Shown here piece after piece: positions 1-44,622 of a stretch of DNA of 44,622 nucleotides. The first letter of the stretch is position 1. Each line of letters opens with the position of its first letter. Made by a program: the position numbers and the translations under genes. Under the pieces are notes generated by a model, which made no database searches, had not been told where the DNA came from, and worked only from the letters and a program-made list of their open reading frames with translations. This DNA is from Bacilli bacterium (lineage in GTDB: Bacteria > Bacillota_I > Bacilli_A > RFN20 > CAG-826): contig JAKSVK010000008.1 in the NCBI GenBank assembly GCA_024408075.1, positions 1-44,622 of the forward strand, read 5' to 3'.

Positions 1-29
1 CCTTTTTTCTTTGGTTGTTCTTCTGCCAT
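1..29 (-). CDS. 5' end of an unidentified gene cut by the window edge
   Basis: Reading the minus strand, an ATG at 29 follows a ribosome binding site (AAGGAGC, 34-40 region). The nine visible codons read MAEEQPKKK, and the gene runs off the left edge. A short acidic then lysine-rich start is common in ribosomal and other basic proteins, but this is too little to name it. Confidence 0.5.
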
Positions 30-104
30 AATTTGCTCCTTATGAATAAATATTAATTCAATATTTCTTTATTTTAAAAGCATTTTTAATTAATCTTTAT
101 TTAT

Positions 105-1112
105 ATGATAGATTTACATTTACATTTAGACGGCTCTTTATCTGAAGAAGATTTTAGATATTTAGCCAATAGACAAAACAAAAAATTAGGTAGTGATTTT
201 CCTAATAATACTCACGTACCTGATGGCTGTACTAGTTTAGAAGAATATCTTTCTAAATTTGACCTACCTTTATCATTTATGCAAGATGAGTTTTCAATTG
301 CATATGTGACTAGTTCATTAGTAGATAGATTATATAAACTAGGATTTATTTATGCAGAAATTAGATTTGCTCCTCAGCTTCATACGCTAAAAGGTATGAG
401 CCAAGAAGATGCTGTTATCTCAGCAATTGCTGGCTTAAACAACGGACTAAAAGGTAAAACAGATTTTGATGCAAATTTGATTTTATGCACGATGCGACAA
501 GCTGATTATCAAACAAATTTGGAAACTATAGTTTTAGCAGAAAAGTACTGCAAATCTAAGGTGGTTGCTGTAGATATGGCTGGTCCTGAAGCCTTTCATA
601 CTGGCGATTTTTATATTCAACTTTTCGAAGAAGCTAAGAAAAGAAATTTAAATATTACAATTCATGCAGGCGAAGCTTGCGGATCCAGCGAAGTTGAAAA
701 TGCAATTAAAAATTTACACGCACAAAGAATTGGACATGGGATTCATCTAAATCTTTCAATGGATAATATTAAACTTATTCAAGAGAAACGTATTGGGTTT
801 GAGTTTTGTCCAACAAGTAACCTACAAACAAAATCGTTGTCTTCATACAATGATGTGCCAATAAAAGACTTTTTGAGATTTGGAATCCCTGTTACTGTTA
901 ACTCAGATAATATGACTTGTAGTAACACAAATGTGCTTCATGAATTTGCTCACTTAAATAAAGTTTTTAAATTTAGCAAATATGAATTATCTCAATTACT
1001 AAATAATTCTATTGATATTTCTTTCACCGATATAAAAACAAAAGAAAAGCTTAGAAAACTTCTAAGCCAACGAATCGATTCATTTTATTTACAAGTGATA
1101 TCTGATAAATAG
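105..1112 (+). CDS. add: Adenosine deaminase
   Basis: Hydrolytic deaminase turning adenosine (or deoxyadenosine) into inosine in purine salvage, cytoplasmic. The 335 residues match the family's usual length. Visible motifs are the zinc-binding HLHLDGS (H5, H7), ITIHAGEA (H187, catalytic E190), RIGHG (H211) and VNSDN with zinc ligand D268. The second Asp of the classical TDDP motif is Asn here, as in some Firmicutes members as I recall them. The start is the ATG two codons before HLHLDG; no clear ribosome binding site precedes it, so the mRNA leader may be very short. Its stop lies only 4 bp from the stop of the convergent lipoprotein gene, leaving no room for a terminator. An adenine deaminase or other ADA-like enzyme remains possible. 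Confidence 0.88.
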   Translation: MIDLHLHLDGSLSEEDFRYLANRQNKKLGSDFPNNTHVPDGCTSLEEYLSKFDLPLSFMQDEFSIAYVTSSLVDRLYKLGFIYAEIRFAPQLHTLKGMSQEDAVISAIAGLNNGLKGKTDFDANLILCTMRQADYQTNLETIVLAEKYCKSKVVAVDMAGPEAFHTGDFYIQLFEEAKKRNLNITIHAGEACGSSEVENAIKNLHAQRIGHGIHLNLSMDNIKLIQEKRIGFEFCPTSNLQTKSLSSYNDVPIKDFLRFGIPVTVNSDNMTCSNTNVLHEFAHLNKVFKFSKYELSQLLNNSIDISFTDIKTKEKLRKLLSQRIDSFYLQVISDK

Positions 1113-1116
1113 TCAA

Positions 1117-2148
1117 TTACTCACAATAAGTTTTAAGAAAGAGCCTACTAATTGGATTATGGTAGGTTTTTCTATATGCTTCAGTTCCATATAAATCATC
1201 AAAACCTTCATCCAATACTTTATTTTCGATACTTGTATCATCCTTTAAAAAAGTTAAATATTGTAATCTGTCTTTTGAAAAGTATGTTTTACCTTTCATT
1301 CCTGGATAATCATTATTAACAGTGATCATATCAAGAATTTCATTCCCTTTTCGATGTTGAATAGATGGGACATAACCTGTATTCCATCCTAGTGTAGGAT
1401 TTGATGTTTCTGTTAATCCGTATTTCTCTTTTAATTCAGTTCGTTGCTCTGATGAAAATTTAACATCATCAAAAACAAATAACTTTTTGTTATTAGTGCC
1501 TCTGAAACTCTCAACCCATGGTAAAATTACTTCCTTTTTTAGGTCGTTACAATCAGGGCATGTATATCTTGAATATAATAAATTGAATTCGGTGTTGTTT
1601 GTGATTAATTCATCCAAAGTAGTGGTATCGACATTGTACATAACAGGAGCATAAGTTTTCTCATTAATAAAATTAGTTAAGTAATCAAGTCTATTAAATA
1701 TTCTTTCATCTACATTGTGTTTATTACATTGAATAACCAATTGTCCTTTATTAAAAATAGCTAAATATGGTGCTTTTGTAGTGTCTAAGTTAAGTCCGAA
1801 AGAATTCTTTCCTTCAAATTTAGACATATTTATATAATTTATTAGGATATGAGAAGTATTTAAATATTGAGCAAGAATTTCACTGAATTGTTCCCAACAG
1901 CCACATTGCCCTGGCAAATATAAAGCAAGAACAAATGATTCTTGATATTGGATTTTTTGATTCAGTTCTTCATAACTAAGTTCAGACAATTCAGTTATTT
2001 GTGAAAAAGTCTTGTTTGAGTAGTAACCATAATCAAGGAAAACTGGTCCTTGAACTGGATTATTTGATCCTCCACAAGAACTTAAACATACACTTGCAGA
2101 AATAGCTGCAAACGGTACTAATAAACAGGACAATTTTTTCAATTTCAT
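1117..2148 (-). CDS. Lipoprotein with two thioredoxin-like domains
   Basis: Predicted surface lipoprotein of 343 residues. The N-terminus has a lysine-rich signal peptide with lipobox LSSC (C25). Two thioredoxin-fold-like segments follow: one has a strand then a short Cys motif (QCGCW, C82 and C84), the other LLYSRYTCPDC (C197, C200). A thiol-disulfide or redox-sensing role outside the membrane is an inference. I chose ATG 2148 rather than the upstream ATG at 2229 because the signal peptide begins here. A TATAAT box (2155-2160, minus) lies exactly 6 nt before this ATG, with TTGCAT 17 nt further up, so the message is predicted leaderless. Convergent with add. Confidence 0.7.
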   Translation of the reverse strand: MKLKKLSCLLVPFAAISASVCLSSCGGSNNPVQGPVFLDYGYYSNKTFSQITELSELSYEELNQKIQYQESFVLALYLPGQCGCWEQFSEILAQYLNTSHILINYINMSKFEGKNSFGLNLDTTKAPYLAIFNKGQLVIQCNKHNVDERIFNRLDYLTNFINEKTYAPVMYNVDTTTLDELITNNTEFNLLYSRYTCPDCNDLKKEVILPWVESFRGTNNKKLFVFDDVKFSSEQRTELKEKYGLTETSNPTLGWNTGYVPSIQHRKGNEILDMITVNNDYPGMKGKTYFSKDRLQYLTFLKDDTSIENKVLDEGFDDLYGTEAYRKTYHNPISRLFLKTYCE

Positions 2149-2154
2149 GTTGCT

Positions 2155-2183
2155 ATTATAATTTATATAAAGATTATATGCAA
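2155..2183 (-). promoter_or_regulatory. Promoter of the thioredoxin-like lipoprotein, leaderless
   Basis: On the minus strand: -35 TTGCAT (2178-2183), 17-nt spacer, -10 TATAAT (2155-2160), then six bases to the ATG at 2148. Transcription should start at or next to the A of ATG. Confidence 0.55.
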
Positions 2184-2248
2184 AAAATGTTGGTGGTTTT
2201 AATGAGATTTCCGTGTAAAAAAACAACAAAAATATTGAAGAACAATTT

Positions 2249-2279
2249 TTGACAAAAATTAAGATTTAATCAATATATT
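2249..2279 (+). promoter_or_regulatory. Possible promoter of the pot operon
   Basis: TTGACA at 2249-2254 is a perfect -35. The best -10 is TATATT at 2274-2279 with a long 19-nt spacer. The 269-bp gap between the divergent lipoprotein gene and potA holds no gene. Confidence 0.35.
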
Positions 2280-2417
2280 TCTAACAATTGGTCTTTCAAA
2301 GATATTGCATCAAAATAAAATTTATAAAAAAATGTTTGTTTTTTGGCAAAAATAACTCTATATTTTTTGCGTAAAATTATTGAAAAATTTTGCGTGTTTT
2401 TGAAAGGTGGAAATGGT

Positions 2418-3944
2418 ATGGCGAATGAAAACTATATTATCTCTTTAAAAGGCGTCAGCAAAGTGTTCGATGGTGTAACCGTTGTTGATGACATTAACCT
2501 AAATATAACGAAAGGCGAATTTGTTACTTTTTTAGGACCTTCTGGATGTGGAAAAACCACAACTCTCAGAATGATTGCAGGATTTGAAACTCCTACAAAT
2601 GGGCAGATTACTCTTAATGGTCAGGATATTACAACTATTCCTCCACACAAAAGACCAATTAACACGGTCTTTCAAAGATATGCATTATTTCCTCACTTAG
2701 ATGTTTACGACAATATTGCATTTGGATTAAAACTTAAGAGAATTCCTTATCAAACTAAAAATAGAAAAGGTGAAACTGTCATTAAAACTCGTAAACTTTC
2801 ACGTCAAGAAATTGATGAAAAAGTAATGAGAGTTTTAAAGATTATTGATCTTGAAGACCTTGAGAATAGAGATATCTCTACTCTTTCTGGTGGACAACAA
2901 CAACGTGTTGCTATCGCTAGAGCTATTGTTAATGAACCAGAAATTCTTCTTCTTGATGAACCATTAGGCGCTCTTGATTTAAAAATGAGAAAAGATATGC
3001 AACTTGAATTAAAAGATATGCATAAAAAACTTGGAATTACATTTATTTATGTAACTCACGACCAAGAAGAAGCTTTAACTATGTCAGATACAATCGTAGT
3101 TATGAAGCAAGGAACAATTCAACAAGTTGGTACTCCAATTGATATTTATAACGAACCAGTCAATGCTTATGTTGCTAACTTTATTGGAGAAAGTAACATT
3201 CTCAATGGTTTAATAACTGATAAACTTAAAGTTAAATTACTTAATCATATTTATGATTGTGTTGATGATTTTCCAATTAATGAACGTGTTGATGTAGTGA
3301 TTAGACCTGAAGACGTTATTATTATCCCTGCATCTAATAAAGAAATGGATCTTGTAAAAGGAACAATTACAGACAAAATCTTTAAAGGAATCCATTATCA
3401 ATATGTTATTCAAAGTGGAAAACATGAAATTGTTGCTCAATCTACTAAAGACTATGAAGTTAATAGTGAAGTATATGTAGACGTTGAAAAAGAAAACATT
3501 CAAATTATGAAGAAAGAAGTCAAAAAGAATGTCTTCAATGATGCTTATATTGATAAAAATAACAACGTTATGATTTCAGAATCTCCTTTTGAAGTAGATG
3601 TTACTCAACTATTAAAAGGAAGCCATGTTGATGAAGAACTTTATTTAATTGGAAAAGATGGCAAAAAGTACGATTTACGTGATGCTGATGTTATCGCAGA
3701 AATTGAAATTAAAGACGTCAACATTGTTGATGGTCACGATAACGGCAATGTTAACGCTACTGTTGTTAACTCTATTTATAAAGGTGATCACTACGCAGTT
3801 TTAGTTAGAACTGATGAAGAAGATGACTTTATTTTAGATACTCAAGATGTTTGGAACGATGGAGATGCTGTTTCAATCATCGTTAAACCTGAGAACATTT
3901 CTCTTACACTTAAAGGCGACATAAGCAAATATGAAGTCGAATAA
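2418..3944 (+). CDS. potA: Spermidine/putrescine ABC transporter ATPase PotA, long form
   Basis: ATP-binding subunit powering polyamine import with PotB, PotC and PotD. All nucleotide-binding motifs are present: Walker [10 protein letters not shown] (from G40), Q-loop Gln86, signature LSGGQ (156-160), Walker B ILLLDEP (D180, E181) and switch His214. The 508 residues exceed the usual 350-380. An insert of about 20 residues follows the Q-loop (110-130), and the C-terminus carries two TOBE-like segments, each with a RPEDV/KPENI strand and a repeated IxKGxHYxxxV motif, split by an acidic stretch. Mycoplasma PotA proteins are also long. ATG 2418 is chosen for its ribosome binding site AAAGGTGG (2403-2410); the upstream TTG at 2343 has none. 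It overlaps potB by 14 bp. Confidence 0.92.
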
Positions 3945-4773
3945 GTTAAAAAGATATCATTCATTACAAAGAAAATATCTATGTATTCCTTACGTAGTGT
4001 TTCTTTTATTGTTTGTTATCGTTCCTATAGGAATCATTATTTTCTATGCATTTACTTATGAATATATTGATCCAACCACACAAGAAACTTATTTAAAAGC
4101 TTCTGGCCAAGCATTTTTAAATTTCTTTACCAGTTGGAGCAAGATAAATGTTTTGTTTGTCTCATTATATGTTGCATTAATTACAACAGTATTGTGCTTA
4201 CTAATAGGATTCCCACTTGCGTATTTCTTAGCTGATAAAAAAGTTAATAAAAACGCTGTATTTGTTACGTTGTTTATTGCCCCAATGTGGATTAACTTCG
4301 TTTTACGAACTGGTGCAACACGTGATTTATTAACATGGATGGGTATTAACGGTGGTGAATATCCTTATTTAGCAACTATTATTGGTATGGTTCAAAACTA
4401 TTTACCATTTGTTATTTTGCCTTTATATACAACCATGACAAAGCTTGATAAGAGTCAAATTGAAGCTGCTAAAGACTTAGGTGCTAACCCAATTCAAGTT
4501 TTCTTTAAAAATATTATTCCTCAAGCAACTCCAGGAATTGTTTCAGCTTGCTTAATGACTTTCATGCCTACAATGTCGTCTTATGTTATTAGTGATACTC
4601 TTTCCGAAGGAAAAATCACATTATTTGGTAACTATATTGAATTAGAATTTGTTAATAAAGCCTGGAATGATGGTTCATTTATGGCCCTCATTATGTTGGT
4701 CTTTATTGCCATTACAATGGTCATTTCTCAAAAGAGTGACAAGAAGAGTAAAAAGGAGGGCGGAGCATGGTAA
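3931..4773 (+). CDS. potB: Spermidine/putrescine ABC transporter permease PotB
   Basis: Inner-membrane permease subunit, 280 residues, about six membrane segments beginning with IPYVVFLLLFVIVPIG. The cytoplasmic EAA loop that docks onto PotA reads EAAKDLGANPIQVFFKNIIP. It begins inside the end of potA (14-bp overlap) and overlaps potC by 7 bp, so the three are translationally coupled. The C-terminus is rich in Lys and Ser. Choice between PotB and PotC rests on gene order and on the order of homologous permeases in Firmicutes pot operons. Confidence 0.9.
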   Translation: MKSNKLKRYHSLQRKYLCIPYVVFLLLFVIVPIGIIIFYAFTYEYIDPTTQETYLKASGQAFLNFFTSWSKINVLFVSLYVALITTVLCLLIGFPLAYFLADKKVNKNAVFVTLFIAPMWINFVLRTGATRDLLTWMGINGGEYPYLATIIGMVQNYLPFVILPLYTTMTKLDKSQIEAAKDLGANPIQVFFKNIIPQATPGIVSACLMTFMPTMSSYVISDTLSEGKITLFGNYIELEFVNKAWNDGSFMALIMLVFIAITMVISQKSDKKSKKEGGAW

Positions 4774-5600
4774 AGAAAATTTTTGGTCAAGCTTATATTT
4801 GGCTCATTTTGATACTCATGTATCTCCCTGTTTTAATTCTTATCGCTTTCTCATTTACTGAGGCTACTAACGTTGGTGAATGGACTGGATTTTCATGGAA
4901 TTTATATCCTAGATTATTCCAAAGTGAAGAGATTATGACTGCTCTTGGAAATACTGTTTTAGTTGCTCTTTCTAGTGCAGTGGTGGCTACTATTTTAGGT
5001 ACTCTTGGCGCTGTTGGAGCATATTATTCTAAAAGAAGAGTGAGAAATACAATTGATTTAGCAACTCAAATTCCTGTTGTTAATGCTGAAATTGTTGTTG
5101 CGTTTTCTCTTACTGTTATGTTCGTGTTTTTAGGTAACTTATTACACACATATTTATTCTCGTTCTGGACACTTTTAATTGGACATGTTTGCTTAGCAAT
5201 TCCTTTTGTTTATATTTCTGTTAAACCAAAATTACAACAAATGGATCCAAGTTTATATGAAGCTGCACTTGATTTAGGTGCTAGCCCATCTCAAGCTCTT
5301 GGAAAGGTTATTGTTCCAGAAATTCTGCCTGGTGTTTTATCAGGATTCTTGCTTTCAGTAACTTTATCTCTTGATGACTTTATTGTTACTGCATTTACTC
5401 GTGGAAATGGACTTCTTTCTGGAGAAAAGAAGATTGAAACTCTTTCTACTTTAGTTCAAGCGAAGATTAAAAAAGGACCTATTCCACCTGAAATGAGAGC
5501 GTTAACTACTTTACTATTTATTCTTGTTATTATCGCAGTAGTTTTCGTTACTCTTTATAGAGTGAGAAATGAGAAAAAACAAATGAGGAGGGGATTTTAA
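4767..5600 (+). CDS. potC: Spermidine/putrescine ABC transporter permease PotC
   Basis: Second permease subunit, 277 residues, about six membrane segments. The EAA motif reads EAALDLGASPSQALGKVIVP, followed by the LPGVLSGFLLSVTLSLDDF segment typical of PotC. A strong ribosome binding site (AAGGAGGGCGG) lies in the end of potB just before the ATG. Its stop codon shares a base with the potD start (TAATG at 5598-5602). Confidence 0.9.
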   Translation: MVKKIFGQAYIWLILILMYLPVLILIAFSFTEATNVGEWTGFSWNLYPRLFQSEEIMTALGNTVLVALSSAVVATILGTLGAVGAYYSKRRVRNTIDLATQIPVVNAEIVVAFSLTVMFVFLGNLLHTYLFSFWTLLIGHVCLAIPFVYISVKPKLQQMDPSLYEAALDLGASPSQALGKVIVPEILPGVLSGFLLSVTLSLDDFIVTAFTRGNGLLSGEKKIETLSTLVQAKIKKGPIPPEMRALTTLLFILVIIAVVFVTLYRVRNEKKQMRRGF

Positions 5601-7507
5601 TGAATAAGAAAATTAAATATTTATTTATCGCTCCTATCGCTCTTGTTTGTGCAAGCGGAGTTTCCTCATGTTCATCTTCTACTAAATACACTTTAAGAAT
5701 TTTAAATAGTGAAGACTATATTTATCTTCAAGATGAAACTGACCCAGAGTCTCTTCCTGATATGATTGACCAGTTCAAGATGTATATTAGAGAAAATTAT
5801 CCTGAATATAAAGATGTTGAAGTTGTTTATGACACTAGTGATACTAATGAAACTATTTATAGTGAACTTGCTACAGGAAAAAGTAATTACGATTTGATGA
5901 ATGTTAGTGACTATATGGCTGAGAAAATTATTTCTTCTGGCTATGCAGTACCTTTAGATAAAGAAAAAATTCCTAATTACTTAGAGTACGCAAGTGAAGA
6001 AATTCGAGGTCGTTTAGATAATCTAACTGCAACTCAAAAAGTTAAAGATGAAAGTGGTGTCTGGGTTGATAAAGTAGTTCGTTTAGAAGACTACACAGTT
6101 GGCTATATGTGGGGCACTTTGGGAATTTTATTTAATCCTGATTATTTTGCAAATATTGCAGATTATGAAACAATTGATGATTTTGTAACTTTCTCTAATT
6201 TATGGAATCCAAAATACAAAGGAACTATCTCAATTAAGAACTCAATGAGAGACACTTTTGCGATGGGTTTACTCCATTCTTTTGATGCCGATTTTGAAGA
6301 AATTTTAGATGAATATCAACAAGCTGGTGAAACTCCTGAAGCGCTAGAAATTTATCAAGAAAAATTTGCCGCATTATTTAACCGTTGTGATGAAGAATGT
6401 GTCAAAATCGTAGAAAATAACCTAGAATTGCTGAAGAAAAATATTTTTGGCTTAGAAGTTGATAGCGGAAAACAAGATATCGTTACAGGCAAAATTGGAG
6501 TCGATATGGCTTGGAGTGGAGATGCTGTTTATTCAATGGATTTGGCCGAAGACGCTACTAAGACCGGCACACTTAGAGAACTTTGCTATTCGGTTCCAGA
6601 ACATGGCTCGAATTTGTGGTTTGATACATGGATTATGCCTAACTGTTCAAGAAGTGAAGAACAAGAAGAACTTGCACATTTATTCTTAGATTTTATTTGT
6701 GATCCAGTTAATGCTGCACAAAATATGGATTATACCGGATACACCTCCTTTATTGCTGGAGAAGATGTGTGCGAATTGGTTCGCTCTTGGTATGACATCA
6801 GATATGAAGAAGTTTATTACCTTGACGAAGATGAAAATGAATATGCGATATATCACGGTAAGAAAGCAATTGATGAAATTAATGAAGAAGATGAAATTCT
6901 TGAAGTGACTTATGAGGATTGTTTAACTGAATATCATGATGATAGTAAAGATGATCAAATTCTTTATGCTTTTGAACCTTATCTTGATGAAGAAGGAGAA
7001 TACATTGAAGAACCTCTTTCCTACCAAGATTTATTAGATCATAAAATCGAAATCTTTACCGAAGAAGATAAGAATAAGACATATGGTGATTTACTTATTG
7101 TTGATTCATTAGACCCAGAAAACACCATTGAAGAAGTTGATTTAACTTATTTCTTTGGAGATGACCCTAGTAGTATATTCTATTCGGATTGTTACCATAG
7201 ACTTGTCTATTATGATGAAGAAGGAGAAGAAATAGTTAAGTGTAATGGTTCTGTAGGAAGACAATTCTATTGCCAATATCCTGATCAAGAAACCATTAAT
7301 CGCTGTGGAGTAATGAAAGATTATGGAGAAAACAATAAACTTGTTATGGCAATGTGGGAAAACTTTAAAAGCGATCCTCTTCCTAATGGTTCATTAACAT
7401 TATTCTTTGTCATATTAGGCATCTTGTTATTTTTAGTTGCTTTAGCAATTAGCAATGTTATTATTAAAAAACATATTAGAAAGAAAAGATTGCTCGATTC
7501 GAAATAA
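5600..7507 (+). CDS. potD: Polyamine-binding lipoprotein PotD, enlarged and with a C-terminal membrane anchor
   Basis: Extracellular substrate-binding subunit of the polyamine importer. The signal peptide ends in lipobox VSSC (C24). The first ~400 residues read as a PotD/PotF-type binding protein: DLMNVSDYMAEKII, a WGTLGILFNP segment, IGVDMAWSGDAVY, and NLWFDTWIMP. At 635 residues it is nearly twice the E. coli length. The extra part is a very acidic region (about 405-540) and a final membrane helix (about 595-620, LFFVILGILLFLVALAISN) with a basic tail. A protein tethered both by lipid and by a C-terminal helix is unusual for a binding protein. The ribosome binding site GAGGAGGGG precedes the ATG. 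Last gene of the operon. Confidence 0.88.
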   Translation: MNKKIKYLFIAPIALVCASGVSSCSSSTKYTLRILNSEDYIYLQDETDPESLPDMIDQFKMYIRENYPEYKDVEVVYDTSDTNETIYSELATGKSNYDLMNVSDYMAEKIISSGYAVPLDKEKIPNYLEYASEEIRGRLDNLTATQKVKDESGVWVDKVVRLEDYTVGYMWGTLGILFNPDYFANIADYETIDDFVTFSNLWNPKYKGTISIKNSMRDTFAMGLLHSFDADFEEILDEYQQAGETPEALEIYQEKFAALFNRCDEECVKIVENNLELLKKNIFGLEVDSGKQDIVTGKIGVDMAWSGDAVYSMDLAEDATKTGTLRELCYSVPEHGSNLWFDTWIMPNCSRSEEQEELAHLFLDFICDPVNAAQNMDYTGYTSFIAGEDVCELVRSWYDIRYEEVYYLDEDENEYAIYHGKKAIDEINEEDEILEVTYEDCLTEYHDDSKDDQILYAFEPYLDEEGEYIEEPLSYQDLLDHKIEIFTEEDKNKTYGDLLIVDSLDPENTIEEVDLTYFFGDDPSSIFYSDCYHRLVYYDEEGEEIVKCNGSVGRQFYCQYPDQETINRCGVMKDYGENNKLVMAMWENFKSDPLPNGSLTLFFVILGILLFLVALAISNVIIKKHIRKKRLLDSK

Positions 7508-7527
7508 TAAATTCAAATAATCTTTTC

Positions 7528-7556
7528 TTGATAGAAAAAATAAGCAGTGATAGAAT
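7528..7556 (+). promoter_or_regulatory. Promoter of the tRNA cluster
   Basis: -35 TTGATA (7528-7533), 17-nt spacer, -10 TAGAAT (7551-7556). The first mature tRNA base is 18 nt downstream of the -10. Confidence 0.75.
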
Positions 7557-7573
7557 ACTATTCGCTGCTAAGT

Positions 7574-7648
7574 GGTTCCTTAGCCAAGTTGGTAAGGCAA
7601 TTGACTGCAACTCAATGATCGGGGGTTCGAATCCCTCAGGAACCTCCA
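7574..7648 (+). tRNA. tRNA-Cys (GCA)
   Basis: Acceptor GGTTCCT pairs with AGGAACC, the discriminator is U as expected for Cys, and CCA is encoded. The anticodon loop CTGCAAC gives GCA. The T arm has loop TTCGAAT. Confidence 0.95.
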
Positions 7649-7675
7649 TAAATTGAAGGTGCAGTTAGATAAGAT

Positions 7676-7752
7676 GCGCTAATAGCTCAGCTGGATAGAG
7701 TACAACACTACGAATGTTGGGGTCGTGAGTTCGAATCTTACTTAGCGCGCCA
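7676..7752 (+). tRNA. tRNA-Arg (ACG)
   Basis: Acceptor GCGCTAA pairs with TTAGCGC, CCA is encoded, and the anticodon loop CTACGAA gives ACG (read as ICG after deamination). Second gene of a three-tRNA transcript. Confidence 0.95.
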
Positions 7753-7813
7753 AATAAGAAACATATATCTCCGTTAGAAAACTAAATTACAAAACTGACG
7801 CGAGATAGCAAAT

Positions 7814-7890
7814 CGGGACGTAGCGTAGCTTGGTATCGCGTCAGTTTTGGGAACTGAAGGCCGCAGGTTCAAATCCTGTCGTCCCGACCA
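7814..7890 (+). tRNA. tRNA-Pro (TGG)
   Basis: Acceptor CGGGACG pairs with CGTCCCG, discriminator A, encoded CCA. The anticodon loop TTGGGAA gives TGG. Last gene of the cluster, followed by a terminator 13 nt on. Confidence 0.95.
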
Positions 7891-7900
7891 GGATTTAAAT

Positions 7901-7927
7901 AAGGCATTCCTATAGGGGTGCTTTTTT
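7901..7927 (+). terminator. Terminator of the tRNA cluster
   Basis: GCATTCC (7904-7910) pairs with GGGGTGC (7915-7921) across a TATA loop, followed by a run of six T. Confidence 0.85.
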
Positions 7928-8088
7928 CTACGGCTTCTTCAGTTCTTGTGTTCTTTTTGCAAAAATTTTCTATTTTCGATTCTTTACAGATTGAGAATGA
8001 ATTAAATATCTATGTTTGCTGAATTTTCGACAAATTTTTGTAAATAATAAATGTTACGCGTGTATAATATGAATAACAGGAATGCATT

Positions 8089-8520
8089 ATGCCAATATGT
8101 AAAAATTGTCACAGTAGAATTGATAAATTTAATAAAGATCGCTGTCCAATATGCGGAACAGAGAAGCCTTTTGAGGGTGTTTCTAGTGATACGATTGAAA
8201 TTACTACTTCACTTGATGTTGAAGACTTAGATTTTAATCCTAGAAGCAAAAAGAAACTTCTTGTTTTATATATAACTTTAGGCTTTTTTGGAATACCTCA
8301 ATTTTATTTATATAATAAAAAATTGGGTGTTTTGTCGTTAATTTTGAATATGTTATTTATTGGTCTTGGCGGATTTTTACTTGGGCAATTTACTTCTATT
8401 AAAATGTATTTAGCATTTATTATTGTAATCTTAGCTAGTTTATTAATTAATTCTTTAATTGGACTATATTTGTATAAGAAGCCTAACTTGAAAGATGGTC
8501 ATGGAGAGTTTGTAATCTAA
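8089..8520 (+). CDS. Zinc-ribbon membrane protein (TM2-like)
   Basis: 143 residues. The N-terminus is a zinc ribbon with two CxxC pairs (C4/C7 and C19/C22). An acidic linker follows, then about three membrane helices (72-92, 94-113, 119-138 approximately) with a short GFFGIPQFYLYNKKLG motif resembling TM2-domain proteins. Function unknown. TATAAT at 8063-8068 and ribosome binding site AGGAA at 8079-8083 support ATG 8089. Its stop overlaps the rsmE start (TAATG), so it is co-translated with rRNA/tRNA modification genes. Confidence 0.7.
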   Translation: MPICKNCHSRIDKFNKDRCPICGTEKPFEGVSSDTIEITTSLDVEDLDFNPRSKKKLLVLYITLGFFGIPQFYLYNKKLGVLSLILNMLFIGLGGFLLGQFTSIKMYLAFIIVILASLLINSLIGLYLYKKPNLKDGHGEFVI

Positions 8521-9239
8521 TGCAAAGATATTTTGTTTCCTTAGATAAATTAAACAACATCGTGTTTAACCAACAAGATGTTTTTCATATTACGAAAGTG
8601 ATGAGATGTAGAATCAATGATCATATTGAAGTTGTCATTAATAGTGATGCTTTTGAAGCTGTAATAGATTCACTTAGTCCATTAAAAATTCATCTCATTG
8701 GAGAAAAAATGAGAAATAACGAATTGAAAAATGATCTTGTTTTATTTTCTCCATTATTAAAAAGCGATAAGAACGAATTAGTTATTCAAAAAGCTACAGA
8801 ATTAGGAGTGACAAAGATAGTGTTTTTTATTTCCTCTCGTAGCATTATTAGACTTTCTCAAAAAGATTTTGACAAGAAACTTGATAGATATAAATTAATC
8901 GTGAAAGAAGCAAGCGAACAATGTCATCGAAATATGATTCCAGAAATTGTAGGACTACTTTCACTTAAAGAAATAGCTGCACATAAAGCTAATATAAATT
9001 TGCTCGCATACGAAGAAGAAAGCGGAAAACAAAACACAATTTATAAAGCCTTTAAAAGCAATTCATCAATAAGTTTTATTTATGGACCAGAAGGTGGTTT
9101 TGATAAAAAAGAAATAGAACTTTTAGGTTCAATGGGTTTTTCTTTAGTTTCGTTAGGAAAGAGAATTTTACGTGCAGAAACGGCTTCTTTTTATGGATTA
9201 TCAATAATTTCTAGCCTTATGGAAGAAAAAAATGAATAA
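8520..9239 (+). CDS. rsmE: 16S rRNA (uracil-1498-N3)-methyltransferase RsmE
   Basis: SPOUT-class SAM methyltransferase for U1498 of 16S rRNA. The 239 residues show an N-terminal PUA-like segment (MQRYFVS, HITKVMRCR) and the C-terminal knot motifs KATELGVTKI, YGPEGGF (189-195 region) and LGKRILRAETA. It sits between the zinc-ribbon gene and mtaB with overlaps on both sides. The rsmE-mtaB pair followed closely by rpsU is a gene order also known in Bacillus. Confidence 0.93.
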   Translation: MQRYFVSLDKLNNIVFNQQDVFHITKVMRCRINDHIEVVINSDAFEAVIDSLSPLKIHLIGEKMRNNELKNDLVLFSPLLKSDKNELVIQKATELGVTKIVFFISSRSIIRLSQKDFDKKLDRYKLIVKEASEQCHRNMIPEIVGLLSLKEIAAHKANINLLAYEEESGKQNTIYKAFKSNSSISFIYGPEGGFDKKEIELLGSMGFSLVSLGKRILRAETASFYGLSIISSLMEEKNE

Positions 9240-10491
9240 GACTTTTTACTACATTTCTTTAGGTTGCAAAGTTAATAATTATGAAGTAAGCGCGATTTGC
9301 GATGCTTTAAGAAAACATGGATATAAATTTGATGAAATAAATCCTGGGGTTGTTTTAATTAATACTTGTTCAGTAACCGCAACAGCAGATCAAAAGTCTC
9401 GTCAACATATTCGAAAATTAATTAAAAAATATCCTAATGCTATTTCTGTTGTAATGGGTTGTTATTCACAAGGCAATCACGAATATATTGCTAAAGAGAT
9501 TAAACCAAATATAATTATTGGAACATCTCAAAAAGCTAATATAGTTTCTCTAATAAATAAATATTTAGAAACAAAAGAAAATATTGACATAACAGAAGCT
9601 AATCCACGTTTATTTTGCTATGAAGAACTTGGAATTACTTCTTATCAAGAAAATGCTCGAGCATATTTAAAAATTGAAGATGGATGCAATAACTTTTGTT
9701 CTTATTGCGTCATTCCTTATCGTAGAGGAAAAGCGAGAAGTAGAGGAAAGGAAATAATTATTCAAGAAGCAAAACAATTAGTAGCTCAAGGATATAAAGA
9801 AATTGTTTTAACAGGGATAAACGTTTCTTTTTATGGTCAAGATTTGCAAAATGAAACATTTACATCGCTTGTAAACTCATTATTAGATATTGATGGACTT
9901 TATAGACTTAGAATTTCATCCATTGAAGATAGTGAAATTGAAGATGGTTTAATAGAGCTTTTAAATCGCAAAAATTTAGCAAAACATTTACACATTCCTC
10001 TTCAAAGTGGTAGCGATACAGTTTTAAAAAGAATGAATCGTAAGTATACTTGTGCTCAATTTTATGAAAAGATTCAACACATCAAAACAGTTTGTCCAGA
10101 TGTTTGTTTAACTACAGATGTGATAGTGGGATTTCCAGATGAAAGCGATGAAGAATTTAATCAGACATATGAGTTTATAAAAAAATGTGGATTTAATATG
10201 CTACATGTATTTCCTTATTCTCCTCGAGAAGGCACCCCAGCCGCTAAAATGAAAGGACAAATATCTCCTGAAGTTAAGAAGATGAGATGTCTAAAGCTTA
10301 TTGAGCTTTCTAACGAGTTGTGGGATGAATACACAAATAAGTTTATTGGAAAAGAAGTAGAAGTATTAATTGAAGGATATGATAAAGAAAAGAAAGCAAA
10401 CTTTGGTCATACCTCAAATTATCTAGAAGTATATATTCCTGGAGAAGCGTTAAAACCAGGTTCTATAATAAAAACTGTTTATAAAAAGTAA
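9232..10491 (+). CDS. mtaB: tRNA (t6A37) methylthiotransferase MtaB
   Basis: Radical-SAM enzyme adding a methylthio group to N6-threonylcarbamoyladenosine at tRNA position 37. Three N-terminal Cys ligands of the auxiliary cluster are visible (C12, C46, C77). The radical-SAM motif is CNNFCSYC (C152, C156, C159). A C-terminal TRAM-like region ends the 419 residues. The start overlaps the end of rsmE by 8 bp. The SLGCKVN opening and VIPYRRGKARSR favour MtaB over MiaB or RimO. Confidence 0.92.
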   Translation: MNKTFYYISLGCKVNNYEVSAICDALRKHGYKFDEINPGVVLINTCSVTATADQKSRQHIRKLIKKYPNAISVVMGCYSQGNHEYIAKEIKPNIIIGTSQKANIVSLINKYLETKENIDITEANPRLFCYEELGITSYQENARAYLKIEDGCNNFCSYCVIPYRRGKARSRGKEIIIQEAKQLVAQGYKEIVLTGINVSFYGQDLQNETFTSLVNSLLDIDGLYRLRISSIEDSEIEDGLIELLNRKNLAKHLHIPLQSGSDTVLKRMNRKYTCAQFYEKIQHIKTVCPDVCLTTDVIVGFPDESDEEFNQTYEFIKKCGFNMLHVFPYSPREGTPAAKMKGQISPEVKKMRCLKLIELSNELWDEYTNKFIGKEVEVLIEGYDKEKKANFGHTSNYLEVYIPGEALKPGSIIKTVYKK

Positions 10492-10539
10492 GATATAATC
10501 AAGATAATATTAAAAAAGTTAGAAGATGTGTAAAAACTA

Positions 10540-10569
10540 TTGCATTTTTCTTTCTTCTTTTAATATAAT
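10540..10569 (+). promoter_or_regulatory. Promoter of rpmF
   Basis: -35 TTGCAT (10540-10545), 18-nt spacer, -10 TATAAT (10564-10569). Confidence 0.65.
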
Positions 10570-10596
10570 TATTAAGCGATTTAGGAGGAAACTATT

Positions 10597-10791
10597 ATGG
10601 CAGTCCCACAAAGAAGAATTAGTAAAACAAGAAAAAGAATGAGAAGAACTCACTTCAAACTTGAAGTTGAAGGATTAGTTACTTGCCCAAATTGTGGTGA
10701 AATGATTAGAGCTCACCACGTATGTCCAAAATGTGGATATTATGCAGGTAAAGAAGTTGTCTCAAAGAAAGCTAAAAAAGAAGACGAATAA
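10597..10791 (+). CDS. rpmF: 50S ribosomal protein L32
   Basis: 64 residues starting [17 protein letters not shown], the family signature. It is the zinc-binding form, with C30/C33 and C43/C46. The ribosome binding site TAGGAGGAAA (10583-10592) fixes the ATG. It stands as a single-gene unit with its own promoter and terminator. Confidence 0.97.
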
Positions 10792-10795
10792 AAAT

Positions 10796-10817
10796 AAGGT
10801 CGTAAAGGCCTTTTTTT
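10796..10817 (+). terminator. Terminator of rpmF
   Basis: AAGGTC (10796-10801) pairs with GGCCTT (10807-10812) around loop GTAAA; the T-run extends to 10817. Confidence 0.8.
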
Positions 10818-10843
10818 GTTATAATAAATTCGAGGAATAAATT

Positions 10844-11479
10844 ATGAATTACAATAAATTAATTGATCACACTCTTTTAAAACAGGATGCAACTCCTGAA
10901 CAAATTGTTAAATTATGTGATGAAGCTAAACAATATGACTTTATGTCAGTTTGTGTTAATCCTTCCTATGTACCGCTTGCTGCTGAATGTTTAAAAGGAA
11001 GTAACGTAAAGGTTTGTACAGTAATAGGATTTCCACTAGGAATGAATCTAACAAGAACCAAAGTTGATGAAGCTATTCTTTGTATTAAACAAGGCGCAGA
11101 AGAAATAGATATGGTTATAAACGTAGGAATGCTTAAAGCAGGACATGCAGATTACGTTAAAGAAGAAATTAAACTTCTCAAAGAAGTAGCTGGATCTAAA
11201 GTGCTTAAAGTTATTATCGAAACTTGCTTATTAACAGATGAAGAAAAAGTACTTGCTTGCACATTAGCAAAAGAAGCTGGCGCAGATTTTGTTAAAACAT
11301 CAACCGGATTCTCAACTGGTGGAGCAACAGTGCATGATGTTAAGCTCATGAGAGAAACAGTTGGACCTAATATGGGAGTTAAAGCTAGTGGTGGGGTTAG
11401 AACTCACGAAGACCTTCTTGCTATGGTTGAAGCTGGAGCTACTCGTATAGGTACTTCTAACGGAACTAAAATTATTTAA
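10844..11479 (+). CDS. deoC: Deoxyribose-phosphate aldolase
   Basis: Class I aldolase splitting 2-deoxyribose-5-phosphate into glyceraldehyde-3-phosphate and acetaldehyde, in deoxynucleoside breakdown. The 211 residues match short bacterial DeoC. Motifs: [16 protein letters not shown] (D89), the Schiff-base Lys151 in [10 protein letters not shown], and the second Lys180 in [10 protein letters not shown]. Ribosome binding site CGAGGAATAA precedes the ATG. A TATAAT (10820-10825) sits just after the rpmF terminator. With adenosine deaminase elsewhere in the window it fits nucleoside salvage. Confidence 0.95.
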
Positions 11480-11492
11480 CTATAAAACAAGG

Positions 11493-11520
11493 AAAGTCGT
11501 GAAATTTTTCGCGGCTTTTT
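11493..11520 (+). terminator. Terminator of deoC
   Basis: A 12-bp stem (11493-11504 with 11507-11518, three G-U pairs) ends in a T-run. Confidence 0.85.
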
Positions 11521-11540
11521 CTTATGGTTTTAAAAAAAGG

Positions 11541-11569
11541 TTGAACGAAATTATGTTTATATGTAATAT
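11541..11569 (+). promoter_or_regulatory. Promoter of rpsU
   Basis: -35 TTGAAC (11541-11546), 17-nt spacer, -10 TAATAT (11564-11569). Confidence 0.5.
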
Positions 11570-11603
11570 ATTAAAAGCAAATTTGCTATAGGAGGTGAAT
11601 ATC

Positions 11604-11780
11604 ATGCCAAAAGTTCAAGTTCGTGAAAACGAGTCATTAGATGACGCACTTCGTAGATTTAAAAGACAAGTCAATAAGGCTGGTACAATCCAAGAAGCAA
11701 AGAAAAGAGAATTCTACCTTAAGAAAGGTTTAAAAAGAAAACTCAAAAGCGAAAACGCACGTCGTAAAGCTAAACAATAA
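11604..11780 (+). CDS. rpsU: 30S ribosomal protein S21
   Basis: 58 residues, the usual S21 length: [19 protein letters not shown] followed by a basic C-terminus. ATG 11604 is used because the ribosome binding site AGGAGGTG (11590-11597) overlaps the alternative GTG at 11595. Located near rsmE/mtaB as in other Bacilli. Confidence 0.96.
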
Positions 11781-11815
11781 TTATTATCTCGGGTTCCAAG
11801 TTAGGGACCTGACAT

Positions 11816-11891
11816 CGCGGGGTAGAGCAGTTGGCAGCTCGTCAGGCCCATAACCTGGAAGTCGGTGGTTCAAGTCCATCCCCCGCAACCA
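11816..11891 (+). tRNA. Initiator tRNA-fMet (CAT)
   Basis: Anticodon loop CCCATAA gives CAT. The unpaired C1-A72 end (CGCGGGG with CCCCGCAA) and closeness to the E. coli initiator sequence mark it as initiator rather than elongator; CCA is encoded. A hairpin (GGTTCC with GGGACC, about 11792-11809) without a T-run lies just upstream. All genes immediately downstream are accessory, which suggests an insertion hot spot. Confidence 0.95.
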
Positions 11892-11902
11892 AATGTAAAC
11901 TG

Positions 11903-11933
11903 CAGTATTAATACAATGTTAGTACTGTTTTTT
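11903..11933 (+). terminator. Terminator after tRNA-fMet
   Basis: CAGTATTAA (11903-11911) pairs with TTAGTACTG (11919-11927), followed by six T. Confidence 0.85.
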
Positions 11934-11952
11934 AATTCTTTTCAAAAATACA

Positions 11953-11992
11953 AAGTAACAGGGGCAATAAATAAAAGTAACAATAAGTAACA
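11953..11992 (+). repeat. Three direct repeats AAGTAACA upstream of an XRE gene
   Basis: AAGTAACA occurs at 11953-11960, 11975-11982 and 11985-11992. The start-to-start distances are 22 and 10 bp, near whole helical turns, so all three lie on one DNA face 44-83 bp before the start codon. A possible operator array for the regulator encoded next. Confidence 0.45.
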
Positions 11993-12035
11993 AACATTTT
12001 TTTGAAAAAAAGCTAAAATATAAATGAGTTGATTT

Positions 12036-12866
12036 ATGGAATTCAAAGAAAAGCTCAAAAAAATAAGAACTGAAAACGGACTATCACAAGAAGCTCTTGC
12101 AGATGCCGTTCATATTTCAAGATCTGCAATTGCGAAATATGAAAACGGCAATGGTAACCCAAGTGAAGAAACCCTAAAGGCATTAGCGGTTTATTTTGGT
12201 GTAGAAGTTAACGACTTAAAAGATGATAGTGAAACAAAGCGCAAAATAAACAAAACTAAAATTAAAACTGCCGCAATAATAGTGACCTCAGTTATTGCTT
12301 TGGGTGGGATAGTCACAGGAACAACATTTGGAATTCTTAATAATGTTAACATAGGGAAATATACCTATATTGATTACGAATTAAGAACGGAGAATATATC
12401 GCTTAATTATTATTATGATGATGGTGTTTATGCCACATTATTTTATGATGGATGCAATCTTCTAGGTCACTCTTTTGATAGCGTGTTTCAACCTAGTAAT
12501 TTAATTGCAGGCGATGTTTTTCATTTTGACTATGTTGGTAAGTTAGCCGATCCTATTTACTCAATACCAGGAGTAATTGATATTGTTGGTAGATTAGAAC
12601 GTTATCACTTTATTAAAACAGAAATAAGAAATTATCATTCTGATTTAGGGCCTATTAAAGACAACCTAGATGTTTTGCGTGGAATTTATCAAATTGATTT
12701 TGAATATGTTATTACTAGTAGTAATGGGGCATATGTATCTCTAGATAGCTATGAAGGAAGTGACTTATACGTTTCTATAGATTATAGAAGAATGTATATG
12801 GCTAGCGATCAACATGAAATAGCAAAAACAATCGTGGCCGCACTTTACTCATATAATCCACGATAA
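12036..12866 (+). CDS. Membrane-anchored XRE-family regulator
   Basis: 276 residues. Residues 1-62 form a Cro/C1-type helix-turn-helix (LKKIRTENGLSQEALADAV, ISRSAIAKYENGNGNPS). One membrane helix follows (about 72-98) with a basic lead-in, and the last ~175 residues lie outside and match no family I recognise. This layout suggests a regulator that senses something outside the membrane; the signal is unknown. A TATAAA box (12019-12024) leaves an mRNA leader of only a few bases and no good ribosome binding site is seen. First gene of the accessory stretch after tRNA-fMet. Confidence 0.65.
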   Translation: MEFKEKLKKIRTENGLSQEALADAVHISRSAIAKYENGNGNPSEETLKALAVYFGVEVNDLKDDSETKRKINKTKIKTAAIIVTSVIALGGIVTGTTFGILNNVNIGKYTYIDYELRTENISLNYYYDDGVYATLFYDGCNLLGHSFDSVFQPSNLIAGDVFHFDYVGKLADPIYSIPGVIDIVGRLERYHFIKTEIRNYHSDLGPIKDNLDVLRGIYQIDFEYVITSSNGAYVSLDSYEGSDLYVSIDYRRMYMASDQHEIAKTIVAALYSYNPR

Positions 12867-12921
12867 TGTTAATAAAACGCACAATTTTTTGCGGATTTAT
12901 CTCACTTGGGCATAAGGAAAT

Positions 12922-12955
12922 AACAGCATTGATTTAATCAGTGCTGTTTTATTTT
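12922..12955 (+). terminator. Terminator of the membrane XRE gene
   Basis: AACAGCATTGATT (12922-12934) pairs with AATCAGTGCTGTT (12936-12948), then T-rich sequence. A close relative of this hairpin is at 17201-17232. Confidence 0.75.
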
Positions 12956-13031
12956 AGGACAAAATGACCTCTTTAATTTTACATACAGGACAAAATGACC
13001 TCTTTATATTTACAACAAAGGACAAATATGA
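12956..13031 (+). repeat. Triple direct repeat ahead of the MntA/HepT pair
   Basis: Two identical 20-bp copies (12956-12975 and 12987-13006, core AGGACAAAATGACC) and a partial third (13019-13031, AGGACAAATATGA) are spaced 31 and 32 bp apart, about three helical turns. They end 23 bp before the antitoxin ATG, which fits an autoregulatory operator. Confidence 0.5.
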
Positions 13032-13053
13032 TATTTTATTAGTGGTGATAAAT

Positions 13054-13533
13054 ATGACTCTTTTAGAAATTAGAACAGAATACGGCTTATCTCAAATTGA
13101 AGCCGCACAAATTGTAAATGTCCCTATAAGGACATTTAGAAGATATGAAACTGATGATACTTATGGCAGTAGCATTAAACGAAACGCTTTTATTTCTGCT
13201 ATTGAAAAGTATTGTGAAATTACAGAAGAAAAAGGTTTATTAACAATCGAACAAATTAAAAATAAAATAAGTGATTTATTTGAAAATGAATATAAAGGAC
13301 AAATTGACTTTTGCTATTTGTTTGGTAGTTATGCAAAAGGAACCGCTAAAGAAAATAGCGATGTCGATTTATATGTATCTTCTAATTTAACAGGTATTCG
13401 CTTTGTTGGATTAATTGAAAGAATAAGACAAAAATTACATAAAAAAGTGGATTTGTTACGTAGTAGCGAACTTGAAAATAACATTGAATTAGTAAACGAA
13501 ATATTAAAAGGTGGAATAAAAATATATGGGTAG
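13054..13533 (+). CDS. mntA: MntA-type nucleotidyltransferase antitoxin with N-terminal HTH
   Basis: Antitoxin of a type VII HEPN/MNT pair. MntA proteins silence the HepT RNase by adding AMP to its active-site Tyr. Residues 1-60 form an XRE-like helix-turn-helix (RTEYGLSQIEAAQIVNVPIR). The nucleotidyltransferase core follows with G91-S92 in FGSYAKGT and metal-binding D103 and D105 in SDVDL. 159 residues. ATG 13054 is chosen because GGTGAT lies 8 nt upstream and the HTH starts right away; the longer reading from 12964 runs through the operator-like repeats. It overlaps hepT by 8 bp. The fused DNA-binding domain suggests direct autorepression. Confidence 0.85.
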   Translation: MTLLEIRTEYGLSQIEAAQIVNVPIRTFRRYETDDTYGSSIKRNAFISAIEKYCEITEEKGLLTIEQIKNKISDLFENEYKGQIDFCYLFGSYAKGTAKENSDVDLYVSSNLTGIRFVGLIERIRQKLHKKVDLLRSSELENNIELVNEILKGGIKIYG

Positions 13534-13867
13534 CAAAGATAACGCTATTTATATGGAGCTAGCAGTTATTGATATTAATGCAGTAATTGAGTATACAAAA
13601 GGTTGTTCATATGAAGAATTTATATCAGATGTAAAAACAATTGATGCCACAATGTTTCGCCTCCAACAAATGATTGAAAAGATCAAAAACTTATCTATTG
13701 AGTTTAAACAAAAACATAAAGATATTCCTTGGGGAGACATAGTGGGCTTTAGAAACGGAATAGTACATGAATATGGCAAAACAGATTACACAACTGTTTA
13801 TGAAATAATCACTAAAGACATTTATGAACTTAAGGAATTATTTGAAAACGAGTTAGAAAAAGCTTGA
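13526..13867 (+). CDS. hepT: HepT-type HEPN RNase toxin
   Basis: Toxin partner of the upstream MntA. 113 residues, all helical in character, with the RX4HXY motif intact as R76-NGIV-H81-E-Y83. Tyr83 is the residue AMPylated in characterised MntA/HepT pairs. The start overlaps mntA and follows the ribosome binding site AAGGTGG. An intact motif suggests the toxin is functional. Confidence 0.87.
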   Translation: MGSKDNAIYMELAVIDINAVIEYTKGCSYEEFISDVKTIDATMFRLQQMIEKIKNLSIEFKQKHKDIPWGDIVGFRNGIVHEYGKTDYTTVYEIITKDIYELKELFENELEKA

Positions 13868-13879
13868 TATGTTTTTTGT

Positions 13880-13885
13880 TATTAT
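13880..13885 (+). promoter_or_regulatory. -10 box of the GNAT gene, leaderless geometry
   Basis: TATTAT, then exactly six bases to ATG 13892. No convincing -35 at 17 nt. Confidence 0.4.
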
Positions 13886-13891
13886 TTGCCT

Positions 13892-14344
13892 ATGATTGAA
13901 AAGTTAAAATTTATTACAATTAGAACAGAACCCGAAATAATTGAAAAGGCCGCTACATGGTTTAGTTCAAAATGGAATGTCCCTAAAGAAGCTTATTTAG
14001 AGTGCATGAATAATTATCTAAACAATAAGACTAATTTAGGTTGGTTTCTTTGTTTAGACGCAGATAGAATTGTTGGTGGTTTGGGTGTTATAGAAAATGA
14101 CTTCCATGAGCGAAAGGATCTAACGCCGAACATTTGTGCAGTCTATGTTGAGGAAGAATATCGTAATAAAGGTATAGCCGGAAGGCTCCTTAATCTTGCA
14201 GTAGAAGATTTAAAAATGAATGGGATTTCCACTGTATATTTGATTACTGATCATATTGGGTTTTATGAACGATATGGTTTTACATTTTTAACGATGACTA
14301 AGTGCGATGATGGAACTATTAGCAGAATTTATATTTACAAATAA
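13892..14344 (+). CDS. GNAT-family N-acetyltransferase
   Basis: 150 residues. Acetyl-CoA-binding motif A reads VYVEEEYRNKGIAGRLL (about residues 92-108), and the C-terminal GFYERYGF strand is typical of GNATs. Substrate unknown; it could modify an aminoglycoside-like compound, a toxin or a metabolite. ATG 13892 is preferred to the TTG at 13886 because of the -10-to-ATG spacing. No ribosome binding site. The gene is followed by copy A of a dispersed repeat. Confidence 0.8.
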   Translation: MIEKLKFITIRTEPEIIEKAATWFSSKWNVPKEAYLECMNNYLNNKTNLGWFLCLDADRIVGGLGVIENDFHERKDLTPNICAVYVEEEYRNKGIAGRLLNLAVEDLKMNGISTVYLITDHIGFYERYGFTFLTMTKCDDGTISRIYIYK

Positions 14345-14396
14345 TTCCTATTGTTAGTTTTAAAAAACTCACTCTTTACAATAACGAAGAACTGGT

Positions 14397-14454
14397 GGCT
14401 CTCTTTTCTGATAAAGAGGGCTTATTTGTATTATTCTTGGCCATTTATTCAAAG
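14397..14454 (+). repeat. Dispersed ~60-bp repeat, copy A
   Basis: Shares GGGCT-TATTTGTATTATTC-TTGGCCATTTATTCAAAG with copies B, C and D. It begins with a small hairpin (CTCTTT/AAAGAG). It ends just where recognisable DUF4353-like coding sequence begins. Confidence 0.6.
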
Positions 14455-15815
14455 ACAACAATAGACACCATTGGATATCAAGTAAAGGCAACCAAAGAGG
14501 AACGGTCTCAATAAGTGGTGGCCATATTGATATTTATTCTGCTAAAGATGGTATTGATGCTGCTTATAATGTTGAAATTTCAAAAATTGATGGTGGAGAT
14601 GATCCAATCATTAATATTTACACATCTAATTTTTCAGAATATTCAGGCGAAGTTTCCGATACATCAACATCAAAAATGTATTTAAGAACTTCTTCCTCAT
14701 ACAATTCAAACTACTATTACGCTGTAGAGTTCATGCTAAATACCTATGAAACAAAATGGGTAAAAGCTTCTAAAGTTAGTAGTACTGATACAAGATATAA
14801 CTATTTTGAACTTAGCAAACCAGAAAATGCTACATCATTAAAGGTTGCATACTTTGCTAATAGCGTAACAACTATGTCTGAAGATAATGCAACTGCAATT
14901 ATGTCCAAGTATGATTCAGTTAATAACTACTATGATGTTGCAAAGATAAGCAACAACGGTTCAACTATTTCAATTTCAGGTTGGACTAGCTATCAAACTT
15001 CTCAGCCTGGGGGAGGACACGGTGGACCTGGCGGACCTGGCGGACCTGGCGGAATGCATGAAGGAAACAGCGAAAAAGCCGATTATTCTGCAAAAGGAAT
15101 AAAAGCCGATAACGAAATTATCATATCTGCAGGTAAATTCTTCATTAAATCATATGACGACGCAATTCACGCTAACTATGGTGATGCTTTTGAAAATGGA
15201 GCAACAGGTATAGGTAACATTACTCTTTCAGGTGGAGACTTTGAAATTTATGCTTCAGATGATGGTATTCATGCTGATGATACATTAACAATCTCTAGCA
15301 ATGCTGTAATTGATATTGTTAAATCATATGAAGGTATTGAAGGAAATATTATTAACATTACTGGTGGTTATACTAAAGTATATTCAACAGATGATGGTCT
15401 TAATGCTGCGAATAAAGCTGGAAAAACACCTGCAATTAATATTAGTGGTGGCGTTACAGATATCACCGTTTATGGACAGGATGTTGATGGAATAGATTCG
15501 AATGGATCATTCACACAAATGGGCGGTTATGTAATTACAAAAGGAGCAAATGGTGGAATGTCTACAGGCTTAGATTGCGACGGAACTGCAAAAATTAATG
15601 GTGGTACATTCGTTTCATTCGGTAAAACTGAAAAAACTCCAACCAAAGGTAGTGGAGTTACTAATTACACACTTAGCGGTTCATATTCAACCGGTAGTTA
15701 TAAAGTCACATTTGGTGATGGAAAAGAAGTAACCACAACAACTAAATATTCATATTCAGCGATTTATGTTTATAGTGACATTTCTTCAAAAATTACTGTA
15801 TTAAAGAACAATTAG
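14415..15815 (+). pseudogene. 5'-truncated DUF4353 (Cthe_2159-like) carbohydrate-binding protein
   Basis: An open frame with family-like repeats runs from about 14490 (SISGGHIDIYSAKDGIDAAYN) to the stop at 15815, but its first ATG is at 14676, in mid-domain. The frame is open back to 14415 inside repeat copy A with no start, signal peptide or ribosome binding site. The recognisable part has repeated SGG/DGIxA beta-helix units (DAIHANYG, DDGIHADDTL, DDGLNAANKAG, DVDGIDSNG) and a glycine-proline linker GGPGGPGGPGG (379 residues if started at 14676). Full-length relatives are secreted polysaccharide-binding proteins. The 5' end was probably lost by recombination at the repeat. A shortened cytosolic product from 14676 cannot be excluded. 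Confidence 0.7.
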
Positions 15816-15970
15816 TAAAAATTTAAATTCCAACTCTACCCCCTTTTATTTGTTGGTGGCTATAATGAAAATATTGCAAAATTTCAACGTTTTTTATTGC
15901 GTATGTAAATTTTATTTAAAACAACAGTAATGAAACCATTGTTGAAGTGACCCCTTTGATTGAAAACACA

Positions 15971-16037
15971 TATTAACTTCGTTGTGTTCGACCTATTAAC
16001 TTCGTTGCACTTGGTTAAAAAACTATTAACTTCATTG
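15971..16037 (+). repeat. Three direct repeats TATTAACTTCGTTG
   Basis: Copies at 15971-15984, 15994-16007 and 16024-16037 (the last has A for G in TTCATTG). Start-to-start distances are 23 and 30 bp. They lie before a terminator-like hairpin and the Abi-like gene; meaning unknown. Confidence 0.5.
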
Positions 16038-16058
16038 CAGCAAGAAAGACGAAAATCT

Positions 16059-16083
16059 AAGACACGAAAATAGTGTCTTTTTT
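16059..16083 (+). terminator. Terminator-like hairpin
   Basis: AAGACAC (16059-16065) pairs with GTGTCTT (16073-16079), then a T-run. No gene lies directly upstream on this strand apart from the truncated DUF4353-like one. Confidence 0.65.
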
Positions 16084-16135
16084 CTTTACTTTAAGATAAT
16101 GTTTTGAACATTTATAAAGTATTTTTAAATTACGT

Positions 16136-16164
16136 TTAACAAGAAATATAAATTGGCATATCAT
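16136..16164 (+). promoter_or_regulatory. Promoter of the Abi-like gene, leaderless
   Basis: -35 TTAACA (16136-16141), 17-nt spacer, -10 TATCAT (16159-16164), then six bases to ATG 16171. Confidence 0.55.
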
Positions 16165-16170
16165 AGAATC

Positions 16171-17052
16171 ATGAAATCGAAATTAGTTAGCAATCAACAA
16201 ATTCAACATATAAAATCGAAAGGCATCTCCTTTAACTATATCTCCGAAGAGGATGCAAAAAAATATCTTGAACAATCTACGTATTTATTCAAACTTCTTT
16301 CATATCGTAAAAATTATTTAAAAGATGCAAGCGGAAAATATTTAGATTTAGATTTTCAATATTTGGTTGAATTATCTAAGTTAGATAGAGAACTTAGGTA
16401 CATATGTTTTGATTTATGTATGGATATTGAACATTTTGTTAAAAACAAGATTGTTCAAACAATTGTTAATACTTCTGATGGATATCGACCTATTTCTGAA
16501 TATTTTTTGATAAATCCAAGAGCACTTATTCGTATTAATGAGCAAAATACAAATACATGTTTTATTCATGAAATAGTAAATAAATACAGTCCAAATTTTC
16601 CAGTGTGGGTTTTTGTTGAGGTATCTTCCTTTGGAACCATTTCTTCTTTTTGTTCCTGGTATAATTCAAATTATAGTAAAACGTTTGTTGATAATAAAAT
16701 ACTAAATAATGTACGCGATCTTCGAAACGCAATAGCTCATAATTCTTGCTTGTTGTACAATTTTGTAGATAGGACTCCAAATTTAAATACACCTGTGTCA
16801 GAAATAAATGCTTTTCTTGCTTCTTTAGGAATCGGAAAACAAACAAGAAAAAATAATCTTCACAATATGTTTGTATATGACTTTGTTTGTCTTCTATACG
16901 TTCATAAAAAAGAAGTTAATGACAAAAGTAAATTATCTAGACTTAATGATTTTATTAACAAACGATGTTTAGAAAATAAAGATTATTTTAAAAATAATTT
17001 TAAAATAATCAAATCTTATAATTTTTTGAAGAGGGTCATTGACAATATTTAA
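16171..17052 (+). CDS. Abi_2-family (AbiD/AbiF-like) HEPN protein
   Basis: 293 residues. The family is linked to abortive infection against phages and belongs to the HEPN superfamily of RNases and RNA-binding proteins. Visible features: an N-terminal DAKKYLEQSTYLFKLLSYRKNY segment typical of Abi_2, a central LDRELRYICFDLCMDIEHFVKNKI helix, and the catalytic RX4H motif in DLRNAIAHN (R185, H190). Start ATG 16171 is preferred to TTG 16153 because of the -10 box six bases upstream. It lies between a MntA/HepT pair and a Fic gene, in a likely defence region. The exact function is inferred from the family. Confidence 0.75.
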   Translation: MKSKLVSNQQIQHIKSKGISFNYISEEDAKKYLEQSTYLFKLLSYRKNYLKDASGKYLDLDFQYLVELSKLDRELRYICFDLCMDIEHFVKNKIVQTIVNTSDGYRPISEYFLINPRALIRINEQNTNTCFIHEIVNKYSPNFPVWVFVEVSSFGTISSFCSWYNSNYSKTFVDNKILNNVRDLRNAIAHNSCLLYNFVDRTPNLNTPVSEINAFLASLGIGKQTRKNNLHNMFVYDFVCLLYVHKKEVNDKSKLSRLNDFINKRCLENKDYFKNNFKIIKSYNFLKRVIDNI

Positions 17053-17097
17053 ATAAGGTTGTAATATGATAGCACAATTGAAAACGGAAGTTTTGTA

Positions 17098-17127
17098 AAG
17101 AGGGTCATTGGCTCTCTTATTTTTTTA
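17098..17127 (+). terminator. Terminator of the Abi-like gene
   Basis: AAGAGGG (17098-17104) pairs with CTCTCTT (17112-17118), followed by a long T-run. Confidence 0.75.
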
Positions 17128-17135
17128 AAAGCAAA

Positions 17136-17193
17136 GGTCCACTTTTTCAAAAACAGAGGCTCATTTGTATCATTCCTGAGCATTTCTTCCAAG
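17136..17193 (+). repeat. Dispersed ~60-bp repeat, copy B
   Basis: GAGGCTC-ATTTGTATCATTCC-TGAGCATTTCTTCCAAG, preceded by GGTCCACTTTTT. Closest to copies A and D in its first half. Lies after the Abi-like gene and its terminator. Confidence 0.65.
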
Positions 17194-17200
17194 TAAACAC

Positions 17201-17232
17201 AACAGCATTGATACAATTCAGTGCTGTTTTTT
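17201..17232 (+). terminator. Hairpin nearly identical to the 12922 terminator
   Basis: AACAGCATTGA (17201-17211) pairs with TCAGTGCTGTT (17218-17228), then a T-run to 17232. It directly follows repeat copy B. Confidence 0.6.
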
Positions 17233-17300
17233 GTAACTCAACTAGCAGTATGGTTAAATTTAGTTGACAATATAATAAAGTATAGGCAAGGAGGTGCCGT

Positions 17301-17915
17301 ATGGATTTAATTAAAATAGGCAAATTCATTGCTGAATGCAGAAAAGCCAAAAATTTAACTCAATTGCAATTAGCGGAAGCATTATATGTAACAGATAGAG
17401 CGGTTTCTAAATGGGAAAATGGAAGATCGTTACCCGATTCATCTATTATGCTTGAATTATGCAAATGTTTAGATATTACAGTTAATGATTTATTGTGCGG
17501 CGAAAAAGTAAATATGGAAAATTATAATAATGAAATCGAAGCTAATCTGCTTCAAATGATTAAAGAAAAAGAGGAAGCTGACAAACGTTTGTTGAGATTA
17601 GAAATAATCTTTGGAATATTTGGCACAATTACTTGTTTAAGTTTAATTATGCTTGGTTCTTTCTTGAACATTGAAACCTGGTTAAGGATTGTTTTAATTG
17701 TTGGTGGTTTTGTGATTTTTGTCCCACTTTGTTTATTGCTCATAGGAATCGAACAAAAAGCAGGCTATTACGTGTGTCCTAATTGTGGGGAAAAATATAT
17801 TCCAACATACAAAAGAGTTTTATTTGCATTACATATTAATAGAACTAGATATATGAAATGTCCTAAGTGTGGGAAAAAAGGATGGCACAAAAAAATTATC
17901 AGCAAGAGCAAGTAA
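17301..17915 (+). CDS. XRE-family regulator with membrane helices and zinc ribbon
   Basis: 204 residues. Residues 5-65 form an XRE helix-turn-helix (CRKAKNLTQLQLAEALYVTDRAVSKWENGRSLPD). A coiled, Glu/Lys-rich linker precedes two membrane helices (about 98-118 and 125-146). The C-terminus carries a zinc ribbon with CPNCG and CPKCG. HTH-membrane-zinc-ribbon proteins are common in Firmicutes, usually as orphan regulators; the signal is unknown. A good ribosome binding site (AAGGAGGTG) precedes the ATG. TATAAT at 17271-17276 may be its -10. Confidence 0.75.
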   Translation: MDLIKIGKFIAECRKAKNLTQLQLAEALYVTDRAVSKWENGRSLPDSSIMLELCKCLDITVNDLLCGEKVNMENYNNEIEANLLQMIKEKEEADKRLLRLEIIFGIFGTITCLSLIMLGSFLNIETWLRIVLIVGGFVIFVPLCLLLIGIEQKAGYYVCPNCGEKYIPTYKRVLFALHINRTRYMKCPKCGKKGWHKKIISKSK

Positions 17916-17989
17916 ATACGTTAATGACCGTGTTGCTACTTGCAAAATATGATGAAGTTTGTTTACTAAATTATTTTTATAATATTTGA

Positions 17990-18036
17990 GGACAGGGGGC
18001 GCCGTTTGTATCATTCCTATCCATTTGTTCCAACGG
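17990..18036 (+). repeat. Dispersed ~60-bp repeat, copy C
   Basis: GGGGGCGCC-GTTTGTATCATTCC-TATCCATTTGTTCCAAC. Only the second half of the unit matches well. This copy is flanked by GCCGTT and AACGGC, a 6-bp inverted pair not kept in the others. Confidence 0.6.
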
Positions 18037-18049
18037 CAATTTAATAATT

Positions 18050-18094
18050 AGTTGTCCTAATTTTGTGGACAACTGAAATATATTTTGTTATCAT
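18050..18094 (+). promoter_or_regulatory. Promoter and palindromic operator of the Fic gene
   Basis: -35 TGGACA (18066-18071), 17-nt spacer, -10 TATCAT (18089-18094), six bases to ATG 18101. The palindrome AGTTGTCC-N9-GGACAACT (18050-18074) overlaps the -35, as expected of a repressor site. A nearly identical palindrome recurs inside the gene at 18265-18287. Confidence 0.5.
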
Positions 18095-18100
18095 ATTAAT

Positions 18101-18952
18101 ATGATAAAATATTCGATTAGGTATTTTAACAACAAACAAATAAGAGCAGTGTGGGATAGTAATAAAGCAATTTGGTGGTATTCCGCAGTTGATTTTATTG
18201 CCGTTTTAACAGATCCTAACTCTCCACGTAGATATTGGAATAATGTAAAAGTCAGAAATTCCGAGTTGTCTCCGTTTTGTGGACAACTGAAATTATATGC
18301 TGATGACGGCAAAAAGTATCTTTCTGATGTTATTAACGAAGAAGGTGTAAGACTATTGATTACAATAATTCCTTCAAAATACAAAAAAGAAATTAGCGAT
18401 TGGATAAAGGGAATGCTTGACCCGATTGATGAGCAAAGTAAAAGAAAAGCTTATCAATTATATAGAACCGAACTTATTTCTGATGATGAAATAGGCACAA
18501 CTGTTTGTCTACAAAAAATACACGCTTACTTATTTGAAGGTTTGTATTCTTTTGCTGGGCAAATAAGAAAAAAAACTATATCTAAAGGAGGATTTGTTTT
18601 TGCTAATGGTGATTTTTTACCACAAATTCTCCCAAATATAGATAAAATGTCAGAAGATACATTTGATCATATTGTAGAAAAGTATGTTGAAATGAATATT
18701 GCACATCCTTTTAGAGAAGGAAATGGAAGAGCGACACGTATTTGGTTAGACTTAATATTTATTAAAAATATGAAAAAATGTATTGATTGGTCTACGATTG
18801 ATAAAGATGAATATTTATCTGCTATGAAACAAAGTCCTTCTAATGATAAGCAAATTAAGCAACTTTTAAATGGTGCTCTAACAGATAATATAAATGATAG
18901 AGAATTATTTATGAAGGGAATTGATACCTCATATTATTACGAGGAAGAATAA
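18101..18952 (+). CDS. fic: BRO-N / Fic fusion, predicted protein adenylyltransferase
   Basis: 283 residues. The N-terminal ~95 residues resemble the BRO-N DNA-binding domain of phage and RhuM-like proteins (IRYFNNKQIRAVWD, WWYSAVDFIAVLTD, FCGQLKLYADDGKKY). From about 110 the protein is a standard Fic domain: LYSFAGQIRKKTISKGGF, then the catalytic HPFREGNGR (H202 to R210), ending KGIDTSYYYEEE as in other Fic AMP-transferases. Fic enzymes AMPylate protein targets and are often toxins. The usual N-terminus of stand-alone Fic is replaced by BRO-N. No ribosome binding site; the promoter geometry predicts a leaderless mRNA. Confidence 0.85.
   Translation: MIKYSIRYFNNKQIRAVWDSNKAIWWYSAVDFIAVLTDPNSPRRYWNNVKVRNSELSPFCGQLKLYADDGKKYLSDVINEEGVRLLITIIPSKYKKEISDWIKGMLDPIDEQSKRKAYQLYRTELISDDEIGTTVCLQKIHAYLFEGLYSFAGQIRKKTISKGGFVFANGDFLPQILPNIDKMSEDTFDHIVEKYVEMNIAHPFREGNGRATRIWLDLIFIKNMKKCIDWSTIDKDEYLSAMKQSPSNDKQIKQLLNGALTDNINDRELFMKGIDTSYYYEEE
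18265..18293 (+). repeat. Intragenic copy of the Fic-gene operator palindrome
   Basis: GTTGTC-N10-TGGACAAC at 18265-18287, with 19 consecutive bases (18275-18293) identical to 18061-18079 in the promoter. The two are 214 bp apart. The inside copy encodes LSPFCGQLK of the BRO-N domain. Confidence 0.7.
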
Positions 18953-18956
18953 TGCA

Positions 18957-19013
18957 GGGCTCACTTTTTTGTGAAAGGGGGCTCATTTGTATCGTTCCTG
19001 TCCGTTTATCCAA
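18957..19013 (+). repeat. Dispersed ~60-bp repeat, copy D
   Basis: GGGCTCAC then GGGGGCTC-ATTTGTATCGTTCC-TGTCCGTTTATCCAAAA. It begins 4 bp after the Fic stop codon. Confidence 0.65.
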
Positions 19014-19025
19014 AATCTATAATTC

Positions 19026-19047
19026 CCTCTTGGAATAGAGGTTTTTT
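19026..19047 (+). terminator. Terminator of the Fic gene
   Basis: CCTCT (19026-19030) pairs with AGAGG (19037-19041), followed by six T. Confidence 0.6.
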
Positions 19048-19061
19048 ATTATAATATAATA

Positions 19062-19118
19062 TTGGGCTGAGGGAAACCTCTAGGTCCATCGGGATGCGGG
19101 AGTAGTTCCGCTTTTTTT
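19062..19118 (+). ncRNA. Candidate small RNA with terminator
   Basis: Overlapping TATAAT boxes (19050-19060) are followed by a GAGG-GAAA-CCTC hairpin (19069-19080) and a terminator hairpin GCGGGA/TTCCGC (19096-19111) with seven T. No reading frame fits, and no known family was recognised. Confidence 0.35.
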
Positions 19119-19294
19119 ATGTGTAAATTCTCAGACTAAAAGCAGGTTTTTAAAGAAAAACGGAATTTACTATAAGAATTCATGATGGAAATTTGCTATA
19201 AATATTAAAAATTGTAAATCCTATCTCTGCATGATAAAATAAATTCACTTCCAATACAAATTGTTTAGGTATTATCTATGATAATAGTAAAATA

Positions 19295-19566
19295 TCAACT
19301 TAGTTGTTATTGGACAACCAGTTCATTAGAGGATGAACCCCTCTTTGATTAAGTGAGACTCCTATCGTATACAAGTTCTCACACAAGATTGACATTCTAG
19401 AGGTCATGCAATAGCTTGTTAGGACAAGCGGATGTCGATGATGGTGTATCTCCCAAACGTAAGTTGAATACACAAAACGCAAGAAGTCTTCGTGCTTTGC
19501 TAGCCCTTTGGGAAGAGTGGCTTCTTGTATGTAACAAAGACCCTCAATTATTGAGGGCCTTTTTGT
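19295..19566 (+). ncRNA. Candidate structured RNA, chain of hairpins
   Basis: About 270 nt with a row of perfect stems: GTTGT/ACAAC (19303-19318), GTTCAT/ATGAAC (19321-19338), GTGAGA/TCTCAC (19353-19382), GCTTGT/ACAAGC (19414-19429), TGTAT/ATACA (19445-19472), CAAGAAG/CTTCTTG (19480-19527). It ends at a strong terminator. A plus-strand transcript is most likely since the T-run is better on that side. No clear promoter was found and the family is unknown. Confidence 0.4.
19543..19565 (+). terminator. Terminator, probably two-way
   Basis: CCCTCAAT and ATTGAGGG (19547-19563 region) form a near-perfect hairpin, with CCTTTTTG on the plus side. It can also end the minus-strand toxin-like operon that stops at 19569. 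Confidence 0.75.
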
Positions 19567-19568
19567 TT

Positions 19569-19916
19569 TCACTTTTTCCGTTTTTCTAATTTATCTATCA
19601 TTTCTTCATCTTTTTTTGATAAATGCCATGATGTATAAGGTTTTGAAAATTTGTTTGATGGTAAGTTAAAAACTTTGAATTTGTTGATGAATGTAGGTCT
19701 ATCATCTCTAGGATTTGGATTTATTGATAATCTTTGATAAGTGCCAGGTTTATCACAAACTCTTTCCAAAGAGTGTGTTAATAGATAACCATCTATCATA
19801 ATTTTCCCATTTATATTTTCTTCTTTTACAGCAACAACTACAAATGGATGACCCATAGAGCCTTTATAAATCCTAAAATGATATTTGTCGGGCCCTTTGT
19901 ACTTTTTGAATTTCAT
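19569..19916 (-). CDS. Toxin-like protein of a two-gene module
   Basis: 115 residues, basic, with no signal peptide or membrane helix. Segments YHFRIYKGSMGHPFVVVAV, IMIDGYLLTHS and NPNPRDD suggest a compact beta-rich fold, loosely like PemK/MazF-type or RNA-binding barrels. I do not recognise a named family with certainty. It overlaps the upstream 60-residue gene by 4 bp (ATGA), the arrangement of a toxin-antitoxin operon. A 302-nt structured leader RNA lies at the head of the operon, so a type III-like or RNA-controlled module is also worth considering. Confidence 0.65.
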   Translation of the reverse strand: MKFKKYKGPDKYHFRIYKGSMGHPFVVVAVKEENINGKIMIDGYLLTHSLERVCDKPGTYQRLSINPNPRDDRPTFINKFKVFNLPSNKFSKPYTSWHLSKKDEEMIDKLEKRKK

Positions 19917-20095
19917 GACTTATATTTTGAATATGCTTTTTTCAATACATCAATTAACATGTTGTCTTCAATATAATACAATGCTGGGCCTTCCAAAACA
20001 TTTCCAATCAATTGTCCTAAACGCATGTCAGGATACTCACGCCACAATTTTTCAATTTCTGCCAAAATTATTGGTATTCGATTTGGATTCCTCAT
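19913..20095 (-). CDS. Small antitoxin-like protein
   Basis: 60 residues: NPNRIPIILAEIEKLWREYPDMRLGQLIGNVLEG, then YYIEDNMLIDVLKKAY. The sequence is predicted helical and acidic, and similar short proteins occur in mobile and phage-like gene pairs. ATG 20095 is chosen because the ribosome binding site AAGGAGAG lies just upstream; the longer frame from 20140 lacks one. Its stop overlaps the start of the toxin-like gene. Confidence 0.65.
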   Translation of the reverse strand: MRNPNRIPIILAEIEKLWREYPDMRLGQLIGNVLEGPALYYIEDNMLIDVLKKAYSKYKS

Positions 20096-20136
20096 ATTTC
20101 TCTCCTTTCTGGTGTGAACATAAGGAGAAAATAAAA

Positions 20137-20465
20137 CCATCCAAATGAAAACACCTAATTTTTGTAACTAACTGTTGATATCCCTATCAGCAATAGTTAC
20201 TGGTGTTTCATCCTCTGTTGGATGGCCTCTGAATCAAATTAAATAATTTGTGTGGAGCGTGAGTGATAAGGTAAGTCTATAAACCGTGTCCTAAAGGTCG
20301 CCATTTGTTTATAGATATTTTCACCTTCTGGGCGATGCTTTCCACATTGGTAGATCCTAACACGTCCAATCTACCAGTAAATATTAAGGTGTCCTATTGT
20401 TTACCTGCGTATGGTCGACTTTGCTTTAAGCTAGTTCATAGCGCCAATAGTCTGTTAATATTTAC
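20137..20465 (-). ncRNA. Structured leader RNA, copy 1
   Basis: Minus-strand leader starting at 20465 and running into the 60+115-residue gene pair. The 302 bases 20164-20465 match 21821-22122 with no difference seen. Stems: GTAAATATTAA/TTAATATTTAC (20377-20387 with 20455-20465), TGGTAGAT/ATCTACCA (20348-20376), TCTATAAAC/GTTTATAGA (20276-20315) interleaved with TCGCC/GGCGA (20298-20302 with 20331-20335) as a pseudoknot, and a long end hairpin closed by CCATCCAA/TTGGATGG (from 20137). Not a family I recognise. Confidence 0.6.
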
Positions 20466-20471
20466 ATGTAT

Positions 20472-20480
20472 AATATATCA
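20472..20480 (-). promoter_or_regulatory. Extended -10 promoter of leader RNA copy 1
   Basis: On the minus strand TG-A-TATATT, then six bases, then the first base of the repeat (20465). The layout is the same as at copy 2. Confidence 0.45.
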
Positions 20481-20510
20481 AAATAAAAATAATTTTTTAA
20501 TAGATAAATA

Positions 20511-20743
20511 TTAAGACATTTCTTCAACTTCAATGAAGTCGATGTAACTGCCATAATCTACATTTCTTTTTGTTTTGGAGGTATGAATTATTCTATAATA
20601 CAGAACTTTATTTTTAGTTCTTTTGGTAATATTGATAAGAAATCTACAGAATCAATATCATTTGATTTAATCTCCATTGTTTTGTAAACAATTTTAATTC
20701 CTTCTACCGATCCTCTTCCCCAAGTGATTTTAAATTTTTTCAT
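20511..20743 (-). pseudogene. Small gene downstream of the nuclease, frameshifted
   Basis: Starts at ATG 20743, one base after the nuclease stop codon (TAATATG). The first frame gives 51 residues (MKKFKITWGRGSVEGIKIVYKT...) and stops at 20588. If one A is added to the A5 run near 20610-20616, the frame continues naturally as LKNKVLYYRIIHTSKTKRNVDYG and ends at 20511, giving about 77 residues. A one-base deletion in a homopolymer (mutation, phase variation or sequencing error) explains this best. Family unknown; it belongs to the nuclease operon. Confidence 0.6.
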
Positions 20744-20744
20744 A

Positions 20745-21755
20745 TTATTTATTTTCCTCTATATTTTCTAATTCTTCTATTGTAGGAAGCGACGATTTAA
20801 ATTTTTCTGGAATTAAATTTGAAAGTTGATATTTAGATATACCTAGTGGAATATTAAGTGTGTTAACAACATGTTTAGCAAGAATATCATCTTTATCCTT
20901 ACAAATTATTAATCCAACAGTTGGGTTATCGTTTTTACCTTTTAATGTCGCATCAATAGTGGCCGTATAACCAATTAACTGGCCCATATGTTCAGGTTTA
21001 AATGTGCTTGTCTTAATTTCAATTACAACATAACAATGATTTGGGATGTTATAAAATAACAGATCGCAAAACATTTCGGTTCTACCTAAAAATAGGCGCA
21101 CTTCTTTGCCAACATACGCAAAACCATTTCCTAACTCTAACAAGAATAATTCAATATTTTGAGTTAACTCATCTTTAAGCTCTTTTTCATCATAATCTTC
21201 TCTAATAGTTAGAAAATCAAAGTTATAAGGATCTTTCATTGTTAAATTTTTAATTTCTTCATTTGTAGAAAGAGATTTATCAAAATTATTTAAAGCATTT
21301 TGGCTTCTTCCATAAACTTTTGCTAAAATGCGAGACTCTAAATCTGATCTTGATAAATTATTAACAATTGTGTGATTTATGTAAAATATACATTCCTCTA
21401 AAGTTTTGCATTTATCGATTATTATTCTATGATGTCCCCAAGGAACCATTAGTAATTCTCCCACAAGTTGTGGGAAAATTTCTTTATACATAGTATAAAA
21501 CTTTTCTGCATATCTTAAATTTTGTGGTGCAAATCCTTTTGCGTTTGGAACCTTCTTTTTTAATTCGCAACTTAAAATTTCAAAGAATTTGCTCCCATAT
21601 GTAGCTTTGTAAGAAGTCTTTGATATTTCCTCACCTAATTCATAATAGAATTTGATAAGTTCGCTATTAACATGTATAGCGGCTTTAATTTGGGCTTTTT
21701 TGTAATTATTGGATAAACCCTCAATCCAATTTTTAAAGTTTTGGTCGATTATCAT
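20745..21755 (-). CDS. YhcG/DUF1016-family PD-(D/E)XK nuclease
   Basis: 336 residues. The N-terminal half is the helical DUF1016_N region (YYELGEEISK, GFAPQNLRYAEKFY, VPWGHHRIIIDKC). The C-terminal half is the nuclease domain: MFCDLLFYN...YVVIEIKTSTFKPEHMGQL holds the D and E-x-K residues of the PD-(D/E)XK fold. Such proteins are found near restriction-modification and defence loci, and the biochemical role is not settled. ATG 21755 follows AAAGGAGG, which beats the upstream in-frame start at 21776. The 302-nt structured leader RNA copy 2 lies immediately upstream, and a small frameshifted gene is downstream. Confidence 0.87.
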   Translation of the reverse strand: MIIDQNFKNWIEGLSNNYKKAQIKAAIHVNSELIKFYYELGEEISKTSYKATYGSKFFEILSCELKKKVPNAKGFAPQNLRYAEKFYTMYKEIFPQLVGELLMVPWGHHRIIIDKCKTLEECIFYINHTIVNNLSRSDLESRILAKVYGRSQNALNNFDKSLSTNEEIKNLTMKDPYNFDFLTIREDYDEKELKDELTQNIELFLLELGNGFAYVGKEVRLFLGRTEMFCDLLFYNIPNHCYVVIEIKTSTFKPEHMGQLIGYTATIDATLKGKNDNPTVGLIICKDKDDILAKHVVNTLNIPLGISKYQLSNLIPEKFKSSLPTIEELENIEENK

Positions 21756-21797
21756 TTCTTTTCCTCCTTTGACCACATTGTTTTAAGAAGGAAAAAG

Positions 21798-22122
21798 CCA
21801 TCCAACTTAAAACACGCATTGTAACTAACTGTTGATATCCCTATCAGCAATAGTTACTGGTGTTTCATCCTCTGTTGGATGGCCTCTGAATCAAATTAAA
21901 TAATTTGTGTGGAGCGTGAGTGATAAGGTAAGTCTATAAACCGTGTCCTAAAGGTCGCCATTTGTTTATAGATATTTTCACCTTCTGGGCGATGCTTTCC
22001 ACATTGGTAGATCCTAACACGTCCAATCTACCAGTAAATATTAAGGTGTCCTATTGTTTACCTGCGTATGGTCGACTTTGCTTTAAGCTAGTTCATAGCG
22101 CCAATAGTCTGTTAATATTTAC
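21798..22122 (-). ncRNA. Structured leader RNA, copy 2
   Basis: Minus-strand leader of the DUF1016-like nuclease. Bases 21821-22122 match copy 1 exactly. The last ~23 bases (21798-21820) have drifted from copy 1, yet the closing CCATCCAA/TTGGATGG stem is intact in both, which suggests the structure matters. Length to the nuclease ATG is about 367 nt. Both copies end precisely at their outermost stem. Confidence 0.6.
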
Positions 22123-22451
22123 TTCATTATTATATCAAGTTTGATATAAAAATTATATTATTATTTAGTTTTTTGTCGATTGTGATAATTTAATAACTTT
22201 CCTTCGAGAGTATAGCAAGCGACAACGGTTTTGGAAACGCGACTCATAATAAACTCACTACAACCCCTCGTACTTATGTCACAATTAGGTACTACACATG
22301 GATTTTTTGAATATTAAAAATCATTCAATTTTGCTTGACATGATAAGGGGTGCATTCTTCAAAAATAGGGCACACAGGAAGTAGTGGTTTGTGATACAAG
22401 ACGCAAGATTGTCATGTTTTTATATAAAATTTTATTTACTAAGTAAATAAA
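22123..22451. other. Gene-free AT-rich stretch
   Basis: Apart from the minus-strand promoter at its left end I see no gene. It contains a GATTTTT/AAAAATC inverted repeat near 22301-22322 and short unexplained GC-richer pieces near 22200-22290. Confidence 0.4.
22129..22137 (-). promoter_or_regulatory. Extended -10 promoter of leader RNA copy 2
   Basis: On the minus strand TG-A-TATAAT (22129-22137), then six bases to the first base of the repeat (22122). No good -35, as usual for extended -10 promoters. Confidence 0.5.
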
Positions 22452-22478
22452 TTGGCACTCAAGCAGGGCGAGTGCTTG
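22452..22478 (+). promoter_or_regulatory. CIRCE-like inverted repeat, site 1
   Basis: TTGGCACTC-N9-GAGTGCTTG. The CIRCE consensus for the heat-shock repressor HrcA is TTAGCACTC-N9-GAGTGCTAA, so 15 of 18 arm bases match and the 9-nt spacing is exact. Its right arm runs into the -35 of a promoter. Confidence 0.6.
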
Positions 22479-22501
22479 CTTCTTCTTCTTCTTCTTATAA
22501 T
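22476..22501 (+). promoter_or_regulatory. Promoter with (CTT)6 microsatellite spacer
   Basis: -35 TTGCTT (22476-22481) and -10 TATAAT (22496-22501) are separated by 14 nt of CTT repeats (six units, 22479-22496). One more CTT unit would give the optimal 17 nt. Predicted weak or off in this sequence. It leads into the Ig-like surface-protein gene. Confidence 0.55.
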
Positions 22502-22507
22502 TATCAA

Positions 22508-22865
22508 CATAAGAGGGGGCTCCCCAAAAGGGAGAGACGCTAATGGTCAAGGCGTCTTAGCTTAATTAAGGATTCGCCTCTTTGTTTGTGATAACGAGAC
22601 AGTTAAGAATCTACGTGCACATGACTCTTCGTACTCTCTCCGAGTCTCAAACGTCAGCGTAGCTATCATTGGTCCAATAGGGGACATATACAATCGGTAG
22701 CGAACTGGCAAAATCTTTTAGTCGATTATTCATTAATATGGCTGATATTGGACGCCACTTTGATTAGTGAATGAATTGACTTTACATTAAAAGATTTATT
22801 CATACTCACTTGGCTAAATAACCAAAACGGCCTTGGAGACTTTTATCGAAAGGAGAGAAATTATT
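22508..22865 (+). ncRNA. Structured 5' leader of the surface-protein gene
   Basis: About 358 nt with clear stems: CTCCC/GGGAG (near 22520-22533), GACGC/GCGTC (22535-22556 region), GACTC/GAGTC (22623-22647 region), and a long nested arm in which AAATCTTTTA (22710 region) pairs with TAAAAGATTT and ATTCATTAAT pairs with ATTAGTGAAT. It ends at the ribosome binding site of the gene. Family not recognised; it may be a regulatory leader. Confidence 0.4.
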
Positions 22866-25800
22866 ATGAATAAATTATTTACAAAGATCGTCGGTGCAGC
22901 GTTAGGTCTCACCATGGCGATCGGAGTTGGTGTTGCTGTCGGTATTGGGGCTAGCAAAGAAGCTGTACCTGTACATGCTGCTGCCACTGATGGAACAGAA
23001 CAAGTTCTATTTAATAGTTCGGATTCATATGCCGCTAGTACAAGCTATACAACAAAAGGCGCTATAAAGTTTAAGAACAGTGCGACTAATTCGTATTCTA
23101 ACCCTACTAGAATCTATGCTAATAATACGTTCACTATTGAGATAGCAGACTCGAGTTTGGCTACTTCAATTAACGGCGTTGTTGTTTCTGTTGCATCCGG
23201 TTATACAAGCATATCCCATACATGGGCTGTAACAAGTGGAACTGGTTCGATAAGTGGCACTTCAAGTGGATCGTCATTGACTGGAACAACAAGCGGGACT
23301 GTTACTGGTTTAACTATTAAACCAGGTTCGCAAGCTAGATGGAACTCGGTAACTGTTTATTATGCCGGCGCATCAACAAAAACACTTTCTAGTATTTCTG
23401 TTGAAACAGCACCTACAAAAACAATATATTCCGAAGGAGAAAAATTCGATCCAACTGGGTTAGTAATTACTAGAAATTACACAAATCCGTCTAGCAGTGA
23501 TACATACACTTATGCTAATCACACTAGCGAATTCTCATTTAGCCCATCAACATTGACAGAATTATCGACTAGTGATACCAAAGTAACAATTACATATGGT
23601 GGTAAATCAACTTCGCAAGCTATTACAGTTACTGCTCCGAAAACACCAGCAAGCGTTTCATCTTCTGGACAAACCACAACATTTGACGCTGGTGACACAT
23701 TTGCTTATGGTGGTACTTTAACCGCTACTTACACAGATTCTACAGGTAAAACTGTTTCCCCAACATCATTTAAAATTGGCAATGCTGGAATTAATCCAAC
23801 AAGTGCCGGAACAGTAATTACTCCGGGGTCAACTGCGCTTTCCAGGGATGACCACAATGGAAAGACAGTCTATGTGCTTTATACCGAAAATAACACGACT
23901 GTTTATACAAGCTATGTTATTACTGTTAACAAGATTAGCAAGATCACTTTAGATCCTACTGTCACGAGTTCTTTCCCTTACCAAGGAATCACTTTAACGG
24001 TGACTGATGGAACATTAACAAATAAGACTGATTATCGTGTTTATAAAAATCAGACCATGACCATTAAATCAACAGTTGGAGATATGGCAAAAATCGAATT
24101 CACTTATGATAGCGCATCTTATGATGGAGGTGGATGGTCGTCTGCATATACCCCTAACGCTAGTACCTGGACGTCTCCAACTGCTAGTGGCGAGCAAGCC
24201 AGAATTACAAAAATCATTGTTACTCTAGCTTCTGCTGATCCACTCGTTGAATTAGACGTAAGCTCTGCTACATCAGTTAATATGCTTGATGGAGATACAA
24301 ATTCAACAGTAAAAGTTCTTGCCAAAAACATCGATGATTATACCGCTTGGGTTTTAACATTTGATGAAGATGATGATACAGGATTATCTTCTTCTGATTA
24401 TGTCACAGTAGTCCCAGGAGCATTCTCAAATAATGTTTCGACATTTGCTATTACTGCTAAAAAAGTTGGTTCAACAATCTTAAATATTCAATTAGATGGA
24501 ACTGATTGTGAAGATACAGTTAAGATTACTATCGGTCAAAAGCCTGCATCTATTACAATCACTCATAGTGATGTCTATGAAAAAGACAACAAACTCCAAC
24601 TTGATCTTAAAGCAGGTGGAGCTTATAAACAAATGACATTTAGTGGAAAAGATATCCGCGGTAATACATATGCAGTTGCCGCCGCTGATGTTACTCCATC
24701 AATTCAAAGTGGTAGTTCCTATGTTAGCGTTAGTGGAACAAGAATTACCCCAACCTCTACTGCTGGAACAGCTGTTGTTAGATATGAATTAAATGATGAT
24801 ACCGATGTTTTTGTTGATTTAACTGTCAATGTTATTAGCGATAGAAATGTAAGCGTTAATAACATTACATACGTCGCTTCAGCTAGTGGTGTTCAAGGTG
24901 AACCATTAAAAGTCAGTGATATTATTTCGGCAACTTCTACCACAACACTTTTCGGTGAAACAGGAACAATTGCTGATGGTGAATATTTATTTGCTTACAG
25001 CAATAATAGAAGTATAGCTGTTGGATTAGGCAATTTCGTTTATGAAATTACTGATGATACTTTAGACGCTGGTGAAACCGAAAATAGAGAAATCTTTGTC
25101 TTCGTTTCATTTGATGAATCTTATGTATCTTCAACACATGTTGATATCGAAGTTGCAGATAGACCATTAACTGCTATCTCATTAGATACAGGTGCTTCTT
25201 TAAGTTTAAATAGAAACAAATCTCATCAATTAGAAGTAAGTTACACTCCTTATAATACAACAAGTACTAGGGCGGTTACTTATGCTATCACTGCTTCTAG
25301 TTCAGAGAGTTCAATCACTGTTTCCGATAGTGGTTTAATCTCTGCTGGTAGCAAAATTGGCTCAACTGCAACTATCAAGGTTACAAGTCAATTTAGTGCT
25401 GATATCTGTGCCTCTGTTAATGTTACAGTTACACGTGAAGCAATGACTATCACATATGATATCCCAGAAGAATGGGTTGAAACTAGTGGGTCTGATTTAG
25501 CTGTTGGTGACCAAGTTATCTTAACTGGTGTTAAGAACAGCGTTACTTATGCTGCTGGAACATATTCAAGTGGCAATAACGTTCCTGCTGATACTACAAA
25601 CACACTAACTGTTTCCGGAACAAAAGTTACAGGTGTTGTTTCAACAATGATTTATACTTTAGAAGAAGGAACAGTAGACGGAAGTGTTGCTTTCAAGGAT
25701 TCAAGCGGAAAATATCTTTATGCTGCAGCTACTGGCAGCAACAATATGAAATCGCAAGATAAGATTGATGCTAATGCTAGCTTTACAATTGATGAAAACG

Positions 25801-26360
25801 GAAATGTAGTAGCTACAGAATCTAGTAACAGAAATAGAATGCGTTATAACAATTCAAACACAAGTAATTTATTTAGTTGTTATGGAAATGATAATACAGG
25901 AACCACAATAACATTTTATAAATTAACTGGTGGCTCAGACACAATCACTGTTGGTGACGATTTATTCAATGATTTAATGGATTATTACTATAGTGGTGAT
26001 TTCTTTAAATGCGATCCAGATGGAGCAACATTTGATGGAGATGGTTGGAAGGATGTTGGTGAAGTTCTCGCTGATTATAAAGATACTTATAAACTTAATT
26101 ATGCAAGAGCAAATGCTAGCGGTAATGAAGTAGAACAATTCTTAGCAACATATGATTATGTTGTCGCCAAATATGGTGCTTCCTATGACTATCTAGGAAG
26201 AATTGCTTCTGGCAAGATTTCCGGATCGGCATTAGTAAATCCGTTAGTGAACATTATTGGTGAAAACACTAATTCAGTTGTAATCATTGTTATTATTTCA
26301 ATGATTTCAATAACTTCTATTGGTGGTTACTTCTTCTTACGTAAACGTAAAGAGATTTAA
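22866..26360 (+). CDS. Large surface protein with bacterial Ig-like domains
   Basis: 1164 residues. A signal peptide (KIVGAALGLTMAIGVGVAVGIGA, ending near VHAAA) is followed by Ser/Thr-rich beta domains. At least three look like bacterial Ig-like folds: SSISVETAPTKTIYSEGEKFDPTGLVI (about 175-260), PLVELDVSSATSVNMLDG (about 460-550), and PLTAISLDTGASLSLNRNK (about 775-860). The C-terminus has a membrane helix (VVIIVIISMISITSIGGYFF) and basic tail RKRKEI, without an LPXTG motif. Likely adhesion or surface coat. ATG 22866 follows AAAGGAGAG. Its promoter carries a CIRCE-like site and a CTT microsatellite. Confidence 0.8.
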   Translation: MNKLFTKIVGAALGLTMAIGVGVAVGIGASKEAVPVHAAATDGTEQVLFNSSDSYAASTSYTTKGAIKFKNSATNSYSNPTRIYANNTFTIEIADSSLATSINGVVVSVASGYTSISHTWAVTSGTGSISGTSSGSSLTGTTSGTVTGLTIKPGSQARWNSVTVYYAGASTKTLSSISVETAPTKTIYSEGEKFDPTGLVITRNYTNPSSSDTYTYANHTSEFSFSPSTLTELSTSDTKVTITYGGKSTSQAITVTAPKTPASVSSSGQTTTFDAGDTFAYGGTLTATYTDSTGKTVSPTSFKIGNAGINPTSAGTVITPGSTALSRDDHNGKTVYVLYTENNTTVYTSYVITVNKISKITLDPTVTSSFPYQGITLTVTDGTLTNKTDYRVYKNQTMTIKSTVGDMAKIEFTYDSASYDGGGWSSAYTPNASTWTSPTASGEQARITKIIVTLASADPLVELDVSSATSVNMLDGDTNSTVKVLAKNIDDYTAWVLTFDEDDDTGLSSSDYVTVVPGAFSNNVSTFAITAKKVGSTILNIQLDGTDCEDTVKITIGQKPASITITHSDVYEKDNKLQLDLKAGGAYKQMTFSGKDIRGNTYAVAAADVTPSIQSGSSYVSVSGTRITPTSTAGTAVVRYELNDDTDVFVDLTVNVISDRNVSVNNITYVASASGVQGEPLKVSDIISATSTTTLFGETGTIADGEYLFAYSNNRSIAVGLGNFVYEITDDTLDAGETENREIFVFVSFDESYVSSTHVDIEVADRPLTAISLDTGASLSLNRNKSHQLEVSYTPYNTTSTRAVTYAITASSSESSITVSDSGLISAGSKIGSTATIKVTSQFSADICASVNVTVTREAMTITYDIPEEWVETSGSDLAVGDQVILTGVKNSVTYAAGTYSSGNNVPADTTNTLTVSGTKVTGVVSTMIYTLEEGTVDGSVAFKDSSGKYLYAAATGSNNMKSQDKIDANASFTIDENGNVVATESSNRNRMRYNNSNTSNLFSCYGNDNTGTTITFYKLTGGSDTITVGDDLFNDLMDYYYSGDFFKCDPDGATFDGDGWKDVGEVLADYKDTYKLNYARANASGNEVEQFLATYDYVVAKYGASYDYLGRIASGKISGSALVNPLVNIIGENTNSVVIIVIISMISITSIGGYFFLRKRKEI

Positions 26361-26375
26361 TAATCTATAACAATT

Positions 26376-26406
26376 GGAACCCTTAGGAATACTAGGGGTT
26401 CCTTCT
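26376..26406 (+). terminator. Terminator of the Ig-like surface-protein gene
   Basis: GGAACCCTTAG (26376-26386) pairs with CTAGGGGTTCC (26392-26402), followed by a T-rich stretch. Confidence 0.8.
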
Positions 26407-26409
26407 TGC

Positions 26410-26443
26410 TATATAGGCTTTTATATATAAGAGCCTATATAGG
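26410..26443. repeat. 34-bp near-perfect palindrome
   Basis: CTATATAGGCT-TTTATATATAAG-AGCCTATATAG, symmetric apart from one base pair. It follows the terminator and precedes a structured RNA candidate; it could be an operator or an RNA hairpin. Confidence 0.6.
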
Positions 26444-26720
26444 AGGAAAATCAACCTCTAACATGGTAGTAATCCGATGCATCCATTCTTTAAATAGAGT
26501 GAGGGAGCTATTATGTTCGGACAAATAATTATGGTCTCCTTTCACCCTAGTGGTTAGTAAGAGCGAGTTCATACGCCGCCATGAAAGTTTGTGACTTACC
26601 AAACATAAGTCTAAGCCTAGTAATCATGAACAACTAGGTGACCGTGGCCGTTTATCGGTTTATAAAAAGCCCCATCTCATTGACCTAATTGGCTTTTAGC
26701 GAGAGAAGAGGCTTTTTATT
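26444..26720 (+). ncRNA. Candidate structured RNA with two competing terminator stems
   Basis: No reading frame. Stems include GAGG/CCTC (near 26451-26466), GTTCAT/ATGAAA (near 26566-26587) inside GTAAG/CTTAC, and CCTAGT/ACTAGG (near 26617-26641). At the 3' end AAAAAGCC (26664-26671) can pair with GGCTTTT (26691-26697) or GGCTTTTT (26710-26717), the second followed by a T-run. Mutually exclusive stems look like an attenuator. Family not recognised. Confidence 0.4.
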
Positions 26721-26918
26721 ATTATATTATATAGAACCTTATTTATATTCGCACGATGTATATAAGATAAGTTATTTAAAGTGTTTAGTATCGCTGAAAT
26801 AATCAGAACATAACAAATACTATCAAATAGTAATCAGAACCTATACCATTCTGTTGGTGTTCAAAAAATTCTTTTTTTAACTGTATTTTTGTCCTAGTAT
26901 AAAAGTAGAGGTACGTTT

Positions 26919-28745
26919 ATGAAAAAATGTAAGATTACCAAAGCGGCATTTGCTATGCCAACAGTATGTTTAGCACTTGGTGCTTTAGCTTCATGCGGCG
27001 AAAAACAAGGCACTGAAATTCCAAAAGTAATTGCAGACTTAGTAGTTTTTTCTAATATGTATACTGCAGAAGAGGAGAATGATAGTGAAGCTCAAGCCTT
27101 CGCAGTTAAAGATGGAAAATATATTTTTGTAGGATCTAAAGAAGATGCTGATAAATATATTGAGGAAGGGAAAACTGAAGTTATTGATCATTCTGGTTTA
27201 ATTGTCCCTGGCTGTACTGAAGGACACGCCCATTATTTTGATGGTACAGGTCTTTCTAACCAACTTATTGGATGTAATCAATCATACGAAGAAGTGTTAG
27301 TAACTCTTGAGAATGAAGTTAAAACACATCAAATAACACAATTTGTTTCATTTGGCTGGAACACAGTTTCATTAATGCAAAGAAGAGCTGCAAAATACAA
27401 TTTTGCTGACGAAATTGAAAGTATTGCCCCTGGCATTCCAGTTGTTTTAATTGATAACGCAGGTCATGCTGCGGTTTGTAATAGAACCGCGCTTGAAATG
27501 GCTGGCGTTACTAAAGAAAATCCAACAGTGAGAGGTGGCGAAGTTGATTTATTAGACGATGGTACTCCAACAGGTTATGTTGGTGATCAAGCTGTTTTTT
27601 ATATGACTGATAAAACTATTTCAAGACCGCTTAATGATGATCAATATAGGAAAGCATGTATTTTTGCTCAAAATGAACTTTTGAGATATGGCTATACTAA
27701 CGCTGTAGATGCTTTCACAAATATGTATGATCCAACCGGTCTTTATGAAGCTATTAAAAAAATGGATGACGATAATGAATTAAAGATTAATGTAGCTGAA
27801 TGCTTCAATATAAAGAGTTTTGATTCTAAAGTTTACAAAACTAGAGTTGATGAAGTAGTGGATATCGTGGATAAATACACTGGTAAGCACTGCAATCCTG
27901 CTTATATAAAATTATTTGCAGATGGTGTTGTTGAAAGTGGAACCGGATGGATCTCTCATACATATAAAAATGCTCTTCCTGGAAAAGAACATGGAAACAT
28001 TATTTGGGAACAGCCTGAATTAGATGCAATTGTTACATATGCAAACTTTAAAGGTTTAACAGTCCATACTCACACATTTGGTGATGCAGCATGTCATGCT
28101 ATGATAGATTCGTACGTGACTTCAAACGCCATTAATGATGGTAAGTTTAGAAATAGCTTAGATCACGTTAGAAATATCAAAACTGAAGATATTGATAGAT
28201 GTGCTGAAAACGATATTCCTGTTGCAGCAAATTTAATTTGGCACTATGACTATAGCACTACTGATCCAGAAGCTAAGGCAGTAAGAGATAAAGTAATGGA
28301 TAATATTGGGGAAGATTACTATATGGCTGGTTATCCAATGAAATCATTAATTGATAAAGGCGTTCTTATTTCTTCCTCGACTGATGCCCCTGCAGCTATG
28401 GACATAGAAGGAAATATTCTCAATGTGATTGAAGTTGCAACAACAGGTAAAGCTTATAATAATGATGCTGCTCCTTTTGCAACACATGAACTTTTAAGTG
28501 TAAAAGAAGCTTTGAAGGCCTTGACTATTGATGGCGCTTGGTTGTTAGGTTTAGAAAACGAAAGAGGTTCAATCAAAGTTGGCAAATATGCCGATTTTGT
28601 TATGATAGATAAAGACTTTTTAAATTATAAAGGCGATGAACTTGGGACGATTCATAACGCCAAGATATTAAAAACTTATTTTGAAGGTAAAAATGTTTTT
28701 ACATATAATCCAACTTCAAACCCAGATTCAAAATTTGTTTCATAA
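26919..28745 (+). CDS. Amidohydrolase-family lipoprotein (YtcJ-like), paralogue 1
   Basis: 608 residues. Signal peptide with lipobox LASC (C26) places it on the outer face of the membrane. The rest is an Amidohydro_3-type metal-dependent hydrolase: EGHAH (H103, H105), LFADGVVESGTGW, VHTHTFGDAACHAMID (metal His), SLDHVRNI and SSSTDAPAA (catalytic Asp), ending ENERGSIKVGKYADFVMIDKD. Relatives hydrolyse N-acyl amino acids, amides or cyclic ureides; the substrate here is unknown. The promoter has TATAAA at 26898-26903. Ribosome binding site AGAGGT. Confidence 0.83.
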   Translation: MKKCKITKAAFAMPTVCLALGALASCGEKQGTEIPKVIADLVVFSNMYTAEEENDSEAQAFAVKDGKYIFVGSKEDADKYIEEGKTEVIDHSGLIVPGCTEGHAHYFDGTGLSNQLIGCNQSYEEVLVTLENEVKTHQITQFVSFGWNTVSLMQRRAAKYNFADEIESIAPGIPVVLIDNAGHAAVCNRTALEMAGVTKENPTVRGGEVDLLDDGTPTGYVGDQAVFYMTDKTISRPLNDDQYRKACIFAQNELLRYGYTNAVDAFTNMYDPTGLYEAIKKMDDDNELKINVAECFNIKSFDSKVYKTRVDEVVDIVDKYTGKHCNPAYIKLFADGVVESGTGWISHTYKNALPGKEHGNIIWEQPELDAIVTYANFKGLTVHTHTFGDAACHAMIDSYVTSNAINDGKFRNSLDHVRNIKTEDIDRCAENDIPVAANLIWHYDYSTTDPEAKAVRDKVMDNIGEDYYMAGYPMKSLIDKGVLISSSTDAPAAMDIEGNILNVIEVATTGKAYNNDAAPFATHELLSVKEALKALTIDGAWLLGLENERGSIKVGKYADFVMIDKDFLNYKGDELGTIHNAKILKTYFEGKNVFTYNPTSNPDSKFVS

Positions 28746-28837
28746 TCAGTTCAATTTTAATTGAGATATTTTTTGATAATGATATTCGTATTTGCAGGAA
28801 TGGTGTAAAGATACACCTACAAGAGCCAATTCGATAT

Positions 28838-28865
28838 TTGTTAATAGACCTTAATTTGATATAAT
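28838..28865 (+). promoter_or_regulatory. Promoter of amidohydrolase paralogue 2
   Basis: -35 TTGTTA (28838-28843), 16-nt spacer, -10 TATAAT (28860-28865). A GGTGTA/TACACC hairpin (28803-28818) lies just upstream. Confidence 0.55.
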
Positions 28866-28903
28866 TAATTAGTAATAATTACTTAATACGAGGAAGATGG
28901 GTT

Positions 28904-30637
28904 ATGAAAAAAATACTATTTCTTGCAGTTATCCCATTAGCATTGTCTATTTCTTCATGTGAGAAAAAAACTGGTGCTGATGTGATTGTTTTTGCTGACT
29001 CCATTTATACATCAAATGAGAATAATCAATTTGTTGAGGCTTTTGCAATTAAAAATGGCAAATATGTTGCTGTAGGAAGCAAAAAAGACGTTGAAAGATT
29101 TCTTGGAAAAAATACTGTTGTTTACAATGCAAAATTTGCTATGTCTGGTGGAATTGAATCTCATGGTCACTGGATTTTAAATGAAGCTTTTAAACTTGGT
29201 TTTTATATTGATCCAATGAATTATAAAGATGGAGAACCAAAACCTAAAACTTTTAATCAAATTTTGGATGAAATAAAAGAATATAGAATACAACATCCTG
29301 AAGAAAAGGGAATATATGGGTATGGGATTGACGTAACTAAAAACTATTTTCCAGACTTAAAAGCGTTCGATGAAGCTTTCCCAGATATTCCTGTATTTAT
29401 TTCTGAATCTTCTCTTCATGGAGCATACGTAAATAGTAAATGCTTTGAAATGGCCGGAGTACTTAATGAAGATAAAGATGGAATTAAAATTGATCGAGAT
29501 GAAAAAGGACATGTTATTGGCATTGCCCGAGATGAAGCTTGTACCTACATTAGAAATAAAATTTTTGGTGCTGTTGTTTCACCAGAAAATTATAAAATTG
29601 CTGTTAGAAATGCTGCAAGAGAGTTGAACTCATATGGATATGTTATGCATTATGACACTTGGTCTAACTTTGATGGAACAGATGAAATGTATAAAGCAAT
29701 CCATGCAGCGGATGAAGAGGGAAATCTAGATTTTTTATTCTCTAGTGCTTATTGCATTGAGTCTTTTGAAAAAGATAAAATTGACGAAATGATTCTTAAA
29801 ACATTAGAACTTAAAAATACATATACTTCCAATCACTTTAAACCAACAATGTTAAAATTATTTGCTGATGGAATCGTAGAAAGCGGAACTGGCTTTAGGA
29901 TTGATCCGTATAATACTGATCCTAAAGATTATGGCACTCAAATTTGGGATGCTTCTACAATGACATCAATTGTTGATAAAGCTAATGAAGTTGGTATTTC
30001 TGTTCATATTCATACTATGGGAGATGCAGCTTGTAAAGAAGCGGTTGATGCCTTTGTTTATTCTTATGGTAATAATGGTTATATAAGAAATTCTCTTGCT
30101 CATGTTGCTATGATAAGAGAAGATGAACTTAAAAGAATTAAACAATATGATATAGGAGTGACCAGTGGAGCAAACTGGGCAAGCCAAATTACTCAAGATG
30201 ATATTGATACTTCTTCTGTCTTCATCAGTGAAGATGTATTAAGAAATTTGTACCCTTATAAAGAGTATGTTGACTACGGAATAAAAGCTGCTTTACATAC
30301 TGATAATCCATGTTCGCCAGGAAACTTAGATTTGTTTGGCTATATCCAAGTCATGCTTAATGGTTGGGATCACTCAAAACCTATAAATAAAGATACTTTT
30401 ATTAGAAGAAATACCGGATTTGTTACTCTTAAAGACGCAATCGATATGTTTACAATTAATGGAGCTTGGATGAACAATTTGGAAAACGAAAGAGGATCTA
30501 TTGAAGTTGGAAAATATGCTGATTTCATCTTTACAAACAAAAATCCATTTGAGCAAAAAGTTGATGATGTTTGGCAAGTAGGAATAACTAATACATTTTT
30601 TGAAGGCAAAGAAGTTTACAGTAACCCTGCCATGTAA
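28904..30637 (+). CDS. Amidohydrolase-family lipoprotein (YtcJ-like), paralogue 2
   Basis: 577 residues, lipobox ISSC (C19). Same family and segment order as its neighbour: ESHGH (H87, H89), LFADGIVESGTGF, VHIHTMGDAACKEAVDAF, SLAHVAMI, ALHTDNPCSPGNL and ENERGSIEVGKYADFIF. It is clearly a tandem paralogue but well diverged, and each gene has its own promoter, so the two probably act on different substrates. The ribosome binding site GAGGAAG precedes the ATG. Confidence 0.83.
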   Translation: MKKILFLAVIPLALSISSCEKKTGADVIVFADSIYTSNENNQFVEAFAIKNGKYVAVGSKKDVERFLGKNTVVYNAKFAMSGGIESHGHWILNEAFKLGFYIDPMNYKDGEPKPKTFNQILDEIKEYRIQHPEEKGIYGYGIDVTKNYFPDLKAFDEAFPDIPVFISESSLHGAYVNSKCFEMAGVLNEDKDGIKIDRDEKGHVIGIARDEACTYIRNKIFGAVVSPENYKIAVRNAARELNSYGYVMHYDTWSNFDGTDEMYKAIHAADEEGNLDFLFSSAYCIESFEKDKIDEMILKTLELKNTYTSNHFKPTMLKLFADGIVESGTGFRIDPYNTDPKDYGTQIWDASTMTSIVDKANEVGISVHIHTMGDAACKEAVDAFVYSYGNNGYIRNSLAHVAMIREDELKRIKQYDIGVTSGANWASQITQDDIDTSSVFISEDVLRNLYPYKEYVDYGIKAALHTDNPCSPGNLDLFGYIQVMLNGWDHSKPINKDTFIRRNTGFVTLKDAIDMFTINGAWMNNLENERGSIEVGKYADFIFTNKNPFEQKVDDVWQVGITNTFFEGKEVYSNPAM

Positions 30638-30689
30638 TATATTGACAATATATATTTATAGAGATTAAATTAAAACGTCGAGGTATTTT

Positions 30690-31136
30690 ATGAAAAACGT
30701 TAATTTCTTTGAACAAGTTAAACGCTTAGCAGTTGCTTCGTTTAGCTTTAAGAAATACAAAGCAATGAGCAGGGTTGAAGCTGTTTTAATTTGTATTATC
30801 TTGTCTCCTTTTATGTTAGTACAATTATTTTTGTTACTATTTTTGTTTTCTCTTTCATTCTTCTTCACTTTGTTAGAGTCACCAATTAAATATCTTCATT
30901 CTATTCTTAGAGAAGAAGGAGAATGTGTTAAACATGCAACTCAAGTTGTTGTCTATTTAGTGGGCTGGCCAATTGTATTCTTCTCTTATGCAATGGTTTC
31001 ATTTATCACAATAATGATTTATATTCTCTATGCATTAGCAAGTATCTTTGGATACATCTGGACACTTTGTGCTTACAAATTCCACTTATATATCAGTGAA
31101 GAAAGCATTGAAGCAGCTCCAAAAGAAGCAAACTAA
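30690..31136 (+). CDS. Small multi-spanning membrane protein
   Basis: 148 residues with about three membrane segments (33-60 and two between 90 and 130). It has no motif I recognise. A weak ribosome binding site (CGAGGT) precedes the ATG, and a strong terminator follows. Function unknown. Confidence 0.6.
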   Translation: MKNVNFFEQVKRLAVASFSFKKYKAMSRVEAVLICIILSPFMLVQLFLLLFLFSLSFFFTLLESPIKYLHSILREEGECVKHATQVVVYLVGWPIVFFSYAMVSFITIMIYILYALASIFGYIWTLCAYKFHLYISEESIEAAPKEAN

Positions 31137-31157
31137 TTAAACTTTAATTTATGCATT

Positions 31158-31184
31158 AAGGCCTATTCTTGATAGGTCTTTTTT
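31158..31184 (+). terminator. Terminator of the small membrane protein gene
   Basis: AAGGCCTAT (31158-31166) pairs with ATAGGTCTT (31172-31180), followed by T. Confidence 0.8.
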
Positions 31185-31221
31185 CACGTGTTGATTGCTT
31201 ATGTTCTTTTCACAATTTGAA

Positions 31222-31330
31222 CTAGTCACCACCTACTCTTTAGCTTAGAGGTGGGAGATTCCTAGGCAAGGTTGCTATTGCAACCAGTAAGTAGGCTAGC
31301 CCCGTAGTTCCTACGGTTAGATTATTTAAT
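31222..31330 (-). ncRNA. Probable omega (reRNA) guide RNA scaffold
   Basis: Downstream of tnpB on the minus strand, with stems CCGTAG/CTACGG (31302-31316), GGTTGC/GCAACC (31270-31285) and the right-end hairpin. In TnpB systems the RNA made here guides the nuclease, with the guide read from sequence just beyond the element, here below 31222. Confidence 0.5.
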
Positions 31331-32459
31331 TTAAGGCCAACAATCTTAAGCCTTCTTTTTTAATGTTAATCGCGGCATTAATATCTCTATTGTGATGCGT
31401 TTCACAATTTGGGCAAATCCATTCACGTGTTGATAGAGTTAAATTGTCGTTTTTATATCCACAGTTAGAGCAAGTTTTTGAAGAAGGAAAATATCGATTA
31501 ATCTTAATTAGTTTATTGCCTCTCCATTCAAGTTTGTAATTTAGAAAATTTAAAAACATACTATAACATCTGTCCGATAATGCTTTGCCAAATTTAACAT
31601 CGTTATCTTTTGATTGCATAGATTTGATGTCTAAATCTTCTACGAAAACATAATCATATTGATTTGCTAATTTATAAGACAGTTTATGTAAATAATCTTT
31701 CTTTTGATTAGCAATGTGTTGTTGCAACTTTCTTAACTTTTCATATGCTTTGATGCTGTTTTTGCTACCTTTTTTACATCTGGATGCATTTCTTGAAAGT
31801 TTTGCTAATTTTTCAAGAGCATTTTCGTAAAATCGAGGCATTTCGGATTTATTGCCATTACTGTCAATGAATAGTGAAGACATAGAAAAGTCTAATCCAA
31901 TTGAATTATTTGGATCTAACGCTTTCTTTATATCTTCAGCAAATGTGTTTTCTTCCTCACCGTTTAAGCATACAAAGTAAGCTCTTCCACATTTAACAAC
32001 ACTAACTGTGGTAAAAGAAAAGTCTTCTGGTATATGAAATGAATTAACACATTTGATTTTGCCTAACTTTGGAATTTGGATTTCATTCCCGTTTAAGCGC
32101 ACGCTTGAATTGATATTCATTGTCGTATAGCCATAATCGTTTTTCTTTTTCTTAAATTTTGGGAAATCTGCATTATGCCTAAAGAAATTGGTATATGCAG
32201 TATGAAGATGAATAATCGCTTGTTGTAGAGCAATGGAATCTACTTCTTTTAAATAAGGAAAAGTTTCTTTATATTCAGGGAGCATTTTAATCAAATCATA
32301 TTTATTGATTTTAAAATTTGGATTTTCAGCATGTTTTTCAATACACATAGCTAAAAAATCGTTATAGACCTGTCTAACGCACCCTAAAGTCTTTTCAATT
32401 AGTTCTTTTTGAGAAGGTTTAGGATAGATTCTAAGTTTATAAGTTTTCTTTATCTTCAT
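31326..32459 (-). CDS. tnpB: TnpB RNA-guided nuclease (OrfB of IS200/IS605)
   Basis: 377 residues. RuvC-like active-site residues are in GLDFSMSSLFID (D), VFVEDLDIKSM (E) and HNRDINAAINI (D). A zinc ribbon CSNCGY...CPNC lies between the last two. The N-terminus KTYKLRIYPKPSQKELIEKTLG is typical of the family. ATG 32459 is chosen because it begins this segment and because TATAAT (32466-32471, minus) lies exactly six bases upstream; no ribosome binding site. All catalytic residues are present, so the nuclease looks intact. Confidence 0.92.
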   Translation of the reverse strand: MKIKKTYKLRIYPKPSQKELIEKTLGCVRQVYNDFLAMCIEKHAENPNFKINKYDLIKMLPEYKETFPYLKEVDSIALQQAIIHLHTAYTNFFRHNADFPKFKKKKNDYGYTTMNINSSVRLNGNEIQIPKLGKIKCVNSFHIPEDFSFTTVSVVKCGRAYFVCLNGEEENTFAEDIKKALDPNNSIGLDFSMSSLFIDSNGNKSEMPRFYENALEKLAKLSRNASRCKKGSKNSIKAYEKLRKLQQHIANQKKDYLHKLSYKLANQYDYVFVEDLDIKSMQSKDNDVKFGKALSDRCYSMFLNFLNYKLEWRGNKLIKINRYFPSSKTCSNCGYKNDNLTLSTREWICPNCETHHNRDINAAINIKKEGLRLLALN

Positions 32460-32573
32460 AATATTATTATAGTTTAATCTATAATAATATACAATCATTA
32501 ATTAAATTATTTAAAGCAATGCAATTCATCCCTCCACCTATGCAAGCTTAGAGGATGGGGGTATTCTTGCTGA

Positions 32574-32693
32574 TTTTTCGATAAATTGAGCAAAGAAGAA
32601 ATTAAGGAAATTTTTCAAAAATTAGTAAAATATTTGGGATCTGATAGCGATATTGAAAAGCATAAAGAAAAAATAAGGAATCGTTATAATTAA
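32574..32693 (+). pseudogene. C-terminal remnant of a small gene next to the IS element
   Basis: Open frame of 39 codons ending at 32693 (KLSKEEIKEIFQKLVKYLG...KEKIRNRYN), helical and charged, starting right at the left end of the IS element with no start codon of its own. Possibly a gene cut when the element inserted or by nearby deletion; the other flank does not continue it. Confidence 0.35.
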
Positions 32694-32798
32694 TTGATAG
32701 GTTATTTAACATACATAATTTTGTATTTAAAAATTATAATATTTGAAAATTATCTAATATCGCGTAAGATATAATAGCAATATGATTCGGAGGTCAAT

Positions 32799-35009
32799 AT
32801 GAACTATATTGGTTTAAACAAAAAATTATATGATAGACGTCTTGAACTTGATTATTCAGTAAAAGAAGCATCTATTCGATTAGACATTTCAAAAACAAAA
32901 CTTTATTTAATTGAAAATGGTTATATTAAAGTGCACAACCCAGAACTCCAAGCTAGATTTATTAAAAAATATAAATTAAGCGAGGATTTCTTTACTAATG
33001 ACAAGCTTGGTTATCCAACCCCTTTAGAGGCTGAACCAAAACCAAAAAGAGAGACAAAGTTTAGTAAGGTTGTTACAGGAAAGAAATTTAAAATTGGTTG
33101 TTTTGTATTGATGTGTGGATTTATTGCCATGAGCATTTGTGGATTGTCTTTATCTCCAAGACTATCTAATGATACAGCGTCGTTTTTCTCTTCTAATTTT
33201 AATCATGTAAAAGAAGTTGCTAGAAGTAAAGAACATGGTACACATCATAAAGCTGAAGAAAGTTATAGCGGTTCTCTTTGCTTAAGTGATTTTGACTCAT
33301 TTGAAAGAGAAGTTACCATCCCTGATATTACTACATTTGTTGGCTTCTGGTATTCAGCAGTAAACTTTGTTGAAAATGACGAAAACCTTCCATTTACATT
33401 TTATGCAGGGATGTCTTGTGTTGATTTAAATATACTAGGACTTACTGATTTTCCTGTGGCGTGTACTTATGAAGCTAGATATTTAGACGGAAAAGTTCGT
33501 TTACAATTTAATTCATATGTTTTTGATGAAGAAGAAGGATGGTTTAATTTTGATTATCCAATTGCACATATATCTGCTGATTACGATAATAACAAAGATG
33601 AATTTGTTTATAACTTAGTTGAAGTTATTGATTTATTCTCTGTTACCGGCTCTTTAATACCGGTAAGTTCAACGTCACTAGAATATGCAATTTTTTCTTC
33701 GGTAATGGAAAATGAATATGGGTCATTTTATAAATCTCTTAAAGGATTATTTTTAGATAATAGTGAAATTTTAGGAACTACTTTCGAGACATTTGATGCT
33801 GATTTGAGATTAGGAATTGCTGATTACAATAAGTATTCAAGCAAGGTTCAAGGATTAACTATGTGGGGGCTTATTTTATCGGTTCTTTTCTTAGCTTTCC
33901 TTGCGTTCTCATTTATTAAAACTGGAATTAATAAAGTTAAAACAAAAGTGTTTGTAAATGGATCAGAAACAGATGATGAAATTGAAATAGAAAATTGCGA
34001 AATTTCAAAAAATAGTGCAGTTTTGAAGAAGAATTTAGCAATTCAACCTATTATTCCTGAAATGGTAATTCGTATTTTAGTATTGCTTGTTTCAATTGCT
34101 TCCTCTCTTGGAATTTTCTATATTTTCCAAGCTGTTCAAGGAGGAGATATACCTTCTTTGTTAGAAAATATTTCGTTTAAAGCTGAGATTGCTTCATCGG
34201 CTACATTAGCTATGATGCTTCTCTTCTTTACCAAACTTGATATACAACAAAGCAAGAAAAATACATTCTTAGTAAATTACATACTTTTCTTCCTTGGTCT
34301 TATTTTCTATGCAATATTGATGATTATTCAATTCTCGTTGTCCAATTCGACAACAACACTTGCTCAAACTTCAAAGCAATTATTACCTTACTTACCAGGA
34401 AATATTGTTTGGGGAATCTTGGCATTTAACTTGTTATCTTCTATTTTGTTCTCTACACCTAAATTTAAAGGTAATCAAAAGAAGAAAATGATTATTTATC
34501 GTTCAATGATTATCTTCCCGCTTGCTTATATGCTTATTTCTTCTTTATATCAAATTGGAAACAAAGCATGGGGATGGAATTGGCCTTTTGCAGTCACATC
34601 TCTTCTTTTCTCTAAAGCTTTAATTCTTACTGTCTTTTCAATTTTATATTGCGTTATCATCTTTATTTATAAAAGACACGTTAAAGCTAAATATGGTGAG
34701 AATTATTTAATTTATCAAGCAGGTAATAAATATATGTTTACTAAAAACTTACTTGTTTGTGGAATTGTTCTTATCTTAGGCATATTAGATATTGTGTTAG
34801 TTAATGTGCTTGGCCCAGATAACGTAATTGGCGCTGGTGGATATTATGTAATCTTGTTTGCTATTCCATTTATTCTTCTTTACCATCCACATCTTGGAAA
34901 AAGAAATAAAACGTGGGATCTTCTCTTTGCTGGTCTATATGCCTTCTCAATGGTGTTAGGACTTGTCTTAATTGGATCCAATCTCTCAGTTTACATAACT
35001 TCATTATAA
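32799..35009 (+). CDS. XRE helix-turn-helix fused to a large membrane protein
   Basis: 736 residues. Residues 1-70 look like an XRE helix-turn-helix (LYDRRLELDYSVKEASIRLDISKTKLYLIENG). A first membrane helix (about 104-124) leads to an external domain of ~220 residues. About ten further membrane helices fill the second half, with a cytosolic strand-rich loop near 380-410. I do not recognise a family. The fusion suggests a membrane sensor or transporter that binds DNA. The ribosome binding site GGAGGT precedes the ATG, and TATAAT is at 32770-32775. Confidence 0.72.
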   Translation: MNYIGLNKKLYDRRLELDYSVKEASIRLDISKTKLYLIENGYIKVHNPELQARFIKKYKLSEDFFTNDKLGYPTPLEAEPKPKRETKFSKVVTGKKFKIGCFVLMCGFIAMSICGLSLSPRLSNDTASFFSSNFNHVKEVARSKEHGTHHKAEESYSGSLCLSDFDSFEREVTIPDITTFVGFWYSAVNFVENDENLPFTFYAGMSCVDLNILGLTDFPVACTYEARYLDGKVRLQFNSYVFDEEEGWFNFDYPIAHISADYDNNKDEFVYNLVEVIDLFSVTGSLIPVSSTSLEYAIFSSVMENEYGSFYKSLKGLFLDNSEILGTTFETFDADLRLGIADYNKYSSKVQGLTMWGLILSVLFLAFLAFSFIKTGINKVKTKVFVNGSETDDEIEIENCEISKNSAVLKKNLAIQPIIPEMVIRILVLLVSIASSLGIFYIFQAVQGGDIPSLLENISFKAEIASSATLAMMLLFFTKLDIQQSKKNTFLVNYILFFLGLIFYAILMIIQFSLSNSTTTLAQTSKQLLPYLPGNIVWGILAFNLLSSILFSTPKFKGNQKKKMIIYRSMIIFPLAYMLISSLYQIGNKAWGWNWPFAVTSLLFSKALILTVFSILYCVIIFIYKRHVKAKYGENYLIYQAGNKYMFTKNLLVCGIVLILGILDIVLVNVLGPDNVIGAGGYYVILFAIPFILLYHPHLGKRNKTWDLLFAGLYAFSMVLGLVLIGSNLSVYITSL

Positions 35010-35024
35010 TATAATGACAAAACA

Positions 35025-35054
35025 AAAAAGTTGCTATATTCAGCAACTTTTTTT
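35025..35054. terminator. Two-way terminator
   Basis: AAAAAGTTGC (35025-35034) pairs with GCAACTTTTT (35043-35052). It has A-runs and T-runs on both sides and lies between convergent genes. Confidence 0.88.
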
Positions 35055-35072
35055 GTGTCTATTTTCAAACAA

Positions 35073-35768
35073 TTAATCTTTATTAAATGCGAGTCTTAAT
35101 AGAGTTAATAATCCACAAACAACTCCGGTTCCAACAAATCCTCCTACAAGAATTAATGTTGTTACCCAGCTTGAGAACATTAATGGAATTAAGAAAATAA
35201 TCAATAATAACGCCATAATTGTTACTGAAGAAGCGATTCTCTCTTTAAAGCGTTCTTTAATAGACTCTTTTGTTAATCCACCTCTAAACAAATCAATTGC
35301 AAAGAAGACAATAGCAATACCAGCAAAGACAAATATAATTACAAATGGAACAGCATATGTTTGGAATAGTGTCGCATACTTACTAATAGATGTCTTTGTG
35401 ATTTTGACATAGTCACATTCTGGTGCTTCTGGTGGTAGTTCATAAGTATAAGAAATGTAACCTTGTGCACCGTGACGGATAGGGAACTTAACTGTTTCTG
35501 TAATGTCAATATAGCCAGGTACTGGCATATCATCATTATAAACTGTATAGGTGAGTTGTTCTTCTAAGACATTGTAAATTGTATTATTAACAATACCTAA
35601 AGTGATGACAGCAGTTCTTTTTCCTGAATGGGCATCTTCAACAATTCGAACTTCACACTCAGTAGTAGGAATGGTGGCGTTATGCTCTGCACTTTGGCAT
35701 GATGATAATCCTGCTACACCTGCAATAAGGAGAAGCCCTAAGAATAATTTTTTAAATCTATTTTTCAT
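35073..35768 (-). CDS. Lipoprotein with C-terminal membrane helices
   Basis: 231 residues. Lipobox LSSC (C24) is followed by a ~110-residue beta-like external domain and three or so membrane helices near 138-160 and 180-225 (VPFVIIFVFAGIAIVFFAIDLF; VTIMALLLIIFLIPLMF). Function unknown. The ribosome binding site GAGGT lies just upstream on the minus strand. Anchoring by both lipid and membrane helices recalls the PotD of this window. Confidence 0.65.
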   Translation of the reverse strand: MKNRFKKLFLGLLLIAGVAGLSSCQSAEHNATIPTTECEVRIVEDAHSGKRTAVITLGIVNNTIYNVLEEQLTYTVYNDDMPVPGYIDITETVKFPIRHGAQGYISYTYELPPEAPECDYVKITKTSISKYATLFQTYAVPFVIIFVFAGIAIVFFAIDLFRGGLTKESIKERFKERIASSVTIMALLLIIFLIPLMFSSWVTTLILVGGFVGTGVVCGLLTLLRLAFNKD

Positions 35769-35877
35769 CTTTTTACCTCTTTCTGGTCTTAATTATATAG
35801 AAAATATAAATTAAAAAAAGCATTATTATTTAAAAGATGTATTTCTCAAGACTTTACTTTGTAAGGGTTAATATTTA

Positions 35878-35905
35878 TTGATAAATATTTTTCAAGTCAT
35901 ATAAT
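35878..35905 (+). promoter_or_regulatory. Promoter of the small membrane protein/mscS operon, leaderless
   Basis: -35 TTGATA (35878-35883), 16-nt spacer, -10 TATAAT (35900-35905), then exactly six bases to ATG 35912. Confidence 0.65.
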
Positions 35906-35911
35906 TAAAAC

Positions 35912-36073
35912 ATGGATGACAAACCAAAAATCATAGGTCAAGGTGTAGATCCTGAAGGCAAAAAAATGACCGGAATGGATAAAAGAGTTGCGGTTACTAG
36001 AGGCGTTATAATTGGTCTTGCTTTGGTTTTGATTGGAATTGGAATCGTATTGTATATTTTAAAGAAGAGGTAG
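35912..36073 (+). CDS. Small single-pass membrane protein
   Basis: 53 residues: polar, Lys-rich N-terminus (MDDKPKIIGQGVDPEGKK), one membrane helix (VIIGLALVLIGIGIVLYIL) and KKR tail. It starts six bases after the -10 box with no ribosome binding site, so it is predicted leaderless. The next gene, mscS, begins 5 bp after its stop with its ribosome binding site (AAGAGGTAGGG) in the end of this gene. Function unknown; a partner of the channel is a guess. Confidence 0.65.
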   Translation: MDDKPKIIGQGVDPEGKKMTGMDKRVAVTRGVIIGLALVLIGIGIVLYILKKR

Positions 36074-36077
36074 GGTA

Positions 36078-37199
36078 ATGGAAATTGGAGATAATGTAAT
36101 AGCAAAAGCCAAAAAAATTAAAAAAAGAATAGCTGTTTTGGCTATTATTGTTATTGTTCTTTTACTTTTTTGCTTATATTTATTTGCACGTCAAATTTTA
36201 GGTGATGAAGCAGGAGACTTATTACTAGGCGCAGGCATTCCTAATGGTTTTGTTGCAATTGGAAATTGGTTCAGAAATCAAGCAAGCACAATTTTGTGGT
36301 GCTTTTTAAGTATTGGTTTCATTTTACTTTTAGATTTCCTTTTATTCTTAATTATTAATCTCGCTTTTAAGAAAAGTGCGAGAAGTAAAACAATTGGATC
36401 ATTACTTAAATCATTAGTTAAATATTCAAGTGTTATTGCTGGTGTATGCATTGTACTTGGAATATGTGGAGTTAACGCAACTGCAATCTTTGCTGGTTTA
36501 GGAGTTGTAGGTTTAATTATTGGTCTTGCTTGTAAGACACTTGTAGGTGATATTGTTTCTGGTTTATTTATTGTTATTGATAATTATTTCCAAATTGGCG
36601 ACAAAGTTATTATTGATGGATTTACAGGATTTGTTGAAACAATTGGTTTAAGAACAACTAAAATCAAAGATTGGCAAGGTAATTTGAAATCTATTAATAA
36701 CTCATCTTTTGCAACTGTTACAAATCTTTCTAGATATCAATCAGTTGCAATCGTGCATATTGATATTTCCTTTAATGAAGACTTAGTAAGAGTAGAATCC
36801 ATTATTGCTAAAAATTTAAATCGAATTAAAGAAAGGATTCCAGAATTACTAAATGTTCCTGAATACAAAGGAGTAGAAGCCTTAGATGATTGTGGTGTAC
36901 AACTTTGTTTCTTTGCTGATGTATTAGAAGCGGATCGAGTAAGCACTCAAAGAAAACTTCTTCGAGAACTTTACTTAATTTTTGTTGAAAACGATGTCAT
37001 TATTCCATTCAAACAATTAGTAGTTAATCCACCTGATCCAGTTGGAAAACCAAGAGCCAATGATGAAGAGAAGGCAATTTCAAATGAAATGATGTATCCT
37101 AAAAAGAAAGTCGATAAAATTGATAACAGTAAAAAGAAGAAAAAACTTAAGATTGTTGATGCTATAAAAGAAGCCTCCAAAATATCTGAGGAAGAGTAA
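36078..37199 (+). CDS. mscS: MscS-family mechanosensitive ion channel
   Basis: 373 residues. Three or four membrane helices are followed by the pore-lining and beta domain typical of MscS: AIFAGLGVVGLIIGLACKTLVGDIVSGLFIVIDNYFQIGDKVIIDG (about 137-182), then a C-terminal alpha/beta cage (VDISFNED, FADVLEAD, FKQLVVNPPDP). It releases solutes upon osmotic downshock. The final ~45 residues are Lys-rich and specific to this protein. It is the second gene of its operon. Confidence 0.9.
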   Translation: MEIGDNVIAKAKKIKKRIAVLAIIVIVLLLFCLYLFARQILGDEAGDLLLGAGIPNGFVAIGNWFRNQASTILWCFLSIGFILLLDFLLFLIINLAFKKSARSKTIGSLLKSLVKYSSVIAGVCIVLGICGVNATAIFAGLGVVGLIIGLACKTLVGDIVSGLFIVIDNYFQIGDKVIIDGFTGFVETIGLRTTKIKDWQGNLKSINNSSFATVTNLSRYQSVAIVHIDISFNEDLVRVESIIAKNLNRIKERIPELLNVPEYKGVEALDDCGVQLCFFADVLEADRVSTQRKLLRELYLIFVENDVIIPFKQLVVNPPDPVGKPRANDEEKAISNEMMYPKKKVDKIDNSKKKKKLKIVDAIKEASKISEEE

Positions 37200-37218
37200 C
37201 TGATACATTGTAACTATT

Positions 37219-37244
37219 AAAGAAGTAATGATACTTCTTTTTTT
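37219..37244 (+). terminator. Terminator of mscS
   Basis: AAAGAAGTA (37219-37227) pairs with TACTTCTTT (37232-37240), then a T-run. Confidence 0.88.
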
Positions 37245-37285
37245 AATATTTAGATAATTTCAGCTGTTGGTTTAAGCAAATTTAT

Positions 37286-37314
37286 TTGGATTTTATTTTT
37301 ATATTTAATATAAT
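37286..37314 (+). promoter_or_regulatory. Promoter of the sipW/camelysin operon
   Basis: -35 TTGGAT (37286-37291), 17-nt spacer, -10 TATAAT (37309-37314), about 45 nt before the first gene. Confidence 0.65.
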
Positions 37315-37364
37315 GGTACAGTAAAGGTTTGAGTTTATAAGAATGTATTCTTGTAAATCATCAA

Positions 37365-38177
37365 ATGAAAATGAGTACACAAAAAAGAAAATTTACTTTA
37401 TACACAATTATTGCTGTTTCTTTTTCGGCACTTTTTGTTGTTTTGTATAGCATTTTGTTTAAAAACAATTTGAACTTTGCTTTTGCAGAGCCATTTAAAA
37501 CTTTAGGTAATTTTATTGTTGCAAATATTTTTGAAGTTATCACTATAGTTGTTACTTATGGATTAGTTATTTTTCTTTTCGCGCACATGCTCGTATTAGT
37601 GACAAGAAAAAAATATGTTGGCTTAAAAGTTGGAAATGTACTTCTTTTCTTACTTGGCACATTTGTTGCGACTTATCTAATTCATGGTTTTTATACCAAT
37701 AATTTTATTGAAAACTTTAAACACAGCATTGATTCTTTAAAAAATGGTGATGCTGGTCAAGGAACACTTTATTTACTTACACCTATCGTTGGTTTAGCTG
37801 CGATTGTTTTTATTATTCTTGCTAATTGTTATAGCAATATTATTGATGTAAGTGAATTTGTTACAGAAACTGAAGAGCCGTTGTTTGTTGAACCTCCTTT
37901 AGTTGAGCCAACTTTTGCTCCTGCTTATACTGAAGCTAACACTAACACTCAAAGTTTAGAACAACAACTTTATGATGCTCTTAGCGAATTAAAACTTGAA
38001 TATCAAGCTAAACCTCAATGTCCAAATCAAAGATTGATTACTATTATTCCAACAAATTTATCGAATCAATATTATCAATCTGTCACTAACTCTTATGGAG
38101 AAATTAATCCTGTTACCTTTAATTTCTCTGTGCCAAATGTTATTTTGCAAGATACAAAAATATGGATGAAGAAATAG
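37365..38177 (+). CDS. Membrane protein at the head of the sipW operon
   Basis: 270 residues with about four membrane helices (12-33, 50-78, 88-108, 134-155 approximately) and a cytosolic C-terminal tail of ~100 residues, rich in Pro, Glu and Gln. I do not recognise the family. It lies 1 bp before the next gene and so is part of the fibre-like operon. ATG 37365 or the ATG two codons later may be used; neither has a clear ribosome binding site. Confidence 0.65.
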   Translation: MKMSTQKRKFTLYTIIAVSFSALFVVLYSILFKNNLNFAFAEPFKTLGNFIVANIFEVITIVVTYGLVIFLFAHMLVLVTRKKYVGLKVGNVLLFLLGTFVATYLIHGFYTNNFIENFKHSIDSLKNGDAGQGTLYLLTPIVGLAAIVFIILANCYSNIIDVSEFVTETEEPLFVEPPLVEPTFAPAYTEANTNTQSLEQQLYDALSELKLEYQAKPQCPNQRLITIIPTNLSNQYYQSVTNSYGEINPVTFNFSVPNVILQDTKIWMKK

Positions 38178-38178
38178 T

Positions 38179-38694
38179 ATGGAAACTGTAAAACTATTAC
38201 GTCGTATATTTCTAACCGGAGCTATTGTCGCTAGCGCAACAATGCTTGTCAGTGGTGCTTTTACTTTGTTTACAAAACACAGCGTTAAAGGAAGAGAACT
38301 TTACGATCAAATTCTTGTCAATTCTGTTGAACAATCAAATAGCCTTAACTTAAATCAGGAATCAATTTTTCCTGGTGAGAGTAAAACTTATAAAGTGACC
38401 GTTACATCTTTACTTGTTGAGAGAGTCAAATATTCTTTTGGCTTTTCTAATCACGAAAAGAGCGAATATGATAAATACTTTTATATTTCAATTAGTTCTC
38501 CTGGTGATGAACCATATATAAACAATACACTCGATCAAATAATTGATAAAGGGTATGGAATTTATAATAAAGTTCTTGACTCAAGAGAATCTAAAATTTT
38601 CTATTTTACATTCAGTGTTTCTGAATTATTATCTGAATCCACTGAATTTAATTTCGATGTCGTCTTTTGCGCAGAAGGGAAGATAACTAACTAA
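38179..38694 (+). CDS. Secreted TapA/camelysin-like protein preceding sipW
   Basis: 171 residues. Signal peptide RRIFLTGAIVASATMLVSGAFTLFTKHS resembles those cut by SipW-type peptidases (compare GATYALFTDK in the downstream paralogues). The mature part is beta-rich with a PGESKTYKVTVTSLLVERVKYSF stretch. Its place directly before sipW matches tapA in the Bacillus tapA-sipW-tasA operon. Homology to TapA is not visible by eye; the call rests on position and signal peptide. Confidence 0.6.
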   Translation: METVKLLRRIFLTGAIVASATMLVSGAFTLFTKHSVKGRELYDQILVNSVEQSNSLNLNQESIFPGESKTYKVTVTSLLVERVKYSFGFSNHEKSEYDKYFYISISSPGDEPYINNTLDQIIDKGYGIYNKVLDSRESKIFYFTFSVSELLSESTEFNFDVVFCAEGKITN

Positions 38695-38696
38695 TT

Positions 38697-39479
38697 ATGA
38701 AAAAGAATGAACAAAATGTTTCTGAAGTAGTTTCTCCAGAAATTGAAAAAAAGAAGAAAAGAAAACATATTGCCCTTGAAATTGTTGAATGGACTGGGGT
38801 TGCAATTTGCGTTGTTTTTATTGCCTTTATTGCTGTTTTTGCTAGCAAAAGTCCAAGCGATAAAACTAGTGCATCATTATTTGGATACGAAACTCGATTA
38901 GTTGTATCTGGCTCTATGGACCAATCTAATGACAGCTATTATGATGGAACTGGTTGGAAAGTAAAACGCATTAGAACCGGGAGCTTAATATTTATTAAAA
39001 ATACTCAGGATGTTACTCAACTAAGCGTTGGTGATGTTATTACTTTCTTTGATCCTAGTAAAGGCCCATCAGTTATTGTTACCCATAGAATTCAAGATAT
39101 TACATTAAATTTAGAGGATTTATCTATTAGCGAAATTATTACTCATGGTGATAACAACGATATAGGTGTTACTGAAAAAATTACTCCAGGAAATATGATA
39201 GGTAAAGTTGTAAATACCTCATTCTTCCTTGGCCAATTATATACAAAAGTTATATCAAACAAGGCTGTTATGGCAGTAATTATTATTGTTCCTTGTGCTG
39301 CAATTATAGGCTTAGAATCTTATAAGATTGTTAAAATTGTTAAACAAGATAAAGCTGAAAGAGCGGCATCGGGACAAATGAGCAGCGAAGAACAAGAAAT
39401 TTATGATTTGGAAAAACAAATCGCTGAAATCAAAAAGAAGAAAAAATCCAAATCAAAAGACAAAGAGGAGAAAAAATGA
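38697..39479 (+). CDS. sipW: SipW-type signal peptidase I
   Basis: 260 residues. ER/archaeal-type signal peptidase with a Ser-His dyad: S73 in VVSGSMD and H130 in VIVTHRI, then THGDNND (150 region). Membrane helices flank the catalytic domain (about 33-50 and 190-210), and the C-terminus is a Lys-rich coil. SipW enzymes process TasA/camelysin-like surface proteins, and several candidate substrates lie next to it here. It starts 2 bp after the upstream stop and overlaps the next small gene (ATGA). Confidence 0.9.
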   Translation: MKKNEQNVSEVVSPEIEKKKKRKHIALEIVEWTGVAICVVFIAFIAVFASKSPSDKTSASLFGYETRLVVSGSMDQSNDSYYDGTGWKVKRIRTGSLIFIKNTQDVTQLSVGDVITFFDPSKGPSVIVTHRIQDITLNLEDLSISEIITHGDNNDIGVTEKITPGNMIGKVVNTSFFLGQLYTKVISNKAVMAVIIIVPCAAIIGLESYKIVKIVKQDKAERAASGQMSSEEQEIYDLEKQIAEIKKKKKSKSKDKEEKK

Positions 39480-39637
39480 TACTTTTATCAGTCTCTTTAG
39501 CAGAAGTAATGTGGTACATATTCTTTATTTCTGCTGTCTTATTACTATGTTTTTGTATCGTTTTATTTATTCTACATTTTGTGGATAAAGACGATCAAAA
39601 TAAATCTGATTTAAATAATCAGGGGAAAAACAATTAA
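39476..39637 (+). CDS. Small single-pass membrane protein in the sipW operon
   Basis: 53 residues: one membrane helix (VMWYIFFISAVLLLCFCIVLFILHFV) and an acidic, Asn-rich tail (DKDDQNKSDLNNQGKNN). It overlaps the end of sipW by 4 bp (ATGA), with AAAGAGGAG as ribosome binding site. Too short for most gene finders. Function unknown. Confidence 0.6.
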   Translation: MILLSVSLAEVMWYIFFISAVLLLCFCIVLFILHFVDKDDQNKSDLNNQGKNN

Positions 39638-39655
39638 GAAAGGAGGAAAATGCTT

Positions 39656-40312
39656 ATGAAAAAGAAAAGTAAAATCTTAATTGCGACCAGTGTTATGGCC
39701 ATTCTTGCTATTGGAGGTGTTGCTGTCGGTACGACAACTGCTCTTTTTAAGACAGAAACAAAAAGCAACGTTCATGTTAACACAGGTAATTTAAATGTTG
39801 GTTTTTATCTTACTAAAGAAGTAGTCGATGAAATCGATTCAACTGGTATGATAGTTCCTAAAGAAGCTGATCTTACTACTAAGTATGGATACTATAAGAG
39901 CTTTGATTATAAAGTTGGCGATGAAGAAAAAACTGGCAATGGTGTAGATTTAGGTAAAGACGGTTACCAAGGAAATTTCGTTTTTGATAACTTTGTTCCA
40001 ACTATGGAAGGAAAATTGACATTCATGGTTGTAAACAATAGTACTGTTGCAATTGACGTTGATATGGGAAAAACTATTTCTGGCTATTATTCTTCTGGAC
40101 CACAAATTCCAGATGATAAAGTTAATGGGAACTTTACTGCTTCAGTTGAATGGAGTAAAGCAGAAAAAACTGTACTTATTGGTCAAGCTATTGAAGCTAC
40201 ATTAACATTCAAATTCTTAGGCTTAGAAGCAGATCAAAACGAATATCAAAATTGCTTATTTATCATTAATTCAATTCTTACAGCAACTCAAGTTGTCGCT
40301 CATCAAAACTAA
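39656..40312 (+). CDS. TasA/camelysin-like secreted protein
   Basis: 218 residues. A signal peptide (KILIATSVMAILAIGGVAVGTTTALF) is followed by TETKSNVHVNTGNLNVGFYL, the pattern of the TasA/camelysin (M73) family where a short extension leads to an N-x-x-x-x-G-x-L strand. The mature domain is beta-rich. Likely cut by SipW and assembled on the surface. ATG 39656 has better spacing to AGGAGG (39641-39646) than the ATG at 39650. Confidence 0.75.
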   Translation: MKKKSKILIATSVMAILAIGGVAVGTTTALFKTETKSNVHVNTGNLNVGFYLTKEVVDEIDSTGMIVPKEADLTTKYGYYKSFDYKVGDEEKTGNGVDLGKDGYQGNFVFDNFVPTMEGKLTFMVVNNSTVAIDVDMGKTISGYYSSGPQIPDDKVNGNFTASVEWSKAEKTVLIGQAIEATLTFKFLGLEADQNEYQNCLFIINSILTATQVVAHQN

Positions 40313-40336
40313 TTTATTTAGTGAGGTGACTCTTTA

Positions 40337-40996
40337 ATGAATAAGAAGCTTTTTGCTCCAATTTTCTCTATTGCTGTACTTGCTGCAGTAAGCGTTGGAG
40401 CGACATTTGCTTTATTCACTGATAAAAAAGAAACTAATGTATCTATTCATGCAGGTATAGTAAAAGTTGGTTTAACTACATCTGTTAGTAGTGCATATAG
40501 TAGATATGAAGATCCAACTCCATTTGATGCAAAAGCTGCAGCTGAAGGCACGGCTTATGCAGCTGTATATGAAAATTCTAATACAGCATCAGTTGGTAGC
40601 GATGAGTCAGGTCGTGTATTAATTACACTCGACAGAATGACACCAATGGATGACATTACTTTAAAAATCTCAGTGGCTAATTTAAGCAATGTTAAAATTA
40701 AATATCGTTTAGGATTTGAACTTACAGGAGAATTAATCCCTGCACTTGAAGTTAATTTTGATGGCACGGATTATTCAACTAGTACAGTACCTTCCACAAA
40801 ACACACTCTTTGGAGTAGCGTTATTGACCCTGAAACAACATCTTTAGTAGAAGATAAAAAACTTTATATTGCTTTCCCTGACCATGACGGAAAAGAAGGG
40901 TATGCTGACGGCTTTGATGATTTATACCAAGGCAAGTCTGGCAATATATTGATTTTTGCTGAAGCCGTTCAAGGCAACGCTCACGTTGAAGACTAA
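40337..40996 (+). CDS. Camelysin-like surface protein, paralogue 1
   Basis: 219 residues. Signal peptide MNKKLFAPIFSIAVLAAVSVGATFALFTDKKE is almost the same as in the genes at 41715 and 44190. A shared mature domain has SRYEDPTPFDAK, LDRMTPMDDITLKISV and FAEAVQGNA. Last gene of the operon. Likely a SipW substrate and surface fibre subunit. Ribosome binding site GTGAGGTGA. Confidence 0.78.
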   Translation: MNKKLFAPIFSIAVLAAVSVGATFALFTDKKETNVSIHAGIVKVGLTTSVSSAYSRYEDPTPFDAKAAAEGTAYAAVYENSNTASVGSDESGRVLITLDRMTPMDDITLKISVANLSNVKIKYRLGFELTGELIPALEVNFDGTDYSTSTVPSTKHTLWSSVIDPETTSLVEDKKLYIAFPDHDGKEGYADGFDDLYQGKSGNILIFAEAVQGNAHVED

Positions 40997-41246
40997 TTTT
41001 TAATTTTGTCTTTAATTATCTCTTTTGAGGGCAATCTTGACTTTATTTATGCTATTAATAAGGAAAATTATTTAATATAACGCAAATTGTATTAATTCTT
41101 TCATTATTTAAAAATAGATGAATCATTTTCCTTCTTTGAAATATATCAAGTTTGCTAAAATATATTAAAAATTGATTATTGATAACATCACAAAAATCAA
41201 TTTTGTCCCATCTAAGACGATAATATTAGACAACTAGAATTAAATA

Positions 41247-41276
41247 GAACAATCAGAGAAACCTGGTTGTTCTTTT
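41247..41276 (+). terminator. Terminator in the 41-kb gap
   Basis: GAACAATCAG (41247-41256) pairs with CTGGTTGTTC (41263-41272), then TTTT. It lies 250 bp after the camelysin-like gene, so an unseen short RNA could end here. Confidence 0.75.
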
Positions 41277-41660
41277 ATTATATATTTTTAATATGTTTGT
41301 GCGTATTCGTACGTGAAGACTATAATTTGATATACAAAAATTACATTAGTGTTGAGTTAATAATTAGCGTTTATATTTACTAAATTTATGTCCATTTGAT
41401 ATGTGATTACATTTGATATTTTTTAGTTGATAAGTATAATAAAAATTTATTGATTAAATCAAATAAAATTTAAAATTTGTATAATTTATTTTATAACGTA
41501 AAATTTAAATCAAAAAAAGAGAAAACAGCTTTAAAAATAGTGAAAGGATTTTCAGATGATTTTAAGGCATAATTTTAAGCTCGTAAAAGCATGCTATCTC
41601 TACATAATTTTAATTATCAATAAATGCTGTAACTAATGGAAAAATTAAAAACTACAATTA

Positions 41661-41689
41661 TTGACACATTTTTATTATTTTAATATAAT
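41661..41689 (+). promoter_or_regulatory. Perfect consensus promoter of the 763-residue surface protein
   Basis: TTGACA (41661-41666), 17-nt spacer, TATAAT (41684-41689). Both hexamers match the housekeeping consensus exactly, so strong constitutive expression is predicted. It has no CIRCE-like site or microsatellite, unlike the promoter at 44082-44134. Confidence 0.85.
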
Positions 41690-41714
41690 AAAGACAATCG
41701 AAAGGAGAGTTTAA

Positions 41715-44006
41715 ATGAATAAAAAACTCTTTGCTCCTATTTTATCTATAGCTGCATTAGCAGCTGTTAGCATTGGAGCAACATATGCTTTATTCACTGA
41801 CAAGAAAGAAGCAAAAGTAGACATTACTGCTGGTAAAGTCCAATTAGGCATGACCTCTAGTTTAGAATTTGCTAGAAGTCGCTACGAAGACGAAACACCT
41901 TATAATGCTAAAACCAGCGAAACTAGTGCTGTCTATGAAAATGGCAATACTGCCACTGTTACTTCTGGTGCTACTGGTCTTACTGTCGAATTAGACAGAA
42001 TGACACCAATGGATGATATTGGTTTGTCTGTGAATGTTGTCAATTCCAGCAACGTTAAAATTAAATGGCGTGTTGGTATTGAATTAAACGGAGATTTGGT
42101 TCCTGCTTTAGAAGTTGTATTCAATGGTATTGATTATTCAACAACTTTAAAAGAAAGGAAAATTTACACTAAGTGGTCAGAAGTAATTGATCCAAGTGTT
42201 ACAAAAATTGTCGAAGATGGCGTTCTTCACATTGCTTTCCCTGATCGTGGTGATGCTGATAATAAGTATCAAGAAAAGACAGCAACAATTAAATTTTTTG
42301 TTGAAGCTGTACAAGGAAATGCGACCACTAGTGATCCTTCAAATTATGGATTTTTAGATTCCTATATTGTTGATAAAGGATTAGAAACCGAACACTGGGT
42401 TCATGAAATTTCAAACCTTCAAGAATATAGAAACATGGCTACATTTGCATTCAAAGTTGCTGATGGAACATATGCAATACCTGCTGAAGGTGCCCACTTT
42501 TGTGATGATAAAACAGTTTATCAATTAAAAGCTTTGGATTTAGATTGTTTAGGTCAATCTCCATGGTTCAATTTGTCAGAAGGAAAATATTTTGAAGTCG
42601 TACCTGAAAAAACAGTCAATAACTTTATTTTTACTGGTATTTTTGATGGTTTAAATCATACAATTAGTAATCTTGCTGCAAATCTTGGAATGGGACAAAC
42701 TGTTTCAGGAACAGACTGCGATTTAGGTGGCTTGTTCTGTGGAATAGCCGATGCCGAAGTTAAAAATGTTATTCTTGATGAAGTAACTATTGAAAACTCA
42801 GAAGCCAAACCAGCAGGACTTATTGCTGCTGGCTATCCAAACAAACTTGCTGCGTATTCAACAGGTTCTCATGAAATTAAATTTGAAAACATCACTATCA
42901 ATGAGAATTGTTTTGTACATGGCAAGCAAAATGCTGCTGCATTTATTGGTAGTGCTAGAGATGCTGTAAACTTGACATTTGTCGATTGCGTTAATAATGC
43001 TGAAGTATATACGGTTGGATCAAATACAGGTGCATTTGCTGGAAGTGTTTCTGGCGGAAGCGGTAGAGTCATGAAATTTATTAGATGCACAAATAACGGA
43101 AATGTTCGTGCAGATAACATAGTTGGTTCATTCGTTGGCTCACAAAGTGGTGGTGGAACTCGTACATTTGAAGATTGTGCTAATAATGGAGAAGTTTTCT
43201 CATTTGCAAATGTCACTTGCGGTTTGTACAACGGACAAATTGCAAATAGCGAAACTGTTAATTATGTTGGAACAAACATCAATAGTGGCGACCTATACGT
43301 TCCTGTAAATAAAAAAGATAATGTTAAGGATAAAGGTGATTTCAAATTATTGACTGACCTTACACAAATTCATTATGTTGGTGAACCTGATAATGCTACT
43401 AAAGAAGATTTATTTAATAAATTTGTTAAAGAAAGAGCATTTGCTTCATTAACTTTAGGATTTGACGAAACAACACATAAAATTACTGCAAGTGCTGCAA
43501 ATATTCCTGCATACACCAAAGTAAGTCTAGATGCTAGTATTGGACCTATTGATTCATTTGATGTCGCTACAAGCCATATGATTTCTAGCGGTGGAGTTAC
43601 AGCATTTACTGAAGAAGCTGAATCCATTTCAAATTTATCTTTCCAAGAAATGAAGCGTGTTGGCTGGGTAAAACCAAGCGCTGAAACAGCAACTGGAACT
43701 TATCAAGATGCTGGAACAATTAAAGACAAAGAAAGATATGAATGGTCAATGATCCCATTTGAACATGCTGATGATGCAAAATACACAAGTGGATATCATA
43801 TTGATTCAGAAGGCGGATACTTTGTTATAAATAACAAAGGCAAAACTGATGTTTTTGGTCAGATTTTCAAAATCTGGTTAAAATTAGAAATTAGAGTTTG
43901 CTTATATGACGCCGACAACAATTTAGTTGGTTATGGATATTGGGGCTCACCAGTACCTCAAGGTGGTGCTCAAACATATTTCTCACCTGTTTATCAGGCA
44001 GATTAA
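41715..44006 (+). CDS. Camelysin-like surface protein, paralogue 2, with GLUG-like repeats
   Basis: 763 residues. Residues 1-205 repeat the signal peptide and camelysin-like domain of paralogue 1 (GATYALFTDKKEAKVDI, SRYEDETPYNAK, LDRMTPMDDIGLSVNV, FVEAVQGNA). The following ~350 residues contain beta-helix or GLUG-like units (GLFCGIADAEVKNVILDEVTI, AAFIGSARDAVNLTFVDC, GAFAGSVSGG, GSFVGSQSGGG), as in adhesins. A C-terminal domain of ~200 residues follows. Likely a displayed, fibre-linked adhesin. Ribosome binding site GAAAGGAGAG. The final residues lack a membrane anchor. Confidence 0.8.
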   Translation: MNKKLFAPILSIAALAAVSIGATYALFTDKKEAKVDITAGKVQLGMTSSLEFARSRYEDETPYNAKTSETSAVYENGNTATVTSGATGLTVELDRMTPMDDIGLSVNVVNSSNVKIKWRVGIELNGDLVPALEVVFNGIDYSTTLKERKIYTKWSEVIDPSVTKIVEDGVLHIAFPDRGDADNKYQEKTATIKFFVEAVQGNATTSDPSNYGFLDSYIVDKGLETEHWVHEISNLQEYRNMATFAFKVADGTYAIPAEGAHFCDDKTVYQLKALDLDCLGQSPWFNLSEGKYFEVVPEKTVNNFIFTGIFDGLNHTISNLAANLGMGQTVSGTDCDLGGLFCGIADAEVKNVILDEVTIENSEAKPAGLIAAGYPNKLAAYSTGSHEIKFENITINENCFVHGKQNAAAFIGSARDAVNLTFVDCVNNAEVYTVGSNTGAFAGSVSGGSGRVMKFIRCTNNGNVRADNIVGSFVGSQSGGGTRTFEDCANNGEVFSFANVTCGLYNGQIANSETVNYVGTNINSGDLYVPVNKKDNVKDKGDFKLLTDLTQIHYVGEPDNATKEDLFNKFVKERAFASLTLGFDETTHKITASAANIPAYTKVSLDASIGPIDSFDVATSHMISSGGVTAFTEEAESISNLSFQEMKRVGWVKPSAETATGTYQDAGTIKDKERYEWSMIPFEHADDAKYTSGYHIDSEGGYFVINNKGKTDVFGQIFKIWLKLEIRVCLYDADNNLVGYGYWGSPVPQGGAQTYFSPVYQAD

Positions 44007-44081
44007 TCTATTTCTAAATCAATTTAGAAAGAATAACCGTTGCATAAAGTAGCGGTTATTCTTTTATATTTATATAAATTT

Positions 44082-44108
44082 TTGGCACTCACCTACTAAA
44101 AGTGCTTG
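44082..44108 (+). promoter_or_regulatory. CIRCE-like inverted repeat, site 2
   Basis: TTGGCACTC-N9-AAGTGCTTG, with arms nearly equal to site 1 (22452-22478) and the same 9-nt spacing as CIRCE. Its right arm overlaps the -35. Confidence 0.55.
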
Positions 44109-44134
44109 ACTCTCTCTCTCTCTCTCTCTAGAAT
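44106..44134 (+). promoter_or_regulatory. Promoter with (CT)10 microsatellite spacer
   Basis: -35 TTGACT (44106-44111), 17-nt spacer made of CT repeats (ten units, 44110-44129), -10 TAGAAT (44129-44134). The spacing is optimal, so this promoter is predicted on in this sequence. About 50 nt of leader follow. Confidence 0.65.
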
Positions 44135-44189
44135 AAGAGTAAAGAAGAAATAAATATTTATATTTGTTTCTAGGAAAGGAAAAGTTTTG

Positions 44190-44622
44190 ATGAACAAAAA
44201 ACTCTTTGCTCCAATTTTATCTATTGCTGCACTAACAGCTGTTAGTATTGGAGCTACCTATGCTTTATTCACTGACAAGAAAGAAGCAAAAGTTGACATT
44301 ACTGCTGGTCAAGTTAAAGTAGCAATGACTTCAACAATCGATTTTGCAAGAAGCCGTTATGAAGATGCAACTCCATTTGATGCAGTCGAAAATGCCGAAG
44401 GAACTGAATTTGATGCAGTTTACGAAAATGGTAACACTGCTAAAATTACTTCTGCTACTACTGGTGTAGCCGTTACTTTAGACAGAATGACACCAATGGA
44501 TGACATTTCTCTAAAAGTGAATGTTGAAAACAATAGCAACGTCAATATTAAATGGCGTCTTGGAATCGAACTTAAAGGTGAATTAATCCCTGCATTATTA
44601 GTTAAATTTGATAATGTTGATT
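44190..44622 (+). CDS. Camelysin-like surface protein, paralogue 3 (cut by the window end)
   Basis: At least 144 residues, open at the right edge. Signal peptide MNKKLFAPILSIAALTAVS and the mature start ALFTDKKEAKVDITAGQ match paralogue 2 closely, followed by SRYEDATPFDA and LDRMTPMDDISLKVNV. Ribosome binding site AGGAAAGGA. Probably another SipW substrate. Its promoter has the CIRCE-like site and CT microsatellite, so its expression may switch at random. Confidence 0.8.
   Translation, partial: MNKKLFAPILSIAALTAVSIGATYALFTDKKEAKVDITAGQVKVAMTSTIDFARSRYEDATPFDAVENAEGTEFDAVYENGNTAKITSATTGVAVTLDRMTPMDDISLKVNVENNSNVNIKWRLGIELKGELIPALLVKFDNVD

Follow-up and report, generated by a model that had tools for sequence, protein, structure and literature searches.

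A CIRCE-like operator joined to a microsatellite promoter spacer recurs upstream of mostly surface genes in one family of uncultured gut Bacilli

CIRCE, the class I heat-shock operator of HrcA, has the form TTAGCACTC-N9-GAGTGCTAA (PMC3842655). Phase-variable promoters with an SSR in the spacer are described for Haemophilus hifA/hifB (cited in PMC11868660), and SSR-spacer phase variation for the intergenic repeats of Mycoplasma hyorhinis (cited in PMC5179023); Neisseria also has such promoters. Gut bacteria carry a further kind of promoter switch, the invertible promoters known as invertons (cited in PMC11868660). In the open-licence literature searched, we found no description of CIRCE or HrcA combined with an SSR or with phase variation; each half of the arrangement reported here is known, and their fusion and family-wide use are undescribed there.

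The promoters described here are like HrcA/CIRCE in most of the arm sequence, N9 loop, position of the operator at the promoter, an encoded HrcA, and a paired CIRCE before hrcA. They are unlike it in three respects: the right arm ends in TTG, which serves as the start of the -35; the spacer is a microsatellite; and the targets are mostly surface genes, not chaperones. Like SSR-spacer promoters, they place a repeat between -35 and -10, step by whole units around an optimum, precede surface genes, and occupy several loci per genome. Unlike those promoters, they have a stress-repressor operator fused to nearly every switch and interchangeable repeat units within one architecture, and they belong to uncultured gut Bacilli. 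With invertons they would share promoter-level phase variation in gut bacteria, but they would use repeat slippage with no recombinase implied, and their inverted repeat is a 27-bp operator, not a pair of recombination ends. The groES and clp promoters of Chloroflexi and Lacticaseibacillus have the same TTAGCACTC-N9-GAGTGCTTG and overlapping TTG -35; they differ in having a non-repetitive spacer and in driving heat-shock genes.

The window, meaning the whole stretch of DNA analysed, is 44,622 nt long. An earlier note, made from the letters alone, had described at 44082-44134 a CIRCE-like operator running into a -35 TTGACT, a 17-nt CT spacer and a -10 TAGAAT; this architecture held exactly. On the forward strand, the module reads TTGGCACTC-ACCTACTAA-AAGTGCTTG-A-(CT)10-AGAAT. 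The operator, TTGGCACTC-N9-AAGTGCTTG, has its arms at 44082-44090 and 44100-44108, and the -35 hexamer TTGACT (44106..44111) takes its first three bases from the end of the right arm. The (CT)10 microsatellite (44110..44129; also called by TRF) supplies the whole of the 17-nt spacer (44112-44128), and its final T begins the -10 hexamer TAGAAT (44129..44134), a TANNNT in the 17-nt register. A Shine-Dalgarno-like AGGAAAGG (44172-44179) is followed by an ATG at 44190. A search of the 1.04-Mb genome gave three exact matches to the two-arm pattern, against none in the reversed control, and the operator-repeat arrangement at 44082 is far beyond chance.

The earlier note had also claimed a camelysin-like surface gene downstream, and this held: the ORF at 44190..44622 (+), truncated by the contig end, encodes a TasA/camelysin-like exported protein with a SipW-dependent signal peptide, as identified by TIGR04088 (28.5 bits against a cut-off of 19). 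It lies 5 kb from a SipW-type signal peptidase (38697..39479, +; TIGR02228 above cut-off, NF046067 below cut-off), within a run of TasA/camelysin-like paralogues. One of these, at 41715, has a contrasting promoter, a perfect TTGACA-N17-TATAAT (41661..41689, +) without CIRCE or repeat. A 6.9-kb contig (G000:C25, hereafter C25) carries more TasA-like paralogues, of which two have an operator-repeat promoter of their own. With the window ending partway through a TasA-like gene and more paralogues lying on C25, the assembly has probably interrupted a tandem array at this locus. The paralogue at C25:4325 (L214:4324-4400) is about 91% identical downstream to the 44190 gene and has a C12 tract in the slot of (CT)10, so that the unit differs and the architecture is the same.

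We regard the operator as very likely CIRCE, on the grounds of chaperone-type targets elsewhere, sites at hrcA, clp and htpG in the genus, and a single HrcA; HrcA binding and repression are inferred. The search for hrcA that the earlier note had proposed found one copy in the genome, on contig G000:C1, encoding a protein with the DNA-binding domain and similar to the solved Thermotoga HrcA 1STZ, and the hrcA promoter carries CIRCE-like sites. Canonical CIRCE sites, with TAA at their end, stand in the genus before hrcA (as a pair) and before clp-like and htpG-like genes; no repeats were found near canonical CIRCE in the genus loci read (hrcA, clp-like, htpG-like). These sites share their arm consensus with the 44082 operator, as do 68 related sites catalogued below, but have the canonical AA ending. 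Compared with TTAGCACTC-N9-GAGTGCTAA, the left arm and the first seven bases of the right arm fit nearly all 68 sites, with an N9 loop, and the last two bases of the right arm are TG in module sites versus AA in canonical CIRCE. It is possible that the TG ending lowers HrcA affinity below that for canonical CIRCE; we have no binding data.

A GTDB-wide exact scan for TTAGCACTC-N9-GAGTGCTTG returned at least 113 sites. A di- or trinucleotide repeat was present at 29 of the 113, all in MAGs titled Erysipelotrichaceae, Bacillales, Bacilli or, once, Clostridia; several of these titles refer to samples from ruminants or to RUG (rumen) isolates. The other sites (Lacticaseibacillus, Chloroflexi, Ruminococcus and others) have ordinary spacers, except for short A8/T8 runs in two. 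Where checked, the non-repeat sites have the same overlapping -35, with the TG ending at groES and clp promoters in other phyla, and precede genes for GroES, Clp ATPase or peptidyl-prolyl isomerase (named from the protein sequences), which are typical HrcA-type targets. Only one class of CIRCE promoters has the repeat; that it is tied to every CIRCE was ruled out by the canonical sites that lack one.

Five operator-repeat modules were identified in the genome, and in all five the operator is followed directly by a microsatellite and then a -10. Three contain the exact pattern (44082, 22452 and C25:1947), each running into a microsatellite. The other two, near-exact and found with looser patterns, are C25:4325, with a C12 spacer, and one on contig C6, with a (CTT)7 spacer. 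The repeats are thus the (CT)10 at 44082 together with (CTT)6, (CTT)7, a second (CT)10 and C12. Only four (CT)>=7 or (CTT)>=5 arrays exist in the genome, all inside these modules. The predicted spacers are 17 nt (44082), 17 nt (C25:1947), 20 nt (C25:4325), 14 nt (22452) and 17 nt (C6). Judged from spacer length, without expression data, the assembly would hold three ON and two OFF promoters.

The second module within the window comprises an operator TTGGCACTC-N9-GAGTGCTTG (22452..22478, +; pattern search) and an SSR promoter (22476..22501, +; TRF) with -35 TTGCTT (22476-22481), (CTT)6 (22479-22496) and -10 TATAAT (22496-22501). Its 14-nt spacer is one unit under 17, and the promoter is predicted to be OFF or low. 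Downstream lie a conserved structured 5' leader (22502..22865, +) and a gene for a 1164-aa exported protein of the MNKLFTKIA... signal-peptide family (22866..26360, +).

An alignment of homologues of this leader revealed covarying hairpins and a 3' part that can pair with the start codon. Leaders of the MNKLFTKIA class (260-490 nt) have two covarying hairpins, with the conserved loop GUGCACAU and the loop UGGUCAA, and their segment UUUAUUCAUA is able to base-pair with UAUGAAUAAA around the start codon; one of the pairs is A-U ten times and G-C ten times. An Rfam search of the leader gave no convincing family match, and the leader may be a new regulatory RNA, a suggestion we offer tentatively. 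Separately, we note two copies of the Rfam COG3943 RNA (RF02941) on the minus strand, at 20151-20261 and 21812-21918 (95 and 90 bits).

The arrangement recurs well beyond this genome. With one mismatch or fewer, the pattern is present in 17 of 19 genomes of the genus, and an SSR follows every site examined. Exact sites occur in eight genera, all of one family (196 family genomes and 279 order genomes were searched), and none was found in sampled genomes of the order's other seven families. As sampled, the combination is restricted to one bacterial family, of uncultured, mostly ruminant-gut bacteria. Within the family, 56 of 59 distinct exact sites directly adjoin an SSR, and the remaining three have short, degenerate or decayed pyrimidine spacers. 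The reverse test, in which arrays were listed in the 19 genus genomes, does not presuppose the operator: in 28 of 29 distinct (CT)8+ or (CTT)5+ arrays the left flank is CIRCE-like, and its loop is 9 nt long in every case. The lone exception resembles coding sequence, and two further hits, outside the 29, are the reverse strand of AAG-type modules. This two-way association of operator and array rules out a chance association, and general SSR richness of the genomes was excluded, as almost no long CT or CTT arrays exist elsewhere in the genus. In one genus (g7), hrcA itself was a candidate for a CIRCE-SSR promoter; the repeat promoter there drives a small membrane protein instead, and hrcA has its own paired CIRCE.

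Products driven by the modules across the family, from dozens of genes, are mostly exported and mostly surface proteins. They include the MNKLFTKIA...VGVGVAV signal-peptide family (some 600-1300 aa long and preceded by leaders of about 260-490 nt), TasA-like proteins, and lipoproteins with collagen-like, LRR_5 or Flg_new domains, as well as zinc-ribbon membrane proteins and some unknowns.

We compiled a catalogue of 68 modules in which the -10 was called blind to spacer length, as the nearest TANNNT with at least 4/6 matches; no -10 could be called in four of the 68. The units used are CT, CTT/TTC/TCT, AAG, CTC, AC/CA and C. Several unit types being in use, a CT-specific function was ruled out, and the diversity of units in the same slot (CT, CTT, TCT, AAG, CTC, CA, C) argues that repetitiveness itself is kept. 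Trinucleotide spacers measure 11, 14, 17, 20 or 23 nt, with a mode of 17 and 37 of 38 in register with 17; dinucleotide spacers measure 11, 13, 15, 17, 19 or 23 nt, with 15 and 17 equally common and 24 of 25 in register. The observed lengths therefore step through 17 nt one unit at a time. The number of bases between repeat and -10 varies among junction designs, and 25 of the 27 distinct di- and trinucleotide designs allow exactly 17 nt with a whole number of units; two are out of register. Binomial P values for the register are 7.7e-7 (trinucleotides) and 0.006 (dinucleotides). These are optimistic, as designs were treated as independent though the sequences are related.

Repeat number also differs between otherwise identical DNA. 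Two 8.09-kb contigs (L216, G015:C18; L217, G125:C20) align over 8094 bases with no mismatch, and the sole gap is one CTT unit in the promoter. They come from separate MAG assemblies, in bins assigned to different genera, and at least one of these bins probably holds a misplaced contig. Among orthologous promoters with flanks 92-98% similar, we observed 4 versus 6 CTT, 5, 6 or 7 AAG, and 8 versus 10 CT units. Repeat number changes faster than the surrounding sequence. A MAG assembly reports one consensus length per site, and mixtures may be hidden.

All testable sequence-level predictions of the earlier note held. It had proposed a genome scan for the operator followed by a short tandem repeat, and the combination recurs across related genomes, not randomly; it had predicted variable repeat number and spacer alleles of 15 or 19 nt, and natural alleles of both lengths exist. 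Its view of the repeat as a CT microsatellite was too narrow, as CTT, AAG, CTC, CA and poly-C are also used, and it saw one promoter where our analysis found a family-wide set. Its proposal of phase switching with repressor control at the -35 is supported by sequence, with HrcA binding, ON/OFF behavior and the transcription start inferred.

We propose that these elements are likely phase-variable, HrcA-repressed promoters of mostly surface genes; HrcA binding, ON/OFF expression and the link to stress are inferred. The sequence-level evidence, which is shown, comprises the architecture, its clade-wide recurrence, length polymorphism, the 17-nt register and a close match to the CIRCE of chaperone genes. 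Slippage of the microsatellite would lengthen or shorten the spacer from -35 to -10 by one repeat unit. A spacer 2 or 3 bases from 17 would be expected to make a sigma-70-type promoter much weaker, and hence adding or dropping one unit should switch expression: about 17 nt would be active, and one unit off (14, 15, 19 or 20 nt) weak or off. HrcA bound to the operator, which covers the -35, would exclude RNA polymerase and would come off under heat or chaperone overload. GroEL-dependent HrcA activity is established in other bacteria; by inference for this clade, it would link release to protein-folding stress. Output would need two keys: (i) a permissive repeat length, which is heritable and random; and (ii) HrcA off the DNA, which is environmental. 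Because the operator lies upstream of the repeat, slippage would leave it undisturbed and the two controls would be separable.

Three other explanations merit consideration. Another repressor or activator might bind the CIRCE-like site, leaving the repeats as real switches without HrcA. The TG in place of AA at the end of the right arm, as the -35 requires, and the choice of surface genes over chaperones as targets speak for this. We consider it unlikely, as the arms and N9 match the hrcA, clp and htpG sites of the same genomes, only one protein with HrcA or its DNA-binding domain was found, and the TG form also stands at chaperone-type promoters (groES, clp) in other phyla. Less likely still is that the promoters are fixed, with HrcA regulating, a low-complexity spacer giving a favourable DNA shape, and copy-number change incidental. 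This would accommodate the pyrimidine-rich, non-perfect spacers of L196 and L199 and the pyrimidine-rich majority of units, but not AAG and CA units or perfect repeats of differing sequence in the same slot. The single-unit polymorphism between otherwise identical 8-kb contigs also argues against it, and other HrcA promoters work without such a spacer.

A mobile or gene-conversion promoter cassette, in which the association of operator and repeat reflects copying, not regulation, is suggested by paralogous loci with near-identical leaders and signal peptides. However, the sites are unlike one another in N9 loop, upstream flank, repeat unit and downstream junction, the genes come from several unrelated families, and shared flank beyond the promoter is largely absent between pairs; we regard this explanation as very unlikely. 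A phase-variable, HrcA-repressed promoter remains our preferred reading.

A bolder version is that the whole family has rebuilt its HrcA regulon as a stress-gated contingency system. Random ON/OFF choices stored in microsatellites would stay silent under HrcA and be revealed on chaperone overload, and the CTT/AAG class, with its start-codon-sequestering leader, would add a third, possibly temperature- or signal-dependent gate. We lean slightly against this version on present evidence.

With naturally occurring spacers of 11 to 23 nt and a range of repeat units, these promoters provide a test set for promoter spacing rules, and ON/OFF fractions would be readable straight from metagenomic reads. 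On our reading, heritable random switching by slippage and deterministic stress repression by HrcA, two principles of regulation usually treated in isolation, would be joined in a single element of 50 bp, of which dozens of copies are in use among the uncultured gut bacteria of this family. The prediction is that a chaperone-sensing repressor would control surface diversity in these organisms.
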